From an uncultured Gammaproteobacteria bacterium (GTDB lineage Bacteria; Pseudomonadota; Gammaproteobacteria; Eutrophobiales; Eutrophobiaceae), in contig CALSRS010000002.1 in the NCBI GenBank assembly GCA_943788815.1, forward strand, positions 307,062 to 371,061: a stretch of DNA of 64,000 bases. Direction: 5' to 3'. Numbering within the stretch: position 1 is the first letter of the stretch; each line of letters begins with the position of its first letter. Both the position numbers and the translations under genes were made by a program. The notes beneath the pieces are model-generated. The model ran no database searches and was not told where the DNA came from. It worked only from the letters and a program-made list of their open reading frames with translations. Below, piece after piece: positions 1-64,000 of the stretch.

Positions 1-1
1 C

Positions 2-748
2 GAAACTCGTGAGATCTACATTCCGCCAGGACCTCGTCTTGGAAAGCAGGTAGTTGAATTTGAAAATGTCACCAAGAGTTTTGGTGACAGATTATTAATT
101 GAAGATCTAAGTTTTAATTTACCACCTGGCGGGATTATCGGTGTTATCGGGCCAAATGGCGCCGGCAAGACCACCCTGTTCAGAATGATCGTCGATTCTG
201 AAAAACCGGATTCAGGCACCATCACTGTGGGATCAACCGTGGAAGTCGCTTACGTGGATCAATTTCGCGATGACCTTGATCCTAAAAAGAATGTCTGGGA
301 GGAAATCTCCGACGGCCAGGATCTGATCACTGTTGGAACTTATGAAGTCTCATCCCGTGCCTATTGCGGACGACTCAACTTCAAGGGCGGCGACCAACAA
401 AAGCTGGTAGGAGAACTCTCAGGAGGTGAACGTAATCGCCTACATCTTGCAAAACTCCTCAAGAGTGGTGGAAATCTTCTACTACTTGACGAGCCCACCA
501 ATGACCTTGATGTTGAAACCTTACGGGCATTAGAAGAAGCCCTGCTGGAATTTCCCGGCTGTGCTGTTGTGATATCCCATGACCGCTGGTTCCTGGACCG
601 TATTGCTACCCATATCCTCGCCTTTGAAGATGAAGCACAAGTCACCTGGTTTGAAGGAAACTTTGCCGATTATGAGGCTGACAGAAAGAAACGCCTGGGT
701 GTAGATGCGGATCAACCACATCGAATCAAGTATAAGAAGCTGCAATGA
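2..748 (+). CDS. ettA: ABC-F family ATPase, EttA-like (C-terminal part; 5' end outside window)
   Basis: Open from the window edge in the frame of the 185-748 ORF; Walker [10 protein letters not shown], signature [15 protein letters not shown], Walker [14 protein letters not shown]-terminal RIKYKKL typical of EttA. Confidence 0.9.
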
Positions 749-1017
749 AGTTAGAGCAGTCATATTCCAACGATCACTCAGGTCTGTAACCCTTCTCCTC
801 ATGGATTGTCAGGAAGACAGGTATTCAATTCGGTCATTCAGTTAACTGCTATTTCGCGCGTTAACTCCATGGAGTCAGACACAGGGTATCTATCAGGAAA
901 CTTAAAGCCTGCTGGAATACGATCTATAAGTTTTTAAATTTCCATCTTCAAATCCTGTTTTTTCACCAGATGGTAATAAGTATTTTTCTTAATCTTGTTT
1001 AATCATAATTATTTTTT

Positions 1018-1084
1018 ATGACATGTGTCATGCCCTATAACTGAAAAGCATAAATAATAAGTACTGTCAGTCTACCGATAGACT
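1018..1084. promoter_or_regulatory. Upstream region of OmpW-like gene with two inverted repeats (ATGACA-TG-TGTCAT at 1018-1031; AGTCTA-ccga-TAGACT at 1069-1084)
   Basis: Read directly from sequence; location just upstream of the CDS at 1100. Confidence 0.35.
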
Positions 1085-1099
1085 TTAACAGGCAGTGTA

Positions 1100-1882
1100 A
1101 TGCAAAGGAGAACAGGCATGACAACTCATCGTTTTGCAGTATTAATCACATTTCTAATTTTTATTTTAACAACCAGCCCAGCAATCGTAATGGCCGATGA
1201 AGGTGATGTCATATTAAGATTCCGAGGTATCGGTATTGTACCTATGGATAGTAGCGAGCAGGTAGGAGTCGATGGTCTTGGGACAGTGCAAACCCTGATA
1301 GGAGGTGGTTCCTCACGGGTAAATGTAGATTCTGCAATAGTGCCGGAAGTCGATCTGACCTACATGATGACAGACAATATCGGGATTGAGGTCATCGCCG
1401 GTATTGCCAACCATGATGTAAAACTGCGTAATGACGGCCTGTCTACCCTGGTCACCACATTGACCGCAGACGCAACAGGGAATCAACTCGTAGATGGCTA
1501 CAAGATATTTGATTCATGGTTGCTCCCACCTACTGTGACGATACAGTATCATTTTATGCCTAATAATAAATGGCGTCCTTATGCGGGGGTAGGTATTAAC
1601 TATACGGCTACATTTGGTGACGATGCCACGGATCAGCTAGAGGCAGAAGTTGGAGGAACCGTAGATGTTCATACCACCGATGACTTCACCTGGGCAGCCC
1701 AGGTTGGCTTTGATTATGACATCAGTGATAGCTGGTTTTTTAATGTGGATGTGAAATATATCGACCTCAAGACAGAAGCCAGTCTGGATATCAATGGAGG
1801 TTTACTCGATGGTACGGTTTTAAGAGTTAAAACTGACATTAGTCCTATCATTATCGGCATCGGTTTTGGGACTACATTCTAG
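1100..1882 (+). CDS. OmpW family outer membrane protein
   Basis: Signal peptide, DVILRFRGIGIVP start of mature protein, YHFMPNNKWRPYAGVGINYT, terminal aromatic FGTTF. Confidence 0.8.
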   Translation: MQRRTGMTTHRFAVLITFLIFILTTSPAIVMADEGDVILRFRGIGIVPMDSSEQVGVDGLGTVQTLIGGGSSRVNVDSAIVPEVDLTYMMTDNIGIEVIAGIANHDVKLRNDGLSTLVTTLTADATGNQLVDGYKIFDSWLLPPTVTIQYHFMPNNKWRPYAGVGINYTATFGDDATDQLEAEVGGTVDVHTTDDFTWAAQVGFDYDISDSWFFNVDVKYIDLKTEASLDINGGLLDGTVLRVKTDISPIIIGIGFGTTF

Positions 1883-1885
1883 TTA

Positions 1886-1933
1886 GTAAAAAAACAAGCC
1901 GGAGTCTAATTAGTGTTTCGAATTGACTCCGGC
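1886..1933. terminator. Hairpin terminator between convergent OmpW-like and rhodanese genes
   Basis: gccggagtc...gactccggc (1898-1933), flanked on the left by an A-run that becomes a T-run on the minus strand. Confidence 0.6.
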
Positions 1934-2091
1934 ATCAGTCATCGCGAGAATGATATATAATCCCACGGAGGGGGGGACTGGTTGAATCGCGTCATACTCT
2001 CCTAATGGTGTTCTAGAATATAAGGGCTGATATAGTAATTAGAGCGCCAATCAATAGGGTAAACATCATCAAAAAAGTGTCTTTACCACGC

Positions 2092-2874
2092 TTATTTCTT
2101 ATGCATCTTGTGATGGATTGCCTTTTGCAGTGACTCATATGACCCAAGGTAGTAATTGACATTATGATATGGGGATTCACCCATGGCCTCGGCCAGCTCA
2201 CGCGCCTGTGCGCCGTCCTTACCAAAGATAACAATACGAGTGTTCATATCCTGCCCAGGCTTTGGCGCACTACCCAACACATTATCCTCAATCTGCTCTG
2301 CCGGAACGCTATGTGCTCCAGGGATACTGCCTTTGGCAAAATCGGCAGGTGAACGGGCGTCAAAATAGACAACGGTTCGATCCACATCATAAATTCTCAC
2401 AACCCCTTCTAGTTCCATGGCCGTGGGGCCCCCCATAGTCCGCCACATGGGGATTCCCAACTGGTAGCGGTAGACACTGGTAAATCCTTTTTCCACAAGC
2501 AACTTCGCAAGACCACGGCTTGCGCCACAGTTAGGGCCGTTGCAATAAAGCACCAGCTTTTTACTCTTGTCGCCCCCAAGTAATTTTTCCACCTCGGCTG
2601 TGTATTCTGGCGTTCCCACCTTCAAATCAATATGTGCCACATCAGGAATATGACCTGCTGCGTACTGTTCCATGCGTCTGGAATCCAGAATCACTGCACT
2701 ACCATCTTTCAGGAACTCGCGAACCTGTGCCGTGCTTACCTCGGGAGAAGGATCTGTCTCACCCATGGTGGCATCCAGGATATTTGGGGCCCCCTGGACT
2801 GGACCCAGCATGGTTAATGATAAAAATACGGTCATCACCATATATAAATTGGACTGACTGAGTAATCGCTTCAT
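2092..2874 (-). CDS. Exported rhodanese-like (double domain) protein
   Basis: Signal peptide; AVILDSRRMEQYAAGHIPDVAHIDL and active-site-like loop LYCNGPNCGASRGLA; second domain VVYFDARSPADFAKGSIPGAHSVP. Confidence 0.85.
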   Translation of the reverse strand: MKRLLSQSNLYMVMTVFLSLTMLGPVQGAPNILDATMGETDPSPEVSTAQVREFLKDGSAVILDSRRMEQYAAGHIPDVAHIDLKVGTPEYTAEVEKLLGGDKSKKLVLYCNGPNCGASRGLAKLLVEKGFTSVYRYQLGIPMWRTMGGPTAMELEGVVRIYDVDRTVVYFDARSPADFAKGSIPGAHSVPAEQIEDNVLGSAPKPGQDMNTRIVIFGKDGAQARELAEAMGESPYHNVNYYLGSYESLQKAIHHKMHKK

Positions 2875-3264
2875 ATTGTTTCTCTCCCCATAGGATATGC
2901 ATAGATGTCATCATAGCTTTAACAGGGGTCGATGCCAATATGGGCAAGTTCAACGAATTTTTTTTTAGAAATTCCAATTAACGCCATAAAACGTACTAAA
3001 GGGAATACATTAAATACCAGTAATGATAATGCTAAACACCTGTCCATAGTTAGCTTTCCTGAACGATAGTAAACATAAAATCAGCGGGGTATTTTGGTCA
3101 CCAGTGAAGCATTATTTACAACTCTTTCCATTATAGATAGGTAAATTTTCTTACAGCTGCTAACAAAACACACCTTAATAGACTTGCACATTTTGTTCAC
3201 TAGACCTCGGCAGTAGGGATTGGGATACTCCCGAGGTTTATAGAAAGATAATAAGGATAGGCTG

Positions 3265-5382
3265 GTGTTCAACACGTTAAAATTGATGAGACTGTTAATA
3301 TTCGCGGCATTACTCCCCACCTTTGCCATCTCACAAGAGGACCCTGCGGTTACGGGATCACGATCTGAAAACCAGTTAATCAATTATGATTCCAACTATT
3401 TCGACCGTTACCAACCACGTACTGCACTGGATATGGTCAATCAGGTGCCAGGATTTGTCGTTGATAACGGAGACAACACCCGTGGTTTTGGTGCAGCCGC
3501 TGGTAACGTCCTCATCAACGGCAGGCGCCCCAGTGCCAAACAAAATTCACCGTCTAATTTCCTGGCCCGGATTGACACTAGCCAGGTAAAACAGATCGAA
3601 CTCATCCGTAGCCAGTTACCTGGTATCGATATGCTAGGCCATTCAGCCCTGGTAAATATTGTCCTGGTGGAAAACAATCTGGCCGCCATTATTCGCTGGG
3701 AAGCTGCTGGTCGCCACAATAACCGTGGACCATTTAAGCCATCTATCGATATCTCTGTGACTGACCGTTGGCGTGACATTGACTATACCGCAGGTTTCTA
3801 TAGTGAGCGCGAGGCGAACGGCGAAGATGGCTATAGAGAATTTTTCGATACAAATGACACACTTTTCCAAACCAGCAATGTCAGACAAAAATCTACCGGT
3901 GTCGAGTTCAGGGGAACCTTTAGTGCCTCGACCTGGATTGGAGAGACACTGGTCAATGCCAATACCCGGATGACCTCAGACAATCGCCATCCACGGCAAA
4001 ATGCCAATATTATACCGATTGACGACCCCACCACGGTACGTCAGGAATTTATTAATAGCGATTATGTAATCAAGGGCCTGGAGCTAGGATTCGATGCCGT
4101 ACGCAATATTAATGATGACCTGCTGGGCAAGGCCATAGTGCTATTTTTCAATCGCCAGGTTCCCCAGACTTCCACACGACAGTTGGTTGATGCCCTGGGA
4201 AATCAAACCCTGTTACGTACTGCAGAATCCGATAATGATTCTATCGAAGGTATCGCCCGGCTGGAATTTAACTGGACTGGCCTTGAGGATCATGCTGTAC
4301 AGCTGAATCTGGAAGGTGCCTATAATGAGGTGGACGGCTCACTTTTACAGACCGATGATAGAGGTACAGGCTCCATTGTGGTTGACGTCCCAGGTGCAAA
4401 TGACAAGGTAGATGAAGTCCGTTGGGACATATTGTTACGTGACAATTGGGCGCTGGGCAATATAGATCTGGACTACGGTCTGGGTGTCGAATTTTCCACC
4501 ATCTCACAAACCGGTGACAGTGAACAAAAACGTTCCTTTCATTTCCTCAAACCCAGAGGAATTGTTACCTGGTCAGTAAGTGATGATCAGCAAATCCGGA
4601 TGCGGATAGAACGAGAAGTTGCCCAGCTTGATTTTGATGACTTCATCAGCACCACCGTGTTTGATGACAACGATGTGTTACTGGGAAACCCCAACCTACG
4701 TCCTGACGCTACCTGGGTACTTGAAATGGATTACGAACGTCGTTTCGGTCGTACCGGTGCATTTAAGGTAATCGCATTTCATCACTGGATAGACGATGTA
4801 TTGGATCTTCTGCCACTGACTGACACCAACGCCGTGCCCGGCAATATAGACAATGGCCGCCGCTGGGGTGTGGAGATGGAAAATACCATCCCTCTGGAGT
4901 GGGTTGGATTCATCGGTGCAAAATTGAACCTGACACTGCGCTGGCAGAACTCCACGGTGATCGACCCGGTCACCAGTATTACCCGGGTCCTTTCCGCGCA
5001 GGGAGGAAACCCTGCCTATCGGACCCTGGCAAACGGCAATCGTAATAACCGTTACCTTCTCCGCGCTGACTTTCGCCAGGATCTGGTTGATGAACGTATC
5101 GCATGGGGTTTCACCATCGCCGAACGTGATGACCGACCGCTCTTTAAAGTGGATGAATTAGACATCTACGGCGAAGGTATTGCTATGGATGCCTTTATCG
5201 AGACCACCCGTTGGTTTGGAGTCAAGATACGTCTGCAGGGAGAGAACATGCTGGACTTCACTGAATGGCGCAATCGTACCGTCTATGAAGGACGTCGCAC
5301 CCTCTCAACAATAGATTTCCGCGAGAACCGTGAATTTTTAAATGGCCGAAAACTTACCCTGTCGATTAGCGGAAGTTTTTAA
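3265..5382 (+). CDS. TonB-dependent receptor/plug-domain outer membrane protein
   Basis: Signal peptide; plug motif ALDMVNQVPGFVVDNGDNTRGFGAAAGNVLINGRRPS; beta-barrel-rich C-terminus ending in F. Confidence 0.75.
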   Translation: MFNTLKLMRLLIFAALLPTFAISQEDPAVTGSRSENQLINYDSNYFDRYQPRTALDMVNQVPGFVVDNGDNTRGFGAAAGNVLINGRRPSAKQNSPSNFLARIDTSQVKQIELIRSQLPGIDMLGHSALVNIVLVENNLAAIIRWEAAGRHNNRGPFKPSIDISVTDRWRDIDYTAGFYSEREANGEDGYREFFDTNDTLFQTSNVRQKSTGVEFRGTFSASTWIGETLVNANTRMTSDNRHPRQNANIIPIDDPTTVRQEFINSDYVIKGLELGFDAVRNINDDLLGKAIVLFFNRQVPQTSTRQLVDALGNQTLLRTAESDNDSIEGIARLEFNWTGLEDHAVQLNLEGAYNEVDGSLLQTDDRGTGSIVVDVPGANDKVDEVRWDILLRDNWALGNIDLDYGLGVEFSTISQTGDSEQKRSFHFLKPRGIVTWSVSDDQQIRMRIEREVAQLDFDDFISTTVFDDNDVLLGNPNLRPDATWVLEMDYERRFGRTGAFKVIAFHHWIDDVLDLLPLTDTNAVPGNIDNGRRWGVEMENTIPLEWVGFIGAKLNLTLRWQNSTVIDPVTSITRVLSAQGGNPAYRTLANGNRNNRYLLRADFRQDLVDERIAWGFTIAERDDRPLFKVDELDIYGEGIAMDAFIETTRWFGVKIRLQGENMLDFTEWRNRTVYEGRRTLSTIDFRENREFLNGRKLTLSISGSF

Positions 5383-5465
5383 TCATGTCTAATTCCAACA
5401 AGAATTTAGATATATAAATTACAAAGAACGAGATTTTTCCCTAAGCTTGATTTTAGAGAGCCCTA

Positions 5466-5918
5466 TTAATTATTCGGATCGGCCACTAAGCTCAATTCAC
5501 CACGGCGTTTGTCTAAAAAATTTGTCCAGCCGGCTGTTATCAAAAGCATGTCGTTCGATATCTCCCCTCGATACATACCTGCTGATGGGGCACTTCGTTG
5601 TTCATACTCCCACATTTCCATGTACAGATTTTCCGGATCAATCACTGCACGTATGTTGACACGACTGATTTCACCGTACTCATCGTAGATACCAGTGCCG
5701 GTTGCCTCGACCTGCCCTGTTGGAAGTTCACGTACCCTGGAAAAATTAAAAGTAACCTGGTAGACCCTGACACTACGTCGCCATTGAAATTGACCTGAAT
5801 AAGATCCGGGTAATCGTTTAACTAATGTCGCTGCATCAGCCCCATGAACTGCAGGAACAAAAGTCAGGGGGATTATTTGTATAAGAAAAAATAAGTATAC
5901 AAGCGATGTCCGACCCAT
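5466..5918 (-). CDS. Hypothetical exported protein
   Basis: 150 aa ORF with signal peptide, clean intergenic context. Confidence 0.6.
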   Translation of the reverse strand: MGRTSLVYLFFLIQIIPLTFVPAVHGADAATLVKRLPGSYSGQFQWRRSVRVYQVTFNFSRVRELPTGQVEATGTGIYDEYGEISRVNIRAVIDPENLYMEMWEYEQRSAPSAGMYRGEISNDMLLITAGWTNFLDKRRGELSLVADPNN

Positions 5919-6047
5919 AGCCTTAGTGCCCCTTTATTTTTTTATCTTGATGATTGAATAAAGATAGCATATTTGCCAGGTGACTCCAGATCTTAATGGG
6001 CTGGAGTCAGAATTGAATCACTTTGATGTGACTCCGAGCCTTTATAT

Positions 6048-8051
6048 TTATGGCCCTTCAGGCAACGGTCCAAATCCAGGAGGCGGAATACGGTGCCGGG
6101 TTGCCGCTTCATATGCCGAGGCTATCCGCAACAATGTCGGCTCTGCAAACGGTCTACCGACAATATCCATTCCTATAGGCATGATTGCCTCGACCGGACC
6201 GACTAGTCTTGTACCATCAGTAACATCAGGATCACGGACACGGTCGTACACTTCTGTAGTAAAACCCGCAGGCACTGTAACAATCGGAAATCCTTCTCGC
6301 CCAAATAAATTCCATGATGACCCGCCGTTACGTCCGTTAATGTTTGGTTCGTATGGAGCACCCAGCACAGGTGGCTGTATATTCCCCGTGGGATATACCA
6401 ATGCGTCCAGCTCAAGTTCCTGCATACACTGCATGACTACCTGCTGGAAGGCAAAGCGGTTCTGCATGCGCGCTTTGGTATCAATCGTGCGCTCTGAATT
6501 CAGTTTTTCCAGTGCCTCCTTACGATTTGCACTGGGGGCAAAATCCGGCTGGTCAAAAAACCTGGCTTTATTAATCAAATCATCTACAGTTCGAATCTCA
6601 CTATCACCACGTTCCCGCAGATAGCGATTCAGGTAATAACGTCCCACACCTTCTGCACGCATACCACCGATATCGCGCAAGGTGAATAAAGGCACCCCCG
6701 GATTCGGGTCGTATGTCATGTCTATCAACATAGTAATATGGTCACCATCCTCGGGAAAATGTTCGGGAAATGATTCTATATATGCCGATGCATTATGGTA
6801 TGGCGTATATTGGTTGAGACATGATTGCATGAGTGCGCCGCCTTTCCCTGGATCGATGATTGTGGCGCCAAGGGCATCAAGATTTACTATGGCAGTTTCA
6901 ATTAGTTCGAGGGCAGGACCGTCTGCTTCCGTGAACAAGGAACGATCCATGAACTCTCTGACAACGCCAATACGCATACCATCAAGTCGTGTTTCACCTG
7001 TGTAGCTCTGATAGGATTGCTCAGGCATTCGGTCTACGCTGAAGGCTGTGTATTCATCCCCGGGGTCATAACCTGCAATTGTATCGAGGATACGTGCAGC
7101 ATCTTCTACGGTGCGACAAATCGGCCCGGTGCGGGTGTGTATACCGGCACCCATCATACCATCGCGGCTCACCAGTTCCTGTGTTGGTGCTATACCCACC
7201 GAGCTATTGTGTCGTGCAGGAGTGCGAATCGAAGCACCTGTCTCTTCCGCAATGGCACAAGTCACAAGATTAGCGCCAACCGCTGCTCCGGATCCGCCAC
7301 TAGAACCGCCCGGATACCTTGTCGTATCATACGGATTACATGATGTCCCACCATATGAACTACGCGCCATTGGCGAGGCATACTCGCCCAGATTCGCCTT
7401 GGCGATAATAATTGCCCCAGCTTCGCGTAGACGTTTGATGAAGTTTGCATCATCAGGCGGACGATCATTGGCATAAAAAGCATCAGCCCCCGCTGTAGTG
7501 CGCATATCGAAAGTATCGTACTGGTCCTTGATGGCAATTACGACGCCATGCAATGGACCGATGAGTTCACCAGTTTCCTGAAAGTGTATATCCAGCCCTG
7601 CCGCCACCTCCAGGGCGTCCGGCATGGCAGGATCATTGTCTTCAGTATCGGTCATGCTGCGGGCCTTACGTTCATCAAAACCAAACGCATTACGATTATC
7701 TGGTCGTAGATTGAGGGTTATAAGTGCATTGATCTGTCCTGCATTGGCAATAGGTGTGACATGACCGAGTATACCATTGGGCTGTGCGACACAGGTCCCG
7801 TTGTAGGCCTTGATGCGTGCCAGGTACTGGCGGACTAATGATACCGCTGTGATTTCTCCTGACTTGATTGACTCATGTATCTGGCTGATCGTTGCTTCTT
7901 CGAGTTGGAATTGGCTTATAGACTCAGCCGGACCTGACTGTTTTTCCTGCGCCGGTGTGAACTGATCGCTACAGGCAAACTGGGCCAACATGACCAGAAA
8001 TAAAACCCAGCGATGCAACATGAGGCTAAAATTACTATTGTGCCGAAACAT
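6048..8051 (-). CDS. Amidase signature family protein, exported/lipoprotein
   Basis: Lipobox-like FACS; amidase signature YPGGSSGGSGAAVGANLVTCAIAEETGASIRTPA with catalytic Lys AIKDQYDT. Confidence 0.9.
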   Translation of the reverse strand: MFRHNSNFSLMLHRWVLFLVMLAQFACSDQFTPAQEKQSGPAESISQFQLEEATISQIHESIKSGEITAVSLVRQYLARIKAYNGTCVAQPNGILGHVTPIANAGQINALITLNLRPDNRNAFGFDERKARSMTDTEDNDPAMPDALEVAAGLDIHFQETGELIGPLHGVVIAIKDQYDTFDMRTTAGADAFYANDRPPDDANFIKRLREAGAIIIAKANLGEYASPMARSSYGGTSCNPYDTTRYPGGSSGGSGAAVGANLVTCAIAEETGASIRTPARHNSSVGIAPTQELVSRDGMMGAGIHTRTGPICRTVEDAARILDTIAGYDPGDEYTAFSVDRMPEQSYQSYTGETRLDGMRIGVVREFMDRSLFTEADGPALELIETAIVNLDALGATIIDPGKGGALMQSCLNQYTPYHNASAYIESFPEHFPEDGDHITMLIDMTYDPNPGVPLFTLRDIGGMRAEGVGRYYLNRYLRERGDSEIRTVDDLINKARFFDQPDFAPSANRKEALEKLNSERTIDTKARMQNRFAFQQVVMQCMQELELDALVYPTGNIQPPVLGAPYEPNINGRNGGSSWNLFGREGFPIVTVPAGFTTEVYDRVRDPDVTDGTRLVGPVEAIMPIGMDIVGRPFAEPTLLRIASAYEAATRHRIPPPGFGPLPEGP

Positions 8052-8130
8052 ATTTGTACCTTTAGTATTAATTATACTGACATGAGTATAATCATATATA
8101 AGGGATTTGAGTCAAAAGTAAATATTTCAA

Positions 8131-8139
8131 AAGTGTCTC
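8131..8139 (+). repeat. Intergenic motif AAGTGTCTC, copy 1
   Basis: aatatttcaaAAGTGTCTCtgatcatttttttt. Confidence 0.4.
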
Positions 8140-8241
8140 TGATCATTTTTTTTAAAATTAATCAATCCGAATCCTATTATGTTAGCCCTATTGATTTATT
8201 AAATCAGTAGCAATATGGTATGCGGTTTGGGGGAGGTAATC

Positions 8242-8988
8242 ATGCAAGTCAGGTTATTTCTTTATATATTACTAATTTCACCAACATTCGCTGGTGCTGC
8301 CGGCTTTACTAACGCCTGGGACATCAGTGAACTTGCTAAAAGTGATTCAGACCAAATAGAATTGCGTAATTCACGACGCACAATCATTAAACGCGTAAGT
8401 GCAAACCAGATGCGTTTCATCTATGCCGTTAAATCCAGTATTGAAAACGTCGCAGAAGTTGATACCGCCCTCATCCTGGTAGATGGCGACCAACCCAATG
8501 CCTTCGCCGGTAGCATGAAAGGTGAAAACATAGTCGGTATCAATTTTGCCATGCTGGATATAATTGGCATGGACATGCACATGATGGCAGCCATCCTGGG
8601 CCATGAAATGGCGCATTTAAAATTACAACATGGTAATGACAAGGAAAAGCGCACCTATGGTGGGGCTTTGGCAAAAATCCTTGGCATGGTAGCACTGGGG
8701 GGACTGGGGATGGGAGCGTTTGGTGCATCAGCTATTTCTGATCTTGGTGTATCCATGGTCGATACCAAATACAGCCGGGACAACGAACGGGAATCAGATT
8801 ACCTCGGTGCGATCTGGGCCGTTGAAGCAGGGTTTGAACCAGAGGGAGCAGTGCGGGTGCATGAAGAAATGTACCGTTTGTCAAAAGGGGGCTCTATGCC
8901 TTTTTTAAGCTCGCATCCATCGGGCCCGGAACGAATTGCAAATTTAAAGGCACTGAGTAATAGACTAAGCAAAAAGAGTTCAGAGTAA
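8242..8988 (+). CDS. M48 family metalloprotease
   Basis: HEMAHLKLQH (HExxH); ESDYLGAIWAVEAGFEPEGA. Start set to ATG 8242 because a strong SD (gggggaggt) lies within the annotated ORF start at 8215. Confidence 0.88.
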   Translation: MQVRLFLYILLISPTFAGAAGFTNAWDISELAKSDSDQIELRNSRRTIIKRVSANQMRFIYAVKSSIENVAEVDTALILVDGDQPNAFAGSMKGENIVGINFAMLDIIGMDMHMMAAILGHEMAHLKLQHGNDKEKRTYGGALAKILGMVALGGLGMGAFGASAISDLGVSMVDTKYSRDNERESDYLGAIWAVEAGFEPEGAVRVHEEMYRLSKGGSMPFLSSHPSGPERIANLKALSNRLSKKSSE

Positions 8989-9004
8989 AAATAGAATCTT
9001 TCAC

Positions 9005-9013
9005 AAGTGTCTC
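9005..9013 (+). repeat. Intergenic motif AAGTGTCTC, copy 2
   Basis: tctttcacAAGTGTCTCcaagcc. Confidence 0.4.
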
Positions 9014-9249
9014 CAAGCCAATAATTGCAATTTGTGTCATTGAGTTTTAACTCTGCACTTAAAAGTAAAAGAGAATCACAATCATTCATCTTCAAGGTTT
9101 CGATATATTTTTATATTTGTGCGGCATGAGGGTGGACACGAGGTAGTTGGCTTCTTCATAATTAATAGGCTTATACATCCAATAATATTCCCGTTTTACA
9201 ATTAATCGGGAGACCATAAAAATGCCAAACAAGACTATACATTTTATAC

Positions 9250-10287
9250 ATGCAACACATTAAGGGGCAAATTACCTTGGGCAATTCAAACAATAGTAAC
9301 AACAATAAAACTTCATCAAATCTTCATAACAGCGCAAAATCCAAATCGAATGGCTCTGCGAAAGTTTCTGCTGTTAAAGCAAGTACATCTAAAAAGTCAA
9401 AAAGACTACGTGGGCCGCACAAAAGCCATGCCTTACTGTTGCACGAGAAGATAGAGAAAACATCAAATAAGGCGTTGCCGGAGAACTATCCATACAAATC
9501 ACGGATGCGCCGTGACCAGTATGAAATCCGTAAACAGGAACTGCAGATTGAACTTCTCAAGGTTCAGAACTGGGTCAAGGAAACGGGCGAAAAAATTCTG
9601 TGTATCTTCGAGGGACGTGACGCAGCTGGCAAGGGTGGCACCATCAAGCGATTTACCGAACACTTAAATCCACGCGGTGCTCGGGTTGTTGCCCTCGACA
9701 AGCCGACTGAAATGGAGCGCGGACAGTGGTATTTCCAACGCTACGTGGAACAATTACCTACCCAGGGTGAGCTCGTGTTCTTTGATCGTTCCTGGTACAA
9801 CCGAGCAGGTGTCGAACGGGTCATGGGATTTTGCTCGCCATCAGAGTACATGGAATTCATGCGACAAGTACCCGAATTTGAGCGTATGCTTGTACGTAGT
9901 GGTATCCGCTTGTTCAAGTTCTGGTTTTCAGTCAGTCGAGATGAGCAGCTTAGGCGGTTTCATTCACGTCAGAACGACCCTCTCAAGCACTGGAAACTAA
10001 GTCCTGTTGATCTTCGTTCACTCAATCTCTGGGAGGAATATTCAGAAGCCAAGGAGAATATGTTTTTCTACACTCATACGGCAGATGCACCGTGGACAGT
10101 AGTTCGATCCGATGACAAAAAACGCGCACGGATTAACTGTATGCGGTTTTTCTTGTCTAACATACCCTATCCCGGTAAAGACAGCGAGGTTAACACCGAA
10201 CACGATCCAAAACTCGTTGGTTTAGCAGATAATTTCTATGAACAGCTCAAGGATTTTGATCCAGAGAGACAACAACCTTCAATATAG
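9250..10287 (+). CDS. ppk2: Polyphosphate kinase 2 family protein with Asn/Ser/Lys-rich N-terminal extension
   Basis: IFEGRDAAGKGGTIKRFTEHLNPRGARVVAL, FFDRSWYNRAGVERVMGF. Confidence 0.92.
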   Translation: MQHIKGQITLGNSNNSNNNKTSSNLHNSAKSKSNGSAKVSAVKASTSKKSKRLRGPHKSHALLLHEKIEKTSNKALPENYPYKSRMRRDQYEIRKQELQIELLKVQNWVKETGEKILCIFEGRDAAGKGGTIKRFTEHLNPRGARVVALDKPTEMERGQWYFQRYVEQLPTQGELVFFDRSWYNRAGVERVMGFCSPSEYMEFMRQVPEFERMLVRSGIRLFKFWFSVSRDEQLRRFHSRQNDPLKHWKLSPVDLRSLNLWEEYSEAKENMFFYTHTADAPWTVVRSDDKKRARINCMRFFLSNIPYPGKDSEVNTEHDPKLVGLADNFYEQLKDFDPERQQPSI

Positions 10288-10321
10288 CATTAAGGATTTG
10301 TGACAAAAGAAAATCATTCTC

Positions 10322-10330
10322 AAGTGTCTC
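10322..10330 (+). repeat. Intergenic motif AAGTGTCTC, copy 3
   Basis: atcattctcAAGTGTCTCgaatattttttatttttaaaataatcc. Confidence 0.4.
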
Positions 10331-10593
10331 GAATATTTTTTATTTTTAAAATAATCCTCAATAATGGAACATGATCTTTCCGTGGCGAGTGAAGTCTGAC
10401 GGTAGTGTGCATGTTGATTTATGGATCTGATTAAACTGGTGTTGCTAACAAAATATATTATTCTCGTTTTGTTTAATTTCAATATTGCAATACAAGTCAT
10501 GAACCCGAACTAATTGATTGTCTTTTGACTGCTGACCCATTTATTATTGTCACCGGGAGATAAAAATGAGCAGATTTAAAGAGGGGGAACATA

Positions 10594-12705
10594 ATGGGCC
10601 GAAATAAAGACCGCAAACAGGAAGTGCGCACAACTAAAAACAGTAAGACCAAAAATATCAGCCGGCGGGACTTCGTCAAGGCGGGAGCAAGCACCGGTAT
10701 CGGTGCAGCTGCGCTGGGTGGATTGTCCCAGTCAGCCGCACAAGAATCCATTACCGACATCCAATGGGATTATGAAGCGGACGTGGTAGTCCTGGGGTCC
10801 GGTGCTGTTGGGATGGCGGCCGCGATCAGGGCCAAAGACCTTGGCTCTTCCGTATTGGTTATCGAACAGAACTATGATATTGGCGGAAAAATGGTCCACA
10901 GCGGCGGCAGGACCTCCCTTGGCGGCGGTGATGTCATTCAGGAAAGAGACAAAACGGGTTCTGACCCCGAAAGTCTGGGATTAACTGACCCGCTGATACC
11001 ACCGGAAGACCTGGAAGACGATCCCGATCGATTGTTCCGGGATATGACTGACTGGTCCGTTGTGGATACTTCGGGTGTGGCCCGATATCGCTACAACGAT
11101 CGCGAGCTCCATCGCGCCTGGGCCAACAACACGGTAGCAACCCGGCAATTTCTGCTTGATAATTATGTCCGGTTTGCACGCGTAGACGGGACCCATAACG
11201 GTGGCGGCATGACACGCGCCAGGGCGGCCCGGGCTATCATGAAAATGGCTGACAAGACCGATATCAAGGCGGGAATCTTATCTCCCCAGGACAGGGGTGA
11301 TCCTGATGCAGAGCTAAATTCCCCTTTCAATCCTATGTTTTCTACCCCCGGGGGACCGGGTGAACGAATTGGTGCGCCCGGGTGTGTCTACGGGGGTTTT
11401 ACCATGTCGCGGTCAATGGAGTTCAGTGCCAGGGAGAAAGGGATCCTGTTCATGCTCAACCGTCACATGGATGAGATTATCCGCGAGCAGCAATTCTCAG
11501 GCCGTGTGCTTGGCGTCAAGGCGAGTTATACACCAAGGTTTCACCCAGATACCGGCGAGCGCCTGGAAAGCTACTGGAATAATGGCAATATCGATGAGCG
11601 CACCGAAACCATCAACATCCGCGCCCGCAAAGCCATCATCATCGGTACGGGCGGCATGCATGGCAATATCAATCTTCGTACCATGATGGACCCAAGGTTA
11701 TCTGAACCTTCACTAGAGGTGGGGACCTCGTCCCTGATCGGTCCGCTCAACATGGATGGCAGCGGGATCGTCGCCGGGATGAAAATCGGTGCCAACCTCG
11801 CGGGCATGATGCAAAACTATCAGCATTACTCCGGGTCACCCAGAATTTCCAGTACGATTGGGACACGAGATTCGGTGGGAAGAATCTACCCCGGGCACCC
11901 TTCTTTCCTGTTTGCAAAGGCCAGGGGGATTGATATTCGCCGATCCGGCTGGGCGCACTTGATTGTAGTAAACCAGATAGGGAGCAGGATCTACGATGAG
12001 ACAAAAATACCCGCGGGAAATATTGAAAATGCAACGTATCCACCAGGATCATCCAACACCCGTGAAGATTTTGTTCCCGAGGACTGGCGCAACACCAGTG
12101 TTAAGCACATCAAGGAGAATTATTCCAGGTCGTCGGCAGCAGATGCGGCCATGGCAATGAACGAAGGATCCGAACCACCTGACTACTCGCCTGGACCAAT
12201 ATGGGCAATCTTCGATGCCGCAGCCGCAGCGCGGGAGGGATGGAAGATACGCTATCCCTTCATCGCCAATCCACCCGACGAGTACTTTCACCAAGCCGAT
12301 ACCCTGGCTGAGCTGGCCGAGATGGTGATGGCTCATCCGCATCAGAAGTTTCCCCTAAAGTACCTGGAAGAAACAGTGGCACGGTACAATCAATTCGCAG
12401 ACCATGGAATAGATGAAGACTTTGAAAAGCCGTCCCTACACAAGATAGCCACCCCACCCTTTTATGCAGCAACGGTTGGGATCCGTTTACTCGATTCCAA
12501 TGGTGGTCTTCGAATTAACGGCAAGGCACAGGTGGTAGACATACAAGGAGAGGTCATACCCGGTCTGTATTCTGGTGGCGAGGCCAGTGGTGGCGGTGAG
12601 ATGCATGGCCTGGGCAGGGCCCTGGTTCACGGGTACATGGCCGGCAGCCATGCCATCGACGAACCCGCCCTCACCAAAACAACGGTAACCAAGCGATCTA
12701 TTTAA
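10594..12705 (+). CDS. Tat-exported FAD-binding oxidoreductase (fumarate reductase/ketosteroid dehydrogenase-like flavoprotein)
   Basis: Tat motif SRRDFVKAG; dinucleotide motif DVVVLGSGAVGMAAAIRAKDLGSSVLVIEQ; C-terminal GLYSGGEASGGGEMHGLGRALVHGYMAGSHA. Confidence 0.85.
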   Translation: MGRNKDRKQEVRTTKNSKTKNISRRDFVKAGASTGIGAAALGGLSQSAAQESITDIQWDYEADVVVLGSGAVGMAAAIRAKDLGSSVLVIEQNYDIGGKMVHSGGRTSLGGGDVIQERDKTGSDPESLGLTDPLIPPEDLEDDPDRLFRDMTDWSVVDTSGVARYRYNDRELHRAWANNTVATRQFLLDNYVRFARVDGTHNGGGMTRARAARAIMKMADKTDIKAGILSPQDRGDPDAELNSPFNPMFSTPGGPGERIGAPGCVYGGFTMSRSMEFSAREKGILFMLNRHMDEIIREQQFSGRVLGVKASYTPRFHPDTGERLESYWNNGNIDERTETINIRARKAIIIGTGGMHGNINLRTMMDPRLSEPSLEVGTSSLIGPLNMDGSGIVAGMKIGANLAGMMQNYQHYSGSPRISSTIGTRDSVGRIYPGHPSFLFAKARGIDIRRSGWAHLIVVNQIGSRIYDETKIPAGNIENATYPPGSSNTREDFVPEDWRNTSVKHIKENYSRSSAADAAMAMNEGSEPPDYSPGPIWAIFDAAAAAREGWKIRYPFIANPPDEYFHQADTLAELAEMVMAHPHQKFPLKYLEETVARYNQFADHGIDEDFEKPSLHKIATPPFYAATVGIRLLDSNGGLRINGKAQVVDIQGEVIPGLYSGGEASGGGEMHGLGRALVHGYMAGSHAIDEPALTKTTVTKRSI

Positions 12706-12713
12706 TACTATTG

Positions 12714-12763
12714 GAGACAGACCACAGTTTTACTAAACCTAATATGAAATCGTGGTCTGTCTC
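12714..12763. terminator. Hairpin between convergent genes
   Basis: gagacagaccac ... gtggtctgtctc, 12-bp perfect stem in a 72-nt convergent intergenic gap. Confidence 0.55.
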
Positions 12764-12777
12764 GATTCTCTATCGCC

Positions 12778-15700
12778 TTACTCGCCATAAACCCACTCCC
12801 GCCAGCCTTTCAACAACGGAAAATATAACCCCAGCTTAATAGGCCTGCTATCCATGGCCTGCATTAACTGACCATATTTCTGTAACTGCTCTGCATAGCG
12901 TTCCTGTTCCCGGTCCAGGAAGACATCTATATCTGCACCTTTGTGTGGACTGGATTTGTAGTCTAGGATCCAGCGAGTACCATCCTTATCGATAAACGTT
13001 CTATCGATGATGGCAGTAATGAGCTGACCATCGTACATACCGGTAAGTGAGAGCTCATTGTCTTGTTCAGTGTGCTCTTTTGCAAGTATCCACTGGCCAC
13101 GATCGTCCTGCAACAGGTTTATTAATGCGGTTGATACGGTTCTAATACTCGTTTCTATTTCGCTGTCTTCTATCCCCGCCTGTTGTAATGTAGCTTTAAT
13201 TCTCTCTTTAATCGTTACGACACGCTTTTCATCCCAGTGATTAATGCCCTCTTGCGCCATCTGTTGTATGAAATGGTGAACGACAATTCCAATACGCTTG
13301 ATGGTCTCTCCTGCCCATTCGTATTCCACGTCTTCCATGTTTTTTTCAAGGTCGACTACTTCAATGGTTTTTGTGGTCAGTTCAGTTTCCAGTACATTTG
13401 GTCGCTGCCAGTTCTTCTTTAATCGCCAGATGGTTTGATTTATTTCTCCGATCGATTCATTATTAGATACTTGCGCTGATTCCATGGCATCTTCATATTT
13501 ATATTTCAAGATTGGCCACAACTGCCCCATTAATGACCTCTGGGGAACACTACACTCCCAGCTACCGGTCTTTTTATCCTGTTTTCGCTTTGCGCTCCCA
13601 AACAGGTGTAATGTTTGTTTTGCACGAGTGGTTGCGACATATAGCAACCTTTCTGCCTCGTGGATGTCTTTTTGTTTTTCCACTTGTTGGATATATTTAT
13701 AGATGGGGGTATGTTCCTCACCCGTCTGTCGTATTGCACCAATGAAAAGATCATGTCCACCAGCATCTGTGGGTCTTAACATCCACTTCATCAGTTCGGT
13801 ATTACCGTATCGAGGTGTTCTGCTTAATCCGGGGATGATCACATGGTCAAATTCCAGTCCCTTCGCCTTGTGCATGGTCATGACCTGCACCGCACCTTGA
13901 TTATTACCGCTGCCTGACTTGCCAAATAACTGTCCAACTTCATTTAATAATAACTTCAAATCATCGATCTCATGCCCCCGATCTAACTTGTCCAGTAATT
14001 CAAAAAAGAGGGTGATGTCTTCAAGGTCGGCTTCCGATTGCAAGGTAGCTGCGCCACCCAGGCGCGTCCATAAGGTCTCGATACTATGGCGGATAGACTG
14101 ACGGTGTCGGTCTTTATCTACGCTAATATATATCTCTGCCAGATGTTTAATACGTTGTTTGCTGAACGCATCACATTGTTTTAGTACCGAGGCATTGTTT
14201 AGTTGATCGATAATCAGCGCAGCATCAGTTCCGGAGACAATCAGGAGATGTTTGAGATCCAATCCGCACCAGGGGGCGCGTAGAACACTCAGCCAGGCAA
14301 TTCGATCAGCTGAATATAACCAGGCACGGGTCAGGGCAAGCAGATCCTGGATGGCTTGTTTTTCACCTAAGGTTTCGATATCGATGGCATGGAAAGGGAT
14401 GTTGGCTTCGCGTAATACCGGGATGATGTTTAAGAGGTGGTGGCGAGTTCTTACAAGAATAGCGATGTGGGATGACGAGACTTTTTTATCGTCATGCTGG
14501 TGAAAACCAGCATCCAATCCATTTATTGAGTCCGCTGCGCGGACACTTTGATTATTAGATTCTGGCTTTCGCCAGAATGACGGATTTAGACTGTGAATTA
14601 GCTCAACCACTCTCGATGCTTCAACCTCGCCTGTATCGTCAAATAGAGGATGGACACTAACACTCTGAAACTGACCTTCTCCGATAGTGGCAGTGGAAGG
14701 ATGAAAACTAACGGCACCTGTTGTCAGGTCGTCCTGTTCCGCTAGTACGGTTTCAAACGTATTATTCACCCAATTGACAATACCGGTATTAGAACGGAAG
14801 TTACTGCTGAGGATGAGTGGCGTGAGAGGGACATTACCTAACTGCTGATGGTGGAAGGTATGAATAAAATTACCGACCTCGGCTTCTCGAAAACGATATA
14901 TGGACTGCATGGGGTCACCCACCAGAAACAAGGTGCGAGCGTCCTCACCAGTCCAACCACCGGTCATACGCATCAAGAGTTCATTTTGGTTGACTGAAAT
15001 GTCCTGGAATTCGTCCACCAGGATATGCTTGACCTGATAATCAAGGTACATGACGAGGTCCGTGGGTTCCTCATCAGTCCCAAGGGCGGTCACTGCCGAA
15101 TGGGCAATGCCGATAAAATCCTGCTGTCCTTGCTCATTAAAGACAAGCTGTAATTGCCTTGCCGCAAGGTTTAAAAGTATTGTTAAGGCGTTCACCACGT
15201 CCCATTCATCATCACTTATGTTTGCGAATGGGAGCATCCTGATGTCTGTTATCGCTTGTTCCAGCCCCTCAACCTGGCTGAACTGATCCAGCAGGACCTT
15301 CATCCGCTCCTTAAATTCATTACTGCCAGGTGGAAAGCCGATGTTCTTGTTTATCTGGATGCGCCAGGTGTTACTGGTTGTTAGGAGAAAGTCGGCAATA
15401 GCCCGCCATTGTTCCAGATTATCTGGAAGTGTATCGGGTAATATTGAAATGCCATCACATGACACAATGGTACTGTCAGGTTTGATATCAACAAGGTTGG
15501 CTGCGGCATAATTTAGTAAGGCACAAAGTTCATCATGGTGCTCACGGGGTATCTGGTTGATAAGCTTATGTAACTTTTCAGTGATTAAATTTTCAAGCAC
15601 ATCGATGAGATCATTCTTTTGATAACCCGCAAGGACATAACGCAACCACTGGTCACGTTTTTGTAACATATCCACCAACATTAATTTAAGGCGGTTAAGA

Positions 15701-16245
15701 TCATTATCCAGATGATCCAGTAAACGGGTGACCGCAACGCTCCACATCTGTCGTGTTTCCAGTTCCTGCAAAGTAGCATCTGCAGCCTTTTCATATAAGG
15801 GTTTGGCATCCTGAACAACCGCCTGCATGCCACCGATGCCAGACAAGAGTGGCATTTGACGAACGAGGGTGGCGCAAAAGGCATCGATAGTCTGGATTCG
15901 AAGGCGTCCAGGGTTTTCGAGTAATGACCAACCCTGTTTATCGTTTTGCGTCAATGCTTGTTTGGCCAGCACCAAAGTCTGAGCATCATACTCATTGTCA
16001 CCCTTCACATCCCGACCAGCCCGGTCCAGAGCATGCAATACTCTGCTCTGCATCTCGGCGGCCGCTTTGCGAGTAAAGGTAATAGCGATAATCTCTTCAG
16101 GATGATCAACCAGTGCAAGTAAGCGAAGGTAACGCTGGATAAGCAGTCCCGTCTTGCCCGAGCCCGCCGGTGCCTGGATGATAAAGGACTGTTCAGGATC
16201 CAGGGCCTGAAGACGTTGAGATTGATCTTGAATGATTTGGTCCAT
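12778..16245 (-). CDS. UvrD/AddA-like helicase with C-terminal PD-(D/E)XK nuclease domain
   Basis: Walker A APAGSGKTGLLIQRYL; VDEFQDISVNQNEL; LVGDPMQSIYRFREAEV; QVMTMHKAKGLEFDHVIIPG; nuclease motif AIIDRTFIDKDGTRWILDYKSS. Confidence 0.88.
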   Translation of the reverse strand: MDQIIQDQSQRLQALDPEQSFIIQAPAGSGKTGLLIQRYLRLLALVDHPEEIIAITFTRKAAAEMQSRVLHALDRAGRDVKGDNEYDAQTLVLAKQALTQNDKQGWSLLENPGRLRIQTIDAFCATLVRQMPLLSGIGGMQAVVQDAKPLYEKAADATLQELETRQMWSVAVTRLLDHLDNDLNRLKLMLVDMLQKRDQWLRYVLAGYQKNDLIDVLENLITEKLHKLINQIPREHHDELCALLNYAAANLVDIKPDSTIVSCDGISILPDTLPDNLEQWRAIADFLLTTSNTWRIQINKNIGFPPGSNEFKERMKVLLDQFSQVEGLEQAITDIRMLPFANISDDEWDVVNALTILLNLAARQLQLVFNEQGQQDFIGIAHSAVTALGTDEEPTDLVMYLDYQVKHILVDEFQDISVNQNELLMRMTGGWTGEDARTLFLVGDPMQSIYRFREAEVGNFIHTFHHQQLGNVPLTPLILSSNFRSNTGIVNWVNNTFETVLAEQDDLTTGAVSFHPSTATIGEGQFQSVSVHPLFDDTGEVEASRVVELIHSLNPSFWRKPESNNQSVRAADSINGLDAGFHQHDDKKVSSSHIAILVRTRHHLLNIIPVLREANIPFHAIDIETLGEKQAIQDLLALTRAWLYSADRIAWLSVLRAPWCGLDLKHLLIVSGTDAALIIDQLNNASVLKQCDAFSKQRIKHLAEIYISVDKDRHRQSIRHSIETLWTRLGGAATLQSEADLEDITLFFELLDKLDRGHEIDDLKLLLNEVGQLFGKSGSGNNQGAVQVMTMHKAKGLEFDHVIIPGLSRTPRYGNTELMKWMLRPTDAGGHDLFIGAIRQTGEEHTPIYKYIQQVEKQKDIHEAERLLYVATTRAKQTLHLFGSAKRKQDKKTGSWECSVPQRSLMGQLWPILKYKYEDAMESAQVSNNESIGEINQTIWRLKKNWQRPNVLETELTTKTIEVVDLEKNMEDVEYEWAGETIKRIGIVVHHFIQQMAQEGINHWDEKRVVTIKERIKATLQQAGIEDSEIETSIRTVSTALINLLQDDRGQWILAKEHTEQDNELSLTGMYDGQLITAIIDRTFIDKDGTRWILDYKSSPHKGADIDVFLDREQERYAEQLQKYGQLMQAMDSRPIKLGLYFPLLKGWREWVYGE
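14490..14582. repeat. Palindromic repeat element inserted in frame within the AddA-like CDS
   Basis: About 29-nt imperfect terminal inverted repeats (cgtcatgctggtgaaaaccagcatccaat / attagattctggctttcgccagaatgacg), central palindrome gtccgctgcgcggac (14530-14544); 93 nt = 31 codons; translated as PSFWRKPES...LDAGFHQHD. Confidence 0.85.
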
Positions 16246-16300
16246 TATTTAATTACCCGAGATGTTGAAACGTCGAATATATAATGAATATTTTATTTAG

Positions 16301-16329
16301 TGGATTCCCGCCTTCGCGGGAATGACGGA
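16301..16329. repeat. Half-element of the same palindromic repeat family
   Basis: tggattcccgccttcgcgggaatgacgga between the AddB-like and AddA-like genes. Confidence 0.7.
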
Positions 16330-16415
16330 ATAGATATCCAACAGACCTCTCACTTATGTGGAAATGACAATTGTTCTCCTCATACCTCACTCGTTACTCC
16401 TCACTAGTCCTAAGA

Positions 16416-19112
16416 TCATTCTTCGCCTCCTTGTTCTTCACCTTCTGTCATCATCCATTCTCGTTCATGGATGCGGCAAAGACTGTGCAAATCACAATAA
16501 CGGCAGGCAGATTCTGTGGGACTCACGATGGCATTGCCCTGAACATATTCTTCTGCCAAATCACGTAATACCTTTTCCCATTCTCGCAATTGAGCTTGCC
16601 ATTCTTCTCCTGATTCTCCCGCAGATTTCACACCCTCTATAAGATCAGCGGTTTCACCAATGCCGGCATAACCCAGCCTGCCTTTTTTTAATCCAGCAAA
16701 GGCCACCGCCTTGATATCGTTCTTTAGGGTTACCGCATACAGCGGCAATTGTGGTTCTTCTGGTCTGTCTCCTTCCCATTTATTCACCGAGATTTCACCC
16801 GTCTTGTAATCAATGAGCACTTGGCCACCATCGGGCAGTTCATCTACACGATCAATACGCATACGCAGGTTCAAGCCGTAAAAATTTACATCATGGCGTT
16901 TCTCAAGCTCATCAATGGTAAATTCGGGACGCGCTTTTTCAATGGACATCCATCGAGACACCAACGATGCCAACCTGCGTGTTTCCAGGCGACGAAATTC
17001 CGGAGTAAATGTCTCTGGTTTCATTTTTGCGTGCTTGCGAATAGCACCAGCTGCCATTGCGTTTATTAGTGATTCAAGTTTACTGCTCGCCATTTCTTTT
17101 ATTACTTCTGACGCACCTATTCTCTTCCATACATCATGCATCACCTCATGGACAAGTGACCCCCTCGTTGCCGGGTCAAGGCCAATATCCACATTGCTAA
17201 TCCCTTTTGCTTTAAGACGATGATGGGCAAAGGCACGAAACGGGCAGGCAGACTGATCTGCAAGGATGCTGGTACCACCCGATGCCTTTTTATCATTTGA
17301 AAACGGTGGTGCAGTAATATCGGTAAAGCCTTCCATGTCCCGTAACTGAAAAACCTGGTTGTTATAATCTTGCACCACTGGGTCTGGATCTTCCTGTATA
17401 TCTGCCAGATATTTTCTCAGTATAGGACTGGGACGATATTCCCTGTCACCTTCCTGTTTTGCATAACTGAAGATCAGATGACGGGCAGACTGAATCAGGG
17501 AATCAGTCTCAAGTTTGCACTGTTCCATCACTTGCTTGGCCTTACTGCCCGGGACACCCGCATTTTTCTGAAGGGTCAGCGGTATAAATGGATTGGCGAT
17601 TGCAGGGTATGGCCAGATGAGATCATGCATACCGGTAATCCGAACATAATCAAACGCCATACCAGAAACACCGGGCAGACCTGATATTTGTATAGACGTT
17701 TCAACTGTCTCAGGCTGAAAACTCCTGGCTTTCAAAATATCCTTTAGATTTGAAAAAGCCTTTGCAAAATCCCACTTTGATGACACCGTACCTAATACTG
17801 CCAATTCCATTAGTGCCTCTCCCCAGGTTTTTAAGGTCTGGTACTCAATACTGGTAAGTCTGCGTTCCCCGGGCCAGCCAAACTGTTTTAATAATTGATT
17901 GAACGATTCAGACCACTGCCTTGGGGACTGGGTACCTGGTAATTGTTTAATGCATTCCTGAAATTGGACTAAACTGTTTATAAAGTCTTTAGCCACAGGT
18001 ATGTATTGTTGATGTAACTCGATATGTTCCAACAATGTCTGTAGTCGCCAGGCGGGTTCACCTGTATCTCGTAAAGCAGCATGAAATAAAGCGCGATTTC
18101 CTGCTTCACTAGAAGCGCCCTTAATAAATGATGACCTTAATAGAAATTCCAACCTTCGCGATGGTATGCGGCCATACCCCAGTGAGAGTATCTCTATGGC
18201 AGCGTGAACCATAGGATAAACGAACAAAGAACGACCCGGAGCAATACTGTACTGCCGTTGAAACGTTCCAGGTTCGCGAATAGTCCAGTCCGGATGTAAC
18301 ACCGCATCAAATATGGCAGCAACGAATTCGCGTCGCTTATTTAGATCCGGGACAACAATGCCGATAGTTGCGCCGGGGTCATTAATGAGTAGTTGCCTTG
18401 CCCATATCGCCGCGGCCCTAAGTTCATCTTCTGGCTGAAAATAATTTTTATATGCTGTAGTTTCATTCCTGCCTTCGGATTTAAATATGATGACTTCATA
18501 TTTTTTACTTTTCAAATAATCAATAAATTTCACCTGCAGCTTGGTTAACTTGTCATAACCATAGACAACAATACCCTTTGTCTCCGGGGTGAAATTTGCC
18601 GCAATTAACTCGTTAATTAGAACACTCGAATCAATCCAGTTATTTTCTGACAGCTTTTTTTGGTATGCCTGCACCCAGGACTTAAAGGCAAGTGCATCAC
18701 TATTTAAAAATATGTCTTTTGGGAAGATTTCGATTCCCCATTCAAGGCTGGTGTCATAGGCTTCAATAGCGGTGTCGATAATCGTATCGACTTGCAATAT
18801 GTTCCTGGTATAAGAAGATGATTCAATAATGGATTGCCAAATTAGCCTGAGTTGAGAAGTGTTTAAAAGAACTTGTGATGAATGCTCCGGATTATGTTCC
18901 CAATATTTTCTAATCCATATCTGCCAGGTAAATACTTCCGGGGTACGCCAGACTTTCTTACCCTCCTCCAACATGGAGTTTGCATAAGCCATTTTCAGAG
19001 CATGTGCCTGACGCTGGCTAGCGGTAATAACCGCTAACCCCTGATCGATGTATTGGCGGAGGTGCTTGTTCATTATTGGTATTGTATTCGAAACCAACTG
19101 GAAATAATTCAC
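16416..19112 (-). CDS. AddB-like inactivated helicase / PD-(D/E)XK nuclease, probable Fe-S
   Basis: VLIDYKTGE nuclease motif; cysteine pattern ACPFRAF ... CRYCDLHSLC (C...CxxCx5C); no Walker A at N-terminus; adjacent to AddA-like gene. Confidence 0.8.
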   Translation of the reverse strand: MNYFQLVSNTIPIMNKHLRQYIDQGLAVITASQRQAHALKMAYANSMLEEGKKVWRTPEVFTWQIWIRKYWEHNPEHSSQVLLNTSQLRLIWQSIIESSSYTRNILQVDTIIDTAIEAYDTSLEWGIEIFPKDIFLNSDALAFKSWVQAYQKKLSENNWIDSSVLINELIAANFTPETKGIVVYGYDKLTKLQVKFIDYLKSKKYEVIIFKSEGRNETTAYKNYFQPEDELRAAAIWARQLLINDPGATIGIVVPDLNKRREFVAAIFDAVLHPDWTIREPGTFQRQYSIAPGRSLFVYPMVHAAIEILSLGYGRIPSRRLEFLLRSSFIKGASSEAGNRALFHAALRDTGEPAWRLQTLLEHIELHQQYIPVAKDFINSLVQFQECIKQLPGTQSPRQWSESFNQLLKQFGWPGERRLTSIEYQTLKTWGEALMELAVLGTVSSKWDFAKAFSNLKDILKARSFQPETVETSIQISGLPGVSGMAFDYVRITGMHDLIWPYPAIANPFIPLTLQKNAGVPGSKAKQVMEQCKLETDSLIQSARHLIFSYAKQEGDREYRPSPILRKYLADIQEDPDPVVQDYNNQVFQLRDMEGFTDITAPPFSNDKKASGGTSILADQSACPFRAFAHHRLKAKGISNVDIGLDPATRGSLVHEVMHDVWKRIGASEVIKEMASSKLESLINAMAAGAIRKHAKMKPETFTPEFRRLETRRLASLVSRWMSIEKARPEFTIDELEKRHDVNFYGLNLRMRIDRVDELPDGGQVLIDYKTGEISVNKWEGDRPEEPQLPLYAVTLKNDIKAVAFAGLKKGRLGYAGIGETADLIEGVKSAGESGEEWQAQLREWEKVLRDLAEEYVQGNAIVSPTESACRYCDLHSLCRIHEREWMMTEGEEQGGEE

Positions 19113-19223
19113 CTCAATTGGTGATATTTTTTAATATACAGGATTAACAGGATTTACAAGATATGTGCCTGCGTAGCGGATTCATTGAATTAAAGTATAT
19201 TGATTTTGCTGTTTGAAAAAATA

Positions 19224-19943
19224 TCAGCGCCCTGTGGCAGAGATAACGCCGATCTTATCTATTAGATCGGGATCATCAATATACGGATTACGTTGCCCTT
19301 GTATCTTTTCGATTCTGTCATTTCTGACTCGTTCCTGCTCACTTGGCAAGTCTTCACGATTCCATGCCTTTAATGCCTGCATCATTTCAGCAGACACAGG
19401 CAAATTATATCTGGTATGCATATAAAGAATTGAACGGGCAATATTGCCACGACTCAATGGACGAGGTTCCAGCAAACCTGCTTTCCATTCAAAATCACAA
19501 TTATCAAACCGCCAGTCCTCACCTTCCACAACACCGTAGTCCCTGCCTGTACGATACACCGTCAGGTCAGTCCAGGCGGGATACAGATTATGTAAATCGG
19601 ACTCCATCTTCACAAAGGTATCCTCTTTTTCGATATAACACTGGTTTCGGTTGGTGCAATGCAAGGCATCCAACATCCATTCGGTATCGTAAACGTGATC
19701 TATACCAATATGGTATCCATCAGGAGAATTGCCTTCCTGATCAAACCGGTAACCGCAGTACAAAGACCATCCCCCACCCTGATATAACTGGTTCCAGAAG
19801 ATATCGGTAGCGATGTGATTGTAATCATCAGCCTTTAGTGGGAACGTCGAGGCGACGATGATGAACAATACACTCAGTATAGGAGCCGTTTTTTTCATGA
19901 TCTCGATCAGGTATTTATTCATTATTACTACATAAACCGACAA
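19224..19943 (-). CDS. Endonuclease I (EndA/NucM) family protein
   Basis: Signal peptide; DLHNLYPAWTDLTVYR, RGNIARSILYMHTRYNLP, WNREDLPSEQERVRNDRIEKIQGQRNPYIDDPDLIDKI. Confidence 0.9.
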   Translation of the reverse strand: MSVYVVIMNKYLIEIMKKTAPILSVLFIIVASTFPLKADDYNHIATDIFWNQLYQGGGWSLYCGYRFDQEGNSPDGYHIGIDHVYDTEWMLDALHCTNRNQCYIEKEDTFVKMESDLHNLYPAWTDLTVYRTGRDYGVVEGEDWRFDNCDFEWKAGLLEPRPLSRGNIARSILYMHTRYNLPVSAEMMQALKAWNREDLPSEQERVRNDRIEKIQGQRNPYIDDPDLIDKIGVISATGR

Positions 19944-20022
19944 AACGTAGTAAATATAACATCTTACAAAAATTCCGCATACCGATTAAACTGAAAATTA
20001 TTAACTTTAAAGGCCATAAAGA

Positions 20023-21162
20023 TTGACCCTGGAAAACGACCAACGACTTAATTTTGCGATGCTTGACGATGGGACACTACGAATTTCCCTGTTAGGTAAA
20101 TGGGATTTAAAAGAAAAACTACCTCCACCGAAATGGTTACAGGGACTGGTGAATGAACTGGAGGCTATAAGCAAGATTAAGTTCGACAGTGAGGAAATAG
20201 ACACCTGGGACACCAGCCTGCTGGTGTTTATCGGCCGGGTGGATAAATTTTGCTCAGAAAACAACATTACATTAGACATGTCGGGCCTGCCCAAAGGAGT
20301 CAAACGGCTTCGTGAGCTGGCCGAAGCTATACCACCCTTTGAAGACACCGCGACCCATTACTCTCAGGGCCCCCTGTTAAGTGAGATTGGCAAAACCACC
20401 CTGGAACTTTATCACGGCATTCCCAGAAACCTGGAGTTCATTGGCGAAGTTGTGTTGTCATTCGGACGACTGTTTCGTAACAAGGCCCAATTTAGATCAG
20501 TTGACCTGATGCTCATCATTCAACAGGTGGGACCCAACGCCCTACCCATAGTGTCACTGGTGAGTTTTCTGGTGGGCCTGATCCTTGCCTACATGGGGGC
20601 AGCCCAGCTGGAACGAGTGGGTGTGCAGATCTATATTGCGGATCTCGTGGGTATTGGCATGATCCGGGAAGTGGGGGCGCTGATGACCGGTATCATCATG
20701 GCGGGACGTACCGGCGCATCCTTCGCAGCCGAGCTTGGCACCATGCAGGTCAACGAAGAGATCGATGCTTTCAAGACCCTGGGAATATCTACGATAGACT
20801 TCCTGGTACTCCCAAGGGTTCTCGCACTGATGTTAATGATACCCTTGCTCACTCTTTATTCAGGACTAGTGGGAACATTAGCGGGATTGATTATCGGTGT
20901 GACGGTATTTGATATCAGCTTGTTTGAATATTACCAGCAAACCATACAGGCACTGAATCTCAAATCCTTTGGCGTGGGCATCTTTAAAGGTGCGGTTTAT
21001 GGTGTTGTGGTTGCCATCTCGGGATGTCTGCGCGGGATGCAATGTGGCCGCAGTGCCCTGGCCGTAGGCGAGGCGACAACTTCTGCAGTGGTGACCAGTA
21101 TCATCTATATCGTCATCACTGCATCTGCCATGACCGTGGCGCTCTATAAGCTGGGGATTTAA
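20023..21162 (+). CDS. MlaE/YrbE family ABC permease with N-terminal STAS-like domain (TTG start)
   Basis: STAS-like N-terminus; VSFLVGLILAYMGAAQLERVGVQIYIADLVGIGMIREVGALMTGIIMAGRTGASFAAELGTMQVNEEIDA. Confidence 0.92.
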   Translation: MTLENDQRLNFAMLDDGTLRISLLGKWDLKEKLPPPKWLQGLVNELEAISKIKFDSEEIDTWDTSLLVFIGRVDKFCSENNITLDMSGLPKGVKRLRELAEAIPPFEDTATHYSQGPLLSEIGKTTLELYHGIPRNLEFIGEVVLSFGRLFRNKAQFRSVDLMLIIQQVGPNALPIVSLVSFLVGLILAYMGAAQLERVGVQIYIADLVGIGMIREVGALMTGIIMAGRTGASFAAELGTMQVNEEIDAFKTLGISTIDFLVLPRVLALMLMIPLLTLYSGLVGTLAGLIIGVTVFDISLFEYYQQTIQALNLKSFGVGIFKGAVYGVVVAISGCLRGMQCGRSALAVGEATTSAVVTSIIYIVITASAMTVALYKLGI

Positions 21163-21163
21163 C

Positions 21164-21937
21164 ATGTCAGCCGCCATTTTAAAGCCCGGAAACAATTCAG
21201 ACGCGCATATCACAGTAGAGAACGTTACCCTGGCCTATGATGAATTTATCATCCAGCAGGACCTCAACTTCACCATTAACAATAATGACATTTTTATCAT
21301 CATGGGCGGCAGTGGCTGCGGAAAGTCCACCTTGCTTAAAAGTTTGATCGGTATCATGGCACCATCAAAGGGCAACATTTACTATCGTGATCAAAATTAC
21401 TGGCAATCATCTGAACAACAACAACAGGCGATCAAGCACCAGTTTGGGGTGATGTTCCAGAGTGGCGCACTTTGGAGTTCTTTGACTCTGGCAGAAAATA
21501 TCAGCCTGCCATTGGAGGAATTTACCGAATTGAGTCGGGTCACAATCAAGGAAGTGGTAACATTAAAACTCGCCATGGTAGGACTTGCCGGGTATGAGGA
21601 ATTTTATCCTTCAGAACTAAGTGGTGGGATGCGAAAGCGCGGCAGCCTGGCGAGAGCCATCGCACTGGATCCGGACATCCTGTTTTTTGATGAGCCCAGT
21701 GCCGGCCTGGACCCACCCAGTGCAAAGCGACTGGATGAGCTGATCCTGGAGTTACGGGATAGCCTGGGGACCACCATTGTGGTGGTAACTCATGAACTGG
21801 AGAGTATTTACCGAATTGGCAACAATTCGGTGTTTCTGGATGGGGATACCCATACCATGATTGCGCAGGGAGATCCGAAGGAGTTACGGGACCATGCAGA
21901 AAATGAAGACGTAAGGGAATTTTTGAACCAGAAGTAA
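21164..21937 (+). CDS. MlaF-like ABC transporter ATPase
   Basis: GGSGCGKSTLLKSL, ELSGGMRKRGSLARAIALDPDILFFDEPSAGLDP. Confidence 0.93.
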   Translation: MSAAILKPGNNSDAHITVENVTLAYDEFIIQQDLNFTINNNDIFIIMGGSGCGKSTLLKSLIGIMAPSKGNIYYRDQNYWQSSEQQQQAIKHQFGVMFQSGALWSSLTLAENISLPLEEFTELSRVTIKEVVTLKLAMVGLAGYEEFYPSELSGGMRKRGSLARAIALDPDILFFDEPSAGLDPPSAKRLDELILELRDSLGTTIVVVTHELESIYRIGNNSVFLDGDTHTMIAQGDPKELRDHAENEDVREFLNQK

Positions 21938-21938
21938 T

Positions 21939-22988
21939 ATGAGTAAACGTGCAAATACAACATTGATAGGTGCATTTGTGGTTGGGGCAATAAGCTTGCT
22001 TACCATCGCAATCATCATGTTTGGTGGTGAAACGTTTTTTAACCGCCAGGAAACAGTGGTCATGTATTTTGACGGGTCAGTGGATGGCCTACAGGTAGGT
22101 GCCCCAGTGAATGTGCGCGGTGTACAGGTAGGAACGGTCACACAAATCAACCTTGAATTCAATACCGCAACCGGCGATATCAAGATCCCAGTTATTGCTG
22201 AAGTCGATGCCGAATCCGTTAACCAGGCCCGCCAGCTACAAGCCGATGATCCCTTAAGGACCATCATTGAAAACCTGGGCTTGCGTGCCCAGTTTAAGAT
22301 CCAGAGCCTGTTGACCTCTCTGCTTTACGTAGACCTTGATTATCATCCGGGAACACCGCTGAATTACTATGGTGATGGCAACATGATCGAAATACCAACA
22401 ATCCCCATGCCCATGGAGCAATTTGGTAAAGCATTAAATGATATCTCCGTACAGCAAATACTTACTGATATCTCTTCTTCCCTGAGTGCTATCAATCGAA
22501 TCGTTAACTCTGACGACGTTACCGATACAATAAGCAATATGAAAGAAGCATTCGCAAACATTAATTTACTCAGCATGGAGTTGAAGCAGGAAATTTTGCC
22601 TTTGGCTGAAAAAACCACTGAGACCATGGACCGAATATCTACTGGTCTGGATGACATGAAAGCAACACTGGAGAATTTGAAAAGGATTACTGCAGATGAT
22701 TCACCCTTATTAACTGAACTTGATAATGCAATACAAGAAGTTACCACCGCAGCACAAACAGTAAGTAAGCTGCAGGACATGCCGCAGATGCAGAAACTGG
22801 ATTCCGCCCTGTCGGAAATTGAACTCACTGCTCGGCAATTGCGTACTCTGGAAGACTCGCCCCAGATGATCAACCTTAATACCGCCATGGAAGAACTTGC
22901 TGATGCTGCCCGGGCAGTGAAAAACCTTGCAGAAGCCATTGATAGAAAACCGGAAATATTGCTACGTGGAAGGACAGGTGGAGAATGA
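21939..22988 (+). CDS. MCE/MlaD family lipid-transport protein
   Basis: N-terminal TM; MYFDGSVDGLQVGAPVNVRGVQVGTVTQI; long helical C-terminus. Confidence 0.92.
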   Translation: MSKRANTTLIGAFVVGAISLLTIAIIMFGGETFFNRQETVVMYFDGSVDGLQVGAPVNVRGVQVGTVTQINLEFNTATGDIKIPVIAEVDAESVNQARQLQADDPLRTIIENLGLRAQFKIQSLLTSLLYVDLDYHPGTPLNYYGDGNMIEIPTIPMPMEQFGKALNDISVQQILTDISSSLSAINRIVNSDDVTDTISNMKEAFANINLLSMELKQEILPLAEKTTETMDRISTGLDDMKATLENLKRITADDSPLLTELDNAIQEVTTAAQTVSKLQDMPQMQKLDSALSEIELTARQLRTLEDSPQMINLNTAMEELADAARAVKNLAEAIDRKPEILLRGRTGGE

Positions 22989-23578
22989 TATTTAATTACC
23001 TGAAATTTGTAATGATAGTTAGTAGTCTCCTTGTTTACGGTTGTGCTTCATCACCGCCCATCCATTATTATCTGCTAGACACGGGCAACAGCAGCCAGAC
23101 TACGTCCCAAACATCTGGCAACCAGAATAAGGTAATTGGTATCGGTCCAGTAAGGTTTCCGGATTACCTGGACCGCCCACAGATTATTATCCGCTCCAGT
23201 GGAAACGAACTAATCCTGTCTGACACCCATCGCTGGGCTGAACCACTGGAGGAAAATTTTACTAGAGTACTAGCCGAACATTTCTCTCGATTACTCAATA
23301 CGTCTGCCATACGTATTGAACCATCACGTAATCGAACTTCACTGGACCTTCGTATTACCGTGGATATAGTCCGCTTTGATGCTGACGAGTATGGTGATAT
23401 ACAACTGGTTTCCTACTGGCGCGTGGAAAACCCGGATGGCAGTCAACGCATACCACAACACCGATCAAGCATACAGGTAACAGGAAATACCAACTCGAAT
23501 TACCCTGTAATTGTTAGAGGTATGAGTGATGCGATTTCACAATTGGCTGCAGAAATATCCGGTGAATTAGCAGAGTAG
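22985..23578 (+). CDS. PqiC-like ABC transport auxiliary lipoprotein
   Basis: Lipobox VYGCAS; HYYLLDTG; IGIGPVRFPDYLDRPQIIIRSSGNELILSDTHRWAEPLEENFTRVLAEHFSRLL. Confidence 0.88.
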   Translation: MIFNYLKFVMIVSSLLVYGCASSPPIHYYLLDTGNSSQTTSQTSGNQNKVIGIGPVRFPDYLDRPQIIIRSSGNELILSDTHRWAEPLEENFTRVLAEHFSRLLNTSAIRIEPSRNRTSLDLRITVDIVRFDADEYGDIQLVSYWRVENPDGSQRIPQHRSSIQVTGNTNSNYPVIVRGMSDAISQLAAEISGELAE

Positions 23579-23640
23579 TTTACTTATATGCAGTATTCAC
23601 CCCGCCAACCTGTGCGACAAGTTGAAAGAGGACTAATGTC

Positions 23641-23883
23641 ATGAATATAGACCTGTTAACAGAGCTGTTTAAATGGATGTGCATTATTAATATCTTCATC
23701 CTGTTAATTAGCACCATATCAATAATTCTCCTTAGAAACATACTGCAAACATACCATTCAAAATTATTTGGTATCAGCGAACAAAGTGTTTTGTTGATGG
23801 CATATGGCTATTTGGGAATATTTAAAATATTCTTAATTGTATTCAACATCGTTCCTTACGTGGCCCTGCTCATCATTAACTAG
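23641..23883 (+). CDS. Small hypothetical membrane protein
   Basis: 80 aa with two hydrophobic segments in co-directional context. Confidence 0.55.
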   Translation: MNIDLLTELFKWMCIINIFILLISTISIILLRNILQTYHSKLFGISEQSVLLMAYGYLGIFKIFLIVFNIVPYVALLIIN

Positions 23884-23891
23884 ATCAGATA

Positions 23892-24323
23892 ATGATTATT
23901 CAACTTGCAAAATCTGACGCAGAAATCATCGACAGCTATCCCGTGATGCGAGAACTAAGGCCGCACATATTAGAGAATGAATTTCTACGCCGTATACGCA
24001 GTCAGGAAACAGTCGGGTATCAACTGACCTTTATACGAGAGGCAAAAGGCGTGGTTGCCGTTGCCGGATTCCGGACGGGAGATAACCTGGCCTGGGGACA
24101 TTTCTTATATGTCGATGACCTGGTGACATTACCCGAATGCCGTTCCATGGGTTATGGCAAGGCATTATTGGACTGGCTGCAAGAATATGCAAAACAGGAA
24201 GGTTGTCAGCAATTGCACCTGGATTCAGGTTTTCAACGAAAAGAGGCGCACCGGTTTTATGAACGTGAAGGTCTGAAATCGGAAGGTTTTCACTTTGCTG
24301 AAATTATCGATTTAAATAAATAA
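23892..24323 (+). CDS. GNAT family N-acetyltransferase
   Basis: LYVDDLVTLPECRSMGYGKALLDWLQEYAKQEGCQQLHLDSGFQRKEAHRFYEREGL. Confidence 0.9.
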   Translation: MIIQLAKSDAEIIDSYPVMRELRPHILENEFLRRIRSQETVGYQLTFIREAKGVVAVAGFRTGDNLAWGHFLYVDDLVTLPECRSMGYGKALLDWLQEYAKQEGCQQLHLDSGFQRKEAHRFYEREGLKSEGFHFAEIIDLNK

Positions 24324-24332
24324 CAATAATAA

Positions 24333-24395
24333 AGTATCCGTATAGCGGACAATACATTTCATTGGATACTGGCTTCGGCTCGGGCTCCCGCTTCG
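24333..24395. repeat. Degenerate member of the palindromic repeat family
   Basis: tatccgtatagcggacaatacatttcattggatactggcttcggctcgggctcccgcttcg resembles the right half of the 14490 element. Confidence 0.5.
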
Positions 24396-24444
24396 TTTTA
24401 ACGCCTAGCTCCTAACTAAACAGTTTTTAAGGCATACTTTATAA

Positions 24445-26349
24445 ATGGATAATTCCATCAAAAGTTGGCTTGCAAAGTTGGTGATGCTACTCACCATCTG
24501 TTACTCATTATTTCATCTATACACCGGGTTGTTCGGTACTCTGGACACCATGATGCAGCGTCTGGTGCATCTGTCCTTTGCATTATTGTTAATCTTTATC
24601 CTGAACCCATACCAAACCGGTAAACCGTTACTAGACCGTACCATCAACACCCTGATGGTCCTCATCGTTATCAGTACTACGGGGTATATCTATCTCAATT
24701 ACGATTACCTCCTCACCGAGCGCTATGCCCTGGTGACGCCATTAACCAATCTGGAACTTGGACTGGGCATTTTGTTTGTGATGATCGTTCTGGAAGCCAC
24801 GCGAAAAATGGCCGGCCCTGCCTTACCCATAGTCACAATTATTTTTTTACTCTATGGCCTTGCCGGTCCATACCTGCCTGGCTTCTTAAGTCACGGGGGA
24901 TATTCCCTGGACAATATCATCGATATAAATTATTTCGGTACCGATGGGACCTTCGGTATTCCACTGGGAGCAAGTGCTACTTATATTTCCCTGTTTATCA
25001 TCTTTGGTGCCTTTCTCGCCCGATCCGGCCTGGGAGATCTACTCATGGATATCGCTATGGGCATAGCCGGTCATAAACAAGGAGGGCCTGCCAAGGTGGC
25101 CATTATCGCAAGTTCATTTCACGGGATGATGTCCGGTAGTGCAGTTGCCAATGTTCTCACCTCGGGAACAGCAACCATTCCGTTGATGATCAAATTGGGA
25201 TATCGGCGCGAGTTTGCGGGTGCAGTGGAAGCGGCTGCCTCGGCTGGAAGTCAGATCATGCCCCCGGTGATGGGTATCATTGCCTTGATCATGGTGCAAT
25301 ATACCGGCATACCATATATAAAAATTGCCGGCTATGCCCTGTTACCTGCCCTTTTGTATTTTTTAGGGGTTTGGATGGTGGTGCATTTTGAATCGGTGAA
25401 ACTGGGCCTTGTTGGCCTTCCAAAAGACCAGTTACCTGACTGGCGAGCGAGTATCAGGCTTAAGGGTCATATATTAATACCTATCATCGTACTGTTACTC
25501 ATGTTGGTCGTTGGCTTCAGCCCGGCCTATGCGGTTTCTTGTGCAACAGTAAGCGTTGTCATTGTCTCCTGGCTGAAAAAAGATACACGCATGGGGAGAA
25601 AGGAAATTCTCGCCTCACTGCATTCAGGAGCGAAGGGGATATTAATGATCGCCATGGCCACGGCCGCTGCTGGTATTATCAGTGGGATGTTCGGGCTGAC
25701 CGGAATCGGTATCAGATTTGCCGTCATGCTCAATGATATAGCTGGTGGCAGCCTGTTACTGTCCTTGGTGTTCACCGCCATAGCGGCCTTTATCCTGGGA
25801 ATGGGCCTGCCCCCCTCGGCTTCCTACATCATCCAGGTGGTCGTCACCATTCCTGCAATATTCAACATTCTTCAAGTTGTCGATGCACCTGCCATTGCAG
25901 AAAATGCCTTATTACTCTCACATATGTTTGTGATGTATTTTGCTTCCTTTGCTGTCATCACCCCACCCGATGCCCTGGCAGCATTCGCTGGTGCCAGTAT
26001 TGCCAAATCCAGACCCATGATTACGGCGATGACAGCGACTCGATTGGCCTTTGTGGCCTATTTCATTCCATTTCTCTTTGTATTGAACCCGGCATTTCTT
26101 GGCATCGGCTCGTATTCTCAAATATTGTTTGCCATATTAAATGGTGTGCTAGGCATAATAGCCTTGAGCATTTCCTTTCAGGGCTATATCCACGATAAAT
26201 TAGGCTGCTTATCTCGCAGCTACTTTCTTGCTTGCGGCATAATGATGTTACTACCGGGCCAGATCACCAGTACGGCAGGCATTACACTTGTAATACCAAT
26301 GCTGATTTATTTTCTGGTAAAGAAAAAGGTCAAACAGAATTTAATCTAG
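24445..26349 (+). CDS. Fused TRAP transporter permease (DctQM-type, 4TM/12TM)
   Basis: GMMSGSAVANVLTSGTATIPLMIKLGYRREFAGAVEAAASAGSQIMPPVMGIIALIM; AAFILGMGLPPSASYI. Confidence 0.92.
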   Translation: MDNSIKSWLAKLVMLLTICYSLFHLYTGLFGTLDTMMQRLVHLSFALLLIFILNPYQTGKPLLDRTINTLMVLIVISTTGYIYLNYDYLLTERYALVTPLTNLELGLGILFVMIVLEATRKMAGPALPIVTIIFLLYGLAGPYLPGFLSHGGYSLDNIIDINYFGTDGTFGIPLGASATYISLFIIFGAFLARSGLGDLLMDIAMGIAGHKQGGPAKVAIIASSFHGMMSGSAVANVLTSGTATIPLMIKLGYRREFAGAVEAAASAGSQIMPPVMGIIALIMVQYTGIPYIKIAGYALLPALLYFLGVWMVVHFESVKLGLVGLPKDQLPDWRASIRLKGHILIPIIVLLLMLVVGFSPAYAVSCATVSVVIVSWLKKDTRMGRKEILASLHSGAKGILMIAMATAAAGIISGMFGLTGIGIRFAVMLNDIAGGSLLLSLVFTAIAAFILGMGLPPSASYIIQVVVTIPAIFNILQVVDAPAIAENALLLSHMFVMYFASFAVITPPDALAAFAGASIAKSRPMITAMTATRLAFVAYFIPFLFVLNPAFLGIGSYSQILFAILNGVLGIIALSISFQGYIHDKLGCLSRSYFLACGIMMLLPGQITSTAGITLVIPMLIYFLVKKKVKQNLI

Positions 26350-26757
26350 TGTAAATCTGTTGCTGTCCTGTAATTGCGGTTTTATTTTATCATTGAGCTT
26401 AAGATAAGCATCAAATAATTCCACAAAGGGTGCTTCATCGTTGACATAGTAACCCACCTGTTGAATTTGCAATTCACCTTCCTGATTGATGATGCGGCGG
26501 ACTATCCAGCTGGGATGGGCAGTATGGCCAGGTAGAGTAAAGGCGTAATGATGACCGTTAAACTTGTCAATAAATACCACCATTTTTTGATGCCTGTATG
26601 TGCGCTGAGAATGCGATAAGTTTTCTCTGGCCTTACTATAAAACGTCTGCCATTCCTCCTGGGTGATATTTGCAATTGGATAAGGCATGAACTCCAAACC
26701 CATGGCATTTTTTGCCAGAAATGAAAATAACAACAATAGTGTGTATTTCTTCGTCAA
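26341..26757 (-). CDS. Hypothetical protein with signal peptide
   Basis: 138 aa ORF, signal-like N-terminus; overlaps end of TRAP gene by 9 nt. Confidence 0.55.
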   Translation of the reverse strand: MTKKYTLLLLFSFLAKNAMGLEFMPYPIANITQEEWQTFYSKARENLSHSQRTYRHQKMVVFIDKFNGHHYAFTLPGHTAHPSWIVRRIINQEGELQIQQVGYYVNDEAPFVELFDAYLKLNDKIKPQLQDSNRFTLD

Positions 26758-26770
26758 AATGTATTCTAAA

Positions 26771-27199
26771 TTATGCCGTGATATATGTATTCAGCATCTC
26801 AATTGTTGATTGCTGCTCGGAAATTATTTCTTTCACCAGATCGCCAATGGACAGCATGCCAACAACCGTATCGCCATCCATAACAGGTAAATGTCGAAAC
26901 CGTTTCTGAGTCATTAAAGACATACATTGCTCTATAGAATGGTCTGGTTCCGCATAGTTAACATTTGATGTCATAATCTCACTAACTTGTGTGGTTTTAG
27001 ATGACTTATCTTGAAGGATAATCTTTCTTGCATAATCTCGTTCGGAAAAAATGCCAGCTACTTTATCTCCTTCCATTACGAGCAATGCACCAATTTCATG
27101 ATGCGCCATTTTCACGATTGCGTCATAGACTGAGCTGTCAGGTGTAGTGGATAGAACATTACTGCCCTTCGATTTAATTAATTCCCCTACTGTCTTCAT
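26771..27199 (-). CDS. CBS domain pair protein
   Basis: VYDAIVKMAHHEIGALLVMEGDKVAGIFSERDYARKI; MSLMTQKRFRHLPVMDGDTVVGMLSIGDLVKEII. Confidence 0.92.
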   Translation of the reverse strand: MKTVGELIKSKGSNVLSTTPDSSVYDAIVKMAHHEIGALLVMEGDKVAGIFSERDYARKIILQDKSSKTTQVSEIMTSNVNYAEPDHSIEQCMSLMTQKRFRHLPVMDGDTVVGMLSIGDLVKEIISEQQSTIEMLNTYITA

Positions 27200-27415
27200 T
27201 ATTACTCCCCTGGTCTTTTTTTAAACTATAATGACTTCCCGAACAAATGTGTTACATAAAACTTAACTTAAATCTTCATAAAAATATAGATGAAATACTT
27301 TAAAACCAGAAAGAAGTTTATAAAATACGACTAATCTGCCAATTTCATTACCCCCTTATCGATATTTTTTTTAGCTCTGTAGTACACTGATTTTATATTT
27401 TCGAGGAGAATTTTA

Positions 27416-27733
27416 ATGACACAATATGTGATTACCTATCTAGGTGGAAACCAGCCATCCACGCCAGAAGAAGGTCAGAAACATTTTGCAAAATATAAAG
27501 AATGGTTATCTTCACTCGGGAATGCTGTAATCAACCCGGCCAACCCGTTTAAAAATACACATACCATATCCCCCGATGGCAATATCACAGAAGGCAGCAA
27601 GACCACTATGTCTGGTTATACTATTATTGATGCTGAATCTATTGATGCTGCGCTGGAGATGGCAAAGGTCTGTCCGTTTCTCGAAATTGAAGGGACGCTG
27701 GAAGTATCTGAATTAGTGCAGATGAAAATGTAA
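27416..27733 (+). CDS. YCII-related domain protein
   Basis: GNQPSTPEEGQKHFAKYKEWLSSLG; DGNITEGSKTTMSGYTIIDAESIDAALEMAKVCPFLEIEGTLEV. Confidence 0.8.
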   Translation: MTQYVITYLGGNQPSTPEEGQKHFAKYKEWLSSLGNAVINPANPFKNTHTISPDGNITEGSKTTMSGYTIIDAESIDAALEMAKVCPFLEIEGTLEVSELVQMKM

Positions 27734-27744
27734 ATTTAGATCCC

Positions 27745-27984
27745 ATGGTGGTAAAAGAAAGCGACTTCTGGTTTGCATATAAAAAATTCGGCTGGGGTTG
27801 GGGATTCCCCGTTACCTGGCAAGGATGGTTGTTTTATTTCGTCTGGACTTCAATTCTATTGCCAATTGTTTGGTACCTTCAGTCAGCTGATAAAATATTA
27901 TTCCTTATTTTATTTATAACACTAATGGCAGGTGTTTTAATCATCACCTATTTATTAAAAGGGGAACGCAAGCATTTCGATTGA
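27745..27984 (+). CDS. Small hypothetical membrane protein
   Basis: 79 aa, two hydrophobic segments, directly downstream of YCII gene. Confidence 0.5.
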   Translation: MVVKESDFWFAYKKFGWGWGFPVTWQGWLFYFVWTSILLPIVWYLQSADKILFLILFITLMAGVLIITYLLKGERKHFD

Positions 27985-27994
27985 TATTTTTTTA

Positions 27995-28288
27995 TTAAGT
28001 TTCGTTTTTATAGTCCTTTAGAATCTCAACAATCTGAATCTGGTAAGATTTATACCATTTTTCCATACCTAATCTTTGTGCGAGTAGATGACGCTCATCC
28101 TGCTTCCATAGCTTTATATCATCCAGGCTGTTCCAGTAGGATATAGTCACTTCGTTCTCACCTTCTGTTACGGATTGAATATCGACGCAGCCATATTTAT
28201 TCACTGACAACGCCCGTAATTCAACCAGCATATCTTCGTATTGTTCGTCTAATTGCTTAATAACTGCCTTAAAGATTACTGCGTACAT
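27995..28288 (-). CDS. Antibiotic biosynthesis monooxygenase-like (ABM-fold) small protein
   Basis: YAVIFKAVIKQLDEQYEDMLVELRALSVNKYGCVDIQSVTEGENEVTISYWNSLDDIKLWKQDERHLLAQRLG. Confidence 0.75.
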   Translation of the reverse strand: MYAVIFKAVIKQLDEQYEDMLVELRALSVNKYGCVDIQSVTEGENEVTISYWNSLDDIKLWKQDERHLLAQRLGMEKWYKSYQIQIVEILKDYKNET

Positions 28289-28365
28289 AATGTACTTTCC
28301 CTATTCATAATCCTTGATATCAACTTTCTCATTATTTTCATCTGACATCTATTACTACCCTGTTC

Positions 28366-30318
28366 TTATTCATAGCAAATCCTGAAATTCTCCAGGGATT
28401 CAGGATTTGCCAGGGCCTCACTGTTTTTAATCTCACGACCATGGATTACATCCCGTATCGCCAGCTCAGTGATCTTACCTGATCGGGTGCGTGGGATATC
28501 AGGCACCTGGTATATTTTTGCGGGGACATGGCGCGGGCTAGTACCATCACGAATTTGTTTTTTAATCTTGTCTGTCAAAGCCTCATTGAGCTCATGACCT
28601 GTTTTCAGAACAATAAATAATAATATTCGGGTATCACCTTCCCATTCTTGTCCCACTGCGACACTTTCTATCACTTCTTCAAATTGTTCTACCTGTCGAT
28701 AGATCTCAGCTGTACCTATCCTGACACCTCCCGGATTTAATGTTGCATCGGATCGACCATATATAATGTATCCGCCATCTACCGTCTGTTCAGCAAAATC
28801 CCCATGTGCCCAAACATCAGAAAAACGTGAAAAATAGGCATCAAGATATCGCTGCTGATCTTCATCATTCCAGAATTTTACCGGCATGCATGGCATGGGT
28901 TGTTTGCAAACTAACTCCCCTTTTTCTCCTGTCACGCTTTGACCTTCTTCATTCCAGATTTCTATCGCCATCCCCAATCCTGCGGTCTGGATCTCTCCCC
29001 GCCTTACCGGACCATTGGGATTGCCCAACACAAAACACGAAATAATATCGGTACCACCGGATATAGAACTAAGGCAAACATCCTTTTTGATATTGTTATA
29101 TACGAAATCAAAATTTTCAGGCATTAGTGGTGACCCAGTAGATGCGATAGTTTTAAGTGATGACAAATCATGTGTAATTATGGGTTTAGCATCCTGTTTT
29201 TCCATGGACTGGATATATTTTGCTGAGGTGCCAAAAAATGTAATTTCTTCTGAACTGGCATAATCCCACAACACATTTCCGCCAGGATGAAATGGCGCCC
29301 CATCAAATAACATAATCGTGGCTTTTGATGCCAATACTGACACCAGCCAGTTCCACATCATCCACCCACAGGTAGTATAATAGAACACCTTGTCCCCCGG
29401 TTTGATATCGCAATGTAGCTGGTGTTCTTTCATGTGTTGTAACAAGGTGCCGCCCGCACCATGCACGATGCATTTTGGCAATCCCGTGGTGCCGCTGGAA
29501 AACATAATATAGAGCGGATGATTAAAACTGGAATAGTGATAAGGAATTTCTGTATCACCCTGGTCTGCCATAGAGTCATCCCAGGTACAAGTATGCTTTA
29601 TCGAAGAAACATCCAGTTCTTTCTTCAGCACTTTGGATAAATAAGGGACAATGATGACCTTTTCCAGACTAGGTAGCCTGGAAACAACTCTGGCTATTTT
29701 ATCGCGTATGTCTATGGGTTTACCGTTATAAAAATAGCCATCGCAACATATAAATATTTTTGGTTCGATCTGTAAAAAACGATCCAGTATCCCCTGTTCA
29801 CCAAAATCTGGCGAGCACGAGGAAAAGGTCGCACCGATGGCGGCACTGGATAGAGCCCCAATAATAGTCTCTGGCAGATTCGGCATACACGCGGCTATCC
29901 TGTCTTCAGGTTTAATACCGTGTTTAACAAAAGCGCGGGACAGCCTCGATACCTGTGAATATAAGTCAGACCTACTTGTCCGTGATGTATACCCCGACTC
30001 ACTTAAAAAAATGATGGCATCGGTCTCATCATTTTTACGTAACAGGTTTTCAGTGTAATTTATTCTTGCCCGGGGGAAAAATTTGGCATCGATAAACCGT
30101 TCACCAGGTTCATATATAATTTCACCTTTTTTATCAGCCGTGACGTCACAATATTTCCAAATGGAGTCCCAGAACGATGAAGGGTTTTCTATAGACCACC
30201 GGTGCAATTCATTATAGGAATCCAGCCTTAGTCCTGATTGCGCTTGAACGGTTTTCAGGTAGGCCGTCAAATTTGTTTGTTGAATTTGATATTCGGACGG
30301 TTGCCAGAGAATAGTCAT
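28366..30318 (-). CDS. aacS: Acetoacetyl-CoA synthetase
   Basis: MFSSGTTGLPKCIVHGAGGTLLQHMKEHQLHCDIKPGDKVFYYTTCGWMMWNW; ACS-family C-terminus RSDATLNPGGVRIGTAEIYRQVE. Confidence 0.9.
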   Translation of the reverse strand: MTILWQPSEYQIQQTNLTAYLKTVQAQSGLRLDSYNELHRWSIENPSSFWDSIWKYCDVTADKKGEIIYEPGERFIDAKFFPRARINYTENLLRKNDETDAIIFLSESGYTSRTSRSDLYSQVSRLSRAFVKHGIKPEDRIAACMPNLPETIIGALSSAAIGATFSSCSPDFGEQGILDRFLQIEPKIFICCDGYFYNGKPIDIRDKIARVVSRLPSLEKVIIVPYLSKVLKKELDVSSIKHTCTWDDSMADQGDTEIPYHYSSFNHPLYIMFSSGTTGLPKCIVHGAGGTLLQHMKEHQLHCDIKPGDKVFYYTTCGWMMWNWLVSVLASKATIMLFDGAPFHPGGNVLWDYASSEEITFFGTSAKYIQSMEKQDAKPIITHDLSSLKTIASTGSPLMPENFDFVYNNIKKDVCLSSISGGTDIISCFVLGNPNGPVRRGEIQTAGLGMAIEIWNEEGQSVTGEKGELVCKQPMPCMPVKFWNDEDQQRYLDAYFSRFSDVWAHGDFAEQTVDGGYIIYGRSDATLNPGGVRIGTAEIYRQVEQFEEVIESVAVGQEWEGDTRILLFIVLKTGHELNEALTDKIKKQIRDGTSPRHVPAKIYQVPDIPRTRSGKITELAIRDVIHGREIKNSEALANPESLENFRICYE

Positions 30319-30373
30319 GGTGTATTGTGCAGACTGATTAAATTCTCATCAAGCTGCACAGGAATGATTAATA

Positions 30374-31528
30374 CTATCGAAAACGTAAGTTACCCCTGTG
30401 CAGATCACTCACCTTGGTACATCCCATTAGTTTCATATCGCGTATGATCTCAGCCTGCAATAAGGTCATTGCTTTTTCAACCCCGGCCTGCCCCGCCGCG
30501 GCAAGCGCATAGAGATACAACCTGCCACCGGAACATGCCTTCGCCCCTACTGATAATGCCTTGAGGATATGGGTACCACGACGGATACCACCATCACATA
30601 TCACATCGATCTTATCCCCCACAGCATCGACTATCTCTGCCAGTTGGTCAAAGGGTGAACGGGAACCATCCAGTTGTCGGCCACCATGGTTAGAGACCAT
30701 GATGGCAGTCGCACCAATATCCACTGCGCGTTTAGCGTCCTCAACCGACATCACCCCTTTTAAACAAAAGGGCCTGCCCCAGTAGGCATTAATCTGCTCT
30801 GCTGCCTTCCAGTCCATAGTCTGATCCAGCATATTATTAAAATAATCAGCAACTGTTATAGCCACATTTGTGCCTTCTTTTATGTAATCTTTTAACTGGG
30901 ACAACTCAAAGGGCTCATGGGTAAAATAGTTAAATGCCCAGGCGGGATGCATTGCAAAACTCATTAAACTTTTCAAGGTCAATCTTGGCGGCGAGGTAAA
31001 CCCGGTATATAGATCTCTCTCTCGGTTACCACCTACTATGGTATCGACCGTCAGTGCCATGCCATCAAAGTTGGCATCCTTACAGCGGTCTATCATGCTG
31101 TGTGTCAATCCCTTGTCCTTATGATAGTAAAGTTGAAAAAGCTTAGGGGTATTTATTTCTGCGCCGATACGTTCAATACTGACCGAGCCCAGTGATGACA
31201 CACCAAAGATGGTGTTGAATTTTTCCGCCGCCCTGCCCACGGCCATCTCACCATCATGGTGAAACAGTCGTTGTAATGCTGTTGGTGACATGAACAAGGG
31301 CAAATCAATCTTTTGCCCCATCACCGTGGTTGAGATATCAATATTTTCCACATCCACCAGAACACTTGGAACCAGATCAACATCGTTATAGGCAGCTGTA
31401 TTACGGCGATAGGTGAGCTCATCATCCGCGGCCCCATCGATGTAATGAAAAATTGGCCCGGGCAGGCGTTGCTTTGCCATTAATCTCAAATCTTCAATGT
31501 TTCTTATGTCTTTCAAGCGCATAAACAT
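30374..31528 (-). CDS. lldD: FMN-dependent alpha-hydroxy acid (L-lactate) dehydrogenase
   Basis: LPLFMSPTALQRLFHHDGEMAVGRAAEKFNT; IMVSNHGGRQLDGSRSPFDQLAEIVDAVGDKIDVICDGGIRRGTHILKALSVGAKAC. Start placed at ATG 31528, TAATG-coupled to upstream gene. Confidence 0.88.
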   Translation of the reverse strand: MFMRLKDIRNIEDLRLMAKQRLPGPIFHYIDGAADDELTYRRNTAAYNDVDLVPSVLVDVENIDISTTVMGQKIDLPLFMSPTALQRLFHHDGEMAVGRAAEKFNTIFGVSSLGSVSIERIGAEINTPKLFQLYYHKDKGLTHSMIDRCKDANFDGMALTVDTIVGGNRERDLYTGFTSPPRLTLKSLMSFAMHPAWAFNYFTHEPFELSQLKDYIKEGTNVAITVADYFNNMLDQTMDWKAAEQINAYWGRPFCLKGVMSVEDAKRAVDIGATAIMVSNHGGRQLDGSRSPFDQLAEIVDAVGDKIDVICDGGIRRGTHILKALSVGAKACSGGRLYLYALAAAGQAGVEKAMTLLQAEIIRDMKLMGCTKVSDLHRGNLRFR

Positions 31529-33327
31529 TATGCAGACGCCCCCTTTTTCAGTTGTGACCGGGCAAACGCAATCAGACAAATAACGATAATGACGCTCAAG
31601 ACTGACCCAATATTTAACCACCCTTTTGTTCCTGACCAGACGATGGCGTATCCCATACAGCCAGACAACAAGGCATAATATACAAATACTACAAAAGTCT
31701 TACGGATCACCATGCCTTCCTTTCCTAACAGTCCGACAACGGCTGATGCCGCCACGACATTATGGACGCAGATAATATTCCCGGCTGCACCACCGACTGC
31801 CTGCAATGCAACTATCCAGGTGGGATCCACACCGATACGTTGTCCAACACCAAACTGAAATAATGAAAAGGTCATGTTACTGACGGTATTACTACCAGCC
31901 ACAAATGCACCAAACCCGCCTATGAATGTTGCAAATATTGGCCATGCGGAACCGGCAAGAACGGCGACACCTTCCGCCAGGGCATTTGGCATCTTGGCAA
32001 AGCCGGCCATGCCACCTTGTGAATTTAAAAACACCTGAACCATGGGCACAGTAAACAGCAATGGCAATGATGCCTTTAACATGGTGTCCACGGAGTCTTG
32101 AATTCCTGATTTAAAGGTTTCTTTTTTCATACTGTGTAAAAAGAATGTAGCCACGGAGACAATTATAAAGATTGTGCCTGGCAGATAAAGCGGCTGTATG
32201 CCTCCAGTACTCACAGTTGAACTGAAAATATTGGACCATTCAAAAGACACCGATCGTAACAACTGATTGACGCCCAGTGCAGGCACACGGGTTATAATTA
32301 ATAACACTGCGATTAATAGATAGGGTAACCAGGCGGCAAACATGGACATGGCACCCTTATCACCGGGGGAGTCTTTGAGTTCGACGATACCTGACCATTC
32401 CGGGTCCCAGGTTTCCTTGGCAGGAAAGTCCCAAACTTCATCTTTGGCTGGCACAAACCACCCTTTTTTCACCGCTGGAATAACAATCGCAAGACCAATG
32501 AGCGATCCAAAGATGGATGGAAATTCCGCACCAAAAACATGAGCCACGATAACGTAAGGAATAGTCATGGATAGCGCCGCAAACAAGGCGAAGCGCCAAA
32601 CTTTTAATCCATCAACAAAAGAACGCTTCTCGCCGAAATATCGTGTCATCAGTGATACCACAAATAAGGGTATCAATGTCCCGGTAATGGCATGAAGGAT
32701 GGCAACTTTAGTGCCAATCATATCTAAAAATTCCCGACCTACGGCTTCGGGTGTCGCACCTGCCATACCCATCTGTTGGATAAACTGATAAACCGAGTCA
32801 TCACCGGATAATCCGGTATTTACACCAACCAGTATCGGTGTACCCAGTGCACCGAATGATACGGGTGTACTTTGTATGATCATGCCTGATACCACTGCGG
32901 CCATCGCCGGAAACCCCAGTCCAACCAATAATGGCACTGCCACAGCTGCCGGAGTACCAAATCCTGAAGACCCTTCGATGAAGGCACCAAATAGCCAGGC
33001 AATGATAATGACCTGTATGCGCCTATCAGGTGAGATGTCTGTAAATCCACGTCGAATTACCCTTAAGGCGCCACTTTGTTGGAGTGTATTTAATAACAAA
33101 ATTGCGCCAAAAATTATATAAAGCAATGTCGTCGCCACGATGACGCCTTTCAAGGTCGCAGCAGCCACCTGATTAAACGATAATTTCCATACAAACAGAC
33201 CCAATCCAGCAGCGGTAACATACGCTAAGGGCATGGCACGACTGGCTGGCCAGCGTAGTCCGACCAGAAAGATTGCAACGACCAGTATGGGAAGGAATGA
33301 AAGCAATGAAAGTAGTAAGATATTCAA
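31528..33327 (-). CDS. lldP: L-lactate permease family transporter
   Basis: Multi-[71 protein letters not shown]. Confidence 0.93.
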
Positions 33328-33575
33328 TTTATTTTTCCTTATTATTATTCGTTACAGGCAGTACTTCATTGCCAATAAAAATTGGTTTATGTATATTTGC
33401 TAACCAAATCTGGTTAATAATAAATAAACAGGTCGGAAAATTTAAAGTCAGGTGTACCTGAACTTTTGACTCCCCCAAAAAGCATTATCATAGACGGCTA
33501 TTATGAATGCAACTGACGGCAAATGAGCTATCAGACCGAGGGTTATTCACATGATTTTTGATTATAGAGGATTGA

Positions 33576-34769
33576 TTGATGGCTAATAGTAGTTTTGAAT
33601 CGTTTCACCCACCGCAAAGAATTCTGATGGGTCCAGGGCCATCCGATGTGAATCCGAGAATACTGGAAGCATTGTCCAGACCGACCATAGGGCATCTCGA
33701 CCCAAAATTTGTCCAGATGATGGATGAACTCAAAGACTTGTTGCGATATGCCTTTCAAACGTCAAATGAGGTAACCATACCCATTTCAGCACCTGGTTCT
33801 GCCGGCATGGAATCCTGTTTCACGAATCTTGTTGAGCCCGGTGATAAAGTCATCATATGTCGAAACGGTGTCTTCGGTAGCCGTATGCAGGAAAATGTAG
33901 AACGTTGTGGTGGTGTGGCAATAATGGTTGATGACCCGTGGGGACGTGCAGTCGATCTTAACAAGACAGAAGACGCGCTGAAGGCGCATCCAGATGCAAC
34001 CATACTTGCCTTTGTACATGCTGAAACATCCACTGGCGCTATGTCAGATGCCCAGGCACTCACAAAATTAGCCCATGAACATAACTGTATTACCATTGTT
34101 GATACTGTTACCTCACTAGGTGGAATCCCGCTTAATGTAGATGAATGGGAGTTGGATGCTGTTTATTCAGGCACTCAAAAATGTCTGTCCTGTATTCCAG
34201 GAATGTCACCCGTTACCTTTAATGACCGGGCAATGGAAAAAATCAAAAACCGTAAAACAAAATGCCAGTCATGGTTTTTGGATGTCAGTTTAATGCTGGG
34301 TTATTGGGACGGCGGGGGCAAACGTGCTTATCATCATACCGCGCCCATCAATCCTTTATACGGATTACATGAAGCACTCGTTATATTACATCAAGAGGGT
34401 CTTGAAGATGCATGGGCCCGCCATCGCTTACATCACAATGCACTAAAAGCAGGGCTTGAGGCACTGGGACTTGAATTGGTAGTACCAGAAGCAGAACGCC
34501 TGCCACAATTAAATGCGGTCAGTATTCCAGATGGCATAGAAGACGCCGTGGTCAGAAAAAATTTACTTGACGCCTATAATCTTGAAATTGGTGCAGGTCT
34601 AGGAGAGAGCGCCGGAAAATTATGGCGAATTGGTTTGATGGGACAATCAGCCAATCGAGGCAACGTGCTTTACTGTGTCAGCGCATTAGAGGCCGTACTG
34701 GGTGAACTAAGTTCCTCTATACCACGTGGCAAAGCCATGGATGCCGTAAGCGCGGTGTATAATAAATAA
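33576..34769 (+). CDS. Class V PLP aminotransferase (serine/alanine-glyoxylate type)
   Basis: MGPGPSDVNPRILEALSRPTIGHLDP; HAETSTGAM; AVYSGTQKCLSCIPGMSPVTF. Confidence 0.9.
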   Translation: MMANSSFESFHPPQRILMGPGPSDVNPRILEALSRPTIGHLDPKFVQMMDELKDLLRYAFQTSNEVTIPISAPGSAGMESCFTNLVEPGDKVIICRNGVFGSRMQENVERCGGVAIMVDDPWGRAVDLNKTEDALKAHPDATILAFVHAETSTGAMSDAQALTKLAHEHNCITIVDTVTSLGGIPLNVDEWELDAVYSGTQKCLSCIPGMSPVTFNDRAMEKIKNRKTKCQSWFLDVSLMLGYWDGGGKRAYHHTAPINPLYGLHEALVILHQEGLEDAWARHRLHHNALKAGLEALGLELVVPEAERLPQLNAVSIPDGIEDAVVRKNLLDAYNLEIGAGLGESAGKLWRIGLMGQSANRGNVLYCVSALEAVLGELSSSIPRGKAMDAVSAVYNK

Positions 34770-34772
34770 TGT

Positions 34773-34830
34773 AGTCCAAAATACGGACAAATTACTTAAC
34801 TGGATTCCCGCTTGCGCGAGAATGACGGGA
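34773..34830. repeat. Half-element of the palindromic repeat family, overlapping the 5' end of the EamA ORF
   Basis: agtccaaaatacggacaaattacttaactggattcccgcttgcgcgagaatgacggga. Confidence 0.7.
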
Positions 34831-35726
34831 TTCACAATTTAGTGACATTGCTACTATTTTCTGTGACCGTACTCATCTGGGGAACAACGTTTTACGCTAT
34901 TACCCTACAACTCGGTGACGTTCATCCTATCCAGTCAGTATTCTATCGTTTTGCCATAGCTATGGTCGTCATGTGGGGAATCGCATTGCTTCGTAATATC
35001 AATGTCCGCTTTCCAGGAAAAATACATATATTGTTTTTCCTTCTGGGTTTATTGTTGTTTTCCATAAATTATGTCGTCGTCTATTTTGGCACTACCTATC
35101 TCGTAAGCGGGCTGGTATCAGTTATATTTTCATTAATTATTCCATTGAACATTCTGTTCTACTGGTTTTTCTTTAAAGATAAACCCACTCCCAGTTTAAT
35201 CATTGGTAGCATACTTGGCCTGAGCGGTATTACTGCACTTTTTTTTGAAGACCTGTTTGGAATCAATGTCAGTGATTCGCTTATCCTTGGTGCATCCCTC
35301 ACATTATTATCAGCATTTATGGCCTCATCAGGAAACGTCATAGCGCATCTTTTGAATAATCGTAACATCAATGTCTTTTCCTGTAATACCTGGGGCATGA
35401 CATACGGCAGTATCTTTTTGTTCATCGCAGTAATAGTCTCTGGTGAGAAATGGCATTTTTCATTTAAGCCTGAATATATTGCATCACTACTTTACCTGTC
35501 TCTGGCAGGAACAGTCATCGCCTTCTGGACTTATTTGACCTTGTTGCAACGCATCGGGGCACCCCGAGCGGCTTATGTCAGCGTTGTGTTTCCCTTGGTT
35601 GCCTTGCTGGTTTCAACACTCTATGAGGACCTGCACTGGAGTACTTATAAAATTCTGGGTGTCGTGCTGATCATTAGTGGTAATTTTTTCATCGTCCAAA
35701 AACGAGCAATAAGCACAAGAAAATAA
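34812..35726 (+). CDS. EamA/DMT superfamily transporter (start uncertain)
   Basis: About 10 TM segments; LIWGTTFYAITLQLGDVHPIQSVFYRFAIAMVVMW; AGTVIAFWTYLTLLQRIGAPRAAYVSVVFPLVALLVSTLYEDLHWS. Confidence 0.85.
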   Translation: MRENDGIHNLVTLLLFSVTVLIWGTTFYAITLQLGDVHPIQSVFYRFAIAMVVMWGIALLRNINVRFPGKIHILFFLLGLLLFSINYVVVYFGTTYLVSGLVSVIFSLIIPLNILFYWFFFKDKPTPSLIIGSILGLSGITALFFEDLFGINVSDSLILGASLTLLSAFMASSGNVIAHLLNNRNINVFSCNTWGMTYGSIFLFIAVIVSGEKWHFSFKPEYIASLLYLSLAGTVIAFWTYLTLLQRIGAPRAAYVSVVFPLVALLVSTLYEDLHWSTYKILGVVLIISGNFFIVQKRAISTRK

Positions 35727-35797
35727 TCACATCGACAGATGAAGTCCCAGTTACTAAAATTGATTCACCGTCTCTGGTAATCACGGAGTAAATAGAC

Positions 35798-37561
35798 ATG
35801 AAATCTATGACCCTACTTGTAATCACACTGATTTCAGCATTGATACTTAGCCCGGTATCCGGCCAACATACATTTAGTAACGATGCCATTGCCAGAAATC
35901 ATCTCTATGCTCCCTGGGATCCAGGTCAAATTGATAATCTACGTAATTCAATCGGACTGGTCGGACCTGGTCCTCAGAATGAGATTCCCGAAGCAACCTT
36001 CCCCGATTACCTGAAGAAACCGGAAACTATTGAACAGCTACTTCCCCAGGCCATGGCAGCCGTAATCCAGAAAGGAGGAAGGTCACCCCTGGGGTTAGCC
36101 GAACCGGGAGATGTGGTATTGATCGTTGTCCCTTACGATTCTGACAAACTCATTCAACAAGCAATAATTCGTGCTTTCGCATCCAGAAGGATCGAAGCCA
36201 GAATTATTTATGAAAACGATCTGCTTAGTATCCCCATTGAGACATTAGATGCTATCAAGGTAGCAAAAAATATTTTTAAAGCCGGTGATGGTCAGCAAGA
36301 ATCAGGCGAGTGGTTTGAGATGCTGGGAAACTGGCCCGACTTTAATGTCTTCAAGTCATGGGTCAGGCAAGAAGACCCCGTTTATTACGATGCTACCTGG
36401 CCTGAATTCCAATTCCCTGATAAATCTTTAGCAGATCTGGACAGAAATTTTGATGACATGGCATTTATTGCCATTATTGAATATCTAGATCAACATCCAG
36501 AAGTTAACCGTGTTTACTATAAAACAGCATCTCGCACTCTCGCTAAAAATGCCCTGAAGCATCATGGAAATATTTATATGGGTAACTATACTTACCTCAA
36601 CCATTACGATCTGATGGGACAGGCACCAAATATTCCTGCGGATGTCTGGCGTATGCTGGAAGGGAAATTAATCGACCCACTAAGCTTCATAGATCGTTAT
36701 GAAGTCAGTGACCCTGAAGGCACTGTTCTGTTTAGTGATATCACTCCCGCAGAAGCTGAGATATGGGCACAAGGTGCCTATCAGCAGGGACACTTATACA
36801 TGATCCCCAGCCAGTCGAGTGGACGTTTTCCTTATTCCCGTATTCATTATCCCTCTGTTGGTGACATCTGGCTGGAAGCTGTACAGAGTCGTACTAATGG
36901 TATTGTCGCCTCTTCTAACAGTCATGCATCTAATCATGCTCGTATTGAGGTCCATCTAAATGACGGTTATATAGATCACATAATCGGTGGTGGTCTGTAC
37001 GGTGATGGAATGAGACTGGCCCTTGCTTATCCAAAAATCAATGATCTTGTTTGGCCCGATAACCCAAGACCTGGATTTTGGTGGTTATACGAGGCGGGCA
37101 CAGGGACCAACCCCAAGTATTTCAAACACCCACGTGAAATTTTGATTGGCCAAAATCTGTCTGAACGAAATGCCGGTGGTGTGATTCACTGGTCATTTGG
37201 AACATCTGTATCTGGTGACCGGGACACAGAAAATTTCAGAGAAAAAAATCAGATGCCTACCGGCCATGCCATGCATCATCACACCCTTTTGCCTACTTAT
37301 CAGGTTCGCTTACGAGATTCAGGCAACTGGCTGACATTGATAGAGCACGGCGTTATCCAGACCTATAATGATCCTGAGGTACGCGCCCTCGCTTCGCGCT
37401 ATGGCAATCCTGCCAGTCTGCTCAGGCGGGACTGGATTCCAGAACTTCCCGGCATCACAGCACCGGGAAATTACGATGACTATGCCAAAGATCCAGGCAC
37501 ACACTGGACTAACTGGGCTCATATGATAGAAAACGGTACTAACAAATATATCGGTAACTAA
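35798..37561 (+). CDS. Exported protein with possible distant M29 (AmpS-like) aminopeptidase relationship
   Basis: Signal peptide; GDVVLIVVPYDSDKLIQQAIIRAFASRRIEARI; IEVHLNDGYIDHIIGG; GTGTNPKYFKHPREILIGQNLSERNAGGVIHWSFGTSVSG; HAMHHHTLLPTYQVRL. Family call tentative. Confidence 0.45.
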   Translation: MKSMTLLVITLISALILSPVSGQHTFSNDAIARNHLYAPWDPGQIDNLRNSIGLVGPGPQNEIPEATFPDYLKKPETIEQLLPQAMAAVIQKGGRSPLGLAEPGDVVLIVVPYDSDKLIQQAIIRAFASRRIEARIIYENDLLSIPIETLDAIKVAKNIFKAGDGQQESGEWFEMLGNWPDFNVFKSWVRQEDPVYYDATWPEFQFPDKSLADLDRNFDDMAFIAIIEYLDQHPEVNRVYYKTASRTLAKNALKHHGNIYMGNYTYLNHYDLMGQAPNIPADVWRMLEGKLIDPLSFIDRYEVSDPEGTVLFSDITPAEAEIWAQGAYQQGHLYMIPSQSSGRFPYSRIHYPSVGDIWLEAVQSRTNGIVASSNSHASNHARIEVHLNDGYIDHIIGGGLYGDGMRLALAYPKINDLVWPDNPRPGFWWLYEAGTGTNPKYFKHPREILIGQNLSERNAGGVIHWSFGTSVSGDRDTENFREKNQMPTGHAMHHHTLLPTYQVRLRDSGNWLTLIEHGVIQTYNDPEVRALASRYGNPASLLRRDWIPELPGITAPGNYDDYAKDPGTHWTNWAHMIENGTNKYIGN

Positions 37562-37567
37562 AGTGAT

Positions 37568-37647
37568 CAGGGTCAGAGTAAAAATTCTGAGGAAATTTTC
37601 TTAAGTATTTTTCAAATTCCAAAAATAATTTCTACTCTGACCCCCTG
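37568..37647. terminator. Long-loop inverted repeat between convergent genes
   Basis: cagggtcagagta ... tactctgaccccctg in the convergent intergenic gap. Confidence 0.5.
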
Positions 37648-37651
37648 GTAA

Positions 37652-39412
37652 TTATTCCAACGGCTCAACCCTAATCAACGTCCCCTCCAGGTTGTCCCCT
37701 ACCCAAAAAGACGGTGGACTGGTAGTATTATCCACATCTACGCGACGTATATTGGTGGTTCCAGGTAACAGGAACATTGTGATTTCACCCGTGTCTGTGT
37801 TGAGTCTGCCAACATAATCATTGGTCATGCCACCAGTCCAGGCGTGACCTGAATTATCCAGGACCGCGTCATAAGGATTGGTCCAGGGGACCGGTAATTC
37901 CCACTCGGTAAACTCCTCGGTTTTTGTATTAAACATACCGATTCGGTTACCGCGATATTCAGCAAACCATAATCTGTCCTGATTATCCATATGTCCACGA
38001 CGGGGACCGGCATTGGGTGTAGGAGTGCGAAAGGGTGTAACATTCATGGTTTTTGCATCTACCCGGGTCACGTGATCGCCTCCAAGCTCCATACCAAAGA
38101 AATTATTCATTGAATCCACTGCAACTCCGTAGGAACCGATTTGGCTCGCTTCTTCAAGGCGATCGGCGGGAACACCTTTTGTATAATCAATCGCTATCCA
38201 TTCACCGGTATTAAGATCTACCTGATACTCTTCTACCCCACCTGTCCAGACCTTGCCGTCCACGTTGACGCGGGTTGGAGTTATCATTGCAGTACGGGCA
38301 TCGTCACCGGCATCAAACAACGGACTCTTCCAGTGTTCAAATGTCTCAGTTTCTCGATCAAACTTCGTGATGACTCCCTGGTACATCATGCCGAGAAAGA
38401 TATCTCCATCAGGATCAAAATTCATATCGAGATTGCCCCCGGGGGCTTCAGGCTTGGTCATTGGGACTTCGTATTCCACAGTGGCTCCGGTTGCAGGATC
38501 AAGCTTTCCTAGAAACTGTGATCCAAAATCACCGTACCACACCATTCCCTCTTCATCGACAATAGCATCATGAGGTAAGGCCTCGGGTCTGGGCAGGTCA
38601 TATTCGGTCATGATGACTCGGGTTCCCTTACCTGATGGACGTGGCAGGGTTTTGAGTTCATAGCTCCAGTGATCTCCCTGGCTGAGGTTAACTGTGCTGG
38701 CAAATTCACCCAGTCGTTTAGCACGCGCATTGGGTTCTTCCGCCATGGCGTTTCGACCTATACTATCGGGTCGCATCTGTGGACGCATGGGCGTAGATCC
38801 CTGTGCCCACGTGGTCATGCGGTTGACTACCCTGGCAAAGTCATCAGCACTATGTTTTGAACGCATGGGGCGTTCAAGGGTATGGCAGGAGATACAATTT
38901 AGAAATTGCTGTTTCTCTTCCACCGTTCCAGACATACTCAACAACCATTCACCATTGGATAGTTGCCCAGCCAGATCAGATGTTGGTACAAGTTCCAGAT
39001 CCAGCTGAGTTGAATCCTGACCTGATACCGTTGTCTTACCCGGACCCATCAAATCATATCCCACGGCTCGAATACTTACTGTATATGATCCGGGTTCAAG
39101 TCTATTTACTGGAAAACTATATCTACCCTGGTCATCACTGACCACGGTTACGGTGTATGTAGCACTGTCTCGTCTAACAGTCACTAATACGCCTTCCATC
39201 AATCCCTCTTCGGATGACGATACCAGGCCAGTCAGTGCCGCAGCAGGTATCATGTTGGCAGCCGGTCCAACATCCAGTTCTGGTAATGCCGACTGGGCAG
39301 ATGGAGGACTGGTGGTTGTTTGTGTTTCACTCCCTTGTTCCTGAGTACAGGCAACAAAAAATAGTCCTGCAAGAAACACGATGATATTTGTACGTAAGAT
39401 TTTTACTAACAT
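37652..39412 (-). CDS. Lipoprotein: carboxypeptidase-regulatory-like domain + CxxCH heme motif + Vgb (streptogramin lyase)-like beta-propeller
   Basis: Lipobox FVACTQ; VLVTVRRDSATYTVTVVSDDQGRYSFPVNRLEPGSYTVSIRAVGY; FLNCISCHTLERP; repeated propeller blades incl. LPRPEALPHDAIVDEEGMVWYGDFGSQFLGKLDPATG. Confidence 0.8.
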   Translation of the reverse strand: MLVKILRTNIIVFLAGLFFVACTQEQGSETQTTTSPPSAQSALPELDVGPAANMIPAAALTGLVSSSEEGLMEGVLVTVRRDSATYTVTVVSDDQGRYSFPVNRLEPGSYTVSIRAVGYDLMGPGKTTVSGQDSTQLDLELVPTSDLAGQLSNGEWLLSMSGTVEEKQQFLNCISCHTLERPMRSKHSADDFARVVNRMTTWAQGSTPMRPQMRPDSIGRNAMAEEPNARAKRLGEFASTVNLSQGDHWSYELKTLPRPSGKGTRVIMTEYDLPRPEALPHDAIVDEEGMVWYGDFGSQFLGKLDPATGATVEYEVPMTKPEAPGGNLDMNFDPDGDIFLGMMYQGVITKFDRETETFEHWKSPLFDAGDDARTAMITPTRVNVDGKVWTGGVEEYQVDLNTGEWIAIDYTKGVPADRLEEASQIGSYGVAVDSMNNFFGMELGGDHVTRVDAKTMNVTPFRTPTPNAGPRRGHMDNQDRLWFAEYRGNRIGMFNTKTEEFTEWELPVPWTNPYDAVLDNSGHAWTGGMTNDYVGRLNTDTGEITMFLLPGTTNIRRVDVDNTTSPPSFWVGDNLEGTLIRVEPLE

Positions 39413-39430
39413 TTTCGTCCTCCCAAAATA

Positions 39431-39467
39431 AAAAAGGCCGGAGTGATATGTTTTACCACTCCGACCT
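39431..39467 (-). terminator. Rho-independent terminator
   Basis: On minus strand: aggtcggagtg-loop-cactccggcct followed by TTTTTATTTTG; lies between two minus-strand genes. Confidence 0.8.
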
Positions 39468-39512
39468 ATGCTAATTATTACATTTTACTTTTTAACGTTT
39501 CACTTCAACTTA

Positions 39513-41342
39513 TTACAGTAGTTCCAGATAACCGATCCTTGCATCAAAGGCATTAGTCACCCACCAGACACGGTTAGGTCGGTTCTGATCTACTTCAATA
39601 CGGCGAACATCATATTCTGCCTGTGGCAATGGTAACATCAGCCACTCTTCAGTTTCCTGATTGTAACGAGCAATATAATCCGCTGTCTGAAAGGTTACCC
39701 AGAGCAGATTGGTGGATTTATCAAAATCGATTGAGTAAGCACCATTTTCTTTTATGGGTGGCAAGATGAGGGTCATCTCATCCGTATCAGCGTCTATCTT
39801 GAGTATCTTGCTTGTACCCCAAAGGCCCACAAAAGTGTTTCCGTTATTGTCGTAATCCATGCGCCGCGGGTAGGAACCTTTCTCCAGGTCAAAGATTGTC
39901 ACTTCACCCGTAGTTCCGTCATAACGTGCAATCTTGTCCATCAGGTTTTCCGCAACATAGGCCCTGTTTTGTCCATCCAGAGTAATTCCGTAACCACCGG
40001 GATTCTTCTTCGTAGCTAGCCATGTGGGTGAGTCCCAGGTGTACCATTCATCGGTATCAACATCCAGCTTACGCACAGAACCCGGACCGGCCATCCAGAT
40101 AGCATTTTCATAAGGGCTGATTACCAGGCTATTTCCCTGAACCTGCCCGCGGATATGGTCAACAATTTCGCCATTATGATGTACCACCGGATTCACGCCC
40201 TCTACTTGTCCGCGTTCCGGTTCCATTGGGAACATCCAGTCTGTCCATTTCTCATTGGCAATATCGTAACTCAGCCAACGCTTGGAAAACGGATCCGCCA
40301 ACCACATAATACCCTCAGGACTGATCTGCAAGTTACCTGGACGTGCGCGCTTTGCATCAAAAAGTAGAGGAGGTCCCATTTCAGTATATTCGTAGGTCTC
40401 TGGATCAAACCGGCTGATCATGCCACCGGTACGCTGGTTCGCCCAACCAATACCTTGAGGATCTACTGCAACGTCATGGGTCTCCACATGTGTTGCATCG
40501 AGTTCATACGCAACCACTCGGTAATTTCTGGCCTCGCCTTGCATCAAGTGACGTGGCAATCGACTGTTAGGATCTGGTGGCTCCAATGCACCTAAATTTG
40601 AAGCCAGATATTCTTTCAAGGTGGTGGCTTCATCATCTGTCAGTTCCAGATTTCCACTACCTTGAGCCATTTCCCGCATCTCATCTACCGTGCCAGCCCA
40701 TTCTTCTGCTGACTTACGGGCACCCGCCACAGTATCAGGTGAATGACAGCCCCCACAATTTTTAGCAATGATATTTTTACCCGAACCGTCAGGAATATGT
40801 TCCATATTGGCAACGGCTTCAGCTACCCGGCGTGGCCAGGCTGCGGGAAAGTCAGGCGTCCTCTCTACATTCAGTGATAGATTTATGTTACTTGCATTAT
40901 CATTTGAAACTGCTACCGAGGATGACCAGTCGCTCTGAAAATCGCCGCCAATACTTTGAACGACATAACTACCGGAAGGTAATTTTTCAGAGGAATATCG
41001 ACCCCCTTCCTGACTAATGACCATAAATAACAAATTGCGACCTGCATTTCGCATCTTCACAAAAGCCCCTGCAACAGGATTACCTGAGGCATCTGTGATC
41101 ACTCCTTCTATAACACCGCTGTGTCCACCGCCTGAATCAGGGAATGTAGTACGTGGCGCTTGTGATGCAGTTGCTACTGGTGCAGGTGATGCAGTATTGC
41201 CTGCAGCTGGCATACTGGAACTTAGACCACTCATAGATGATGAATCGTTCGCCGATTCGCTACCAGACTGTTCACTTGAACAGCCAGCAATAATAAAAAA
41301 TAATGATATGAAAAATATTCGAATATGTATCAGATTAGACAT
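39513..41342 (-). CDS. Paralogous lipoprotein: carboxypeptidase-regulatory-like domain + CxxCH + Vgb-like beta-propeller
   Basis: Lipobox IIAGCSS; GVITDASGNPVAGAFVKMRNAGRNLLFMVISQEGGRYSSEKLPSGSYVVQ; KNCGGCHSPDT; propeller blades such as THVETHDVAVDPQGIGWANQRTGGMISRFDPET. Confidence 0.8.
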   Translation of the reverse strand: MSNLIHIRIFFISLFFIIAGCSSEQSGSESANDSSSMSGLSSSMPAAGNTASPAPVATASQAPRTTFPDSGGGHSGVIEGVITDASGNPVAGAFVKMRNAGRNLLFMVISQEGGRYSSEKLPSGSYVVQSIGGDFQSDWSSSVAVSNDNASNINLSLNVERTPDFPAAWPRRVAEAVANMEHIPDGSGKNIIAKNCGGCHSPDTVAGARKSAEEWAGTVDEMREMAQGSGNLELTDDEATTLKEYLASNLGALEPPDPNSRLPRHLMQGEARNYRVVAYELDATHVETHDVAVDPQGIGWANQRTGGMISRFDPETYEYTEMGPPLLFDAKRARPGNLQISPEGIMWLADPFSKRWLSYDIANEKWTDWMFPMEPERGQVEGVNPVVHHNGEIVDHIRGQVQGNSLVISPYENAIWMAGPGSVRKLDVDTDEWYTWDSPTWLATKKNPGGYGITLDGQNRAYVAENLMDKIARYDGTTGEVTIFDLEKGSYPRRMDYDNNGNTFVGLWGTSKILKIDADTDEMTLILPPIKENGAYSIDFDKSTNLLWVTFQTADYIARYNQETEEWLMLPLPQAEYDVRRIEVDQNRPNRVWWVTNAFDARIGYLELL

Positions 41343-41763
41343 GAGCCCCTCCCCCGTTTGTCCCTTTGATAAATCTTTTTATCCAGCCAATTATAGCAGG
41401 CGATAGACACAATATTAGAATTATTTCTCTGCTTTTAGAACATCTGGTGAACATTCAGATAACAAGGTAGGGAAACAGAAACCGACTTATTTAAACTCGA
41501 TATGTCTTTTTTGAAAAGTGTCTTAATATTGTTGTATTTCAGCCGTCACAGGGCTTTCCCGAGATTAGTTCAGATCTCGCCAGCCTTGAATATTGGCACG
41601 AGTTTCTAGCAGTCGACGCTTCGAGAGTGGGGGGAAGTCAGGTACTGGTCTGCTAACAGACAGACAAGAACCGGAGCCTTCGACCCTGCATTCTAACTTT
41701 TGCCTTTCCTTTCAAGACAATATCCTAAGCTTGAATTTCAGACAAACACGCAAATATAAATAT

Positions 41764-42354
41764 CTATAATTCTCGAACTTCCAGTTTGCGAAACTTGATA
41801 GTCCCCCTTCCCCATTGCAGTCCAAATACACCTTTACTGTGAGTTGAATCACGCACATCCACTGTCTTCATGCCATTAAATATCACCACAAGATGATCAC
41901 CATTCGCAGTGATCTCCATGGTACTCCACTTTCCACCTGACTTGGGTCTGGGCTCCGGTATCTCTGCAACATTAACAATAGCACCCGTTCCATACCGAGG
42001 GTCTTCTCTTTGATCAAAGATATTCACCTCGTAGCAGGAACTGGAAGACAATCTACTCGGCTCAGAACAACGCATATGTATTCCGCTGTTACCGTCATCA
42101 GAGCTCCAAAACTCAGCCCTGATTATAAAATTATCATACTCGCGCTTTGTCACAAGATGAGAAGAACCGCTACCACTAGTAGCCTGAATAGCTCCTTCAA
42201 CTGCCGTCCAGTTTGCATCACCATTTCGATTGAAATTATTTAATCCAACTTCCCCATCGATTAGTGTTGTCCAGGACCCTCCATTTTGCATTGATGCACA
42301 TCCAGCAATAAATATGAAGATAGCTAATAGGACGATTTTGATTAGATTGTTCAT
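41764..42354 (-). CDS. DUF1080 (3-keto-disaccharide hydrolase-like) lipoprotein
   Basis: Lipobox IAGCAS; DNFIIRAEFWSSDDGNSGIHMRC; YEVNIFDQREDPRYGTGAIVN; KWSTMEITANGDHLVVIFNGMKTVDVRD. Confidence 0.88.
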   Translation of the reverse strand: MNNLIKIVLLAIFIFIAGCASMQNGGSWTTLIDGEVGLNNFNRNGDANWTAVEGAIQATSGSGSSHLVTKREYDNFIIRAEFWSSDDGNSGIHMRCSEPSRLSSSSCYEVNIFDQREDPRYGTGAIVNVAEIPEPRPKSGGKWSTMEITANGDHLVVIFNGMKTVDVRDSTHSKGVFGLQWGRGTIKFRKLEVREL

Positions 42355-42791
42355 AATTTTTCCTATTTATTTTTAAATATCAAAAAATAATTAACTCGGT
42401 TTATGATTATTTTATTCCTGCCTTACACATCACAATAATTTAAAACATTGATTTCATCAACTAAGTAAGAAAAGTGGCCATTCTGAAATGACCGTGGCGG
42501 CACTTTTCCTGATATCATTGCAAGCAATCAAAACTGCAAGCCATAATAATAAGGCAAACTTGCGCATGAAATAGGCCTAAGTACGGTAATAACGCTTCCC
42601 AACAATATATCTAGCTTTTTATATGTAAGGGATCTATTTGTAATTTAGATACTTTGTACAGTTAGATATGACAAAGTTGTTTCGCTTGATTCAAATCAAT
42701 ATTCTGATTGTTAAAACACGAATAATATCCAATACATAAAAAACTATATCGCAATGGTTATCTATATCTAACATAAAGGAATCAAAGCTTT

Positions 42792-44090
42792 ATGCAAGAC
42801 ATGTTGTCCTTGGCCATAATCTGGAGTGGCGTATTTTTCTCTTATTACTTTGCGGAAAAAACCAAGCTAACAGCGGTGTTGTATTTTCTGGCATTTGGTT
42901 GCCTGATGGTCAATTTCGGGATACTACCCGAGACATCCAGTGAGTTTATCAGGGGCTTCTCCGAATTAGGCATCATCCTTATCATGTTTGCCCTGGGGTT
43001 TGAGGAAAATACAGGAAACTTCATAAAAGGTATTAAACGAAGCTGGGGGATAGCATTGTTTGGTGCACTCGCACCGTTTGCTGCCGCCTATTGTGTATCA
43101 ATATATTTCTTTGAAGATGTACGTATTGCCATCATGTGCAGTCTTGCAATGACCGCAACGGCTGTCTCACTAACCATGGTGTCACTCAAGAGTGAGAATT
43201 TACAATCAACCCGAGCCGCCACAGGTATTATGACGTCTGCAATCCTGGATGACATTGGGTCTTTAGCTGCGGTTGCGATAATTGTTCCACTTGCAACCGG
43301 CGATGCAGAATTCAGTGCATACGGGATTTTGTTTATATTATTTAAAGCAAGCCTCTTCTTTATTTTTATCAGCCTGCTTGAACTATTTATATTTCCACAT
43401 AAAAGTCATCTTCGTATATTTGATCTGTTTCCTTTTCTCAGAACTTTTGGGATTAAGGGGATACTTTCATTTAGTCGCGGTGAACATTCAACACTATCAG
43501 TATTATTAATCGCCCTAATTATCAGCCTGATCTCTCATGAATTTGGATTTCATCCGGCAGTCGGTGCCTATATGGCAGGTTTAATTATAAAACAGGACTA
43601 TTTTTTCTTTCATGACCATCCCAATACCGATTATTACGACCAAACAAAGAAGATTGTCGATAATGTAGCCTTCTCCTGGATTGGGCCGGTATTTTTTGTG
43701 GAACTGGGGACCAAGATCGTATTTGATCAAAGTATTTTAATTAGTGTCATACCTCATATTATTGCTATGACTGTTGCCCTGCTGGTAGCACAAATTTTGT
43801 CTGCCTCACTCGCTGCCCGGTTCACAGGAGACTTTGAATGGTACGAAAGCATTATGATTGGGTTTGGGATGTTGGGTCGTGCTGAACTTGCTTTTGTGGT
43901 GATGGACATAGGCTACGTACAGCATGATATTATTTCCACCAAAGCATTCTATACCCTGATGGCCACGGCGTTCATCCTGAATACCACCGTGCCTATATCC
44001 ATCAAGATGTGGAAACCCTATTTCATAGGCGATAAAAGGCTGTCTATCAAGCTACTGAACAAAACGATTACGCTTTCTAAAACGAACTGA
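42792..44090 (+). CDS. Kef-type/CPA2 cation:proton antiporter
   Basis: Multi-TM; GFSELGIILIMFALGFEENTGNFIKGIKRSWGIALFGALAPF; MTATAVSLTMVSL; FHPAVGAYMAGLII. Confidence 0.87.
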   Translation: MQDMLSLAIIWSGVFFSYYFAEKTKLTAVLYFLAFGCLMVNFGILPETSSEFIRGFSELGIILIMFALGFEENTGNFIKGIKRSWGIALFGALAPFAAAYCVSIYFFEDVRIAIMCSLAMTATAVSLTMVSLKSENLQSTRAATGIMTSAILDDIGSLAAVAIIVPLATGDAEFSAYGILFILFKASLFFIFISLLELFIFPHKSHLRIFDLFPFLRTFGIKGILSFSRGEHSTLSVLLIALIISLISHEFGFHPAVGAYMAGLIIKQDYFFFHDHPNTDYYDQTKKIVDNVAFSWIGPVFFVELGTKIVFDQSILISVIPHIIAMTVALLVAQILSASLAARFTGDFEWYESIMIGFGMLGRAELAFVVMDIGYVQHDIISTKAFYTLMATAFILNTTVPISIKMWKPYFIGDKRLSIKLLNKTITLSKTN

Positions 44091-44394
44091 TGCAGTTTAA
44101 TTTTTCTAGTTTATTGGTTATAAAATTGAAGAGCAAATAACATAGTAAAAATTAACTTTGAGCATTAACTGTTGGCATTTTATTTTGTTCCTTTCCTATA
44201 CCACACAATTGTTTAAACACTTGAATTCATATATTGGCACAATCGCTGGCAACCCTGATGGAAGAGTCATCAGCTCAAAGTTAGTCGATCAGATAAGCGT
44301 AATTCCCGTGGTGTTTTTGTAATTAAATCTCGTAGAATCAGTGGTTATGGAACATAACTAATTCAGACCAATCCTGGCTAATTAAAAATTCTGA

Positions 44395-45777
44395 TCACCT
44401 GGAAAGCCAGACCAGCGCGGTATAGAGACCTGCTGCCAATTGTTTTGGGCGTTCAACATGACCGTAGTGGGTCATTGGCACATCAAATAAAAGTACTCTT
44501 ACGGGAGTGTGAGGATTTAAGCGCCTGAGTTCATTCGCCATCTGAAATGTACTTGCCATTTCTGGATTGTCCTTGTTCCAGTGTCCGGTATCCAGCCTGG
44601 CTGTAGTTAGTATAATTTTCTGATATCCGGTTATTGGGGCACGCAGGGGTGAAAACAGATCACTAACAACTTTTTCAGCATCCACTCCGAAAGGGTTGTC
44701 CTTCAAAACATCTATCACCTGATTAATGGTACCTTCCATCATTCCAGAAATCGCGCCCCGTCGTTCCATGTCCTGTAAAGGTTGCTTAAAATGCGGCCTT
44801 CTTTGAAATTCCTGTATACCCATCCATCTCTTTGCAATCTCCTCCCTACTCAAACCTTCTTCCCAGACAGGATTTAAAGGTCCAAGGTAATCTCCAGAAT
44901 AGTTATCGATTGGGCGGGGTCGCATCCTTTCTATGGGGGGGTAGCTGTTGACTGTCTGAGTGTATCCCCATCTGTCTTGCATTGCTTTCTGGCTGGATGT
45001 CCCTCCACTACCCCAACCAAGAATCTTGCCATGCATACGTTGCTGTAATGTTGTGCCCTGTAGCATGTAGGGAATTTCTCCTGCTGTTGAATGACCAATA
45101 ATGACAACGTCGTCATTCGTTACATGCTCTATCAATTGTTTTACACCGTCTGCTACCAGTTTGAAGGTATAAGATGCAGTACGTACTGCAACTTCTTCAT
45201 CAGTAAATTCCTTATCGAGTAGATATGCAGGAGTGCGCTTTCCCAGCTCTTCTTCTATCCAACCACCATAACGAAAATTACCCGGGATGGTCACCAGTAA
45301 CACGGGAACTCGCTGTGCCAGATACTGGCCAATACCAGGGTTGTTTAATGGGTCGAGAAAGAATTCATACCAATTGGACGAGCCACCATGGATCAGGACT
45401 AGTGTTGGTAAACCCTTTACGGAATTTTCAGGTGTCAGGTGCAAACCGGTGATGTCCCATTGGAGTCCATATTTATCATAACGGAGTCGATGCCAACGTG
45501 ATTTATAACCGGTTACGGAGGCGGGAATAGATTCCAATTTTCTTGGATCCAGGGTCCCTTGAATTGCGGAATCCGCCAGTTTTTTTACCGTCTCACCGTT
45601 ATCTGGTAACGACCAACCCAGGCGCTCGAACATCGACTCGGATACAACATGATAAGGTTGACTTGTTTCAAGCATTTCGAGAATTTCCGACTCCGGATTT
45701 CGTAGCTGCTGTGAAATAGTATTACTACTTATAAAAATAATTAGATAGGCAACTGATGCAGTAAATCGTTTAAACAT
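44395..45777 (-). CDS. Exported alpha/beta hydrolase
   Basis: Signal peptide; LVLIHGGSSNWYEFF oxyanion motif; nucleophile elbow IIGHSTAGEI; C-terminal HYGHVE. Confidence 0.82.
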   Translation of the reverse strand: MFKRFTASVAYLIIFISSNTISQQLRNPESEILEMLETSQPYHVVSESMFERLGWSLPDNGETVKKLADSAIQGTLDPRKLESIPASVTGYKSRWHRLRYDKYGLQWDITGLHLTPENSVKGLPTLVLIHGGSSNWYEFFLDPLNNPGIGQYLAQRVPVLLVTIPGNFRYGGWIEEELGKRTPAYLLDKEFTDEEVAVRTASYTFKLVADGVKQLIEHVTNDDVVIIGHSTAGEIPYMLQGTTLQQRMHGKILGWGSGGTSSQKAMQDRWGYTQTVNSYPPIERMRPRPIDNYSGDYLGPLNPVWEEGLSREEIAKRWMGIQEFQRRPHFKQPLQDMERRGAISGMMEGTINQVIDVLKDNPFGVDAEKVVSDLFSPLRAPITGYQKIILTTARLDTGHWNKDNPEMASTFQMANELRRLNPHTPVRVLLFDVPMTHYGHVERPKQLAAGLYTALVWLSR

Positions 45778-45808
45778 TTTATACTCTCACTTTAAATTTA
45801 TAATACAT

Positions 45809-47713
45809 TCATAAATTTTGTAAAGGTGGGCATGACTTTGGAGGACCTTTGAATACATACCTGTTTTCCAGGGGTCTGGATGGCCAGGTAGCGGGACCAA
45901 CCGCTGACATACCAACCTCTGCGGCCAGGTCAGGTAAAAGATGTACTGTCTTACCTCCTAATACTGTCATAAGTACTTTGATATTTGGAATATCATCTAC
46001 CGGTATTGACAGAATATCCCTATCCAGTACGGTAAAATCTGCAATTTTCCCTGGCTCAAGTGAACCCAGTCGGTCCTCACGTAATACATAATAAGCACCC
46101 CAGGTGGTCAGGGCCTTGAGTTGCGTAATGAGATCCGTACCTTCTTCTTTTGCAAAGGTACGATCACAACCAGAATTGTACCGTGTCATCCCGACCCAGA
46201 TATTATAAAAAATAAAATGTGGCAAGGCACGATCAATTTCCTGGGTGTTCATGATTCCTGCCCTGGTCACACTTTGCCGGGGCACTGCATAATGGGCATA
46301 TTCTTCACCATAGTTACGAACTCGATAAGCAACATCATATCCTGTACGATTTTCCCATAGGACGGTATTTATCATACTGATCATCATGCCCAAACGTTTG
46401 ATTCTGGGTATCTGGTCCGGTCTGGGTGCACCTGAGGCGTGGTCAAAGGCATGCCGACGTGAACGAATCTCTTCGAGACTCAAGCCAGCCAGTGCACTTT
46501 GTTCTTCTATGACGTCCATGAGATTATCAATATCCTTGTCCCCTCCGGTATGCATGGCCGCGACACGTCCACCGGTACGGACAATATCTTCCAGCACCCT
46601 ACGACCTGGTTGCCCAGGATCAAAGACACAACTTTCCTGTTGTTTTACTCTTTGTGAAGCCGCCAGAGTGGTGCACGTACCGCCAACCCGCTGGCCCTGA
46701 GCACCAATATTCCAAAGATAATCAGAACCGTTACCCACCAAGGCTGAAAGCAATCGGATGGTATGCAGTTCCTCATTAGGTCCTGAGTAACTCCAGGCGA
46801 AACGAGCTGGCATCCTGCCTTGTTGATCAAGATTGGATAGAGCCTGTAAATTGTTCAAGGTATAAGGAGAAGAGCCGAATGTGGAAATACCATGAGCAGT
46901 CCATAGTTCCATCTGGGCCTTTAACAAATCCGCATTCTTTTTGGTCTTGCCATGGAGAATAATATCCGGCTCAAGCATTCGACCACTGGCTGACATTTGC
47001 CCTTCAGGCCCACGGTCTCCACTTCCCCCACCTGTATATTCACCTGGAAATACTCTGCTAATTTCTTCCACTCCCCGTTGATTGACTAGTCCTCGTATAA
47101 AACCATTTTTTACCCGCACCGGATTATTCGGAGCCAACTCATTAATTCGTTGCAAACTTACATGCTGAAAAAAGTCGGTGAAGAGTTTTGGCATGTGTTC
47201 GAAATTGCCACCAAAGTCGGAGCTTAAGAAAATCCACTGCCCGGGTTTGGCAACACTGATGGCGTCCCTCAATACCTGCTCCCAATTGGCGATCTGTTCG
47301 TCAGCTGTACCTTCGAGAAATCTGACGACAATATCTTCATTCCCCTCAGGGAAAACATGATTTAAGGATGAAGGTTCCGTCCAGGCCCAGTCTGTGGGAT
47401 GTTCGTGGGTTAGAATAAAGCTGGGCATCACCGTACGGCCATTGAGATCGATTTGTTTTGTTTGCGGCCCGGCCAGGTTGCGGATGGCTTCGGTCGTGCC
47501 GAGCTCAACAATGATGTCTGCCTTTATGGCCATTGCCTGATTGATACTACCGGGATCCGATGAGAAAGATGGATCATCCATGGTAATGATATTTGCATTA
47601 TAAATGATCAGATCTGGGCTGCCGTGGAATTCTTGTGCTGTAGCGAATTGAGAATAAAAATACCCAGCAAATAAAAATAATATTATATAAAGGCGACATT
47701 TTAAAAAGTTCAT
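45809..47713 (-). CDS. Exported YtcJ-like amidohydrolase family protein
   Basis: Signal peptide; IIYNANIITMDDPS; LNGRTVMPSFILTHEHPTDWAW; YYVLREDRLGSLEPGKIADFTVLDRDILSIPVDDI. Confidence 0.88.
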   Translation of the reverse strand: MNFLKCRLYIILFLFAGYFYSQFATAQEFHGSPDLIIYNANIITMDDPSFSSDPGSINQAMAIKADIIVELGTTEAIRNLAGPQTKQIDLNGRTVMPSFILTHEHPTDWAWTEPSSLNHVFPEGNEDIVVRFLEGTADEQIANWEQVLRDAISVAKPGQWIFLSSDFGGNFEHMPKLFTDFFQHVSLQRINELAPNNPVRVKNGFIRGLVNQRGVEEISRVFPGEYTGGGSGDRGPEGQMSASGRMLEPDIILHGKTKKNADLLKAQMELWTAHGISTFGSSPYTLNNLQALSNLDQQGRMPARFAWSYSGPNEELHTIRLLSALVGNGSDYLWNIGAQGQRVGGTCTTLAASQRVKQQESCVFDPGQPGRRVLEDIVRTGGRVAAMHTGGDKDIDNLMDVIEEQSALAGLSLEEIRSRRHAFDHASGAPRPDQIPRIKRLGMMISMINTVLWENRTGYDVAYRVRNYGEEYAHYAVPRQSVTRAGIMNTQEIDRALPHFIFYNIWVGMTRYNSGCDRTFAKEEGTDLITQLKALTTWGAYYVLREDRLGSLEPGKIADFTVLDRDILSIPVDDIPNIKVLMTVLGGKTVHLLPDLAAEVGMSAVGPATWPSRPLENRYVFKGPPKSCPPLQNL

Positions 47714-47774
47714 AACTCCCCCAACTTTCTATATTTCATATTGATGGCATAAACGGGTGTATGCAATTTTTCTC

Positions 47775-47843
47775 AGTACAATTGGTACTATAATAGAACA
47801 AAATTTGTTCTCAATAACTATATTCTAATATCATCAGAATATA
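47775..47843. promoter_or_regulatory. Cluster of three palindromes in a divergent intergenic region, one adjoining a TATAAT box
   Basis: AGTACAATTGGTACT 47775-47789, TATAAT 47789-47794, GAACAAAATTTGTTC 47796-47810, TATATTCT-N9-AGAATATA 47819-47843. Confidence 0.55.
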
Positions 47844-47926
47844 AATAAGTCATAAATAATTACACTCCAAATAAAGACTTTGTTTTAATTAGTACTATTC
47901 ATCCCCACCATATTACAGGAGGACAA

Positions 47927-48627
47927 ATGAAATCTATTATTAATTTGATACAAAATAAAAATCACATCAACTTATACTTATTGTCTATTTGTTTACTCGC
48001 TTTTAGTCTGATAAATATGGAATTGATAGCACAGGAAAATACCATTACAGAGGCAGAATATAATGCATCACTTCCTGAAGATGTCTATCCAAATCGGGGA
48101 ATAGATTACCAGTTGTCAACAGAGATAACCTGGAAGAACATCGAAAAGCTGTCTATGATGGCTTGATCTCTCCAAATACCAGAACACTGGCCGGAATCAG
48201 AGGCCCTGGGGGACTTCGATTACATGGCAGTGAAGATTTATCACAATCACAAGTTGATCGAAAAACGCAGGAGCTGGCGCGATTAGTTGTTTCAAGAGAG
48301 ATGGGCCAGGTTTTTGAGTGGACAGTACATGAACCAGTTGCATTAAGATTTGGTCTGGACCCTGAGATTATCAATGTCATTCGTTACAGGAAATCACTGG
48401 ACGGAGTCCCAGAAAGAGAAGCCTCCATTATACAACTTGGCAGGGAAATTTTTCAGAACCATAAGGTCAGTCCGGAAACCTTTGCGAGAGTACAAAAACA
48501 TCTGGGAAATCGCGATCTGATTGATCTATGTTACTACATGGGCAACTATACAAGGACAGCTATTCTTCTACACACTGTCGACGCCCATCTCCCTTACGAT
48601 CGGGAATCGTTATTACCCTTACCATAA
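47927..48627 (+). pseudogene. Carboxymuconolactone decarboxylase/AhpD-like protein, exported, with apparent 1-nt frameshift near 48095-48110
   Basis: ORF1 (signal peptide ... LPEDVYPN) and the frame of ORF2 reads through NRLPVVNRDNLEEHRKAVYDGLISPNTRTLAGIRGPGGLRLHGSEDL; the two make one continuous protein if one base is added. Confidence 0.7.
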
Positions 48628-48710
48628 GAATTTCATTTTTGTTAGATTAAAATACTGGTCAATCCAATTTTTACTCCTTAACAACCCAGAAGTAATTACC
48701 GCATTTTAAT

Positions 48711-49742
48711 CTAATTATTTAATAATTTATTTTGCATCTGGGCAAGTTCAGGTGTCCAAATTCCCTGTTCCTTGAAGTACCGTATTGCCCCTGAATGAAA
48801 TGGGATTTTAGGATCAGTGAGTGTCCTTTTAACTGTCCACTGTTTCGCAGCATTATGATAGTTGCCAAATTCATCCAGATTCTCGAATAATGTTTTTGTT
48901 ATCGTGTAGACCTGCTCTTCAGTAACATGAGACGCTGCGACTAAATAAGTGTTTAAGCCAAAGGCAGTAAATTCCTTTTCTTGCCCTTCAAAATGACCTG
49001 CTTTGAAGGTTTGGGTAAACATATATGCAGGAACACGTTTCTTCATTTCCATAAATACATCATCGGGGATATACAGTGGATCTACCAACCCATCTCTGAA
49101 CAACTGAACCACGGCGGGTACCCTTGCACCACCTGGGATAATGGTTCCGTGTACCGTACCTGATTTGATGTGTCTTAGGGATTCCTTGGTGTTTTTTGTT
49201 GATACGATATTTACATCATCAAGATTTGCAGCATTCACAAGGGATGTTGAAATTTCATATAATTCCGGAAGCGCTGGTCTTCGGCCTATTAATATTTTTC
49301 CGTCTAAATCTTCCAGTGATTTAATATTACTTTTTCGACGTACCAGTATAAACCGATAGCTTGCCTGCCCCTGGGCAATCAAGGTAACGCCTGTTGGGTT
49401 TTTGAAAGGTTGCACCCCATAACGACCATCATACGAGGCGCCTGAATTGGTAATAGCATAATCTATCTTTGATGCATTCAGACTGAAAATATTTGCATAG
49501 GAACCACCTATTGGTTCAACAGTGATATTTATCCCTGCGTGTTTTTGCATCAGACTCCCAAGTCCATTGGCAATTATATAAAACGTACTACCAACGCTGG
49601 ATGTTCCGAATCTGGCAAAGGAATTATTATTTTCTTGTGCATTAATACTGGTAGTCGAGAATGCAAATAAACTAACTAAGACACAAAGCACAATGTACTT
49701 ATAATAATTTTTGAACATCTTAAGGGCTTTGCAAGAATTCAT
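48711..49742 (-). CDS. TAXI family TRAP transporter solute-binding protein
   Basis: Signal peptide; FGTSSVGSTFYIIANGLGSLMQKHAGINITVEPIGGSYANIFSLNASKIDYAITNSGASYDG. Confidence 0.92.
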   Translation of the reverse strand: MNSCKALKMFKNYYKYIVLCVLVSLFAFSTTSINAQENNNSFARFGTSSVGSTFYIIANGLGSLMQKHAGINITVEPIGGSYANIFSLNASKIDYAITNSGASYDGRYGVQPFKNPTGVTLIAQGQASYRFILVRRKSNIKSLEDLDGKILIGRRPALPELYEISTSLVNAANLDDVNIVSTKNTKESLRHIKSGTVHGTIIPGGARVPAVVQLFRDGLVDPLYIPDDVFMEMKKRVPAYMFTQTFKAGHFEGQEKEFTAFGLNTYLVAASHVTEEQVYTITKTLFENLDEFGNYHNAAKQWTVKRTLTDPKIPFHSGAIRYFKEQGIWTPELAQMQNKLLNN

Positions 49743-50090
49743 TTAGTCTTTAATTACAACGAAACCATTTGTGTATATAGCGCTAATGATATTATATTTA
49801 AAAATTCTTCTATACCTTATATATTATGAACCCGCTTGGTTAATAAATTCCACATGGTAAATTTCACTAAAAATCCATTATCTTATCTGACTCTCGTCAT
49901 TACCAGCCAATTATTGAACAAATATAATAAGTTACAAATATTATGTCTCTACTATAATAAAGAAATCTATAGTTAAGTTCTGGTGTTTATCTTGCTTAAA
50001 TATTGGAAGGTGCTAACCTAATTCTGGTTTATAAAACTTCCTAATGTCTTGTCGATTTATTATTTAAAACGCCCGGGGGGGGATTGATAC

Positions 50091-51965
50091 ATGTTTAATA
50101 TTATTAGAATAGGGTTCATCAAACAGTTCCTGATTATTCTTACCTGCCTTTCATTTCAGACCGCAGTCGCACAATCATTTGTTATTACGCCTGATACAAT
50201 AATGGTTAATGGAAAAGTAGTCACAGCTGACAATGACGACCCCGAAGCGGTAACTATTGCTGAGGCCATAGCCATCAGAGACGGTAAAATCATTGCCGTT
50301 GGTAGCAACGCTGAGATTCGTAATATGGCAGTTCAAGGGACTGAAGTTATTGACGTGAACTCCCGTACTGTAATACCTGGACTTATCGATACCCATACCC
50401 ATTTATACGAAACCTCATTGGGTTTTCCCTGGGCAGCAGATGTAGACCCACAATTACTCAATATATTGTTAGTGGCCAAATCAGAAGATGAAGCGGTTTC
50501 ACTGGCCGAAGCTGCAATTAAGGCAAGAGCACGGGAAGTTGGTCCTGGCAAATGGATAAAGGTACGGATGAATCCTTCCAATATCGCTCATGCCGTGTTC
50601 GGTTCCCGTATTACCCGCAGGGTACTGGATGAATGGGCCCCTAATAATAAAGTAATGATCCGCACCCGTGCATCGGTAGTCACGAGTTCGAATGGTATCA
50701 ATGAATTTGAAGAATATTTTGGCCGCGAGATCCCTGACGTATATTGGGTAAACGGTGCGGAAGGAAAAGAACTGGGTTGGTCCAGACAGTATGTGGACTT
50801 CCCTCGTTCCGCCGCCATAGACCTGATCATGGAAAATCAAATGGAACGGTATTCAGAGGTTTATAAATCTGTGCTTCAGGTAAACGCCCAGAACGGCATC
50901 ACGACCCATGGCACACATGCACAATCCAAAAACGGATATACGGTTGCACTGATGCTGGATCGCAAAGGGGAAATGCCCATACGTTGGGCCTGGAGCCTGG
51001 GTTGGGCACATATATTTACAGACACACCAGAAGCGTTTTACGAAAATTACCATGATGAGGCGGGGTACGGTTCGGATTTTCTCTGGAATGTAGGCATGAA
51101 TCCCGTGAGTATGGACGGTGGTGCTATCGCCATGTGTACCACTATTAATGCCAGACAAGACGTCAAAGAACGTGAGCGATGCACAGCGGATGCAACTGAA
51201 GTCGGCATATTGCGTATTCGGGCATTGAAGGCCGCAATTAAAAATGGATTAAATATCGCTGGACATCACATCGCTGGTGACAAGGCGCTGGATTATTACC
51301 AGGACGCCATTGAACAATCAGGCCTTAGTCTGGAGAAGATCCGTTCCCTTAACCTGCAATCCGATCACTGTCACCAGGTCAGACCGGATCAGGTCGAACG
51401 TGCAGCACGGTTGGGACAGACATTTAGTTGTGATGCCTCAGAGGAGGTCGCCACAGTTATTGCCAGGGATTATGGTGAGGAATACCTGGGTCGATATGCT
51501 CCGTATGCAACTATGCTAAAGAACGGAATAAAACCGATGATCAGTGAGTTTGGTAGTCAACAAAGTGTCAGAAATTCACCGTTTGAATATGGCTATATTT
51601 TTCTTACCAGGAGAAGTCTTGATGGAAAACTGGCCATGGGTGTTCCAGAGGAAGCGATTCCAGATCGCATGACTATGTTATTAATGATGACACGATGGGC
51701 CTCACCGTCAATCTATAGGGGCGATGTACTGGGCTCCATTGAACCGGGAAAATATGCTGACATTACCGTGTTGGATAATGATGTCATTGATGCACCCCTT
51801 GAAGAGTTACCCTACATTAAACCCATTATGACTATGGTTCAGGGCAAGATTGTATTTGAGGATCCCCAATTACGAGGAAATACATTACGGTTTAATACTG
51901 AAACTGCAATATGGGAAAAAGATATCGCGCAGGAATTTCAAAATAGCTCCTTATGGCGGTGGTAA
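50091..51965 (+). CDS. Exported YtcJ-like amidohydrolase family protein (paralogue of 45809-47713)
   Basis: IMVNGKVVTADNDDPEAVTIAEAIAIRDGKIIAVGSNAEIRNMA; VIPGLIDTHTHLYET; SIYRGDVLGSIEPGKYADITVLDNDVI. Confidence 0.9.
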   Translation: MFNIIRIGFIKQFLIILTCLSFQTAVAQSFVITPDTIMVNGKVVTADNDDPEAVTIAEAIAIRDGKIIAVGSNAEIRNMAVQGTEVIDVNSRTVIPGLIDTHTHLYETSLGFPWAADVDPQLLNILLVAKSEDEAVSLAEAAIKARAREVGPGKWIKVRMNPSNIAHAVFGSRITRRVLDEWAPNNKVMIRTRASVVTSSNGINEFEEYFGREIPDVYWVNGAEGKELGWSRQYVDFPRSAAIDLIMENQMERYSEVYKSVLQVNAQNGITTHGTHAQSKNGYTVALMLDRKGEMPIRWAWSLGWAHIFTDTPEAFYENYHDEAGYGSDFLWNVGMNPVSMDGGAIAMCTTINARQDVKERERCTADATEVGILRIRALKAAIKNGLNIAGHHIAGDKALDYYQDAIEQSGLSLEKIRSLNLQSDHCHQVRPDQVERAARLGQTFSCDASEEVATVIARDYGEEYLGRYAPYATMLKNGIKPMISEFGSQQSVRNSPFEYGYIFLTRRSLDGKLAMGVPEEAIPDRMTMLLMMTRWASPSIYRGDVLGSIEPGKYADITVLDNDVIDAPLEELPYIKPIMTMVQGKIVFEDPQLRGNTLRFNTETAIWEKDIAQEFQNSSLWRW

Positions 51966-51993
51966 TGTAATTAAAAAACATTTTGTTAATATT

Positions 51994-52028
51994 AAGATGC
52001 TACAAGTCAACCATACTTGTAGCATCTT
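51994..52028. terminator. Perfect 13-bp hairpin between amidohydrolase and TRAP permease
   Basis: aagatgctacaag-tcaaccata-cttgtagcatctt followed by gttgatatttt; 18 nt upstream of ATG 52047. Confidence 0.5.
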
Positions 52029-52046
52029 GTTGATATTTTCATAAGC

Positions 52047-53960
52047 ATGTCAAAATCCTTCCCAGCAATTTTTTCATTTTTCATAATTATCTACCATTTA
52101 ATTGTGGTTGGTAATATTCCTGCCTGGTTTGGCTTATTTATTCCCAGCCAAATACATTCAGCTATTAGTCTTACTTGTGCTGGATTGATTATATTTTTTA
52201 CAACCCGAATCTATTCAAAAAATCAAGACAAGTCACATATAGAAAGGGACGACGACTCCTGGACGATAAAATCCATACCAATTTACGATTATTTTTTTAT
52301 TGCTGCGTTAATTTCAGGTGCAGGATATGTAATATTATTTAATGATAATCTTGACCTGTATGCCATGTATGGATTTCTTGATTTAAAAGGCATGATATTG
52401 GGGGCACTTCTTGGAATTGCAGTTCTAGAAGCAGTAAGACGAACTGCTGGCATCACATTAGTCCTGGTAATTATATTTTTTATTTTAATTACTATTTTTC
52501 AACGTTATCTGCCAGGTGTTCTCTACGGCGCAGGTGCGACTATGGACAGATTACTTTATGCCGCTTATGCAGGTGAATCTGGATATTTTGGGCAACCATT
52601 ACAAATTGCCACATCAATTATTTTAGTTTATTTGATGTTTGGCGCAGTTATGCAAGTTATTGGCGCAGGACAATGGTCTATCGATATTGCAATGGCAATA
52701 ACAGGAAGAAGCAAGGGCGGTGCAGCTAAAGGGGCTGCTATGGCCAGTGCCATGTTCGGATCTATATCAGGTTCCCCGTCGAGCAATGTTGCCACAACCG
52801 GTGTCTTTACTATCCCTTTAATGAAATCTATTGGTTATAAACCAGCTTTTGCCGGTGCAGTTGAATCGGTTGCTTCAACTGGAGGCCAGATACTTCCTCC
52901 GGTAATGGGTGCAATCGCATTTGTTATGGCAGACTGGATAGGTGTTGATTATGTGGATATTGTCGTAGCAGCAACTCTACCTGCAATTTTATATTACCTT
53001 GTCCTATTTGCATCCGTTCACTTCGAGGCACATAAAGAGGATGTTAGACTTTTAGATGAATCTGAAATACCAAAACTGAAACCATTGCTCCTCAAAGGAG
53101 TACATTACTTTATTCCTATTGCCGCACTGATTTACTTTCTATTTGGCAAATCATACCCACCTGAGATTGCAGGAATTTATGCAACAATTATTGCCATATT
53201 TAGCGGCTTCATATCACGCGACCGATCCTTATGGATGACATGGGACAAGTTTATAAATGCCTGTTACCAGTGTATTGGTCGATGGGTTGGAATCGTTGTA
53301 ATCACAGCCTCGGTTGGATTAATGATAGGGTCGCTTGAATTTTCAGGGGTTGGCATCAAACTCTCCACATTTGCTGTAGAACTGTCTGATGGAAATCTAA
53401 TCTTCGCACTTATCCTGGTAGGTATTGCCAGTCTTTTTATTGGCATGGGACTCGATGCCATTCCTGCTTATCTCACTCTAGCCACCCTGCTTGCCCCGGC
53501 ACTGATTGCCCTTGGGGTATCTGATATCGCGGCGCATCTCTTTGTGGTGTACTGGGGTTTGGCTTCATTCTTTACCCCTCCAATGTGCATAGCCGTCTAT
53601 GTTGCATTGACTATCAGTGGTGCAAAATTATGGGAAACAGGTTGGGAAGCTGTAAAACTTGGAATCGCAGCATTCATCATCCCGTTTGCCTTTGTATTAG
53701 ATGAACGGCTTTTAATGCGAGGAGATTTCTTTAACATAGCTATTACCTTTGTAACTGTAGCAATTGGAGCTATTACACTTGCTGCTTCAATCAGAGGTTA
53801 TGCCTTATCTCGGCTTGGCATATTGTCCAGACTCTTCCTGGGACTTTCTGCATTTCTGTTAATTACACCTGGAGAATCATGGATTGGTCTGGGAATACTG
53901 ATCGTGGTTATTATTTCTAATAAGTTACTCTCAAAAAAAGAACAACAAAACCCTGCATGA
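52047..53960 (+). CDS. Fused TRAP transporter permease (TAXI-type partner)
   Basis: MFGSISGSPSSNVATTGVFTIPLMKSIGYKPAFAGAVESVASTGGQILPPVMGAIAFVM; ASLFIGMGLDAIPAYL. Confidence 0.92.
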   Translation: MSKSFPAIFSFFIIIYHLIVVGNIPAWFGLFIPSQIHSAISLTCAGLIIFFTTRIYSKNQDKSHIERDDDSWTIKSIPIYDYFFIAALISGAGYVILFNDNLDLYAMYGFLDLKGMILGALLGIAVLEAVRRTAGITLVLVIIFFILITIFQRYLPGVLYGAGATMDRLLYAAYAGESGYFGQPLQIATSIILVYLMFGAVMQVIGAGQWSIDIAMAITGRSKGGAAKGAAMASAMFGSISGSPSSNVATTGVFTIPLMKSIGYKPAFAGAVESVASTGGQILPPVMGAIAFVMADWIGVDYVDIVVAATLPAILYYLVLFASVHFEAHKEDVRLLDESEIPKLKPLLLKGVHYFIPIAALIYFLFGKSYPPEIAGIYATIIAIFSGFISRDRSLWMTWDKFINACYQCIGRWVGIVVITASVGLMIGSLEFSGVGIKLSTFAVELSDGNLIFALILVGIASLFIGMGLDAIPAYLTLATLLAPALIALGVSDIAAHLFVVYWGLASFFTPPMCIAVYVALTISGAKLWETGWEAVKLGIAAFIIPFAFVLDERLLMRGDFFNIAITFVTVAIGAITLAASIRGYALSRLGILSRLFLGLSAFLLITPGESWIGLGILIVVIISNKLLSKKEQQNPA

Positions 53961-54178
53961 GAAAATTCTAATATTAGACGAAGCAGATTTTAAGCCATAA
54001 TTTTGGGCATCTACCAACTATTGAGAGGAGATATTTCCAGCTGTACTTTATATATGATCTGCATCATAAGATTCCCAGCTATAAATGATTTAGAATAAAT
54101 CTGTTTTCTTTTCGCAAAGAATTTAAATATAAATCATAATAGCCAAAGTAAAATAGTAACAAACGGGAGATAAAAGAA

Positions 54179-55462
54179 ATGAATAAGTTACAGCAAATTG
54201 ATCTCATTACACACACGGGACCGGGAACACCTATGGGTTCACTTATGAGACGTTACTGGATTCCATTTCTTTTATCTGACGAATTACCCGAACCTGATTG
54301 CGCCCCTGTACGTGTCTCTTTATTATCAGAAAAATTGATTGCATTTCGTGATACCGAAAACAGACTGGGATTGATTGATGAATTTTGTGCTCATCGCGGT
54401 GCATCTCTTTGGTTCGGACGAAATGAAGAGTCCGGTATTCGTTGTCCTTATCACGGCTGGAAGTACGATACTAACGGGGAATGCATTGAACTTCCCTCAG
54501 AACCTCCAGGCAGTGAACTTTGCAAACAGATGAAACTGAAGTCTTACCCCTGTTTCGAAAAAGGAGGTGTCGTTTGGGCCTACATGGGACCACCTGAGTT
54601 TGAACCAGAAAAACCGGATTTCGAATGGATGTCATTACCTCCCGAAAACCGATTTATCGCCAAGCGATGGCAGGAATGCAATTATTTGCAGACGATGGAA
54701 GGGGGAATTGACTCAAGTCATGTCTCTTTTCTGCATTCTGGTGAACTAGATACCGACCCATTACATAAAAATACAGAAGGTGCACAGTATCAGCGAGATA
54801 CGTCTCCAAAATTTGAGGTAATTGAGTCTCCTGGGGGATTATTAATCGGTGCCAGACGTAATGCCAAGGAAGGACATTATTACTGGCGAGTTTCACAGTG
54901 GATTATGCCCTGGTGGACTATGATCCCTCCATATGGCAATAACGCTCTGAATGGTCATGCCTTTGTCCCCATGGATGATGAAAATTGCATTACCTGGTCT
55001 CTAACTTATCATGCAGGCAGACCATTATCTGAAGATGAATTGGCTACCATGCAAAAAGGGGGAGGTATGCATGTTGAATTGCTCCCGGGGACATTTCGCC
55101 CGGTAATGAATAAGGACAATGATTATATGATGGACCGTGAAGCGCAAAAGTCAGGCCGTACCTACAGTGGCGTGATGGGTATAGCCATGCAGGATGCCTC
55201 ATTACAGGAGAGTATGGGACCTATCCAGGATCGAACAACAGAACACCTAGTTTCAACCGACGCGGCCATCATGATGGCAAGACGCCGATTATTTCAGGCT
55301 GCTGACGCTTTAGAAAAAAATGGCACTGAACCTGCTGGCATTGCCCCGGAAACACACCGTGTAAGGTCTGCGTCATTTACTCTGCCCGTGGACAAGGCTT
55401 TTAATGATGAGATGGCCGACGCATTCAAAGTAAAGATAGGAGAAGGTCATACCTCAATATAA
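54179..55462 (+). CDS. Rieske 2Fe-2S aromatic-ring-hydroxylating oxygenase, large subunit-like
   Basis: Rieske motif CAHRGASLWFGRNEESGIRCPYHGWKYD; mononuclear iron motif DSSHVSFLH. Confidence 0.92.
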   Translation: MNKLQQIDLITHTGPGTPMGSLMRRYWIPFLLSDELPEPDCAPVRVSLLSEKLIAFRDTENRLGLIDEFCAHRGASLWFGRNEESGIRCPYHGWKYDTNGECIELPSEPPGSELCKQMKLKSYPCFEKGGVVWAYMGPPEFEPEKPDFEWMSLPPENRFIAKRWQECNYLQTMEGGIDSSHVSFLHSGELDTDPLHKNTEGAQYQRDTSPKFEVIESPGGLLIGARRNAKEGHYYWRVSQWIMPWWTMIPPYGNNALNGHAFVPMDDENCITWSLTYHAGRPLSEDELATMQKGGGMHVELLPGTFRPVMNKDNDYMMDREAQKSGRTYSGVMGIAMQDASLQESMGPIQDRTTEHLVSTDAAIMMARRRLFQAADALEKNGTEPAGIAPETHRVRSASFTLPVDKAFNDEMADAFKVKIGEGHTSI

Positions 55463-55664
55463 TTAGATTTTTTGCAAGCGAATGTGAAAGTAATTTCCCA
55501 GAAAAATAAACAAGTTTTTTTACTCTAGAGTCAGCGTCATCAAAAATATTTTCATAACTTCTGGTGACGGTTATCAGAACGTGTACATGTAAATAGATTG
55601 GTTTATATGAATATCAACAATATGCTGATATTCTTTATCTTTTCCTGACGTAATATAAAGGTTC

Positions 55665-56780
55665 TTGTTCATGTTAAAAGCAGCAGTTTCATATGATTTT
55701 GGTGACACAAAAGTTCGCGAGTTTGATATGCCTAAAGTACCTGCTGATGCGGGTCTACTGAAAGTTGAGAAAAGTGGCATATGCGGCAGTGACTGGCCTT
55801 ACTATAAAAAATATCCTAAAAGTAAAGGTCCATTAATTCTGGGGCATGAAGCGGTGGGTTATATCGACCGCTTAGGAAAAGATGCTGCCAGGCGTTTTGG
55901 ATTTAAGGAAGGCGACCGTGTAGCACTGGAGGAATATCTTCCTTGCGGCCACTGTAAGTATTGTCGTAGTGCTGATTTCAGGTTGTGTAGTGAAACAGAC
56001 ACCTTGAATAAAGATGGGACTGTGCGTTATGGCTCAACTCCGATTTCTATTGAACCTGCACTTTGGGGAGGATACAGTCAATATCAATATCTTCATCCCA
56101 ATGCGGTATTGCACAAGGTCCCTGAACATGTCCCAGACAAACTGGCAACACTGGCATTACCGCTGGGGAATGGTATTGAGTGGGCATATTTACAAGGTGA
56201 ATTAAGTATAGGCGAAACTGTAGTAATCCAGGGGCCGGGACAACAAGGACTGGCATGTGTTATTGCTGCAAAAGAAGCAGGTGCCGGGTGTATTATTATC
56301 AGTGGCTTATCAACACCTGCAGATAAACGTAGACTTGCTCTCGCCAAAAAATTTGGTGCGGACCATATTATTGAAGCTGATCAGGTTGATATTGTTGAAG
56401 AGGTCACAAAAATAACCAATGGTGAAATGGCCGATCTCGTTATTGATTGTGCTTCGGGTGGCCCTGAAACAATAGTTTCAGCAATTCATCTGGCACGAAT
56501 TCAGGGAAGAATCGTATTTGGTGGACGAAAATTCCAGCCCATCCCAGGATTTGAAAGCGACCTTTTGATCACCCGATTTTTAACCGTCAAGGGAATGCGT
56601 GGTCACAGCTTTAAGTCTGTAGAGATGGCCATACATATCATTGCTTCTGGCAAATACCCACTCAATGAAATGTGTACACATGTCTTTAGCCTGGATGATG
56701 TTGATAAAGCCTTGCATACGGTTGGCGGCGAAGGATTGCCCGAAGCAATCCATTGCGCAATCGACCCATGGCAGGAATAA
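55665..56780 (+). CDS. Zinc-dependent alcohol dehydrogenase (MDR family)
   Basis: GICGSDWPYY; GHEAVGYIDRLG; structural Zn CGHCKYCRSADFRLC; GPGQQGLACVIAAKEAGA. Confidence 0.92.
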   Translation: MFMLKAAVSYDFGDTKVREFDMPKVPADAGLLKVEKSGICGSDWPYYKKYPKSKGPLILGHEAVGYIDRLGKDAARRFGFKEGDRVALEEYLPCGHCKYCRSADFRLCSETDTLNKDGTVRYGSTPISIEPALWGGYSQYQYLHPNAVLHKVPEHVPDKLATLALPLGNGIEWAYLQGELSIGETVVIQGPGQQGLACVIAAKEAGAGCIIISGLSTPADKRRLALAKKFGADHIIEADQVDIVEEVTKITNGEMADLVIDCASGGPETIVSAIHLARIQGRIVFGGRKFQPIPGFESDLLITRFLTVKGMRGHSFKSVEMAIHIIASGKYPLNEMCTHVFSLDDVDKALHTVGGEGLPEAIHCAIDPWQE

Positions 56781-57205
56781 ATTCATCTTGTCCTGATATT
56801 ATCAATACCAGTCTTATTGTGAAGACTGGACGTAGGACACTCCTTTTTGGAACAACTCCCGGTGGCAGAAATATTGTTTCGACAGTAAAGAAAAAAGAAG
56901 TCATCATTGTTAATACGAAAACAGAATTGAATGAAACAATCTCGACTTCTAATAGCGAGAACAACAACGGTATTAACTCAATAATCATCGTCGCATGTCC
57001 AGGCGATAAGGTCTCAGAAGCCAAAGATATCTATACCATAGCGACTAATATAAAGGTACTGATTACAACTATAATCATCCATGACTCATGCTGTATGCCA
57101 ATAAATAATTTTAGTTCACTTCCGGATTTACGGGCATCATCAGATATGCTAATTATTACTTCAGACAAGTACTATCTGGAATACATGCTGGATTGTTTGA
57201 GCTAA
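56768..57205 (+). CDS. Hypothetical protein overlapping the ADH stop codon
   Basis: ATG at 56768 inside ADH 3' end; about 145 aa, no family recognised. Confidence 0.5.
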   Translation: MAGINSSCPDIINTSLIVKTGRRTLLFGTTPGGRNIVSTVKKKEVIIVNTKTELNETISTSNSENNNGINSIIIVACPGDKVSEAKDIYTIATNIKVLITTIIIHDSCCMPINNFSSLPDLRASSDMLIITSDKYYLEYMLDCLS

Positions 57206-57218
57206 TTAATTCAGTTAG

Positions 57219-58244
57219 TCAATCACCTGTTTTTGATAGATGATTTTCCATACCAAATAGGTCAACAGCATTCCGCCACATTACCGCTTCAATATCATCC
57301 TGACTCAACCAGTCAAAGTTTTTAATTACCGGCGCAAGATTATCCATGCTCCGAGTTGTCCCTTGCTCAATTATCGAGCCAAGTCCTGGCCATTCTGTAC
57401 CAAATAAACAGTTTTTTGGTCCGACAACCTTTATCAAATATTCAACTGCTATTGGATCATGTAACACTGTGTCGAAATAAATCCGCTTGAGGCGCTCGCG
57501 AAATTCTCTATTTTTCAGTTTTCGTTCACTGGCAACATAACGACCAATCTGAAACGGGATAGAACCTCCTCCATGAGAGGCAACTACTTTCAAGTCAGGA
57601 AATATATCGAGGATTTCTGAACAAAGGAATGCCAGGACAGCAATAGATTCTTCATGAATGTAATAATGATTATAGTATTCGCGTGATGAAGGTGCACCTG
57701 CTCCATGTATTAGACAGGGTATATCCAGATCACATAATGCTGAATACAGAGGATGCCAGTATGGGTCCCATAGAGGTGGGGCATGTAATCCTGAATTTTC
57801 ATATGGATCCGGATTCAGAATACAGGCCCGAAATCCCAGTTCATTCACGCATCTGATTAACTCAATGACTGCCTCATCCAATGGTTCACCTGCCATTTGC
57901 GGTAATGATGCTATGCCTATGAACTTATCAGGCCATAATCGCATATATCGATGGACTAGATCATTGCTCGCTTGTGTATACCATTTAATGATTTCAGTCG
58001 GCTTTTGACTATGCATCATCTGGTTAGGTCGAGGTGATAGTAATTGAATTTTTATGCCAGCATCTTTAATGCCTTGAAGGTGACTTACAGGTGCGATAGA
58101 AATTTCATTCATTGCCTTTTCAATTGCATTATCCGTTATCTCTGGATTCCCCTTTCCTTCTGTACCTGCGGTTTTAATTAACCATTCACGATAGATTTTC
58201 AATTCAGGAGGTGGCGTGATATGTGCGTGGCAATCAATAATCAT
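57219..58244 (-). CDS. Amidohydrolase 2 family (ACMSD-like metal-dependent hydrolase/decarboxylase)
   Basis: MIIDCHAHITPP; HGAGAPSSREYYNHYYIHEES; VASHGGGSIPFQIGRY; CLFGTEWPG. Confidence 0.9.
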   Translation of the reverse strand: MIIDCHAHITPPPELKIYREWLIKTAGTEGKGNPEITDNAIEKAMNEISIAPVSHLQGIKDAGIKIQLLSPRPNQMMHSQKPTEIIKWYTQASNDLVHRYMRLWPDKFIGIASLPQMAGEPLDEAVIELIRCVNELGFRACILNPDPYENSGLHAPPLWDPYWHPLYSALCDLDIPCLIHGAGAPSSREYYNHYYIHEESIAVLAFLCSEILDIFPDLKVVASHGGGSIPFQIGRYVASERKLKNREFRERLKRIYFDTVLHDPIAVEYLIKVVGPKNCLFGTEWPGLGSIIEQGTTRSMDNLAPVIKNFDWLSQDDIEAVMWRNAVDLFGMENHLSKTGD

Positions 58245-58457
58245 AAATGCGTAAACCCTTAGTGTGTGTCAACGTATAATTATCAGTATATCTGCGCAGA
58301 AAAATATTTTTAATTTCAATACAATTCTACTGAGATAACTTTTTAGTGGAAGAACAAAATATCATTTAATTTTCATGTTTTCTAATTGCTAAATTATTAA
58401 TAATTAACTAAGCTTAATTCATCACATCTGTCTGAATCATCACTCTGGGGGTCATAC

Positions 58458-59873
58458 ATGACGACTTATTTAAAAGGGATCATATTATTTCTATTTATAG
58501 GCCTATTGTCGGTCAATTTGGCCGCACAGGAGTGGGAAATACCAACAGAAATTTCTCTTGAGAAAGTTATTTCTGATTCAGAAGAAATTCTAGGAATGCC
58601 TGATATTCCGATCAAGTCCCGTGAGGAAATATTTGGTATCCGCGCTGTGGGTATGGATTGGGATGTGGGTGGTGAAGTATTTGAACCTAGAAACGCAAAA
58701 AATATACCACTTGGAGCAGATGGAAAGAAAGTAGGGATATTTTTAATCCATGGTGGATCAGGTGACCACCGATCAAAACGATCAGTGGCAACCCTACTGG
58801 CTTCAAAGTTTGGTTTCAAAGTAGTGACATTTTCTTATCCTGGCAGGATAAATCTACATTCACCTGACAGAAATTGGCCGGGAGATACGATTAATCCTGA
58901 TGGCAGCGTCAGAACCCCAGTGTGGTCAACTGAGAGCATAATTACACCTGAACAATATGAAATTAAAATAGATGATTCCCTGGGAGAAAAGTATGGGAAG
59001 CTTACCCTTGCCTGCGCAAAAGAAGGCACTGAAATGTACAACCGAATGGCTGGATGGGAAGTTGCTTTTGAGATGGCTGGTAAGGAAATCTTAAACAGAA
59101 ATTTGCCCGCAGAAGACTATTCAATTTATATTCATGGTCATTCTACAGGGGGACCATTTTCATTCATGCTAACACAACGGGTTGAGAATATTGTTGGGGT
59201 TATAGGTATGGATAACTCTCCATTTGGTTATATCTTCCGTGTTCAAACTCGTGCCTCGGGCAACCCCACTGGGAAACAATATGGTGATTTGCCATTTAAT
59301 TGCCTGCACGTTCGAACCTGGCGTGATTCTGCCCGTTATGTTGGACCTGAAGCATTAATGATTGAAGGGCCTGGTGCCCTTATGTACCTGCCAAACCTGA
59401 TGGACAGGGTTTTTGATAGATGGGAAAGAGGCAAGACTCAACCTAACTTTAAGGCAGAAGGTCCTATCCATTTCGGTAGTGTACATCAACTTGCAAATGC
59501 CGCCCGCGCTACGGCTAAAAGATTAAAACTGGATCGTAATGACACAGAGGAACTAATTGACCAATATATAAATTATTCAAGAGAACTACGAGGAATTGAT
59601 GTGAAACCTGTCCCTCCTGTTATTTTTGGTATAGCCCAGGCAAGTGCTGATCATACAGTGGAAAAGTATCAATCAGTCACCTTGCCTATGTTTGCGTCAA
59701 TGGATCCACCTCCCAAAGTTAATATTGTGCAATTTATGGCGGGGATCCATGGCTATACTTCACCTGGGCCTGATTTACCTATGGGGCCATTTCCTTCTGT
59801 AGCAAAGTTGTGGCGAGATGCAATCTTTGGTGGATACTTCTTAAATAAAGAACAGGGGCTTAGCGAGAATTAA
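58458..59873 (+). CDS. Exported alpha/beta hydrolase
   Basis: Signal peptide; IFLIHGGSGDH; nucleophile elbow IHGHSTGGPFSFML. Confidence 0.8.
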   Translation: MTTYLKGIILFLFIGLLSVNLAAQEWEIPTEISLEKVISDSEEILGMPDIPIKSREEIFGIRAVGMDWDVGGEVFEPRNAKNIPLGADGKKVGIFLIHGGSGDHRSKRSVATLLASKFGFKVVTFSYPGRINLHSPDRNWPGDTINPDGSVRTPVWSTESIITPEQYEIKIDDSLGEKYGKLTLACAKEGTEMYNRMAGWEVAFEMAGKEILNRNLPAEDYSIYIHGHSTGGPFSFMLTQRVENIVGVIGMDNSPFGYIFRVQTRASGNPTGKQYGDLPFNCLHVRTWRDSARYVGPEALMIEGPGALMYLPNLMDRVFDRWERGKTQPNFKAEGPIHFGSVHQLANAARATAKRLKLDRNDTEELIDQYINYSRELRGIDVKPVPPVIFGIAQASADHTVEKYQSVTLPMFASMDPPPKVNIVQFMAGIHGYTSPGPDLPMGPFPSVAKLWRDAIFGGYFLNKEQGLSEN

Positions 59874-61447
59874 TTTTCGTCTGCACCAAGTGATATCAAC
59901 AGGTCTACAGAAGACTGATGGAGCGATGCACGACGAAAACGCTTGTCCGCACCGGTAATCTTATATGGTTTACCCATGGCTATGCTCAGTGCGGTCTGGC
60001 CATAGCGGTCTTTGGCTTGTAAATCTGCACCCTTTTCAACGAGAAATTTAATGACACTATCAGCGCCATGATAGGCCGCAGCAGCCAGTGCTGTCCGACC
60101 ATCCTCGTTACTGGCATTGACATCTATACCTTGTTCCCATGTCATTCTCACGGCGGTCAATGCTGATCGTTGCTCATCTGCAGTTAAATCTTCCTGTCTC
60201 CCCATTCCGGCTGCAACCATCATTGACGTTGTCCCTTCGTTTGAAGATAAGCTGGGATCGGCACCATGATCCAATAATAATTGCATCAAATTTACATCCA
60301 GCGATGCAGACGCGAGTAAAAATGGTGTTATCCCGGGCTGGCGGATCTCCGGCATAGAGTTACCAGTGGTCCTGGCAAAGGCAGGATAGTTAAAGGGTGG
60401 AATACCCTGCCCCACCGTGGCATTGGGATCCGCACCATGAGTCAGCAATGATGCAACAACCTCTGGCATATTAGGTCTCAACCATATCTCATCCGATGGG
60501 ATTCGTGCCCTAGACATACTGATGGAGACGATTCCATCAAACAAGGCATAATGTAAAGGTGTAAACCCCCATCGGTCTTGTACATTAGGATTGCTGCCCT
60601 GTTCCAATAAATACAATGCCGTGTCATTATTTGAATTTAACACCGCAACCAGTAATGCATTCCCATATTCATCCGATTCAATATTGATATCAGCACCCGC
60701 CCCAACTAGCAATCGAGTCATTTCCGTATCGCCCTTGCGTGCCGCAAACATTAATGCGGTAAATCCTCCTCGGGAACTGGTGTACTCTGGATGCACATCA
60801 TCATTTCCAATTTCATCAGGCCTGGTGGGATCACGGTAATTAATACCATAAGTAATGAATTCTCTTTCGGTAAATCCATCGGGTTTACGGGTAACAAGAT
60901 CAGGATTGGCTCCATACTCCGTCAGGGCACGGACTACATCATGTTGCTGTCGGGACGCAGCCCACATCAAGGCGGTTTGTCCACGTTGCTCATCCCTGGC
61001 ATTAGGATCAGCACCCTGGAGTAGCAGTTCGTTGACTGCTACAACATTACCGCTTCTGGCACAAAACATTAATGGTGTAATACCCATCCATTGACGCTGA
61101 TTCGGATCTGCCCTGGCCTCTAGCAGTCTGGACACCATTTCAGCACTGCCATTATTACAAGCCAACATTAATGGAGTGACACCATAGTCATTGGCCATAT
61201 CTGGCGTGGCGCCGGCCCTGATTAATTTTTCTGCCGTAATCAGGTCATTCCAGTAAGCAGCCCAGGCAAGTGCTGTAGCACCATCGGGATGAACCTGATT
61301 CACGTCCACGTTCTCATTTAATAGTTTGTTGATTTTTAATGAATCTTTGTTTTTTACTGCATCAACAAGGCCTTGATCAGCCTGGACATGATTGATATTC
61401 CATAACCATATAAGCAGAAATAATAGGTAAACATATTTCAGATTCAT
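59870..61447 (-). CDS. Exported ankyrin repeat protein
   Basis: Signal peptide; many ankyrin units e.g. DGATALAWAAYWNDLITAEKLIRAGATPDMAN, YGVTPLMLACNNGSAEMVSRLLEARADPNQ. Confidence 0.93.
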   Translation of the reverse strand: MNLKYVYLLFLLIWLWNINHVQADQGLVDAVKNKDSLKINKLLNENVDVNQVHPDGATALAWAAYWNDLITAEKLIRAGATPDMANDYGVTPLMLACNNGSAEMVSRLLEARADPNQRQWMGITPLMFCARSGNVVAVNELLLQGADPNARDEQRGQTALMWAASRQQHDVVRALTEYGANPDLVTRKPDGFTEREFITYGINYRDPTRPDEIGNDDVHPEYTSSRGGFTALMFAARKGDTEMTRLLVGAGADINIESDEYGNALLVAVLNSNNDTALYLLEQGSNPNVQDRWGFTPLHYALFDGIVSISMSRARIPSDEIWLRPNMPEVVASLLTHGADPNATVGQGIPPFNYPAFARTTGNSMPEIRQPGITPFLLASASLDVNLMQLLLDHGADPSLSSNEGTTSMMVAAGMGRQEDLTADEQRSALTAVRMTWEQGIDVNASNEDGRTALAAAAYHGADSVIKFLVEKGADLQAKDRYGQTALSIAMGKPYKITGADKRFRRASLHQSSVDLLISLGADEN

Positions 61448-61465
61448 ATCAAATGTATCCTGTTA

Positions 61466-62821
61466 TTACGCCGTCGGATTCAAATCGAGATGACCGGTAC
61501 TGTTACCAAATGTTTCCATTTCAACACCACAAGTATCCAGTATACTCAAACAAAGGTTGGTCAAAGGCGTGCCTTCATCATAGCGGATATGACGACCCGG
61601 TTTGAGTTTACCCGCTCCACCACCTGCCAGAACCACCGGCAGGTTACCACGGTAATGCTTATGGCCATCACTGATACTACTGGCAAACAGGGTAATCGTA
61701 TTATCCAATAGTGAACTATCTCCATCGATAGTGTTTTGCATTCGATCAAGGTAGTACGCAAACTGTTGGGTCTGATAGGTTTCAAGCTGTACGCATTTGT
61801 CCATCATAACCGGATTATATCCGTGATGCGTAAGTGCGTGATGACCTTCCTCCAGACCGATTTCCCGATATGCCCGTTCACTTTTTTCCTTGGCCATGGC
61901 AAAGGTAATGACCCTGGTCATATCAGTCTGAAATGCTAGTACCTTGAGATCAAACATGATACGGGCGTTTTCTTCATAGTCATCTACCCTGCCTGCCGGC
62001 CTGTGCATGACGGGCAGTTCCCGGCCTGAGGATTGCTCTGCAATCTGGATCCTCCGCTCAACGTCACGTACACCATCCAGGTACTCAGCAAGTTTTACCC
62101 GATCGGCATGGCCTAGATCCTTTTCCAATGACCTGATCTCATTATTAATTATGTCCAGAATACTTCTGTCTTCCACAATGCGGCGTTGACGGACCTTGGG
62201 ATCGGTGCTGTCCATTTCACCAAACAACCTTTCAAATACCTTACGAGGATTATTCTCCACAGGCAGCGGAACTGATTCGCTACGCCATGAAAAAGTATTC
62301 AGATAGGCATCGCTGTCTGCGCCATCGGCGCCTGCCCCCATTTGACCTGAATCCAGAGACATTTCCAATGACGTTAGTTGGGTACCTTGTCCCATTTTTC
62401 TGGCAGCAATTTGATCCACCGAGATCCCTGCCAAACCACCTGGTCTTGGATAGGTCCCCGTTAAAAATATCCCACTTGCGGTAGCATGGGGTCCGGCATC
62501 GACACCCAATTCACTCCTAAGTAAATTACGATCTTCCATACTGGACAGACCAGTCAATATCAACAACTGGTCCTGATAAGGCTCCAGGGGTTTTAGGATG
62601 GTTGGTAAGCCGGATAATTTCCCTTCATAATCAGGAGTCCATTCATTCATGATACGACCATTAGGGACAAACACGACTGAGAATCGGACTGCTGGTTTCG
62701 CTGCATTAACAAGCGTATTCGCCAATGCCGGTACCATGGCATCCAGTAATGGTAATGCCAGTGACGTCCCAGCACCACGCAAAAAGGTACGGCGGTCCAG
62801 GTATTTTTTAAATATCATCAT
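61466..62821 (-). CDS. DUF1552 family protein with Tat-like signal
   Basis: YLDRRTFLRGAGTSLALPLLDAM; FVPNGRIMNEWTPDYEGKLSGLPTILKPLEPYQDQLLILTGL; HATASGIFLTG. Confidence 0.9.
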   Translation of the reverse strand: MMIFKKYLDRRTFLRGAGTSLALPLLDAMVPALANTLVNAAKPAVRFSVVFVPNGRIMNEWTPDYEGKLSGLPTILKPLEPYQDQLLILTGLSSMEDRNLLRSELGVDAGPHATASGIFLTGTYPRPGGLAGISVDQIAARKMGQGTQLTSLEMSLDSGQMGAGADGADSDAYLNTFSWRSESVPLPVENNPRKVFERLFGEMDSTDPKVRQRRIVEDRSILDIINNEIRSLEKDLGHADRVKLAEYLDGVRDVERRIQIAEQSSGRELPVMHRPAGRVDDYEENARIMFDLKVLAFQTDMTRVITFAMAKEKSERAYREIGLEEGHHALTHHGYNPVMMDKCVQLETYQTQQFAYYLDRMQNTIDGDSSLLDNTITLFASSISDGHKHYRGNLPVVLAGGGAGKLKPGRHIRYDEGTPLTNLCLSILDTCGVEMETFGNSTGHLDLNPTA

Positions 62822-64000
62822 TTGTCGATCTCCTCATCTGGAAAGGCAAGCTGTTGACTATCCCCAATATAATTGATGACCAGCGATAATTTTCGCTGGC
62901 AGAATCCTCGATTATCTTTCTAATCACTGACTGGTCACGATATTTCAGTCCGCGTCCAAGGGCATAAATGATCAGTTTCTCTGTGACGGTATGCAGAAAC
63001 TGTTCAGGACGCGAACCCAGAATTTGTGTCAACTCGGCCGGGCCAGCGAATGTTAAACCATCTGGTAATGCGCCTGTTGGATCGACAGGTGTGGTCCCTT
63101 CGTAATCCCGCCATGCACCGATGGCATTAAAATTATCCATAGCAAAACCTAATGGATCCATACGATTGTGGCAAACAGCACAAACCGTATTGGCCCGATG
63201 TATTTGCAATCGCTCTCGCATCGTTAAGACACGTCCGTTATCCTGATTTTCTGCCAATGTTGGCACATCCGGTGGCGGCTCAGGTGGCGGTGTCCCGAGG
63301 ATATTTTCTAATACCCATTTCCCTCGTAATGTAGGTGAGGTCCGGTTCGCATAGGAAGTCACCGTTAAAACACTGCCCTTACCTAGTAATCCTTTACGGT
63401 TGTTGTCTATTAAAGTTACACGGCGAAAGCCAGAGCCAAATATATTTGGGATACCGTAGTGCTGAGCCAGCCTTTCATTCACAAATGTATAATCTGCATT
63501 CAAGAACTCCAGTAAACTTCTATCTTCCCTGGCAATACTTTGGGCAAATAACTGGGTTTCCTTTTGCAATGCTTCACGTAAACTGTCGTCGAAATAAGGA
63601 AATACTTTTGGATCAGGAATAACGCCATCAAGCCTACGAATTCCCAACCATTGTTCTGTGAAATTTTGCACCAGTATATTTGAACGCTGATCAGACAACA
63701 GTCTTCTCACCTGTTCATTAAAAATTACTGGATCGCTTAATTTTCCCTGTTCAGCCAGAGTCAGTAATTCGTCATCTGGAATGCTACTCCAGATAAAAAA
63801 TGACAGACGTGATGCCAGATCCAGGTCGCTCAATTGATAAGGAGTGCCTGTGGGAATATTTTCAGGTTGGGATTCAATCCTGAATAAAAAGTGCGGACTG
63901 ACCAGGATACCTTGTATTCCCGTGCGAATGCCTTCTTCAAATCCGTCTTGATCATAGCCTACAGCGTAGAACTGTAATAATGTATCTACATCCGATTGTG
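62808..64000 (-). CDS. DUF1592/DUF1588/DUF1585-type (planctomycete-cytochrome-like) protein, 5' end outside window
   Basis: Frame remains open to window edge (QSDVDTLLQFYAVGYDQDGFEEGIRTGIQGILVSPHFLFRIESQPEN...LSDLDLASRLSFFIWSSIPDDELL); CAVCHNRMDPLGFAMDNFNAIGAWRD. Confidence 0.9.
   Translation of the reverse strand, partial: QSDVDTLLQFYAVGYDQDGFEEGIRTGIQGILVSPHFLFRIESQPENIPTGTPYQLSDLDLASRLSFFIWSSIPDDELLTLAEQGKLSDPVIFNEQVRRLLSDQRSNILVQNFTEQWLGIRRLDGVIPDPKVFPYFDDSLREALQKETQLFAQSIAREDRSLLEFLNADYTFVNERLAQHYGIPNIFGSGFRRVTLIDNNRKGLLGKGSVLTVTSYANRTSPTLRGKWVLENILGTPPPEPPPDVPTLAENQDNGRVLTMRERLQIHRANTVCAVCHNRMDPLGFAMDNFNAIGAWRDYEGTTPVDPTGALPDGLTFAGPAELTQILGSRPEQFLHTVTEKLIIYALGRGLKYRDQSVIRKIIEDSASENYRWSSIILGIVNSLPFQMRRSTNDDI

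Follow-up and report, generated by a model that had tools for sequence, protein, structure and literature searches.

Among described systems, the CGTC REPs come closest to the element reported here. The CGTC-1 REPs and their HH dimers were defined by Di Nocera, De Gregorio and Rocco in 2013 (PMC3733652). A CGTC-1 unit comprises a CGTC tag, an 8-bp stem, a 4-nt loop and a CCA tail, and two units paired with their tags on the outside form an 'HH dimer'. CGTC REPs have no known transposase of their own, and most of those in the 2013 survey are alphaproteobacterial. In-frame intragenic copies, some of them in DNA-repair genes and encoding 20-30 amino acids, were already reported there. Intragenic REPs are often found in repair genes (uvrABCD, recBCD, polA and dnaE2), which are often the only REP-tagged genes of a species, and the authors speculated that repair-gene REPs may be selected. 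Two Rickettsia palindromic elements were included in the same classification, RPE-6 as CGTC-1 and RPE-4 as CGTC-4 (PMC3733652).

The window analysed here, a stretch of 64,000 nucleotides, contains a 1155-aa ORF whose product matches the AddA/RecB/UvrD families, with a UvrD helicase at the N-terminus and a PD-(D/E)XK nuclease at the C-terminus. The best solved matches to its predicted structure are AddA 4cei and 3u44. This gene carries a palindromic insert. The features of the locus, in window positions, are the following.

12778..16245, minus strand: host gene addA, 1155 aa, UvrD/Rep-type helicase with PD-(D/E)XK nuclease
14490..14582, minus strand: CGTC-1 REP HH dimer, whole element, 93 nt or 31 codons, AddA residues 555-585
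14556..14582, minus strand: 5' REP unit CGTC-ATTCTGGC-GAAA-GCCAGAAT-CTA, perfect 8-bp stem and 4-nt loop
14517..14555, no strand: spacer of 39 nt separating the two REP units
14530..14544, no strand: central palindrome GTCCGC-GCA-GCGGAC within the spacer, perfect 6-bp stem and 3-nt loop
14490..14516, plus strand: 3' REP unit, inverted, CGTC-ATGCTGGT-GAAA-ACCAGCAT-CCA, perfect 8-bp stem and 4-nt loop
16301..16327, minus strand: single CGTC REP in the addB-addA gap, covariance-model match
16416..19112, minus strand: addB-like partner gene, upstream of addA (TIGR03623, PDDEXK_1)

The insert consists of two inverted 27-nt hairpin units flanking the 39-nt spacer. An earlier note on this DNA had described it as exactly 93 nt (31 codons, no stop), with inverted termini of about 29 nt, each a hairpin, and a central palindrome, and this description is borne out. 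Read in the addA frame, the 93 nt are free of stops and encode PSFWRKPESNNQSVRAADSINGLDAGFHQHD (residues 555-585). The 29-nt arms (14490-14518 and 14554-14582) are 83% complementary and each forms a perfect 8-bp hairpin, and the palindrome lies within the spacer. Folded as single-stranded DNA, the insert strand reaches -22.6 kcal/mol vs -9.5 kcal/mol for shuffles (z = -5.4, 0/200).

The addA insert is a CGTC-1 REP dimer, in agreement with all the CGTC-1 features that were tested. Both units start with CGTC and exhibit an 8-bp stem starting with AT, with A-T as first and second pairs, and a 4-nt loop (ATTCTGGC/GAAA and ATGCTGGT/GAAA), followed by an unpaired tail near CCA (CTA and CCA, respectively). 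Like the published repeats, they form multicopy HH dimers with the tags outside, a structured spacer and possible heterodimers, and no dedicated transposase adjoins them. In contrast to most of the published hosts, the host here is a gammaproteobacterium; addA is not named in the main text of the survey, and neither lhr, the second host gene described below, nor the lineage of the window was found there (PMC3733652). The likeness to Rickettsia elements drawn in the earlier note is fair: RPE-6 and RPE-4 are both classed as CGTC REPs, and it is through this published classification that RPE-6 belongs to the same family (PMC3733652). In both cases palindromic repeats lie in frame within coding genes, here addA and lhr, although the Rickettsia elements occupy many host genes and only two were found here. 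The novelty that the note implied for a 'core recombination enzyme' does not hold, because the 2013 paper had already found recBCD genes, uvrD and polA to carry REPs; an in-frame REP in a repair gene is of the kind described there (PMC3733652). The GTAG REPs/REPINs with RAYT (PMC3116915) share the inverted pairs of short hairpin units dispersed over the genome, but the tag here is CGTC, not GTAG, and the RAYT association fails. The enterobacterial RU elements (PMC2759123) are also small mobile repeats with open frames inside genes, but they are longer (103-168 bp) and MITE-like.

The search for further copies proposed in the earlier note gave 55 BLAST matches in the genome, about a dozen of them near full length and the best at 85% identity. 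A covariance model built from 13 copies of the element found 90 distinct places in the 3.23-Mb, 3-contig genome, clustering near C1:410-480, 1,600-1,620 and 1,940-1,965 kb; the 38 strong places are mostly dimers of 90-107 nt. The single-unit pattern matched 51 times in the genome vs 0 for the reversed control. In the stretches read around matches, perfect units (CGTC, 8-bp stem, 4-nt loop) numbered 82 vs 0 for six permuted tags; of 117 units, 73 have the tail CCA and 17 the tail CTA. Both stems covary: in 208 cells of the 13-copy alignment, 19 were changed on both sides and none on one side. This lack of G-U intermediates, seen in 13 related copies only, suggests that the palindrome may be kept or corrected as DNA rather than under RNA constraint. 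Matches to the element occur in 25 of the 40 genomes searched, including that of the window, and are densest within the same genus. Nothing in Rfam came near the gathering score for the element, and the plasmid comparison gave no match.

With regard to a mobilising enzyme, no Y1 transposase above the family cut-off was found in the genome and none lies beside the repeats; a REP-rich sister genome likewise gave no Y1 transposase match. The sole RAYT-like ORF in the genome is weak, and the nearest copy is at a distance of about 90 kb or more. It encodes a protein of 182 aa (L061:1216-1764, at about 1198 kb of C1) that scores 35 bits against NF047646, for which the cut-off is 80. The protein has HIQ where, as we take it, an HUH motif would be expected; the ORF is probably degenerate, and its product may be inactive or domesticated. 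A RAYT-driven REPIN was rejected on the grounds of the wrong tag, the low score and the lack of an intact or neighbouring RAYT.

The claim that the segment interrupts a stretch contiguous in related helicases also stands: 28 of the 29 aligned AddA homologues lack the segment and run straight through. In these proteins a helix (EA..I...I..L) is followed by roughly 8 linker residues and then by IAILVR, and the window species has 31 more residues at this linker. Even the congeners G001, G003 and G004 have a segment-free AddA, though their genomes carry the repeat. The homologues without the repeat do not share the peptide, and other copies of the element exist, the two points on which the earlier note had staked its reading. 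Accidental palindromy of a native part of AddA is a virtually negligible prospect. The longer loop of B. subtilis AddA at this point could speak for it, but the empty sites in the alignment and the DNA identity of up to 85% with repeats elsewhere in the genome rule it out. The empty sites are too diverged at the loop for a target-site duplication, a feature of MITEs, to show.

The nearest AddA homologue, that of G002 (74% identical; MAG JAURPG010000068.1), has extra residues at the same point, which are different and decayed. Aligned with the spacer in the same orientation, this insert matches at 22 of 27 nt, and its alignment score of 34 exceeds the maximum of 26 among 1000 shuffles. Its 5' end is a long-loop REP variant known from other G002 copies, and its 3' unit is gone. 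One old insertion that was later remodelled appears to be the simpler reading of the site, and we infer that it is older than the split from G002. We consider it doubtful, with some real chance of being right, that the two species received independent insertions at a hot spot. The different 5' unit of G002, similar to other copies in that genome, would be expected from separate events, and in two Xanthomonas species recB carries different REPs at nearly the same site (PMC3733652); against this stand the identical position, a spacer match that beats all 1000 shuffles, and the first lhr site, at which the inserts of the window species and G002 align as peptides. New here is that this addA site is also occupied in the closest relative, by a decayed insert unlike that of the window species. 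The long-loop variant (loop of about CTAAAGGGCATAAACTTCA) recurs in G002, at L181, L182, L211 and in the addA insert of L032, and also seems to be present in lhr inserts.

The structure model that the earlier note had proposed places the insert in a predicted low-confidence loop. In the AlphaFold2 model of AddA, based on 27 sequences and with a mean pLDDT of 80.6, residues 561-589 have a pLDDT below 50 and lie between a helix (540-558) and a strand (594-598). This low value partly reflects the near-absence of aligned sequence over the insert, which lowers the confidence in any case. By homology with PcrA/UvrD, the loop would be the one preceding motif IV in the second RecA-like domain. Its length varies, and in B. 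subtilis AddA (3u44) it is longer by about 24 residues. The gene is under constraint between the window species and G002 (pN 0.152, pS 0.747, pS being saturated). The elements themselves are not adapted to coding, an idea that was rejected since open frames are not enriched over shuffles: the length is a multiple of 3 in 14 of the 38 strong dimers, and the mean number of open frames per strong dimer is 1.13 vs 1.52 in shuffles. In the addA copy, one of the six frames is open, and it is the frame in use.

Only 6 of the 90 places in the genome lie wholly within ORFs of at least 150 aa, 1 of them in addA and 5 in a second gene.

G000 C1:1957784-1962676 (L108:543-5435): lhr-type helicase, 1631 aa, with five REP-dimer matches

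Lhr is a repair helicase. The five matches form three in-frame insert blocks, at about residues 104-172, 664-757 and 1060-1093, and the reading frame is intact through all the inserts of both addA and lhr. All three lhr sites are filled, with differing content, in the window species, G001 and G002; five other genera of the family have no insert at any of them. The gene is under constraint between the window species and G002 (dN 0.106, dS 0.73), and in a model of the first 800 residues blocks 1 and 2 fall in loops with a pLDDT below 50 (114-169 and 667-752). Over four congeneric genomes with 247 model places (90 in the window species and 157 in G001, G002 and G004), convincing intragenic copies are restricted to addA and lhr. 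The other in-ORF matches among the 157 places lie at probable misread starts or in short ORFs, apart from one chance match in hsdM. In several ORFs of G001 and G002 the match lies at the ORF start, ahead of the conserved domain, and these are probably misread starts. The hsdM-like gene of G001 was dropped as a third host because the match translates as YVLTPGRYVG, which we take to be ordinary HsdM sequence.

The confinement of intragenic copies to two repair helicases agrees with the published frequency of intragenic REPs in repair genes. As the sample is two genes and lhr is situated in a REP-dense stretch (C1:1944-1965 kb), we treat the repair bias as suggestive. With these copies addA and, more strikingly, lhr join the short list of repair genes with in-frame REPs, an independent, if small, repeat of a puzzling bias in a lineage not found in the 2013 survey (PMC3733652). 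What is new here is the limitation of intragenic copies in four congeners to addA and lhr, and the lhr sites shared between species with differing content. Most attention is due to the lhr companion and to the remodelling between species at fixed sites. Since the inserts at these lhr sites differ among three species and relatives with empty sites exist, it can be tested whether selection, tolerance or targeting is at work.

A chance in-frame insertion, tolerated in a loop of AddA, is in our view the probable whole explanation, at roughly 85%. The CGTC-1 dimer would be a non-coding repeat that, having multiplied in this lineage, entered the length-variable surface loop before helicase motif IV, by chance in frame. 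Insertions that disrupted the gene were presumably lost, and this one would have been kept owing to a length divisible by three, a stop-free phase in use and a loop that tolerates extra residues. The result would be a disordered loop extension of 31 residues, translated in an otherwise intact and constrained AddA. This explanation builds on the observed structure and copy number of the element, the empty sites, the open frame and the intact, constrained gene; that the insert is translated and its peptide neutral, we infer. The earlier claim of a multicopy palindromic element inserted in frame in an AddA-family helicase-nuclease is carried by the copies and the empty sites. The word 'domesticated' goes too far: the peptide is predicted to be disordered, tolerance in a variable loop explains the insert, and the evidence favours tolerated insertion over functional domestication.

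Neutral ageing and pure chance nevertheless leave some tension, since the stems in addA are perfect while the G002 insert has decayed, a contrast equally compatible with recent replacement or selection, and two repair helicases as the only hosts are poorly predicted by chance. Selection of the inserts in repair helicases for altered activity, examples being milder recombination, milder palindrome repair or a mutator effect, could account for the restriction of the convincing copies among 247 places to addA and lhr, for the three in-frame lhr sites common to three species and for the published repair-gene bias (PMC3733652). We regard it as unlikely, however, given that two genes are concerned, one of them in a REP-dense stretch, and that the inserts are predicted to be disordered and vary freely in sequence between species. 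The further idea that REP dimers are preferentially retained in repair helicases and remodelled in frame, so that the inserts would serve as evolving loops that tune recombination and repair enzymes, is more speculative again; the sites remodelled in place would be one addA site in two species and three lhr sites in three species. It is very improbable that the element acts as DNA or RNA, for example as a translation-slowing hairpin, in mRNA processing or as a gyrase or SbcCD target, with the peptide as a by-product. The stable hairpins would suit such a role, and the stem covariation points to a DNA palindrome in particular, but the frame is kept through all the inserts of both genes, and in G002 addA the palindrome is largely lost whereas the frame is retained. 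Tolerated chance insertion remains the reading that we prefer.

Two further matches were noted. In G001, the model also matches just upstream of addA (C12:19154-19217). In the window, the boundary between two ORFs holds a further CGTC REP unit at positions 34801-34827 (model match 34742-34827), in which one stem pair is mismatched.
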